Of a stretch of 25,742 nucleotides of DNA, positions 1-25,742 are shown in pieces. Made by a program: the position numbers and the translations under genes. Source of the stretch: a virus; the IMG/VR virus record IMGVR_UViG_3300021960_000454, positions 1 to 25,742 of that record; one strand, given 5' to 3'. Position 1 is the stretch's first letter. Every line of letters begins with the position of its first letter. The notes beneath the pieces were generated by a model. It was not told the DNA's origin and made no database searches. It saw only the letters and a list, made by a program, of their open reading frames with translations.

Positions 1-3000
1 AGGTATTTCTAATCGTATCACCCTCAAGAGCATCTGCATAGATGGTTCTTAAAGCGTCTTTTGCACGTCTTGCTTCACCAATATTAGTGAAGAAAGCATC
101 GTGAATTGTAGCAGTTTCAACGTTGTTTTTCCGGCCCCAAAGGTGGAACCTTCTTACAATAACAGCGTCATTGCTATGGTTTCCGTTAACACCTAGACCA
201 ATTCTTGCATCATTCAAAGAGCCTTTACCTAAAAGCTTTCCATCTTCTGCACTTGATTCATAGATATTAGCGATCCGCCTGTTAGTAACAGGATCACGAA
301 ATTCAATTCGTTCCTGTATTTTAGGGCGGTATCTTTGAGTCATAATTTTACCATCAAATGTTACCCAAGGTATGTCTACCTTTTTAGTTTCATTGACGTA
401 AACCCTTGCAACGTCTTTCCAGTAATTAATAAAATTATCGGTTACTGGCGCTCGTTCTGCAAGGTTCTTAGACATAATTCTAGAGACTTCTGAAAACTCC
501 TTGGGACCAATAATCCCTCGTCTTGCATTAGTCAATTTTTCTACAAATACACCAACATCAGGGTGTATGTCTTGAGCCTGTTTAAGTAGTGTTCTACCAA
601 CAGGTTCGTTATTATTTATAAGTTCTACAAGCTCTCGTCTAAAAGAAGATAACTCATCTACAGTGGTTGTAGCACCTAATCTCTCAGCAACTTTAATCTT
701 ACCATCAACAATTCTGAGATTTTCACCTAAATTGTTTTTAGTAACGGTAATAAATCCTTTGTCATCTAACACCTTAGATAACTTACTAGCAACATTAGCT
801 GTTTTAGTAGCATCACCAGCACCATAAAATGATACCATGTTTTGAGACTTAGCTGCCTTGGCAAGATCTTCCCAAGTGAGACCAGCATCTCTTAATGCAG
901 GGATTTTGATAAATTCGGGATCATTTACTGTATCCATTGCAACAAGGTCATAAAGCCTGTTTTTCTGAGTTGTAGCAAGAACATTAGACGCTTGTGATAC
1001 GGCTCTGTCTCCAGTAGAAAGCCCAATGATCTGCGCACCACTGGATGATGCATCGTTTTCAATCATTAACTTTGTTTTAAAACTTGTTAATGGTTTTCCA
1101 CTATTAAGATGCCTTTCTATTCTAGTGTATTCTAGAGCCATCCGAGCAAGTTTTGGAACTTCTGGACCTTCTAAGCCCCTGATTAAAGGATGTTCAAGGA
1201 ACTCTCGCATACGTCTATCACGCTGTGTGCTAGACATCATAATATCACCCAGCTCTACAAGCTTTTCTCTATTACGATTAAAAATAGCCCTTCGACCGTT
1301 TTGTGTAAGCGCCTCTGTGCCGGGACCAATCATCGAACCTATTTGGATTTTTAACTCATCCAAAGCACCGTCAGACATATTAATTGCTTTTCCTGAATTA
1401 AGAAAAGGTCTAACCAGCTCACCACCTGTAGGTGTTAAGTAACCTCTATGATAAACACGACCACGAGAGTCTATAAATGCCTGTGTTTTGAAGTTCTTAC
1501 CACGTTGTGCATGGTATTTAGCCGTAGCCATTAGACCGTAGCCTTGCTCTCCACGGTTCAAAATTTCATGACGAAACTCATTAATACTGTCATAGTACTT
1601 AGAGTTTCCCCTTGGATCTCTAAATCTAACAATATCATCCATGAACCCAAAGAACTCGTTATCAACTCCATACTCAACATCCATAACATGATTTAACATT
1701 TGGGCCATTTCTCTGTCAATCTGTTTTGCGTCATAATCAGCAAATTTGTCACGAGAAATTAAAGGTATTCCAGTTTCATTACCTCTTGCATCTACAAAAG
1801 TTTTCTTACCAGCTTTTACATAAAGGCGGTCTCTAGCAGAGGTGGTACCTAGTCTACGAGCAATTGTTACTCTTCGTTCTGCTTCTTGTAGTCTAAGCAA
1901 TCCCTTGTCTATAACAGAAACTTCTCTAGAAATGGTATCACCCCACCCCCCGGAAGATCTGCCTGTATCAAGATCAAGTATACCTCTGCGGGTTTTACCT
2001 CTAAACTGAACTTTAATTAAGTTTTGTTTAACAAGCAAATCTAGTATTTTTGAACCCTCTGTGTGGTATTCTTTTAAAGTATGCTTAGTAAAAGGTATGA
2101 TATTTTCAAAATCTTTAGATAACATTTTTCCGATATTAATCGCTAAGCTATCATAGTCAGTAGACTGACCAGAGGCTACTAGCTTAACTGCCTTTGTTAA
2201 GACATTAAGTGCAGTATCATCCATTATTTTAGATGTAGGCTTTTGTTTAAGATTTAAAAATTCTAAATCAAGAATACGCCTAATGTCTTCACGACCCTTG
2301 GAAACAATATTAGTAATCCAATTATCAGAAGGCTCTCTGTCAAATTTATTTTTAAAGTTATCATAAGCCTTTTTGAATGTGATTTGTTCTTTAAAATTAT
2401 TTATTAATTTTTCTCTATTAGGGTATTTCTTAAAGTAATTTCTGAAGTAAACCCTTGATGGCGCTCTCCCAGAAAAATATATTTTCTTCGCAAGAGCCTT
2501 GCCTTCTTTACTTCGCCAATTATCAATATACCTCTGATCCTTGAGTTGATTATCAATTAGATTATCTAACTGGTAATACTTTCCCATTATTTGAACTTGA
2601 GGAATATCTTTTGAAAGATAACTAACAAACATTTTAGATTTTTCACGAGATCTTGTATCTAATAAACGAGAGACGTTTTGAACGGCAAACCTGTTTTCTG
2701 CCCTTAAGACAGCAGCAAGATCATTCCAAGGTTCTTTGTTTTTAGCGTATCGCTCTAATACTACTCTTAGGTTTTCTATAACTACTGTTTGTTGATTTAC
2801 AGAAATTTTATCATCTAGGCCAGCAGCTATAGACTCAATAAAGTCTTTTTCATCGTTTGAAAGTAATTTTGATCCTCTCATGAAATCTATACGTTCTTGA
2901 TATAGATTAAAGTCTGGATCATAAATATTATTATTTTTTATTTCTCCGGTTAGAGGATCAGCACTAAAATTTCTTTCATCAAATTCGTTACCGACTCTGC

Positions 3001-4201
3001 GCCTAGAAGCAGTTTTCCCAACTAAGGTTGTACCTTTATAATCCGTTAAAGACATTGTTTTAGAAAAATCATCTGAGTCAAGAATAAACATTTGACGAAC
3101 AGAATTCTTATTATCAACACTTTTTATTAAAGAGCTAGGACGAGACGAAGATATGTTAACATCAATTTCTCTAATCTTTTGCTTAGGGGCAAAAACAGAT
3201 GTAGCATTTGCAGCCCTGTTTCTTAAAGCTTGTATAGAAAGCGCTTTACCTATTGGGGTTATAAACTGTTCATATTTCAGCTTACCCTCTCTAAATAAAT
3301 TTGCCTTCTCCATAGTACCAAGTAATTTAGTCTGGATATCAAAAGGTTGTCTTTTTAACCATGCACCAAAGCTTTCTGTCTTAGGTATAACTCCTGTTAA
3401 AGACTCTGGATTCTTCTTTTTTAAATTTGTTTTATTAAGGCGACTAGTGCTTTGCTCTATTAGTTCATCTTTTGATCTAATTATAGGCACTAGACTACTA
3501 CGACAATTCCAATGCAATGGTGGTTTAAAACGACTATCGTTAACATCATAAATCTTACCATTATGATAGGAGCAAATAGGACTAGTACGACTATCCAAGA
3601 TAGCAGTAAAAACAAAACCTTTTATTACATGTGAGTTAGAATCTGCCACCCTATTTAGCGCAGCAGTTTGAGTACTTGTAATAGAGGTTCTGGTTAAAGA
3701 CCTAGCCTGAGCTTCTGTTAACTTTGTTGTCTTCATAACATCTCTAATAATGTCATTTTGACTAGCTCCTGAAGCCAATCCGGATTTAACTTTTGTTTGT
3801 ATACGAACTAATTCACCTGCAGATATATTCTTAATATTACCAACTATATCTTTTTTCCCTTTAATATTAGGTCCAGTAATTTCAGCTAATAACTCTTTAG
3901 TTTTTGGCCTACTTACCTTGTAAAAGGATTTTAGTTCTTTATTAAGATTATCTGAATGAAAGTCAAGCTGGGAAGTAGAAAATTCTAACATGCTTGTTTT
4001 CTGGTGACTTAAGAGTTCTTTCCCAAAGCGCTTTACTTCTGGGGTGACATCACCTTTTATATTATCTTTTAAAACACCCATTAAACGTTTTCTATGCCTT
4101 TGCATAATCCGCTTATTTTGTAATTGGACGCCTTCTTCATAAAGACGAACATCAGTTAAATGGTCTATGATCCTATCATATATTTTAGTATTGATATCCA
4201 T
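1..4201 (-). CDS. MuF minor head protein fused to a T7-type single-subunit RNA polymerase (partial, continues past the left edge)
   Basis: I translated this frame by hand from the ATG at 4201 to base 1: 1400 codons with no stop. Residues ~150-300 match the MuF/phage head morphogenesis family: D203-SRTSPIC-210, then PPLHWNCRS at 227-235, and the family's W...Q...LLGT...LF..GKL stretch from W281. MuF proteins sit at the portal inside the head. Residues ~900-1400 carry all the T7-type RNA polymerase motifs: DSRGRVY at 911-917 (T7 DWRGRVY), motif A D1050-ASSSGAQ (T7 DGSCSGIQ), motif B K1118 with Y1126-G1127 (the same 8-residue spacing as T7 K631/Y639) and motif C IHDAF with H1367-D1368. The segment before motif C also resembles T7 (N..HS.D...R). 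I infer a virion RNA polymerase carried by the MuF domain. Residues ~340-900 are Lys/Asn-rich and unassigned; they may include the polymerase N-domain. The start has an AAGGGG ribosome-binding site, 26 bases after the portal stop. The C-terminus is outside the window. Confidence 0.93.
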   Translation of the reverse strand, partial: MDINTKIYDRIIDHLTDVRLYEEGVQLQNKRIMQRHRKRLMGVLKDNIKGDVTPEVKRFGKELLSHQKTSMLEFSTSQLDFHSDNLNKELKSFYKVSRPKTKELLAEITGPNIKGKKDIVGNIKNISAGELVRIQTKVKSGLASGASQNDIIRDVMKTTKLTEAQARSLTRTSITSTQTAALNRVADSNSHVIKGFVFTAILDSRTSPICSYHNGKIYDVNDSRFKPPLHWNCRSSLVPIIRSKDELIEQSTSRLNKTNLKKKNPESLTGVIPKTESFGAWLKRQPFDIQTKLLGTMEKANLFREGKLKYEQFITPIGKALSIQALRNRAANATSVFAPKQKIREIDVNISSSRPSSLIKSVDNKNSVRQMFILDSDDFSKTMSLTDYKGTTLVGKTASRRRVGNEFDERNFSADPLTGEIKNNNIYDPDFNLYQERIDFMRGSKLLSNDEKDFIESIAAGLDDKISVNQQTVVIENLRVVLERYAKNKEPWNDLAAVLRAENRFAVQNVSRLLDTRSREKSKMFVSYLSKDIPQVQIMGKYYQLDNLIDNQLKDQRYIDNWRSKEGKALAKKIYFSGRAPSRVYFRNYFKKYPNREKLINNFKEQITFKKAYDNFKNKFDREPSDNWITNIVSKGREDIRRILDLEFLNLKQKPTSKIMDDTALNVLTKAVKLVASGQSTDYDSLAINIGKMLSKDFENIIPFTKHTLKEYHTEGSKILDLLVKQNLIKVQFRGKTRRGILDLDTGRSSGGWGDTISREVSVIDKGLLRLQEAERRVTIARRLGTTSARDRLYVKAGKKTFVDARGNETGIPLISRDKFADYDAKQIDREMAQMLNHVMDVEYGVDNEFFGFMDDIVRFRDPRGNSKYYDSINEFRHEILNRGEQGYGLMATAKYHAQRGKNFKTQAFIDSRGRVYHRGYLTPTGGELVRPFLNSGKAINMSDGALDELKIQIGSMIGPGTEALTQNGRRAIFNRNREKLVELGDIMMSSTQRDRRMREFLEHPLIRGLEGPEVPKLARMALEYTRIERHLNSGKPLTSFKTKLMIENDASSSGAQIIGLSTGDRAVSQASNVLATTQKNRLYDLVAMDTVNDPEFIKIPALRDAGLTWEDLAKAAKSQNMVSFYGAGDATKTANVASKLSKVLDDKGFITVTKNNLGENLRIVDGKIKVAERLGATTTVDELSSFRRELVELINNNEPVGRTLLKQAQDIHPDVGVFVEKLTNARRGIIGPKEFSEVSRIMSKNLAERAPVTDNFINYWKDVARVYVNETKKVDIPWVTFDGKIMTQRYRPKIQERIEFRDPVTNRRIANIYESSAEDGKLLGKGSLNDARIGLGVNGNHSNDAVIVRRFHLWGRKNNVETATIHDAFFTNIGEARRAKDALRTIYADALEGDTIRNT

Positions 4202-4227
4202 TTAGTACCCCTTTGAGTAGTAAAATG

Positions 4228-5799
4228 TTATTCTTCTATATCCATTTCAGTGTTAGTATTTGCTTGTGCTGCCAATGGATCTGTTTGTATTTCTTCAATT
4301 GCCGCCTCATCATCATAATTTGCTGGAAGAAAATCATTATACTTTGCAATATTAAGAAAAGTAGAGCGTCCAATAATGCCCAGCTGATACCATTCGGAAA
4401 CTAAACGCATAGCACCTTCACCACCAACCATAGGTGAGAAATCGCTTGACATTTCAAATTCGACATCGTTAGCATTGTAGTCTGTGTTGTACTTCCAATT
4501 TAGCATAAAGGAGATCACCTCCCGCATAGTACCGGATACTTTAGCGTTAAGTGTTCCTAGTTGTGCTGTTTGAGAGGCGTTGCGGATTTCTAAAGCTACA
4601 CCAGAAGCAGCTTGCTCTGGAGAGAGCATACGAATACCCATTTTAGCCATTTCTTCGACTGTTGAGGCAATTGCTCTATCCATGTCTCCTAGCGCACTAG
4701 TAGGTGTTTCAAGAACAGAAATAGACTCGTCCTTGCGTACCCGTAACCAAGAACCTAAACCTGCATTAACAATATCTTCAAACTCTTCATCTGTCATATC
4801 AGACTGGACAACAGGGGTATAAGTTGCAGCACCATAAAGCAAGTGATTGCGGCGAGATACTTTGTTATACAAAGAAACCTCACGGTCAATCAAAGGCATA
4901 AGAACAGGTTCTACTGGATCAATTTGTCCATTTAGAGGCCAAGCAGGAATACGAGATATGCGCTCACCAAACATTGTTGGATAAACAGTATTAACCTTAT
5001 TAAACTTAGATCCTGTTTGATAGTCCTCATACTCTTGACGAACATCACCATTAAGAACTTTAAGCTCATTATTATTATCGGCATGTTCATAGTAATCGAG
5101 TACTAGTTTACCTGACTCATCTAAGTAATGATCACAAACAGTATCAACATAATCTGCATGCCAAGGGTTTTCTGGTGTGTATCGCTTGCTAAGATAACGA
5201 GTAACCATGCGGCTAAGTATCTTTTGACGAGTTATTGGATGAGTATTTGTCTGAACATTAATGACATTCTCTGCTTCAATGATAACAGGATAAGGTTTCA
5301 CCATATCTCTTTCTTCAGGGGTCATCATATCATAGTCAAGTTCACTTACGTTAGGGTAGTCAACATAAACCCAAGCACGAGAAGTTTGTAGTTCTTCCCA
5401 AAGGGCATTATCTAGGAAGTTAAAAAGAGAAGAACCATCTAGCGTAAAATTATTCTTTAACCAGTTATAAGCATCATCTGGAAGCTCTTCGGGTATTTTT
5501 AAATGAGAATCTTTTCTCAATAAAGCACTAATAAGAACTTTACAGTATTGTGAGGTAAGACCTGGAAGCTCTGCCTCTGATTTATAAAAGTCATATTGGG
5601 CTTGATTCATGCTAGGCGAAAAAGGAATAAGTAAATTAGTATAGTCTTTCTCAAGATACTCATCGTGAGCCTTAACATTTTCTTCACCTTGTAAAACTGC
5701 TCTAGATTTTTTCCAAAGAGGTTTAAGTGAGTGATAACTATCACTAGGATCAGCTACTGATTTTTTAATTGCCTTAGTTGGCTTGGTTAGTAGTGCCAT
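4228..5799 (-). CDS. Portal protein, DUF4055 family
   Basis: This 523-residue protein fits the DUF4055 phage portal-like family in length and in its run of features. An N-terminal stretch (HDEYLEKDYTN) leads to an alpha-helical region with LDGSSLFNF near residue 120. A beta-rich part follows that includes AWVYVDYPN, and then a helical C-terminal half with SPEQAASGVALEIRNA, as in portal stem and crown regions. A portal forms the dodecameric ring through which DNA is packaged and ejected. The start at 5799 has AAAGGA about eight bases upstream. The acidic C-terminus (TEMDIEE) precedes the MuF-RNA polymerase gene. Portal followed directly by MuF is the usual head-gene order, which supports both calls. 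Family membership is from recalled patterns, not a search. Confidence 0.85.
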   Translation of the reverse strand: MALLTKPTKAIKKSVADPSDSYHSLKPLWKKSRAVLQGEENVKAHDEYLEKDYTNLLIPFSPSMNQAQYDFYKSEAELPGLTSQYCKVLISALLRKDSHLKIPEELPDDAYNWLKNNFTLDGSSLFNFLDNALWEELQTSRAWVYVDYPNVSELDYDMMTPEERDMVKPYPVIIEAENVINVQTNTHPITRQKILSRMVTRYLSKRYTPENPWHADYVDTVCDHYLDESGKLVLDYYEHADNNNELKVLNGDVRQEYEDYQTGSKFNKVNTVYPTMFGERISRIPAWPLNGQIDPVEPVLMPLIDREVSLYNKVSRRNHLLYGAATYTPVVQSDMTDEEFEDIVNAGLGSWLRVRKDESISVLETPTSALGDMDRAIASTVEEMAKMGIRMLSPEQAASGVALEIRNASQTAQLGTLNAKVSGTMREVISFMLNWKYNTDYNANDVEFEMSSDFSPMVGGEGAMRLVSEWYQLGIIGRSTFLNIAKYNDFLPANYDDEAAIEEIQTDPLAAQANTNTEMDIEE

Positions 5800-5810
5800 T
5801 TAGAATTCCT

Positions 5811-6098
5811 TTACCATTTGACTTTATTTGCCCAATAAGCAGCGCTCATTTTGCCTTTGTCAATATTTTTTTGATGGCGAGCTTTCCAAGCCAATCTACG
5901 GGCTTTGTAAGACTCGGATTCATTAGGCTTTTTAGGAGAACCTTTAGCGCCTTGAGAACCAAACCTAATTGTTTTAATTGTATCACCGGACTTAGCTACA
6001 ACAATGTGAGACTTAGTAGGATGACCTGGAGTACGCTTAGGCTTATTATAACCAGATACACCAGCACGAGTTAATCGTGAATCTTTACCTTTAGCCAT
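5811..6098 (-). CDS. Small basic conserved phage protein (DUF6321-like)
   Basis: The product is 95 residues and rich in Lys and Arg. It contains a KSGDTIKTIRFGSQGAKGSPKK segment (residues ~35-57) and ends with a KGKMSAAYWANKVKW block. I recognise this pattern from small conserved proteins placed next to portal genes in many marine phages, annotated as DUF6321 or hypothetical. No catalytic residues are visible. The basic character would suit nucleic-acid binding or a role in head assembly, but that is only inference. It is the first gene of the operon that leads to portal and MuF-RNA polymerase. Its ATG at 6098 follows a clear AAAGGAG site. Only 11 bases separate it from the portal start. Upstream lies the promoter-like intergenic region. 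Confidence 0.8.
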   Translation of the reverse strand: MAKGKDSRLTRAGVSGYNKPKRTPGHPTKSHIVVAKSGDTIKTIRFGSQGAKGSPKKPNESESYKARRLAWKARHQKNIDKGKMSAAYWANKVKW

Positions 6099-6135
6099 TA
6101 CGACTCCTTTAATAGTATATTTGAGGTATATATCT

Positions 6136-6156
6136 AAGTATATACTTTAAGTATAT
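6136..6156. repeat. AT-rich palindrome cluster upstream of the portal operon
   Basis: AAGTATATACTT (6136-6147) is a perfect 12-base palindrome. Overlapping it, ATATACTT (6140-6147) and AAGTATAT (6149-6156) form an 8-base inverted repeat around one base. It sits 38 bases before the ATG at 6098. It could be an operator, a weak hairpin in the 5' leader, or simply AT-rich leader sequence. Confidence 0.5.
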
Positions 6157-6171
6157 TATTAACCCTGGGGG

Positions 6172-6193
6172 TTATTCTTAAACGTCAGGTATT
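6172..6193 (-). promoter_or_regulatory. Conserved intergenic element, copy 1 (candidate phage promoter)
   Basis: A 22-base sequence here is identical to 6262-6283, exactly 90 bases away, and nearly identical to 12524-12541. Read on the coding strand the core is ATACCTGACGTTTAAGAA. In this copy it is preceded by TTA, giving TAATAC at its left end as in T7 promoters; that resemblance is weak. No sigma70-like -10 box lies 16-18 bases after CTGACG. All three copies lie in gaps just ahead of minus-strand operons, so I infer promoters for a phage-encoded RNA polymerase. AACCC-TGG-GGGTT (6161-6173) can form a small hairpin immediately downstream. Confidence 0.6.
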
Positions 6194-6198
6194 AATTT

Positions 6199-6222
6199 GG
6201 GAGGGAATCTCCACCCCCTCCC
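6199..6222. repeat. GC-rich hairpin between the two promoter-like elements
   Basis: GGGAGGG (6199-6205) and CCCTCCC (6216-6222) form a perfect 7-bp stem with a 10-base loop. Neither side carries the T-run of a classical intrinsic terminator. It could terminate or attenuate read-through from the lysis genes, act with the neighbouring elements, or mark a processing site. Confidence 0.55.
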
Positions 6223-6225
6223 GTA

Positions 6226-6262
6226 AGAGACTGTCAGAAAACTTGAGAGTTTGTCTGTCTCT
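6226..6262. repeat. Imperfect stem-loop next to element copy 2
   Basis: AGAGAC (6226-6231) pairs with GTCTCT (6257-6262). Inside it AAACT (6239-6243) pairs with AGTTT (6248-6252) around a TGAG loop, with an internal loop between the two stems. On the coding strand this structure starts directly after element copy 2, so it would form at the 5' end of a transcript begun there. Confidence 0.45.
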
Positions 6263-6283
6263 TATTCTTAAACGTCAGGTATT
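6262..6283 (-). promoter_or_regulatory. Conserved intergenic element, copy 2 (candidate phage promoter)
   Basis: This is an exact 22-base repeat of 6172-6193. It begins 10 bases after the holin stop codon and reads toward the DUF6321-like, portal and MuF-RNA polymerase genes. Two tandem copies ahead of one operon suggest paired promoters or paired binding sites for the same factor. Because all genes run leftward, the coding-strand orientation is the meaningful one. Confidence 0.6.
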
Positions 6284-6292
6284 TATTCTATG

Positions 6293-6679
6293 CTACTTTC
6301 TACCAAAGAACTTGGTTGCAGAACGAACACCAAAGCTAGCACTAACAATTACACCAAGAGTGTATTGATACCACGTTGGCATTACTTCAAGAGCTGCAAA
6401 GCCTTGTTCTACAATAATTCTACCCCAATCACCAAAGAAGGCTAGGATAAGCGGGACAGAGAAAAGTATTGTCAACCATTCGTCTTTCCAGCTTTCCTTA
6501 GAGCCTTCCGCCATAATTCTTTCCCAGTCAGCTTCAGATGTAGCTGCTGACTTCATTATGGTGGCTTTAGCTTCGGCCTCAACTAGCTTAAGGTTTACAG
6601 CTGCGGCTTGTGCGCTTGCCTTACCTTTAAGCCAGCCTCCTGCTAGTTCGGCAATTGGACCAATTAATGCTTGTATCAT
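6293..6679 (-). CDS. Holin, GTA-type three-helix family
   Basis: This 128-residue protein starts with GPIAELAGGWLKG, then an Ala/Lys/Glu-rich amphipathic helix. Two hydrophobic segments follow, around residues 68-84 (EWLTILFSVPLILAFFGDWG) and 103-118 (WYQYTLGVIVSASFGV), and it ends in KFFGRK. The layout and the length match the 3TM holin family first described in gene transfer agents, which permeabilises the inner membrane so that the endolysin can reach the cell wall. It is the last of three lysis genes. Its ATG at 6679 overlaps the previous stop in an ATGA, indicating translational coupling, and GAGG lies seven bases upstream. Membrane topology was judged by eye. Confidence 0.8.
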   Translation of the reverse strand: MIQALIGPIAELAGGWLKGKASAQAAAVNLKLVEAEAKATIMKSAATSEADWERIMAEGSKESWKDEWLTILFSVPLILAFFGDWGRIIVEQGFAALEVMPTWYQYTLGVIVSASFGVRSATKFFGRK

Positions 6680-6927
6680 TTACCTACCTCATACTCTACT
6701 TTAGATGTTGAACTGGTATTAGTTACACTGGTTTTAGATTCTTTACCCATCCAGATACCAAAGCAACCTGTAAGAGCGCCCATACAGACGCTAACAAGCC
6801 CACTCTGAGCTACACTAGGATCAGGTAAAGACATAAACCAATGGACTGCCTGATATGTTAAAACTGTTACTGCCAGCATCATTAGTCTGGGGATAACTTT
6901 CCAATCATCAACTATAGTTTGTGCCAT
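6676..6927 (-). CDS. Small two-helix membrane protein of the lysis cassette
   Basis: The 83-residue product begins MAQTIVDDWKVIPRLMM. It has two hydrophobic stretches (LMMLAVTVLTYQAVHWFM and SGLVSVCMGALTGCFGIWM) separated by a short SLPDP turn, and a polar Ser/Thr-rich tail. I chose the ATG at 6927 rather than 6963, because AAGG lies eight bases upstream and the extra N-terminal residues would overlap the endolysin coding region. Proteins of this shape, with a DWKVIPRLMM-like start, are frequent beside endolysins in marine phages. It may be a second holin, an antiholin or a pinholin; the sequence does not decide. Its stop overlaps the start of the GTA-type holin. Confidence 0.75.
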   Translation of the reverse strand: MAQTIVDDWKVIPRLMMLAVTVLTYQAVHWFMSLPDPSVAQSGLVSVCMGALTGCFGIWMGKESKTSVTNTSSTSKVEYEVGK

Positions 6928-6937
6928 TTTGTTTACC

Positions 6938-7390
6938 TTAGATAAGCTCAAAATGAGGTCCATCTATAAATGGTCTACGCCCTTGTGAGCGTCTGAGGTC
7001 AACATAGGCCATCATAGCATCTTCTGCTGTTCCTGGATAGCTTCTGATATCACCCTCTGACCAAGCAGCACCCCACTTGATTGCTACCCCTAGTTCCTTG
7101 GCGGCTTCCTTCATGGCATCACAAAGATCGTCATAGACGTTGAGTTCCCAACATCCTTTACCATCTACATAGGCCATAAGATCTACTGCACGACCTTCTA
7201 GGTGTTTTGATTTCATTGTTTGAGACTTCCCTGCCGCAACAAGTTTTTCTTGTTCTTCTACGGTACGCATACCATAGACTACACCAAAGTCTACTTTAGT
7301 TAGTTCAATAGCACGTTTTACAACGGCTACAAGATTAGCGTCAACGCCCTCTAGTTTACCTAGAGAGCGCTGGCTTAGTTTATAACTCAT
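6938..7390 (-). CDS. Endolysin, M15-family peptidase (L-alanyl-D-glutamate or D,D-carboxypeptidase type)
   Basis: This 150-residue protein has the zinc-site signature of the M15/VanY-like peptidases: SKHLEGRAVD with H63 and D70, and the second histidine in GPHFEL (H146). R42 after VYGM matches the conserved substrate-binding Arg, and IKWGAAW (104-110) corresponds to the family's WGGxW region. Enzymes like the T5 endolysin cut the peptide stems of peptidoglycan at the end of infection. There is no signal peptide, so it depends on the neighbouring holin. A GGAG site precedes the ATG at 7390. The enzyme family is clear; which bond it cuts is not. Confidence 0.9.
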   Translation of the reverse strand: MSYKLSQRSLGKLEGVDANLVAVVKRAIELTKVDFGVVYGMRTVEEQEKLVAAGKSQTMKSKHLEGRAVDLMAYVDGKGCWELNVYDDLCDAMKEAAKELGVAIKWGAAWSEGDIRSYPGTAEDAMMAYVDLRRSQGRRPFIDGPHFELI

Positions 7391-7400
7391 AATATTCTCC

Positions 7401-7829
7401 TTACTGTGGTGGCTCGGGCCACACTGGGTTTCTTGGATCTGTTGTATTTTGAGGCAAATCCAATAATGCTTGTCTGTAATTAGTATATTCTGTTTGCTTT
7501 TCTGAAGTTAAAGAATTCCACCGTAAAGGATTACTTACAACAGGATCTAATTCTAATATTAATTTTTGATCTCTGTTATACCTTAGATCATCCCAAGAGG
7601 CTTGCTCATTCCAATCCCACTCTTCGGTTTCTAGATTAAATATATGAGGATAATTGGGTTTTTCTGGGTAAGGGTGAAATTCATTATTTTTTATGTAGTA
7701 AACTTCATCACTATAATAACCTTCAATATATTGATCGCCTTCTTCAAGATTTAACTCTAAAGTATCAAAATCAGGTACAGAAATAACACTCTTAAATTTA
7801 TTATTTTTAAATATTGTATAATCTGGCAT
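7401..7829 (-). CDS. Tail-fibre assembly chaperone-like protein
   Basis: The 142-residue product has an acidic N-terminal half with short repeated tyrosine-rich phrases (GYYSDEVYYIKNNEFHP). Its C-terminal block follows the Phage_tail_APC pattern: RYNRDQKLI...D, a W..LT..KQ turn, then YRQALLDLPQ and a final WPEPP. The same C-terminal block appears at 16482-16889 and 18920-19420. In that family the block is found in proteins that assist fibre assembly or cap fibre ends. It starts in a TAATG overlap with the J-like gene stop, so the two are translationally coupled. It probably serves the J-like tip. The exact role is inference. Confidence 0.7.
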   Translation of the reverse strand: MPDYTIFKNNKFKSVISVPDFDTLELNLEEGDQYIEGYYSDEVYYIKNNEFHPYPEKPNYPHIFNLETEEWDWNEQASWDDLRYNRDQKLILELDPVVSNPLRWNSLTSEKQTEYTNYRQALLDLPQNTTDPRNPVWPEPPQ

Positions 7830-10800
7830 TATCGCTTTAACTCCAAATAAGTTATTACAGGGGTAAAGTATCGAATACGGTTTGCACCAAGTGATGTAGT
7901 AGGCTCCATACGAAGAGTTATTGACTGAAAGCCAACTAAATAACTAGGTATATATGGTAATTGATAATAGACTAAGTTTATATCCCCTACAACAGCACCA
8001 GTTACACCTCTGACTAAGCTACCGTTTACGTATAATCCTAGATTATATTTAGCCCAATCACCGCTAGAAGTTGTAGTACCATTCCTGTTGTGAGTTACAC
8101 CAACCCCGCCTATTATTTGTGCAGGTGCGCCAGAAGCATTAACGTTTAGAGTTGCTAGTGTAGTTTGACTACTGGGTATTGTAAGATCAACTGCTGAACT
8201 ACCAACTGCTGAACTTGGAAAGGTCACCATGTTGTTACCTATTTTGGCGGTACTAATAGCTGCGTTACCAATTTGTGCGTTAGCAACTACCCCGTTGTTG
8301 ATCTGTGCCGAGTTAGTAATAATTCCGGAGGTACTTAATAAACCACCTGTAATAGTGTTGGCCTGTATTTTATTACCTGTAATTGTATTACCAACAATAT
8401 TAGTTGCACTGACAGAGTTTGCTGCAAGTTCGTTTGCACCAACAGCGTTGGCTGAAATCTTACCTGCAGTTACTGAGTTAGATCCAAGTTTGGCCTCAGT
8501 AATTGCCCCTGTAGGAATTTGAGACCCTGCAATAGTTCCTGTAAGGTCTGCAAAATCTTCCGCACCACCTACTATTTGTTCCCAAGCAGAACCTGTCCAT
8601 TGGTACAGCTTACCATCGTTTCTATTAAATACTTTTTCGCCTGTAAAAGTTCCAGATGCAGGTAGCCCTGTTACATCTTCAATTGCATAAAGCCCTTGAG
8701 AAGTGAATAGGCTGTAAATGCCATTAGCAAAGTCAGGATCGTCAAGAAAGGTAGTTACAGCACTTACTACAGAGCTAAACCCAGAAACGTTTCCTGTATT
8801 ATCTACAGCTTGTACGTAATAGTATCTTAGCTGGTTAAGCCCTAGATTAGACCTATTAAAGGTGTTACCTCTGGTAGTTCCTACAAGTGTACCTCCTGAA
8901 GTACTATTAGAAATATTCTCGTATACTTCAATAAAGGCTAAGTCAGCATCTGCAGGGTTAGTCCACTCTAAAGCAATATACTTAAAGTGGCCTGAAGCAG
9001 AAAGACCTGAAGGAATTCCGGGATTTGTAGTGTCACCACCAACCGTATGAGTAACAGTAGCAAATTCACTAAAGCGGCCTGTATTGCTTATTGCACGAAC
9101 TCTAAAGGTATATTGAGTACCTGTTCGTAGACCATTTACAACATGACTTAGTTGGCTTGTACGGTAAGAGCTATAGGTTGTATCAGTAGAAACCTTATAT
9201 TGTAACTCATAATTTCTTACAGAAGCATCATTAGAAGCAGTCCAGTTAAGTTCAACCGCTGAAACAAATATACCATCATCATTTACAAATCCAGTATCGG
9301 TAGCTGTAATTTGCGCTGGGCCGGGGATTTTAGTGTCAATTCCGGGACGGGTTGAGTATGCCTCATTATCGTCAACATTCCAAGCCAAAAATTCAGAACT
9401 AAATTTGTAACCAGTAACACTAACAGTTAAATCTTCATTTACTTCTATAGATTCAACTCTAAAGATTTCATTTGATAAACCTTGATCTGTGAGTGTAACA
9501 CTAAAGAAGTCTCCCGGCTCTAAGGTTAGACCTTGTTTATTTACCTTTAGAGAAATAGTGTACATTTCTCTCGATTGCCTTACCATTTGCTCTGCTTTTG
9601 CAAGGGCATGATAAGGGTCACTACAACCATCAAAATTAATTTCAGTACTTAGTTGTTGGCTATTGTCTTCGTTAAAATAAGTTGAATAAACTGAACTTGT
9701 TTTAGGGGGCCATGATCTAGAGTCATCTTTAAAGTCTTCATGCTCATTTAAGAATCTGACTGTTACATGATTAAAGCGGTCACTTAAAGAAGTCCAATTA
9801 AGCTCAATAGAGTCCCGCATAATGCTATTATCATCAAACTCATGTGTAGGATCTATGAGCGCTTCTAATTCGGTTTCATTCGTAGGGTATTCTAAAAGAA
9901 GTTTGTATTTACCCTCAGATGTCCAAGTAAGCTCTGCAAGACCCATTGTGCTAAGGATAGCTTCAATGTTGTCTCTAATTTTAGCACTAGTATCGATAGT
10001 GATATTACACTCATATAGCGGTACGTTTCTTACGTTTGCTGAAGTAGAATATGAGGAATAGTTTCCAGTTGAATTACTCCAACTATAAAGATCACCATTG
10101 TCTGTTGACTGGTAAAGATATGCTTCTTCGCCTAGTTCAGGGAAATCAGAAAAGGTGTCAAAATCTAATACAGGTTTAAACCCGTTAATATGACCAAAGG
10201 CTGACACTCCTGTTAGTACTGTAGTATCACAAACATTAGCTGCATTATAGAAAGATTCTAAGTCCAAATCGGATATGCTAAGACCCTTACCAAAGTCTGT
10301 ATTAAGCATGTAATCTAGAAGACATAGCGCAGGGTTATTGGAATAGGTATAGGTTCCACTCAGTGAATAGGTTCCTGCGTTATTTAGTATTGTTCTTAGC
10401 TTACGGCCTTTAACAAAGAATTCTGTAACGGGGATGCCGTTATACTGAGGTTCTTCTCTATTAAGCCGATAAATAGCTGTAGAGAAGGAACAACCTGTAA
10501 AAGTATTAGTAGCGGGTATTCCGTTAGCGGTTGCAAGATTTTCTGCAACGCCACCAGAGTTATTTATAACAATACGATGTTTAAACTTCTCATCTTTAAG
10601 ATTGTAAGGTTTTCCATCAATATTTACAAACTGAACACCTTCAATGCCATCCTGGCAAATTGCTGTTTGAACAAACAAAAATTCATGTTTAGTTCCGGTT
10701 ACATTTGTAGTACCCAGATCTTCATCAAAAACAACAGCCCCTAGATTTTCTGAAACATAAGTGTAATCAGGAGACACTTTGTGTTTTACTTCGATACCAC

Positions 10801-10966
10801 CAACCATCTGTTTTCCGTAGACAACAGGGATAGACTCAGCCTCACCTCTAACAGTGACTCGCTGCCCTCTGCGTTTATCTTGCTCTCTCTGCATCTTTCG
10901 CATTTGAGACTGCTGGTAGGCAACAGAGGCTACTGTTAGAATAAGTTGTAAAATAATTTTGTTCAT
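7829..10966 (-). CDS. Tail tip attachment protein, lambda J-like, with two fibronectin III domains
   Basis: This 1045-residue protein starts with a short hydrophobic helix and a basic stretch (residues ~1-36), then GEAESIPVVYGKQMVGG, typical of J/TipJ-type host-specificity proteins. Residues ~60-530 form the baseplate-like hub region. Two fibronectin III modules follow (~545-640 and ~645-740), recognisable by VELNWTASNDASVRNYELQY and IALEWTNPADADLAFIEVYE. Residues ~805-915 are a run of roughly ten-residue repeats (GAIT..KL...SVTAGKI..NAV), like a fibre stalk. The final ~110 residues look like a receptor-binding or capping domain. It would bind the host surface and end the tail. It overlaps its neighbours by one base at each end (TAATG) within the distal-tail operon. 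Confidence 0.85.
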   Translation of the reverse strand: MNKIILQLILTVASVAYQQSQMRKMQREQDKRRGQRVTVRGEAESIPVVYGKQMVGGIEVKHKVSPDYTYVSENLGAVVFDEDLGTTNVTGTKHEFLFVQTAICQDGIEGVQFVNIDGKPYNLKDEKFKHRIVINNSGGVAENLATANGIPATNTFTGCSFSTAIYRLNREEPQYNGIPVTEFFVKGRKLRTILNNAGTYSLSGTYTYSNNPALCLLDYMLNTDFGKGLSISDLDLESFYNAANVCDTTVLTGVSAFGHINGFKPVLDFDTFSDFPELGEEAYLYQSTDNGDLYSWSNSTGNYSSYSTSANVRNVPLYECNITIDTSAKIRDNIEAILSTMGLAELTWTSEGKYKLLLEYPTNETELEALIDPTHEFDDNSIMRDSIELNWTSLSDRFNHVTVRFLNEHEDFKDDSRSWPPKTSSVYSTYFNEDNSQQLSTEINFDGCSDPYHALAKAEQMVRQSREMYTISLKVNKQGLTLEPGDFFSVTLTDQGLSNEIFRVESIEVNEDLTVSVTGYKFSSEFLAWNVDDNEAYSTRPGIDTKIPGPAQITATDTGFVNDDGIFVSAVELNWTASNDASVRNYELQYKVSTDTTYSSYRTSQLSHVVNGLRTGTQYTFRVRAISNTGRFSEFATVTHTVGGDTTNPGIPSGLSASGHFKYIALEWTNPADADLAFIEVYENISNSTSGGTLVGTTRGNTFNRSNLGLNQLRYYYVQAVDNTGNVSGFSSVVSAVTTFLDDPDFANGIYSLFTSQGLYAIEDVTGLPASGTFTGEKVFNRNDGKLYQWTGSAWEQIVGGAEDFADLTGTIAGSQIPTGAITEAKLGSNSVTAGKISANAVGANELAANSVSATNIVGNTITGNKIQANTITGGLLSTSGIITNSAQINNGVVANAQIGNAAISTAKIGNNMVTFPSSAVGSSAVDLTIPSSQTTLATLNVNASGAPAQIIGGVGVTHNRNGTTTSSGDWAKYNLGLYVNGSLVRGVTGAVVGDINLVYYQLPYIPSYLVGFQSITLRMEPTTSLGANRIRYFTPVITYLELKR

Positions 10967-11550
10967 TAATTTTCCACCCTATTTGATTGATCTATCTTAC
11001 CCCATTTGACTTCAATAGCACTATTCTCATAAATTTGATCAAATGAAGTATCTGTTAAGGACTTTTGATCCATACCATCTCGGGAGGTTATATAACTATT
11101 TATCATATCCAGGTCTGCAAGCGCAGAAGTCCCCTCAAAGGTAATTACCTTCTGTTCCCAGTCATTTGAAATAACAGGATTGTCTACGTAACCTTTGTAG
11201 ATAGAGAGTACATCAGAGGGAGTAGTGATTGGGTTTCCATTGGAATCCACAAAGCCAAGTTTAACTTCTATAGGTTTGCCAACTACGTTCGCTTCTATCT
11301 CTGTTTTCATTGCATTGAGGTTGTCTAATACAAGTACCTTATAGGCTTCTCTATCTATCACCGAGGAAAACTTAGGAGAATCCACTTCAAAGAGACCTCC
11401 GTTTGCGCTATAAGTGTCTCCATTATAGACAATATCATTGCTGTAACTTGTAATATAATAATTAGAGTTAAAGCTTAGCTTAATTAAAAAGAAAAAGTCA
11501 ATATTTCCTGATAGTAGAATGTTCTCAACTGTGCTACTAAATGTTCTCAT
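10966..11550 (-). CDS. Distal tail protein (DUF2163-like, precedes the tip gene)
   Basis: The product is 194 residues. It starts MRTFSSTVENILLSGNIDFFFLIKLSF and contains YITSYSNDIVYNGDTYSANGG, a pattern seen in the beta-barrel start of DUF2163 and gpL-like tail proteins, which link the tail tube to the J-like hub. Unlike full DUF2163 proteins it is short and has no obvious second half. A GTG at 11553 is also in frame, but the ATG at 11550 has GAGG at the better distance of seven bases. It overlaps the previous stop in TGATG and the next start in TAATG. The position directly before J supports a baseplate role. The family assignment is moderate. Confidence 0.65.
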   Translation of the reverse strand: MRTFSSTVENILLSGNIDFFFLIKLSFNSNYYITSYSNDIVYNGDTYSANGGLFEVDSPKFSSVIDREAYKVLVLDNLNAMKTEIEANVVGKPIEVKLGFVDSNGNPITTPSDVLSIYKGYVDNPVISNDWEQKVITFEGTSALADLDMINSYITSRDGMDQKSLTDTSFDQIYENSAIEVKWGKIDQSNRVEN

Positions 11551-12041
11551 CACAAAGCCTCAATAATATCAATAGTACCAGGACTAGCCAAAATACCATC
11601 ATTAAAAGTAATGCCTCTTAAGTTAGTAACTTCTCTATAATAACGTATTGTTGCGTTAGATACTGTTGAGTATGTCAAACCGCTAGGGGGTGTTGGATAA
11701 AGATTAGAATCTACCACAGAGGCGGCATCAGCTTTTATCATATAGACTTTATTATTGCTACCTGTAACAAAGGCACCTTTTGGGTAGTTAACTGAACCAA
11801 GGCGGCTACCCACATCAGTTAACTGAGGCATGGTCATAGTTTTGACAGTATCAAATCCGGTTATGCTTATTAAGGCGTCTGCAGGAGACGTTGTTAGAAT
11901 ATCAAAAGATAACTCCCAACGCTGAGCGTTTTGAGAAGATCTTTGTTTTCTGAGAGAGACTGTATCAGAGTCAAACATAGGTTCGTTTGAAGAGATAGTT
12001 AGTGGGGCAAGAATTTCATAGCCCTCGTAGTAATATTTCAT
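11550..12041 (-). CDS. Distal tail protein, unassigned family
   Basis: This 163-residue protein is rich in Thr, Ser and hydrophobic beta-type segments (WELSFDILTTSPADALISITGF, TNLRGITFNDGILASPGTIDIIEAL). It has no transmembrane segment and no visible catalytic motif. It lies between the peptidase-like tail gene and the DUF2163-like gene, overlapping the former by four bases (ATGA) and the latter by one. In lambda-like and GTA-like tails this position holds small structural proteins of the distal tail, so I infer a virion role. I do not recognise a named family with certainty. Confidence 0.6.
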   Translation of the reverse strand: MKYYYEGYEILAPLTISSNEPMFDSDTVSLRKQRSSQNAQRWELSFDILTTSPADALISITGFDTVKTMTMPQLTDVGSRLGSVNYPKGAFVTGSNNKVYMIKADAASVVDSNLYPTPPSGLTYSTVSNATIRYYREVTNLRGITFNDGILASPGTIDIIEAL

Positions 12042-12490
12042 GATTCTTTCCTCAATGGTCTTGCGATAAGGTGCATTCGATTTTCTTTAAACTGTAATCG
12101 AGCGCCCTGTTTTACGCCTGAATTGTTTTCATCAGTTGTGACCCAGTGACCATTTCCTGCTATTACCGCAGAACCATCTGTATAAGCGATATCACCATAT
12201 CTAGGTCTTAAGTTGTTTCTGATCTCATAACCAGAGTATCTTGCAAAAGTTTTTAAATCTAGTCTATTCTTTCTTAGCTGTATTAAAAACTCTCTTGCAT
12301 TATTATATTTTAATTTTTTAAAAATTTCATCCGCTTTTGATTTGTTATTTCTTAATGCCTTGTCATATTCAATAAGAAAACAAAAACAGTCGCTATAGCC
12401 TCTTATAAAACCTTTTTCAACTGTTCTCTGATTAATAATTTCTGTAGCCTTAAGTAAGGCTAGTTTCATTTCTTCTACTTCATAATACAT
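12038..12490 (-). CDS. NlpC/P60-like (DUF6950-like) tail protein
   Basis: This 150-residue protein carries GYSDCFCFLIEYD near residue 30, with an Asp-Cys pair like the catalytic Cys of NlpC/P60-type tail peptidases. Later it has RPRYGDIAYTDG near residue 98, the family's R.GD turn, then GNGHWVTT with a candidate catalytic His. This arrangement is seen in DUF6950 and gp14-like proteins that open peptidoglycan locally during DNA entry. A helical Lys-rich insert lies between the Cys and His parts. The ATG at 12490 has GAGGG upstream. It is the first gene of the distal-tail operon, behind the promoter-like hairpin. Activity is not certain. Confidence 0.6.
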   Translation of the reverse strand: MYYEVEEMKLALLKATEIINQRTVEKGFIRGYSDCFCFLIEYDKALRNNKSKADEIFKKLKYNNAREFLIQLRKNRLDLKTFARYSGYEIRNNLRPRYGDIAYTDGSAVIAGNGHWVTTDENNSGVKQGARLQFKENRMHLIARPLRKES

Positions 12491-12509
12491 AACTATACCC
12501 TCAATAATA

Positions 12510-12552
12510 CTAGGGGGTGGCCCTTCTTTAACGTCAGGTATCCACCCCCTAG
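12510..12552. repeat. Perfect 11-bp inverted repeat enclosing the conserved element
   Basis: CTAGGGGGTGG (12510-12520) and CCACCCCCTAG (12542-12552) are exact reverse complements separated by 21 bases. The loop holds the third copy of the conserved element. The stem is GC-rich and stable on either strand. It lies between the PhoH stop (12559) and the start of the distal-tail operon (12490). It has no T-run, so a simple intrinsic terminator is less likely than a hairpin-presented site. Confidence 0.75.
12524..12541 (-). promoter_or_regulatory. Conserved intergenic element, copy 3 (candidate phage promoter)
   Basis: TTCTTTAACGTCAGGTAT on the plus strand differs from the copies at 6172 and 6262 by one base in 18. 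On the coding strand it reads ATACCTGACGTTAAAGAA, 34 bases ahead of the ATG at 12490. Sharing an element between two separate operon heads and nowhere else in the window supports a promoter or regulatory function. Confidence 0.6.
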
Positions 12553-12558
12553 AAAATA

Positions 12559-13242
12559 TTATAACTTTTCTTTTATAAACATTCGAACTAGGTCCGCAAC
12601 GATATCGCTTCTTACAATATCATCTACTGAAAACTCAACTACAGGAAGCTGAATTCCACATTTCTTAATTAAACTGCAAAACTTTAACAAGTCTCTGCCA
12701 TCTTTAACGTCTGATTGTGCAGGATCTCCCATTAAGACTAACTTAGAATTTTCACCTAGCCGTGTGCTAATTGCTTTTAATTCATCTAGTGAAAGGTTTT
12801 GAGACTCGTCAACTAAGACGAGAGCGTCCTTGTAAGAACGCCCTCTAATAGTTTCAATAGGTTGAATCTCAATCTCGCCCTTGTTTATCATATACTTGTA
12901 CTTTTCTTTGCCAAAGGCCTGTTCAAAGACTTCCAACATAGGTAGTAACCAAGGGGTCATCTTCTCTTGAATAGTCCCCGGGAAGTGGCCTAGGCTCTTG
13001 CCTGTGGGTACATTTGCCCTAGTCAAGACAATCTTCTTGTATTTGCCCTGCATAAACAAAGAAGCGGCTGTTCCAGCACTACAATAAGTTTTACCCGTCC
13101 CTGCACAACCAATTGTAACAGTAATAGGGTAAACTTTAATAGATCGGATTAGCTTATCTTGCTTATCGTTTTTAGGTATTACATGAAAGCCTATACGGTG
13201 TATATTGCTTTTACTTGCATAACGAGATTTTCTTTTTGACAT
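12559..13242 (-). CDS. phoH: PhoH-like P-loop ATPase
   Basis: This 227-residue protein has a Walker A loop at residues 45-52 (GCAGTGKT), Walker B at 141-146 (LVLVDE) continuing SQN, and a GDPAQSD motif at 172-178. This is the standard PhoH core, related to superfamily 1 helicase ATPases. PhoH-like genes are widespread in marine phages. Their function is not settled: RNA metabolism and a phosphate-starvation link have both been proposed. It sits alone between the fibre genes and the distal-tail operon, with short gaps on both sides. Its ribosome-binding site and ATG lie inside an inverted repeat (13239-13257), which suggests translation is controlled by mRNA folding. Confidence 0.93.
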   Translation of the reverse strand: MSKRKSRYASKSNIHRIGFHVIPKNDKQDKLIRSIKVYPITVTIGCAGTGKTYCSAGTAASLFMQGKYKKIVLTRANVPTGKSLGHFPGTIQEKMTPWLLPMLEVFEQAFGKEKYKYMINKGEIEIQPIETIRGRSYKDALVLVDESQNLSLDELKAISTRLGENSKLVLMGDPAQSDVKDGRDLLKFCSLIKKCGIQLPVVEFSVDDIVRSDIVADLVRMFIKEKL

Positions 13243-13257
13243 AAAGGCCCTTTATGT
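13239..13257 (-). promoter_or_regulatory. Inverted repeat covering the ribosome-binding site and start codon of phoH
   Basis: ACATAAAGG and CCTTTATGT are perfect 9-base reverse complements with one base between them. On the mRNA the left arm contributes the purine-rich AAAGG and the right arm contains the AUG at 13242. A hairpin with the innermost bases as loop would hide both signals. It could also be a protein-binding palindrome in DNA. Confidence 0.6.
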
Positions 13258-13283
13258 AGTTTATAGTTAAAATTTTAGTTTGA

Positions 13284-16049
13284 TTAAACAACCCTTACCT
13301 TCAAGTTCTGTGCTGCATTAGATGTAACCCGAACCGTAGTGCTATCAGGGAAGTCATAGTCGTAGTCCGTTCCTAGTACAGCACCTTGGTTGAGTGCAGC
13401 CGCATCATAGTTAATGCTTACACCGTCTGACTTAGGCGTTGAGGCTGACGCAGTGTCCTGTCTCAGAGCTATAGCCAAGTCCAACGTATCGCCTAACGTG
13501 AAGTGTGAGCCATCTGCTACTGCGTCTAGCTGCGTCTTGTCCATGCGGTTCACAGATGTAGCACCTAGTGCTTCCTGTAGTGCGTAGAACTCATCGTTAG
13601 TTGTGGCGTTAGTCCATGTGGTTGAGCCGTATGTGGCGTCTGAATTATACTGCCATGTACCACTGTTATCCCGCACAATAGGACGTACCCCATCGCTTGC
13701 CTTTGCGACTGACCATGTAGTGCGGTCATCTGTAGAGACTGCATAGTGTACTGTGCCATCACCCGCAGCTTGATCTGCTGTCATACTGTTGATGTCAGTC
13801 CAGAATTGACTGTCAATCTGACCGTTTGAGTTGGTGACACCTATGTGGTATTGGGATGTAGGAGCTACAACAGAGCCTTGTGAATACTCGTTTATAATAC
13901 CCGCAGTAGTAGTGCCGTATAAAAAATCATCATTTACATCTAAGTAAATTTCGCTACCCATATCTCTATTTGTTGCACCATCAAAGGTAGCAGATGTTAA
14001 ATCCCATGCTGTCGATAGGTTAAACAAAGACACAACACCATCTGCGTGTAGTACCCATAATTTTGTTCCTGTAGAGTTAAAGCTAAAGTCTTTTGGCCCT
14101 TGAGTAGACCCAAGAGAAAAGCTAGCAAGACTTAAATCATTACCCCCTAAATAATTAGCTGTGGACATACTAAATGCAGTTCCCATAACAAAACCATATA
14201 TAGCCCTATTGCCAGTGCTACCTATAAACCATTTGGTGCCATCAGAACTAACGTGCATACCTCCTGGTTGAGTAACTCCATGTTGATAGGTATTACCTTG
14301 ATAATTAGCAGTACCTAAATTGTAAGGTGTGCTAAGTGTCCAATGATACATACGATAGGTAAAATTTCCCCCATGTAAAATACCAATTACATAAAGATTA
14401 GTGCCGTCATCTGATATATGTATTCCTCTAGGTGCTTGCTCTGGAGAAGTGCTGAGTGACGTAACATAAGATAGAGTGCTTAGATCGTATGCAGTAGAAA
14501 GGTTCCAAGTAAAAATTTCATCATCATTATCTACAGCAAACAACTTTGTTCCATCTGAACTAAACTCAAAACCCTGTACCCCACCATCAGCATTTGCGCT
14601 TATATCGCCTGTGTTGGAAGTGGACGATGTGACCGTACTTGCATAACCAGTAAGTCCAATCCCATCAGCATCACCCGCAGACTTCAGCCCACGCATAGTC
14701 CAAGAGCCTGACGCAATAGTGCTGCTATCAGTAAAGGCTGAACCACCTGTAGTGTCATACGCACCCGCAGTGCTTGTTAGGGTTACGTCACCGCCGTTGC
14801 CTTGGATGCGCTTACCTACGTCTGTGGAAGCAAAGGAGCCTGTGCCTAGGGTTAGGGCGTTAACCGAACCAAGAGTGTATCTATAAAAGGTTTGATTAGA
14901 ACCACCCAACATAAAAAATTTAGAGTTATCGGGTTTTAGATGTACACCTGACACGTTGGCGTCTTCAGCGGGGTCATAAGTACCAATGCGAGAAGCAGTA
15001 CTAATATCCCAAGCTGTTCCTAGCGTGTAGTGCATAACAATATCGTCTGCACCATTAGCTACTAAAAGTTGTTTGCCATCTGATGAAAGTGAGGAGTTAC
15101 CAAGATAACCACCTGATCCGTAATCAGCGTAAATATCAAAAGATTTATTTGCATAAGTAGCAGAACTAATATCGTAGGCAGTGCTTAAAGTGTATTGTCT
15201 TATTAAAGCAGAAGAACCTGACCCACTAAAAATATACATTTTAGTGCCACTATCTTCTACTAAAACAGAACTTATTTGTCTTGTAGCAGGAGCAGCTTCA
15301 CCCAAACTTGTCATGTTTGCCGTTCTTGTAAAACTACCATAGCCAACCAAATCATAAGGATAGCCGCTTGTTATGCTATACTGATGCAAGGTATTACTGC
15401 CTGATCCGTTTTGGTCACAAAGATAAAAATGCAAACCATTGTCCGAAAAACAAAACCCACTTTCATCATTTACTTGTGAGGCAGTGCTAAACGTAGTGTG
15501 TGTTGCTGATGATGGTAAAAGCCAAGCAGTGCTTAAATTGTACTGCCTTATATTGTTTGCGCCTTGGTCATTAACAAATAGCTTCAAGCCATCGGAAGAA
15601 AATCTAGGGCCATAGGAACCGCCAGTGCTTCTTGAGTTATTATCATATGTTGCACTTGTAAGGTCTAGTACCGTACTAGGCGTTAACGTAGTGTCATACG
15701 CAGTGTTATGCAGTTCATAGTTAGACGCTGTAGCATTTACATCCCAAGCACCCTTAGAAGAAACACCTGCCTGTGCTACTTCCTTAGTGACAGACACTAC
15801 AGGCGCTGGGCTGATAGCTTGAGCAAGGGTAATGCTGGCAGTCTCACCAGATGTGAAAGACTTTGTGAGTGTGCCAAGGGTAGGGTCGGTTTGAACCGTC
15901 TGGAATGCAAGGTTACCTGAGCCATCGGTCTTTAAGAACTGACCAGCTGTGCCATCGGCGCTAGGGTAAGTAAGCCCTTTTAAAGTGCCAATGTTATCTA
16001 TATTACGATTGTTATCGATAACCGTAGTGCCGTTTACTTTAATAGCCAT
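13284..16049 (-). CDS. Tail-fibre protein with beta-propeller-like repeats
   Basis: The product is 921 residues from the second of two adjacent ATGs (16049), chosen because AAGGA is seven bases from it and only four from the first. Residues ~1-135 are a fibre base (MAIKVNGTTVID). About five repeats of ~45 residues follow, built on F(S)SDG.KLF....I..Y.LSTAWD(L/I)S(T/S)A.Y. After a ~90-residue spacer (GTGSFASTDVGKRIQGN) come about five more repeats, then a ~220-residue C-terminal part with YHIGVTNSNGQIDSQFW. The repeats look like propeller blades, which in fibres often bind glycans. The blade-encoding DNA is clearly AT-richer than the base, spacer and C-terminal parts, which suggests inserted cassettes. 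It would act as a receptor-binding appendage. Confidence 0.75.
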   Translation of the reverse strand: MAIKVNGTTVIDNNRNIDNIGTLKGLTYPSADGTAGQFLKTDGSGNLAFQTVQTDPTLGTLTKSFTSGETASITLAQAISPAPVVSVTKEVAQAGVSSKGAWDVNATASNYELHNTAYDTTLTPSTVLDLTSATYDNNSRSTGGSYGPRFSSDGLKLFVNDQGANNIRQYNLSTAWLLPSSATHTTFSTASQVNDESGFCFSDNGLHFYLCDQNGSGSNTLHQYSITSGYPYDLVGYGSFTRTANMTSLGEAAPATRQISSVLVEDSGTKMYIFSGSGSSALIRQYTLSTAYDISSATYANKSFDIYADYGSGGYLGNSSLSSDGKQLLVANGADDIVMHYTLGTAWDISTASRIGTYDPAEDANVSGVHLKPDNSKFFMLGGSNQTFYRYTLGSVNALTLGTGSFASTDVGKRIQGNGGDVTLTSTAGAYDTTGGSAFTDSSTIASGSWTMRGLKSAGDADGIGLTGYASTVTSSTSNTGDISANADGGVQGFEFSSDGTKLFAVDNDDEIFTWNLSTAYDLSTLSYVTSLSTSPEQAPRGIHISDDGTNLYVIGILHGGNFTYRMYHWTLSTPYNLGTANYQGNTYQHGVTQPGGMHVSSDGTKWFIGSTGNRAIYGFVMGTAFSMSTANYLGGNDLSLASFSLGSTQGPKDFSFNSTGTKLWVLHADGVVSLFNLSTAWDLTSATFDGATNRDMGSEIYLDVNDDFLYGTTTAGIINEYSQGSVVAPTSQYHIGVTNSNGQIDSQFWTDINSMTADQAAGDGTVHYAVSTDDRTTWSVAKASDGVRPIVRDNSGTWQYNSDATYGSTTWTNATTNDEFYALQEALGATSVNRMDKTQLDAVADGSHFTLGDTLDLAIALRQDTASASTPKSDGVSINYDAAALNQGAVLGTDYDYDFPDSTTVRVTSNAAQNLKVRVV

Positions 16050-16082
16050 CATCGTGTCCTTCCACTATTAGCTAGAGTATAG

Positions 16083-16400
16083 TTAAGTAATAGTAGCTGT
16101 GGCATCAAGTGTGCCAGTAACTTCTAGATTACCGTTAGTATCGAGTTTTAGTTTGTTAGAGCCATTACCAAAATATAAATGACCATTAGACTCTGTTATA
16201 GACCAAGTACTAAGGGCTACATCGGAAGTATTAACCTTAGAGTCTACTTGAGTTTGTACATTAGAAGTAACACCGCTAAGACGATTAATCTCAGCAGCAG
16301 TTACTGTTACCCCTGTAATTTCATCAGGGTCTACTGCTCCATCTGAAAGAATACTTCCAGTAGAGATCAGGCTAGCAAAGTTTCTTGCGTTAGACGCCAT
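16083..16400 (-). CDS. Short fibre adaptor, paralogue of 18454-18909
   Basis: The 105-residue product shares its first ~50 residues with the protein at 18454-18909: (A/D)ITGVTV...AEINRLSGVTSNVQ, after a SLISTGSILSDGA start. The DNA of this shared part is ~90% identical over 98 bases. The rest has a FGNGSNKLKLDTNGNLEVTGTLDATATI phrase common in marine phage fibres. Ala/Thr-rich heptad-like spacing suggests a trimeric stalk. It is followed by the chaperone-like domain protein order seen at the other copy. The ATG at 16400 has AAAGGAG upstream. Function is inferred from fibre context. Confidence 0.7.
   Translation of the reverse strand: MASNARNFASLISTGSILSDGAVDPDEITGVTVTAAEINRLSGVTSNVQTQVDSKVNTSDVALSTWSITESNGHLYFGNGSNKLKLDTNGNLEVTGTLDATATIT
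16258..16355. repeat. 98-bp direct repeat, copy A
   Basis: This segment aligns without gaps to 18770-18867 with 10 differences in 98 bases by hand count. It encodes the shared adaptor block of the two fibre paralogues and could allow homologous recombination across the ~2.5 kb between them. Confidence 0.85.
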
Positions 16401-16431
16401 AGTGGTTTCTCCTTTCGTCTCTGTTTTCTTT

Positions 16432-16483
16432 AGAGAGCTTTAAAACATATTTCATTAAAGCCCTCTATTGTTTTTTTTTTTTT
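16432..16483 (+). terminator. Terminator-like hairpin with a 13-T run, plus-strand polarity
   Basis: AGAGAGCTTTAA (16432-16443) pairs with TTAAAGCCCTCT (16455-16466), 12 positions with one mismatch and an 11-base loop. After ATTG comes a run of 13 T (16471-16483). This has the form of an intrinsic terminator for plus-strand transcription, although no plus-strand gene is supported. Read on the minus strand the run is A13, directly after a coding stop. It may block antisense transcription, or the structure may be incidental. Confidence 0.45.
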
Positions 16484-16889
16484 AAGGCTTAGTAGGCCAA
16501 TCGGCGTCTTCTAAGTTAGGCCAGTTATCATGTGCCGTAAGGTCACGAAGCGCAGTCCTGTATGTAACCCACAAAGCCCTTGCTTCGTCAGTCAATGCAC
16601 TGTCTGGTATCTGCGTCCAATCGCTGTCACTGAGTAGTTGATTGCGTGTCTCACGGTTAGCAGATGCTACTTCATTAAGGGCTTCTTGCGCACGATCCTC
16701 CGCCGAAACAAAAGGCAGCCAAGCATTAGGGTGTGAACGTGCAAAGGTATGAGCAAACTCTTCTACCTGTGCTTGAGTAGCAAAAGGCACTAACGTAATT
16801 GGATTGTATGTAGGTAAGAAAAACTCTTTAGTGCCATCTTCCGATACAACATGAGAAGACAAGTCTTCATTTACTGTAACACTATGCAT
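16482..16889 (-). CDS. Tail-fibre assembly chaperone-like protein (Phage_tail_APC type)
   Basis: This 135-residue protein starts with a small beta-rich region (MHSVTVNEDLSSHVVSEDG). A helical middle (QAQVEEFAHTFARSHPNAWLPF) follows. The C-terminal APC-type block is NRETRNQLLSDSDW, YRTALRDLTAHDNWP and a final DWPTKP. A closely similar block ends the protein at 18920-19420. Its start overlaps the end of the 102-residue gene by eight bases. Each of the two adaptor paralogues has one such protein directly beside it, so I infer a fibre-specific assembly or capping role. Confidence 0.7.
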   Translation of the reverse strand: MHSVTVNEDLSSHVVSEDGTKEFFLPTYNPITLVPFATQAQVEEFAHTFARSHPNAWLPFVSAEDRAQEALNEVASANRETRNQLLSDSDWTQIPDSALTDEARALWVTYRTALRDLTAHDNWPNLEDADWPTKP

Positions 16890-17190
16890 CGGATTCTACT
16901 CCGAATACACCTGTTGCGTAAGTAGCACTGCCGCAAGTAACTACCGCACCTGCTACTAGATCAAGATAAAGTGGCCCAGACTTAGGCATATACTGGACGT
17001 GCTTGCCGTTTATATAGGCAATAAGAGTACCGGATGTATCGACCTCGCGAGCAGTGGTTAGCATACCCTTAAACTTACGGCCTGTTGGTACAGTATAGAG
17101 TACCGTTGTTGCAGAACCTGTACCTCTCTCTGCTATTTGTTTATCTGGTGTCGCTGTACCAGCAACCGTTGTTTGTAAAGTAAGCGCCAT
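16882..17190 (-). CDS. Small beta-rich virion protein
   Basis: The 102-residue product is mostly beta-type sequence with few charged residues. It contains GTGSATTVLYTVPTGRKFKGML, a phrase seen in small phage appendage proteins, and ends GVFGVESDA. There is no membrane segment or catalytic motif. It sits between the 417-residue appendage protein and the chaperone-like protein, and GGAG lies upstream of its ATG at 17190. Probably a small fibre or decoration component; I do not recognise the family. Confidence 0.6.
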   Translation of the reverse strand: MALTLQTTVAGTATPDKQIAERGTGSATTVLYTVPTGRKFKGMLTTAREVDTSGTLIAYINGKHVQYMPKSGPLYLDLVAGAVVTCGSATYATGVFGVESDA

Positions 17191-17200
17191 TATTTTTCTC

Positions 17201-18454
17201 CTATGTAGATGTCACGCCAGTAATGCGTAATTTAAGTGAAGGATCAGGGTAACCATTGCGCCCATTAACTGTTGAGGTGCTAGGAGTGCGTTCAACAAAA
17301 GTTAAATCCATTCCATAAGCCTCTGATAGTGTATTTGTACCAATATTTGTAACCGTTGGAGAGTCTGTTTCAAAGTCAATGTAAGACAGTTTTTCACTAT
17401 CGTTATTTACATAGTACAAGCGACTACCTTTTGTTGCTTGTTGCGCAGGGTAGTCTCTAAAGTGCTCTTTGTTTCCGCTTAAAGTTAAAGTGTTTGCGGT
17501 TTGCGAATTGGTAAAAATAGTTCCGGGAGTCCAAGGCCACCATTTAATAGTATCCTGCGCATCAATAACCATAATAATTACAGTGCCATCACTGCGTATT
17601 ACTGCATTATAAGGTTTATCTGTGTGAGCCAATGTTGTATTTGGAGGAGTCGACATCCAAGTGGCTATACTGTCGTTTTCAATATCATATACATAGCTAG
17701 TGCCAATAGTATATTCAGCCCATAAAAATATATACTTCCCCGGAACGCCAAATAATTTTGGGTAAGTGCCTCTGCTTCCAAAGTCTTGAGAAACAACGAG
17801 AGTTTCAGTATTGGTGAAGCAATCAAGACGATGCAAACCTGCCCCTAAAGTACTAGCATAATAGTAAACATATTGCTTCCCATCAAACCACTTTGGTGAA
17901 TAACTTGTACCTTCATTTTTTAAAAGATTACCATCACTTTCACGATATAACCGCAGTTCTGTGGTACTATTAAGATCATTCCAGCAAAGCAAAGTGTAAT
18001 CGTTAGGCCCAAGGTGTGGCGCAAAAATACGTTGAGTATCATTTTGCGATATTGGGCTTACAGAATTTGTTGCATCATAAATAGGACTAAGATTAGTGAC
18101 CTCAATATCACCGATAAACGGAAGAGTATTAGTGCTATAGTTACCAGCACTTGTTTGTAATGGTAATTCAAAGTCAGTATACGTTAATGGAAATACGCTT
18201 GATTTAACTTTTACCGTAGAGCTTGGAGCAATAATTTCATTACCGCTAGAGTTTGCTGTTAGATCAATAATATCAAATCCATTAATTTCCATTTTTCCTT
18301 TTACTTTTAGATCTGGATCTAGATCAATTGTTTGAATGTCTTTAATTACATGACTTGTACTTGAGTTAGTGGTAACAATTGTAGCCTCACCGCTACTGTT
18401 GAAGTCACTCCCAGTTAGAGTGTCACGATAGATTTCTGCTAATGTATCAGCCAT
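17201..18454 (-). CDS. Appendage protein, beta-rich, possibly propeller-like
   Basis: This 417-residue protein begins MADTLAEIYRDTLTGSDFNSSG and has a ~120-residue beta-rich N-terminal part. Loose repeats follow in which short beta strands alternate with Asp/Asn turns (NDYTLLCWNDLNSTTELRLYR, KQYVYYYASTLGAGLHRLDCF, GKYIFLWAEYTIGTSYVYDIE, SRLYYVNNDSEKLSYIDFE). These read like propeller blades, although more diverged than those at 13284-16049. It ends with DPSLKLRITGVTST. The start overlaps the stop of the adaptor paralogue by one base, so the two are coupled. A receptor-binding role is inference from fold and position. Confidence 0.6.
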   Translation of the reverse strand: MADTLAEIYRDTLTGSDFNSSGEATIVTTNSSTSHVIKDIQTIDLDPDLKVKGKMEINGFDIIDLTANSSGNEIIAPSSTVKVKSSVFPLTYTDFELPLQTSAGNYSTNTLPFIGDIEVTNLSPIYDATNSVSPISQNDTQRIFAPHLGPNDYTLLCWNDLNSTTELRLYRESDGNLLKNEGTSYSPKWFDGKQYVYYYASTLGAGLHRLDCFTNTETLVVSQDFGSRGTYPKLFGVPGKYIFLWAEYTIGTSYVYDIENDSIATWMSTPPNTTLAHTDKPYNAVIRSDGTVIIMVIDAQDTIKWWPWTPGTIFTNSQTANTLTLSGNKEHFRDYPAQQATKGSRLYYVNNDSEKLSYIDFETDSPTVTNIGTNTLSEAYGMDLTFVERTPSTSTVNGRNGYPDPSLKLRITGVTST

Positions 18455-18909
18455 TATAAAGCTCCATATTTAAGTAAGGCTGCGGCTGAAACACCGTCAA
18501 TGCCAGTTAGGTTAGATGCGTTTAGTGCTGGTAGCTGTCCTGACCCATCGAGTTGAACGACTTGGTTAGCCCCTGTGCCAACATCGAGTGCTGACGCTGT
18601 GCCTAAACCAGCGATTGCTGTGCTTAGATCAGTAGCTGAAGCCTTTGCATCAAGCTGTGTTTGTACAGATGAGTTAACCCCTGCTACATTGTTTAACTCT
18701 CCTGTTGTAGCGGTAATGCCAAGATCACTTAAAGTAGAGACTGTGCCTTTAACATCTAGCTGGCCTTGGACATTAGAAGTAACGCCGCTGAGACGATTAA
18801 TCTCAGCAGAACTTACTGTTACGCCTGTAATTTCATTAGGCTCTATTGCCCCATCCGAAAGAATACTATCTGCTGATATTAAGTCAGCAAGATCTCTTGC
18901 TTTAGTCAT
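18454..18909 (-). CDS. Fibre adaptor, paralogue of 16083-16400
   Basis: The 151-residue product starts MTKARDLADLISADSILSDGA and shares the (E/D)ITGVTV...AEINRLSGVTSNVQ block with 16083-16400. It then repeats the same phrase in variant form (GITATTGELNNVAGVNSSVQTQLDAKA), so it holds an internal duplication of a ~30-residue coiled-coil-like stalk unit. The C-terminal part (QVVQLDGSGQLPALNASNLTGI) is a common marine phage fibre motif. GGAG lies upstream of the ATG at 18909. It is flanked by the chaperone-like gene on one side and the 417-residue appendage protein on the other. Trimeric fibre linker is the likely role. Confidence 0.7.
   Translation of the reverse strand: MTKARDLADLISADSILSDGAIEPNEITGVTVSSAEINRLSGVTSNVQGQLDVKGTVSTLSDLGITATTGELNNVAGVNSSVQTQLDAKASATDLSTAIAGLGTASALDVGTGANQVVQLDGSGQLPALNASNLTGIDGVSAAALLKYGAL
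18770..18867. repeat. 98-bp direct repeat, copy B
   Basis: Partner of 16258-16355, with 10 hand-counted differences over 98 aligned bases. Most differences are at third codon positions, consistent with a duplicated block kept under protein-level selection. Confidence 0.85.
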
Positions 18910-18919
18910 AGTAATCTCC

Positions 18920-19420
18920 TTAAGGTTTTACAGGCCAGTCTTCTTCAGACAAGTTAGGGAAGTTCTCATGTGATGTAATATCTCTAAGTGCCTGTCTATA
19001 GGCTTCCATTTCAGTCGTCATAGTTACATCTGAAAGAGCCATCCAGTCAGTCTCTGAGAGAAGTTTGTCACGTTGTGTTCTTACAGTGCTAGCCGCCCTC
19101 TCATCAAGTTCAGCTTGATAAGCAGCTTCATGTTCTGACTTTGTAGTGGTAACACCTTCCTCATCGGTAGTGTCTGAGAACATGGGAACTACTTCATAGT
19201 TCTCCACCCAGTTACCGTTGGCATCCTGTACTACACCACTACGGCGAACACTTTCAAAAGTTCCTGCAGTGGGTTTTGGTGATAGGAGTACAGCGTCTAG
19301 GTTTAGAGACTCTAGTGTGGCTGCTTTCCAAGTCTTTGGTAGGGAAGTGTTGGGGAAGGCTTTACGCCATTCCCCCTGTGTTTTAACTTCGCCTGTTGTT
19401 CTGTTTCTGTATTCCGACAT
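18920..19420 (-). CDS. Tail-fibre assembly chaperone-like protein (Phage_tail_APC type)
   Basis: This 166-residue protein starts MSEYRNRTTGEVKTQGEWRKAFPN, a small domain I have seen at the N-terminus of phage fibre-associated proteins (NRxTGEVxTxxEWR). It ends with the APC-type block: RTQRDKLLSETDW, YRQALRDITSHENFP and DWPVKP. The C-terminal 50 residues resemble the protein at 16482-16889 closely, while the N-terminal parts differ. This suggests domain exchange onto a shared C-terminal module. It lies between the DUF7483-like protein and the adaptor paralogue. An AGGAG site precedes the ATG at 19420. Confidence 0.7.
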   Translation of the reverse strand: MSEYRNRTTGEVKTQGEWRKAFPNTSLPKTWKAATLESLNLDAVLLSPKPTAGTFESVRRSGVVQDANGNWVENYEVVPMFSDTTDEEGVTTTKSEHEAAYQAELDERAASTVRTQRDKLLSETDWMALSDVTMTTEMEAYRQALRDITSHENFPNLSEEDWPVKP

Positions 19421-19463
19421 GATTGATGTTCTCCTGTGTCAGTTGATTGTTATCTTGATTACT

Positions 19464-21476
19464 CTATGCGATTGCGTAGAAGATGTAGTTGGCACCAGAG
19501 TTGTTAAAGTCTCCGTTTGTAGTGTCTACTGTAAATCCAGAACTATTAGGATCAATAACGTCAACACTTGTTACCTCTGCGCTAGTTGTGTTGAGATTTA
19601 GAAGTGCATCGTTACCCGCCACAATTCCCCTTGCAGTGTCTAACACCCACCAATCCCCTAAGTAATCAGTTCTCTTGATAAGAATAAACCTAGCCCCTGC
19701 GCTGAAGCCACAGTCAATAGTCTGGCTCCCGCCGTTGCCCGTATAGCTCCCCACCTTCGATATACCATCAAGGCTTGCGAAAAGGTAGGCTATGTAGGTC
19801 TCAGAGGCAGAATTAGTCCACCCAACCCCCTGCGAAAGATTGCCTAAATCAAACTGGCTCTCAGGGATGTTTCCCGTAAGGGTAGAATAACTTGGGTAGT
19901 AGGCATCATTAGCATAATTAAGGACTGCATCTGTCCTCTCTAAGTAAAGGATATTGGCATCTCCTAAATCTTTATGCCAAACAGCCCAACCTTGTGCATC
20001 TCCATCGCCAGAGCCATTATTTGTCCTCCGCTTCACCCACATCATTTCAGGTGCAACACCAAGGTTATGGCTTACAGTACGTCCTGCAACTCCGTCCCCG
20101 CTGTATGCCACAACATCGCAGAAGCCGGGGGCTCTCTTCCACATAAAATCAACTGTATTTAGGGCAGCCCCATAGTTTGTATAGCCTGTATTATTATCAA
20201 ACTCAGCAGTCCCACCATTTGCTTCAGCAGTACTATCAGAGGTTTCAAGATAAAACCCGCCACCCCTCAACCTGTCATAAGGGCGATGGATTATCGTACT
20301 TGCTCTAGATGCTTGTATTGCTAAATCCACAGGAAAACCCGTAGTATGTGTGTACGTTCCCGTTCCCAACGCTACATCAAACACCTCAGTCGCACTCTCA
20401 GGCACTTTAGTACCACGGCGAATTGCCATGTAGATGTAGGTGTAACCGCTAGCATTATAATTACTACCTGTGGCAGTTACTTTAAAGCCCGTGGGTGTAA
20501 CATTCATTTGCGATGCTGTAACGTTACTCTCAGCATTACTAAGGTTAGGGTATAGTTGTTTTATAGATGGGGAATTATCAAAGCCTCTCGTTGTGTCTTG
20601 AATAATCCAATCATTGCCCGATGCGCTTGACATTTTTACCAACATCCACTGAGGCTCAAACCCCAAGTCAATCTCAGGGCCATCACTAGAACCATTACCA
20701 GTATAACTCCCGCACTTGATAATATCTAAATCACTATCAGCACCGAACCCACCGTCACCATCGTTGTGGGCGAATAAGTATGCTACATATGTGTTGTTAG
20801 TGGCGTTTGTTGAAGCATTAGTACCTACTGTAAAAACTGAATCAGTGGGGGCAGTATCATTCCAAAAATTACTTTGATCAACCTGTGCACCTGTGCTGTT
20901 AAATTTTATTCTCCAGTGGCCTCTATCTGTACCGTTATTAAGCTGCCTGTGATATACACCCCAATCGGCGTCACTACCTGTGTTACATGTTAAAATCATA
21001 CCGGGAACGCTGCCTAAGCTATGGCTAATGTTCTGAGCAGAACCCGTCCCAGTATAAGTCACCACATCGAAGAACTTAGGGGCTTTGCGGAATGTCCAAG
21101 AGGCGTAGTCTTGACCAGACTCATTAAACTGTTTGTCGGTTCCGTTTTGCAGTGTGAAGCCATTGCTATTAAAACTACTAACACTTCTACTGGCAAAGTC
21201 TGATTCAGCATTGGTTAAGTTGGACATTAAGTATTTATAATTGTTGTTTGATCCAGTGCCCCTTTCGCTATCGACTAGCCAATGCTGGTCAAGAGAAGAT
21301 CGTATCTTTCCCCAGATCATTCCACCTTCGCCAGCAAGGTCAATACCATTAGTTATCGTTTGTTCAGCACTCGTACCATCATACAAATAAGTGCTGAACA
21401 CATCTTCTACGTTCAGTACACCACTACCACCAGCATTACCAGCCGCAGCCTGTAGCATTTTCTTTTTAGTAGCCAT
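19464..21476 (-). CDS. DUF7483-like fibre protein with three ~200-residue repeats
   Basis: The 670-residue product begins MATKKKMLQAAAGNAGGSG and then carries at least three copies of a unit. Each has a phrase like YTGNGSS..I.(L/C)GF.P..(M/I)L.K, then W...D..RG, an LNL/NLSNAES stretch and a GF.V......N.SG..Y(I/A)(Y/F).AI ending. This is the pattern I associate with DUF7483, a beta-sandwich repeat common in marine phage fibres. DNA here looks richer in G+C than in the neighbouring adaptor genes. The last residues (NYIFYAIA) end exactly on a repeat boundary. Probably a main receptor-binding fibre; the ligand is unknown. Confidence 0.75.
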   Translation of the reverse strand: MATKKKMLQAAAGNAGGSGVLNVEDVFSTYLYDGTSAEQTITNGIDLAGEGGMIWGKIRSSLDQHWLVDSERGTGSNNNYKYLMSNLTNAESDFASRSVSSFNSNGFTLQNGTDKQFNESGQDYASWTFRKAPKFFDVVTYTGTGSAQNISHSLGSVPGMILTCNTGSDADWGVYHRQLNNGTDRGHWRIKFNSTGAQVDQSNFWNDTAPTDSVFTVGTNASTNATNNTYVAYLFAHNDGDGGFGADSDLDIIKCGSYTGNGSSDGPEIDLGFEPQWMLVKMSSASGNDWIIQDTTRGFDNSPSIKQLYPNLSNAESNVTASQMNVTPTGFKVTATGSNYNASGYTYIYMAIRRGTKVPESATEVFDVALGTGTYTHTTGFPVDLAIQASRASTIIHRPYDRLRGGGFYLETSDSTAEANGGTAEFDNNTGYTNYGAALNTVDFMWKRAPGFCDVVAYSGDGVAGRTVSHNLGVAPEMMWVKRRTNNGSGDGDAQGWAVWHKDLGDANILYLERTDAVLNYANDAYYPSYSTLTGNIPESQFDLGNLSQGVGWTNSASETYIAYLFASLDGISKVGSYTGNGGSQTIDCGFSAGARFILIKRTDYLGDWWVLDTARGIVAGNDALLNLNTTSAEVTSVDVIDPNSSGFTVDTTNGDFNNSGANYIFYAIA

Positions 21477-21488
21477 TATAATTGCTCC

Positions 21489-22496
21489 TTATGCTAATGC
21501 TTGACCAGCTGTGAATCCATACCAGTTAGTTCCACCGTCACGGGTAGTGAATACGAAGATGTCCTTGGCACTAGAAGTAGCTGTAAGCGTAGGAGCAGTT
21601 GCGGCTGGCCAGTCTACTGAGGTAGGCCATGTGACTGTGAAACCACTAGCTGATGCGTCTTGGATGATCTCAATGCTGAACGAGTAAGATGTACCACTTG
21701 CAGGTGGGTTGCTGAACGTGAACGTAGTGTTCTCTGTCAGTGTGTGACTAAATGAGTTAGCAGCCTCGCAGTCTACAGTGGTAGCGTTGGAGCTTGATGT
21801 GACCGCTGCGTAGGTCTCATTGTAGCTGTCGGCTATTAGTTCGCCTGTTACGTCTGCGCCTAGGGCTGTAGTGGTTATTTTTTCGCTATTGTTGTGATAA
21901 AGACCTACTGCCCCGTTTTTTAAAAAATAGGCCATAGTTTCATTGTCATTATACGACATTATTTGAACTAATCCATCGCCTCTTAACCGCAGATTACCTG
22001 TAGCAGCATCATCAATGTAGCTATGAGACCCATCATGGTAAATCTGTAGGTCAGACCCAGCGCCGAAGATGGCCTTGTCGTTGTCGCCAAAGGACACATC
22101 GCCAGTGAATGTACCGCCAGCTAAAGGCATTTTAGTTGCAATGCTGTTGGTTACTGTTGAAGCAAAGTTAGCATCGTCACCCAAAGCTGCTGCTAGTTCA
22201 TTCAATGTATCTAGTGCTGCAGGAGCACCATCAATAATTGCTTGAGGGTCAAGGCTAGACCAAGTTGTTCCATTAGACACATAAAGCCCTGATTCGGCAG
22301 TAACCCAAAGGGTGCGCCCTGTGTTATCTGCGGCTGTTGGAAGGTTTCCAATAGTAGCTACTTCAGAGACTGCACCAGAGTTAAGAGACTCAAGTGCTTT
22401 AGTTAGTAGTAAAAATTCTTTTGATTCTGTAGAACCTGTGGCTGCATTTAATTTGCTCTGCAGCGCCGATTCAATACTTGTAATATTAATTGACAT
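21489..22496 (-). CDS. Tail-fibre protein
   Basis: This 335-residue protein starts with a helical segment (ITSIESALQSKLNAATGSTESKEF) typical of marine phage fibres. Next come NGTTWSSLDPQ and a TKMPLAGGTFTGDVSFGD phrase, and then the GAGSDLQIYHDGSHSYIDD motif that recurs in long marine phage fibres. The C-terminal ~110 residues (SHTLTENTTFTFSNPP...TVTWPTSVDWP) form a beta-rich domain widely found at fibre ends. A short AT-rich stretch encoding MSYNDNETMAYFLKNGAVGLYHNN sits in the middle and looks less like its surroundings. It is preceded by AAGGA. Structural appendage role is confident, the receptor is not. Confidence 0.8.
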   Translation of the reverse strand: MSINITSIESALQSKLNAATGSTESKEFLLLTKALESLNSGAVSEVATIGNLPTAADNTGRTLWVTAESGLYVSNGTTWSSLDPQAIIDGAPAALDTLNELAAALGDDANFASTVTNSIATKMPLAGGTFTGDVSFGDNDKAIFGAGSDLQIYHDGSHSYIDDAATGNLRLRGDGLVQIMSYNDNETMAYFLKNGAVGLYHNNSEKITTTALGADVTGELIADSYNETYAAVTSSSNATTVDCEAANSFSHTLTENTTFTFSNPPASGTSYSFSIEIIQDASASGFTVTWPTSVDWPAATAPTLTATSSAKDIFVFTTRDGGTNWYGFTAGQALA

Positions 22497-22506
22497 TTTG
22501 TTTTCC

Positions 22507-23283
22507 TTATAAACCTGCTAGAGCAAGAACTTCAGCATCTTCTATTGCTGCAGATAGCTCTGAAATTTTATTTGTATTTTCCCACTTGCTACTTGTGGAG
22601 TTGTACTGTAGGATATCCCCATTAGATTCACTACTAATCGTTACACCAATTAGATCGGGGAGATCAAAGATAGAAACCCCGCTAGCATTCCAAGCAATAG
22701 TCTCTACAACGTCATTTAGAGCGAGAGAACTAGTAAAAGTAATTGTAGTGCCATTTGTAGCAGTATAGTCAGAACCACCGAGAAGCTTAACGCCGTTAAG
22801 CCAAACATCAATAGCTCCTGCCGTATAGTTAGCGGCAAAGGAGGTCTGACCTGCTGTAGCTGTAAAGTTACTTTTTACATAAGTAGAGGTAATATCACTA
22901 AGCACAACTCCTGAAAAATCAAATACTTCTATCTCATCATTAAGTTGAGCCCCAGTAACAAGCGTTAGATCAGAACCACTGAAAGTATAGTCTTCTGTTG
23001 GGTTTAGTAATAAGCCATTAAGAAAAACATGTATTTCGGTAAGAGCAAGAGGGCAAACAAAAACAGTTTGAGAAGCAGTAGCTGAGAAAGAGTGCCTTGT
23101 GAAGACACTGCCTGAGCTTCCTCCGCTACCAATTTCAATAACAGTTTCTGTTCCACTTACGCTCTTTTTAGTATAAAGTTTACCATCATATGTGTTAAGA
23201 GCTAGTTCGCCTAACTCTAGTTGGATGTTATTAGGAACATTTCCCGGAACAGCCGACCTTTTTAATTTCATTAAAGATGCCAT
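22507..23283 (-). CDS. Tail-fibre protein with two-domain beta-sandwich repeat
   Basis: The 258-residue product starts with an N-terminal ~50-residue block (LKRSAVPGNVPNNIQLELGELALN..DGKLYTKK) shared with the next fibre gene. Two related units of ~75 residues follow: FSATASQTVFVCPLALTEIHVFLNGLLLNPTEDYT and FTATAGQTSFAANYTAGAIDVWLNGVKLLGGSDYT. It then has a DLPDLIGVTI...NGDILQYNSTSSKWEN linker unit. The paired units are a known fibre domain in marine phages. AGGAG precedes the ATG at 23283. The upstream 49-base gap holds a GCCTATATAGGC palindrome. It forms part of a run of coupled fibre genes. Confidence 0.8.
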   Translation of the reverse strand: MASLMKLKRSAVPGNVPNNIQLELGELALNTYDGKLYTKKSVSGTETVIEIGSGGSSGSVFTRHSFSATASQTVFVCPLALTEIHVFLNGLLLNPTEDYTFSGSDLTLVTGAQLNDEIEVFDFSGVVLSDITSTYVKSNFTATAGQTSFAANYTAGAIDVWLNGVKLLGGSDYTATNGTTITFTSSLALNDVVETIAWNASGVSIFDLPDLIGVTISSESNGDILQYNSTSSKWENTNKISELSAAIEDAEVLALAGL

Positions 23284-23302
23284 TAGTATTTACTCCTGTC
23301 TT

Positions 23303-23314
23303 GCCTATATAGGC
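23303..23314. repeat. 12-base palindrome in the gap between two fibre genes
   Basis: GCCTATATAGGC is a perfect palindrome in the 49-base space between the genes starting at 23283 and ending at 23333. It may be a small hairpin in the leader or a protein site; it could also be chance. Confidence 0.35.
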
Positions 23315-23332
23315 TAGGTTGGCATTTATAGT

Positions 23333-24331
23333 TTAGTAGGCACCGCCATCAATAGTAACGTTGGCTAGCTCCTCACCCCCAAGTGACCAGTAGTCGTTGG
23401 TTTCATCCCAAACGAAAGACACGTTTGAGGAAGTACCACGTTCAATCTCAATACCACCATCTTGGGAGGGAGCTGCTGTTTCATCAGCATTAAGAACAAT
23501 AACTGAGTCACCAATATTAACTTCATTTGAGTTAACTGTAGTAGTTGTGCCGTTAACAGTCAAGTTACCCGCAATAACAACAGTACCAGTATTAGCGCCA
23601 TCATCTGTAGGATCAATAGTAATTGTTCCACCAGTATGGGTTAATACAGAAGACTGTACTTCTGCAAACGTTACTGTATCTGTAGTTGCTACTGGTTGTC
23701 CAATTGAGACCACGCCAGAAGTAATATCTACCCCTGTACCACCGGAGAAGTGCGCACGTACTTCAGTAGCACTTGGTCCTGTGTAGGTAAAGACACCAGT
23801 GTTAGAGTCATAGCTGAAAGAACCATCACCGCCAGCGTCTACAGCAGAAACTTCTGAACGAATATCAGCAGCCGTTACACGGTCAAAGGTATAGACCCCA
23901 CCTGTGTAAGACAAATCTCCGTAGCCAGTACCTGTATTAGCAGCGGAAAGGAGTCCCTCAACGTCTGATTCAAAGTTACTGTTTACAAAGGCACTACCGT
24001 TCCAGGTGAGATGATCACCAGAAGTAATAGTTGTTAAGGTTACATCTTCAAGCTCTGATAAGTTCTGATAACCAGCAGACTGCCATGCAGTACCATCAAA
24101 GGCCATAAGGGCGTCATTAGCAGTGTCATACCAAAGATCACCCTCAGCAGGGCTGGTAGGGGCAACAGTGCCAACATAGGGATGCCCTACTTGGATGACA
24201 TTATTAGAGTTGTCTTTTGTGTATAGCTTGCGGTCAGCAAGATTCAGTGCTACTTCACCAATTTCAAGGTCTGCACTGAGGGGGATTGCGCCGATAGTAC
24301 TCGACTTTTTAAGAATAATTTTAGTTGCCAT
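23333..24331 (-). CDS. Tail-fibre protein
   Basis: This 332-residue protein opens with the same LKKSSTIGAIP..ADLEIGEVALNLADRKLYTKD block as the neighbouring 258-residue fibre. It then has APTSPAEGDLWYDTANDALMAFDGTAWQSAG, a LSELEDVTLTTITSGDHLTWNGSAF linker unit, and repeats of VTAADIRSEVSAVDAGGDGSFSYDSNTGVFTYTGPSATEVRAHFS, all standard parts of long marine phage fibres. The GNLTVNGTTTTVNS and DGGIEIERGTSSNVSFVWDE phrases complete it. It ends TIDGGAY. The start overlaps the previous stop by one base (TAATG). No enzyme or chaperone domain is visible. Confidence 0.85.
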   Translation of the reverse strand: MATKIILKKSSTIGAIPLSADLEIGEVALNLADRKLYTKDNSNNVIQVGHPYVGTVAPTSPAEGDLWYDTANDALMAFDGTAWQSAGYQNLSELEDVTLTTITSGDHLTWNGSAFVNSNFESDVEGLLSAANTGTGYGDLSYTGGVYTFDRVTAADIRSEVSAVDAGGDGSFSYDSNTGVFTYTGPSATEVRAHFSGGTGVDITSGVVSIGQPVATTDTVTFAEVQSSVLTHTGGTITIDPTDDGANTGTVVIAGNLTVNGTTTTVNSNEVNIGDSVIVLNADETAAPSQDGGIEIERGTSSNVSFVWDETNDYWSLGGEELANVTIDGGAY

Positions 24332-24789
24332 TAGAAGGATCCTCCGATAATAGACGTATTAGCATTAGCTATTTCTGTTGTAGCGGTGTACTTATTGGTT
24401 GTTCCATTGTAAATAAGCAAAGCACCGTCTGTTTTATTAGTATTGTCAATATCACTGATAGAGGTAGTGGTAAAGGTATGAGTAGTGAATTTTTGAGTAG
24501 CGGCTTCATAGATAATAAAGTCACCGTCATTAATTGATGAGTAGTCTACATCAAGGAGATCAATCAGATCAATGCGCTCTTTTATAGAACCTGCATTAAT
24601 TGTTTCGACTAGAACCCCTGCTGCATTTACAATATCAACTAAAAGATTTTTATCACTATCAAAATAAATCCGATCTACGGAATCACCCTTAGTACCTTGT
24701 CCACCAGTTCTAGATAATGAAATACTATGATCTGTTGTTGCAACAGCGATAGTAATGTTATTATTAGAAACGGTAGTAGTATAAGACAT
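24331..24789 (-). CDS. Fibre-associated protein with short collagen-like turn
   Basis: The 152-residue product has TGGQGTKGDSV near residue 28, a short collagen-like G-x-x-G sequence, followed by DRIYFDSDKNLLVDIVNAAG. It carries two of the linker units seen in the adjacent fibres (LLDVDYSSINDGDFIIYEAATQKFT and ISDIDNTNKTDGALLIYNGTTNKYT). It ends TSIIGGSF, similar to the TIDGGAY end of the next gene. It overlaps both neighbours by one base. I infer a small fibre or collar component that may pair with the 332-residue fibre. Confidence 0.7.
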   Translation of the reverse strand: MSYTTTVSNNNITIAVATTDHSISLSRTGGQGTKGDSVDRIYFDSDKNLLVDIVNAAGVLVETINAGSIKERIDLIDLLDVDYSSINDGDFIIYEAATQKFTTHTFTTTSISDIDNTNKTDGALLIYNGTTNKYTATTEIANANTSIIGGSF

Positions 24790-25241
24790 TAGACTGCCTC
24801 CGATGGGCTATACAGAACTTCTACGAGTCCCCGCATAGGCTTCCATACTTGGGCATACTTTCCAACACCTGCGTCTCTTACCTCAAGACCAATCCAACCA
24901 TAAGCAGGTTTTTCAGGAGAGGGTTGTGTAGTCCACGCATCTACTAAGTTTTCTGGGATAACAATTTGAAAGTTATTATCAGTAGGATCACTATCAATAA
25001 GTTCTAATGTAGTAATCTCTCCGCCTGTTTGTTCTTGAGTAGGCAACTCATTTTTTGTGTAATCAAGGGTGGAGCTATCAGCTTCGACAACCTTGGCTAC
25101 TATAGTGTAGTCGCTCAAGTTAGTTAGCCAGTTAAGAGTGATGTTCATATGAATTTGTTCACCCTCAATAACAGAAACCAACACAGAGCCGTTATCGTCT
25201 ATCAAGTCTTTTGATTTAGAATTAATTCTGGTTCGTGCCAT
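24789..25241 (-). CDS. Virion appendage protein, beta-sandwich type
   Basis: This 150-residue protein has an N-terminal SVIEGEQIHMNITLNWLTNLSDYTIVAKVVEAD stretch, the pattern of small immunoglobulin-like baseplate or fibre-base domains that start with a Gly-acidic turn followed by a membrane-free beta barrel. ETTLELIDSDPT-like and GWIGLEVRDAG segments continue the beta pattern. It is the first gene of the long coupled fibre run, and an AGGAAGG site lies upstream of its ATG at 25241. It is probably the base to which the fibres attach, which is inference from position. Confidence 0.65.
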   Translation of the reverse strand: MARTRINSKSKDLIDDNGSVLVSVIEGEQIHMNITLNWLTNLSDYTIVAKVVEADSSTLDYTKNELPTQEQTGGEITTLELIDSDPTDNNFQIVIPENLVDAWTTQPSPEKPAYGWIGLEVRDAGVGKYAQVWKPMRGLVEVLYSPSEAV

Positions 25242-25297
25242 TTTGTTTCCTTCCTGCCGATCCTCAGATGGGCAATAAGTGTTGTTATTATCAGCAC

Positions 25298-25318
25298 TAT
25301 TCTTAATACTATTAATTT
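25298..25318 (-). promoter_or_regulatory. Possible core-deleted variant of the conserved element
   Basis: TATTCTTAA and TATTAATTT, both flanks of the element copy at 6173-6198, occur here separated by only TAC instead of ACGTCAGG. The site lies in the 96-base gap upstream of the first fibre gene. AT-rich sequence makes chance similarity possible. The rest of the gap (25242-25337) holds an imperfect stem, GCCGATC/GATGGGC, near 25258-25273. Confidence 0.3.
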
Positions 25319-25337
25319 TACAATTTTTTAATTTTTA

Positions 25338-25463
25338 TTATTTTTTTCTTCGCCTATTAGCAGCAATCTTTTGGGCTTTTCTAAGAGCTGATCTTTGGGC
25401 CGCACTTCTCTTAGAAACTTTACTGTAATTAAGTTTACGTGGCTTTCCAATTTTGTATTTCAT
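25338..25463 (-). CDS. Small basic protein, paralogue of the upstream gene
   Basis: This 41-residue protein was found by direct reading: MKYKIGKPRKLNYSKVSKR, then SAAQRSALRKAQKIAANRRRKK. About 40% of residues are Lys or Arg. Its start overlaps the stop of the gene at 25463-25672 by one base (TAATG), which implies coupled translation. Its C-terminal half resembles that of its neighbour (AQR.AL+KA...A.N.RR). It has no membrane or catalytic features. Nucleic-acid binding or a scaffold role is possible, without direct evidence. Confidence 0.65.
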   Translation of the reverse strand: MKYKIGKPRKLNYSKVSKRSAAQRSALRKAQKIAANRRRKK

Positions 25464-25672
25464 TATCTTGTTCTTCCTCTACGAGCATTAGCAGAGGCGG
25501 CAGTGGCTTTCTTTAAAGCGGCTCTTTGCGCAGGGGTCATAGATTTAGTTGCTTTTGCAAAAGACTTAGGGTTAGCTTTTAAACCCTTACGTGCCAAGGC
25601 CTGACCTTGTTTCTTTGACATTTTTTTAACAGTAGCTTTTCCAGCTACTTTAAAAAGAACTGTACTAATCAT
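25463..25672 (-). CDS. Small basic Lys/Ala-rich protein
   Basis: The 69-residue product starts MISTVLFKVAGKATVKKMSKK. I chose the ATG at 25672 over the in-frame one at 25699, because AAAGGA lies six bases upstream and the earlier start would overlap the preceding gene. Its C-terminal TPAQRAALKKATAASANARRGRTR matches the downstream 41-residue protein in pattern. It is strongly basic and without Cys. I do not recognise a named family. The pair lies at the head of the fibre genes, so a virion or DNA-binding role is possible. Confidence 0.7.
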   Translation of the reverse strand: MISTVLFKVAGKATVKKMSKKQGQALARKGLKANPKSFAKATKSMTPAQRAALKKATAASANARRGRTR

Positions 25673-25688
25673 TATTTTTCCTTTATCT

Positions 25689-25742
25689 TTAGAAGCCAAA
25701 GCCTCTTGTTGTTACTTTTGATCCAGAGCGGATAGGGTACAG
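25689..25742 (-). CDS. C-terminal end of an unidentified upstream gene (partial)
   Basis: The last 17 codons of an open frame enter from the right edge and stop with TAA at 25689-25691, giving LYPIRSGSKVTTRGFGF. It leaves 16 bases before the next ATG, with the ribosome-binding site of that gene inside, as expected of adjacent phage genes. Too little is present to name it; a virion protein is the most likely guess from position. Confidence 0.45.
   Translation of the reverse strand: MYPIRSGSKVTTRGFGF

Follow-up and report, generated by a model that had tools for sequence, protein, structure and literature searches.

Between phoH and the tail genes of an uncultured marine-type phage lies a GC-rich hairpin whose loop holds a sequence element that recurs elsewhere in the same DNA. 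The question raised by this locus is whether the hairpin acts as a promoter recognised through DNA structure, like the hairpin promoters of the N4 virion RNA polymerase, as a terminator joined to a promoter, or in some other way. In this work, we analyzed the whole stretch available (hereafter the window), a 25.7-kb virus fragment whose genes are read on the minus strand and whose proteins match phage tail, portal, head and PhoH families.

The phoH/orf150 gap and its hairpin

The gap between phoH and orf150 is 68 nt long and is mostly filled by the hairpin at 12510-12552 (Table 1). Its arms (12510-12520 and 12542-12552, CTAGGGGGTGG/CCACCCCCTAG) are 100% complementary over 11 bp and enclose 21 nt that read ATACCTGACGTTAAAGAAGGG on the coding strand. 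Only two perfect inverted repeats of at least 11 bp with a loop of at most 30 nt are present in the window, and 12510-12552 is its only perfect inverted repeat of at least 11 bp with at least 8 G/C; 60 dinucleotide shuffles produced a mean of 0.45 perfect repeats of any kind, none of them GC-rich. The hairpin is real, as the first-pass annotation described it, with the shared element in the 21-base loop of a perfect 11-bp stem. Its orientation has to be corrected, as all genes here lie on the minus strand: the element becomes ATACCTGACGTTAAAGAA, and 12552-12542 is the 5' arm. An AT-rich outer stem around the 11-bp stem is weakly supported (permutation 61 of 5000), and an Rfam search of the window and nine relatives gave no match. 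Elsewhere in the window, a 151-bp direct repeat, 80% identical between its copies (16243-16393 and 18755-18905), lies inside two adjacent small structural genes.

Table 1 Features of the window discussed in the text (all on the minus strand)
Feature	Position	Strand	Remarks
MuF minor head protein fused to T7-like RNA polymerase domain	2..4201	-	last gene of the window; C-terminus lies off the window
Putative promoter copy P2	6175..6192	-	same gap as P1, before orf95 and the portal gene
Leader stem-loop B, GC-rich	6199..6222	-	sequence varies, stem kept; ends 6 nt before P2
Leader stem-loop A, GAGACAGA..TCTGACAGTCTC, with 4-nt bulge	6224..6264	-	between P1 and P2; predicted in nearly all of 21 relatives
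Putative promoter copy P1, ATACCTGACGTTTAAGAA	6265..6282	-	gap before orf95 and the portal gene
orf150	12038..12490	-	weak PHROG 2134 match, and relatives; first gene downstream of the gap, followed by a run of tail genes
Shine-Dalgarno-like GAGGG	12498..12502	-	from sequence; just before the orf150 ATG, outside the hairpin
3' arm of the sense stem, CCACCCCCTAG	12510..12520	-	in the leader of promoter-initiated transcripts; covariation
Putative T7-type promoter core, ATACCTGACGTTAAAGAA	12524..12541	-	in the hairpin loop; predicted +1 is G12526, by alignment with T7 TAATACGACTCACTATAG
5' arm of the sense stem, CTAGGGGGTGG	12542..12552	-	upstream of the promoter core; covariation
phoH	12559..13242	-	PHROG 170, E 6.6e-71; upstream of the gap

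The other two copies of the element share the gap in front of the portal gene. In 21 relatives this gap shows the same order of features, namely P1, the stem-loop GAGACAG..CTGANAGTCTC (bulged by 4 nt in most of them), a variable GC-rich stem-loop and P2. GC-rich hairpins had been noted beside these two copies and are indeed present, at 6264-6224 and 6222-6199, but they lie between the promoters and not around them.

The loop element and the polymerase that may read it

On the minus (coding) strand the loop element reads ATACCTGACGTTWAAGAA. Three copies of the 18-mer are present in the window, all on the minus strand and all in gaps (12541-12524, 6282-6265 and 6192-6175), and a reversed control pattern of the element has no occurrence there. 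Among IMG/VR relatives we collected 167 distinct sites with the strict consensus (A)ATA[C/G]CTGAC[G/C]TT[A/T]AAGAA, most of which look intergenic and just 5' of a gene: 124 of them are followed within 200 nt by a Shine-Dalgarno-like site and an ATG, and 54 fall inside a stop-free stretch of at least 100 codons, so that some of the 167 may be chance or intragenic copies. Nearly all copies in the long relatives are on one strand. Aligned with the T7 promoter TAATACGACTCACTATAG, the element has TAATAC at positions -17 to -12 and is AT-rich ahead of the +1 G. As the consensus is strict and linear, and its many copies per genome lie on the coding strand in front of genes, we read the loop element as a T7-type promoter found throughout these phages, with a start site predicted from the alignment. 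Many promoter copies are followed by a conserved leader, 'taactttgctaaggctctgccaaagtgatact...' (for example L088 3767, L096 7583, L104 1845, L120 320, L155 7739 and L175 3895), which resembles a structured RNA or a small non-coding transcript.

A diverged set of the element, ATAGGTKACGTTAAAGA and ATAGGGTGCGTTAAAGA, is carried by the Roseobacter phages DSS3_VP1 and DSS3_PM1, including copies before the portal gene and at the phoH stop; around the copy at the phoH stop of DSS3_VP1, which infects Ruegeria pomeroyi DSS-3, we saw no stem. In DSS3_VP1 (L004/L005) two promoter subclasses coexist in one genome, ATAGGGTGCGTTAAAGA and ATAGGTKACGTTAAAGA (sites 2242, 2333, 19202, 19237, 45926, 46393 and 46551 versus 6580, 7408, 19326 and 29396), and most promoters of both subclasses have a G-rich leader hairpin directly 3' of them.

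A candidate reader is RNAP2, a T7-like RNA polymerase with strong PF00940 matches that is encoded in the same genome as the promoters in seven of ten long relatives and in DSS3_VP1 (these counts come from relatives, as the window ends short of the RNAP2 region). RNAP2 of DSS3_VP1 matches T7 RNA polymerase with an E value of 1.8e-58. In five relatives (G001, G002, G004, G005 and G007) the RNAP2 match is followed by a copy of the element that begins no more than ~300 bp from where the match ends, just as phi1.1A follows gene 1 in T7. In a comparison limited to seven genomes (six relatives and DSS3_VP1), the RNAP2 specificity loop has Q together with promoters in ..ACGTT and R or N together with ..ACCTT, and DSS3_VP1 has a different loop and the element ATAGGTKACGTT or ATAGGGTGCGTT. 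The genes 5' of RNAP2 in the relatives show sigma70-like TATAAT boxes and T-tract terminators instead of the element. We infer from this arrangement that RNAP2 reads the element, and the simplest cascade would run from the host RNA polymerase to RNAP2 and then to these promoters.

In most of the genomes carrying RNAP2, a second, weaker PF00940 match comes from another protein, the MuF-RNAP fusion, which is also the product of the last gene of the window. The window protein matches PF04233 (E 2.8e-13) and the RNA polymerase family phrog_414 (E 3.5e-21), with PF00940 just under the cut-off; it carries the motifs DSRGR (D..RGR), NDASSSG, K..NMVSFYG and HDAF, and it is 62% identical over the full length to the protein of DSS3_VP1/DSS3_PM1. 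A phmmer search against PDB gave no match, so that the assignment rests on the PHROG and Pfam matches and the motifs; the AlphaFold model of the C-terminal region had a mean pLDDT of 49. The combination of MuF with a complete-looking T7-like single-subunit RNA polymerase is conserved in dozens of IMG/VR phages and in DSS3_VP1/PM1 (L008-L087; L004:21242-25633). Iyer et al. 2017 (PMC5512222) found N4-type virion RNA polymerases only in N4-like phages, and the fusion is a candidate virion RNA polymerase outside that group. The presence of this gene made the N4 analogy a fair lead for the hairpin. A search for short-loop hairpins from the MuF-RNAP gene to RNAP2 found no candidate of the 12510 type, but hairpins with a TGT triloop. 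They lie in relatives (for example L015, L052 and L116) in the gap directly 3' of the MuF-RNAP gene, beyond the window end. Nearly all of 43 sequences have them, as up to three tandem hairpins of 5-7 bp with an invariant TGT triloop and stems that covary; the last hairpin adjoins the Shine-Dalgarno site of the next gene. They are similar in size to N4 promoters, but reading by eye turned up few wobbles, every one of them sense G-U, which suggests that they are probably RNA structures.

Conservation of the enclosing stem

An enclosing stem of at least 8 bp is found at 20 of 21 phoH-gap sites, versus 11 of 58 portal-gap sites and 12 of 88 other sites. Measured against shuffled flanks, with shuffles that kept base composition only, the stem stands out at 20 phoH-gap sites, at 4 of the 58 portal-gap sites and at 2 of the remaining 88. 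One of these last two is in L128, which also has an enclosing stem and where phoH is unmatched because it is cut off or too distant. The sole phoH-gap exception, L100, has a different downstream gene. Enclosure by a hairpin is specific to the phoH/orf150 gap. As stems elsewhere are about as frequent as in shuffled flanks, the promoter itself does not need a hairpin.

Compensatory changes in the arms among relatives had been proposed as a test of the hairpin, and they were found. MAFFT alignments of whole gaps misplaced the 3' arms, and for this count the arms were put in register by hand: across 16 distinct arm pairs, 92% of the cells were paired, compared with 81.5% after shuffling of the 3' letters and at most 65% in a slid register, and both sides had changed at 7 of the 11 stem pairs; one of the controls for this count ignores relatedness. 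The pairing score of the arms with their own partners was 491 in total, against a maximum of 438.5 in 20,000 permutations. Even in L109, whose PhoH is 97% identical, the arms carry two compensated double changes. Allowing sense G-U pairs raised the score by 77 points, and allowing A-C pairs (equivalent to antisense G-U) by 0.5. Since the wobbles are coding-strand G-U and almost never A-C, it is the sense RNA that is conserved; a DNA cruciform would show no such one-strand preference, and the same bias would also come from G.T pairs in single-stranded coding DNA. The covariation and the wobble bias, both read directly from the aligned arms, indicate that the hairpin is under selection, in sense RNA.

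Relatives without the promoter in the phoH gap have a longer hairpin there (-33 to -50 kcal/mol), which suggests that this junction needs an RNA hairpin with or without a promoter. The sequence of these longer hairpins is very divergent (L223, L239, L257, L259, L261, L274, L277 and others), and Rfam gave no match for them.

Alternative readings and comparison with known systems

Taken together, these results are probably best explained by a promoter for the T7-like RNAP2 that sits within the loop of a conserved RNA stem-loop, the latter being an mRNA processing or stability element at the junction between phoH and the tail genes. RNAP2 would initiate on the minus strand, near G12526, and transcribe orf150 and the tail genes. 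RNA initiated there would contain the 3' arm only and could form no stem, whereas read-through RNA from the upstream genes and phoH would contain both arms and fold into the 11-bp stem-loop; as a transcript started in the loop lacks the 5' arm, the stem is confined to read-through RNA. There, it would most likely act as a processing or 3'-end-stabilising element (RNase III-type), so that the hairpin would separate upstream from tail messages while the loop promoter restarts transcription. We infer the processing function from two lines, the parallel with T7 phi6.5 described below and the hairpins at promoter-less junctions, which favor a promoter nested in an element for mRNA processing or stability. 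The sense-RNA stem carries compensatory changes, and, as in the phi6.5 layout, the promoter core lies wholly within the loop; on the other hand, a stem of 11 bp is short for an RNase III substrate.

Several other readings were weighed. The first-pass annotation had considered a terminator-promoter composite between phoH and the tail operon, in which the sense stem would stop the polymerase coming from phoH and the loop promoter would restart transcription for the tail genes. The promoter and the position between phoH and the tail genes hold, and a strong GC-rich stem in sense RNA at a gene end, next to a new promoter, is what such a composite would look like; moreover, other junctions in these genomes have hairpins with T-richer tails directly 3' of promoters. 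The terminator half does not hold up: in 19 relatives the bases after the stem contain at most three T in a row, where the T-tract of an intrinsic terminator would be expected after the GC-rich stem, and this argues against intrinsic termination. Furthermore, the loop is 21-29 nt long and host-type terminators elsewhere in these phages do carry T-tracts (CGCCCTTCGGGGCG and a T-run). The terminator scan did not list the stem either, but its 8-nt loop limit excludes the stem anyway. Altogether, we consider the composite unlikely. A role of the covarying stem as an RNA site for a regulatory protein, for example in translational control of orf150 and unrelated to processing, seems improbable to us. 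The conserved stem is near the orf150 start and conserved stem-loops exist in other gaps of these phages too, but the Shine-Dalgarno-like site is outside the stem, the promoter alone accounts for the loop sequence, and promoter-initiated mRNAs, probably the majority, would be unable to form the stem.

Two further readings involve the structure in the control of the promoter itself. The stem might couple read-through to the embedded promoter, the folded nascent RNA or the displaced coding strand switching it on or off; we give this rather little credence, and if it were true, phages that package a MuF-fused RNA polymerase would also have a promoter controlled by structure. The N4-like reading, in which the MuF-RNAP fusion as virion polymerase or RNAP2 would recognise the hairpin extruded in DNA, is very improbable. 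The hairpin is conserved and the phage encodes a candidate virion RNA polymerase with intact catalytic motifs, but nothing ties that candidate to the 12510-12552 hairpin. In N4, the promoters of the virion RNA polymerase serve early genes, and their hairpin loop consists of 3 bases centred at -11 (PMC4496689). Here the loop has 21-29 nt, the location is late (structural-gene region), the early genes 5' of RNAP2 show sigma70-like boxes instead, and almost all other copies of the element are without an enclosing hairpin; none of the three marks of an N4 hairpin promoter (a 3-base loop at -11, a hairpin at the other promoters, early genes) was found. In addition, the wobbles fit the coding strand only, whereas N4 uses a template-strand hairpin. 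The proposed recognition through DNA structure is thus not supported: the loop is itself a putative linear T7-type promoter, and the hairpin is lacking at nearly all other sites. The likeness to N4 is that a promoter is associated with an inverted repeat, in a phage with a candidate virion RNA polymerase and a second RNA polymerase; the difference is that conservation here is in sense RNA and in N4 in template DNA.

Notwithstanding, the locus is of interest beyond this analogy. With it comes a set of promoters for relatives of Naomviridae, a widespread marine siphophage group for which we found no published transcription map in the open-access literature. With two single-subunit RNA polymerases per genome, one of them fused to a head protein, the question of a siphophage virion polymerase becomes directly testable.

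The closest parallels are found in T7. The element resembles T7-type promoters in being linear, ~18-23 bp long, starting with TAATAC and AT-rich before the +1 G, in having many coding-strand copies, and in that the gene of the cognate polymerase lies just before a copy. It differs in its core, CCTGACGTTWAAG here versus GACTCACTATAG, and in its occurrence in siphophage relatives of Naomviridae, which also encode the MuF-RNAP fusion. In the T7 genome, a 10-bp hairpin (AAGGTCCCTA/TAGGGGCCTT) holds phi6.5 in its loop; we take this hairpin to be the RNase III site R6.5, a name for which we found no support in the open-access literature. The arms of this hairpin resemble those of R1.1, a documented T7 RNase III site (position from PMC8708148). 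At both loci a GC-rich hairpin encloses the promoter core in its loop, with the 5' arm upstream of the promoter and the 3' arm in the leader, whereas the stem has 10 bp in T7 and 11 bp here and the arm sequences are unrelated. T7 is a podovirus and phi6.5 lies at the junction of genes 6.3/6.5; here the junction is that of phoH and the tail genes, and cleavage of the stem is proposed by analogy. A T7-like layout, with a promoter nested in a covarying RNA stem-loop, would thus occur outside podoviruses as well.
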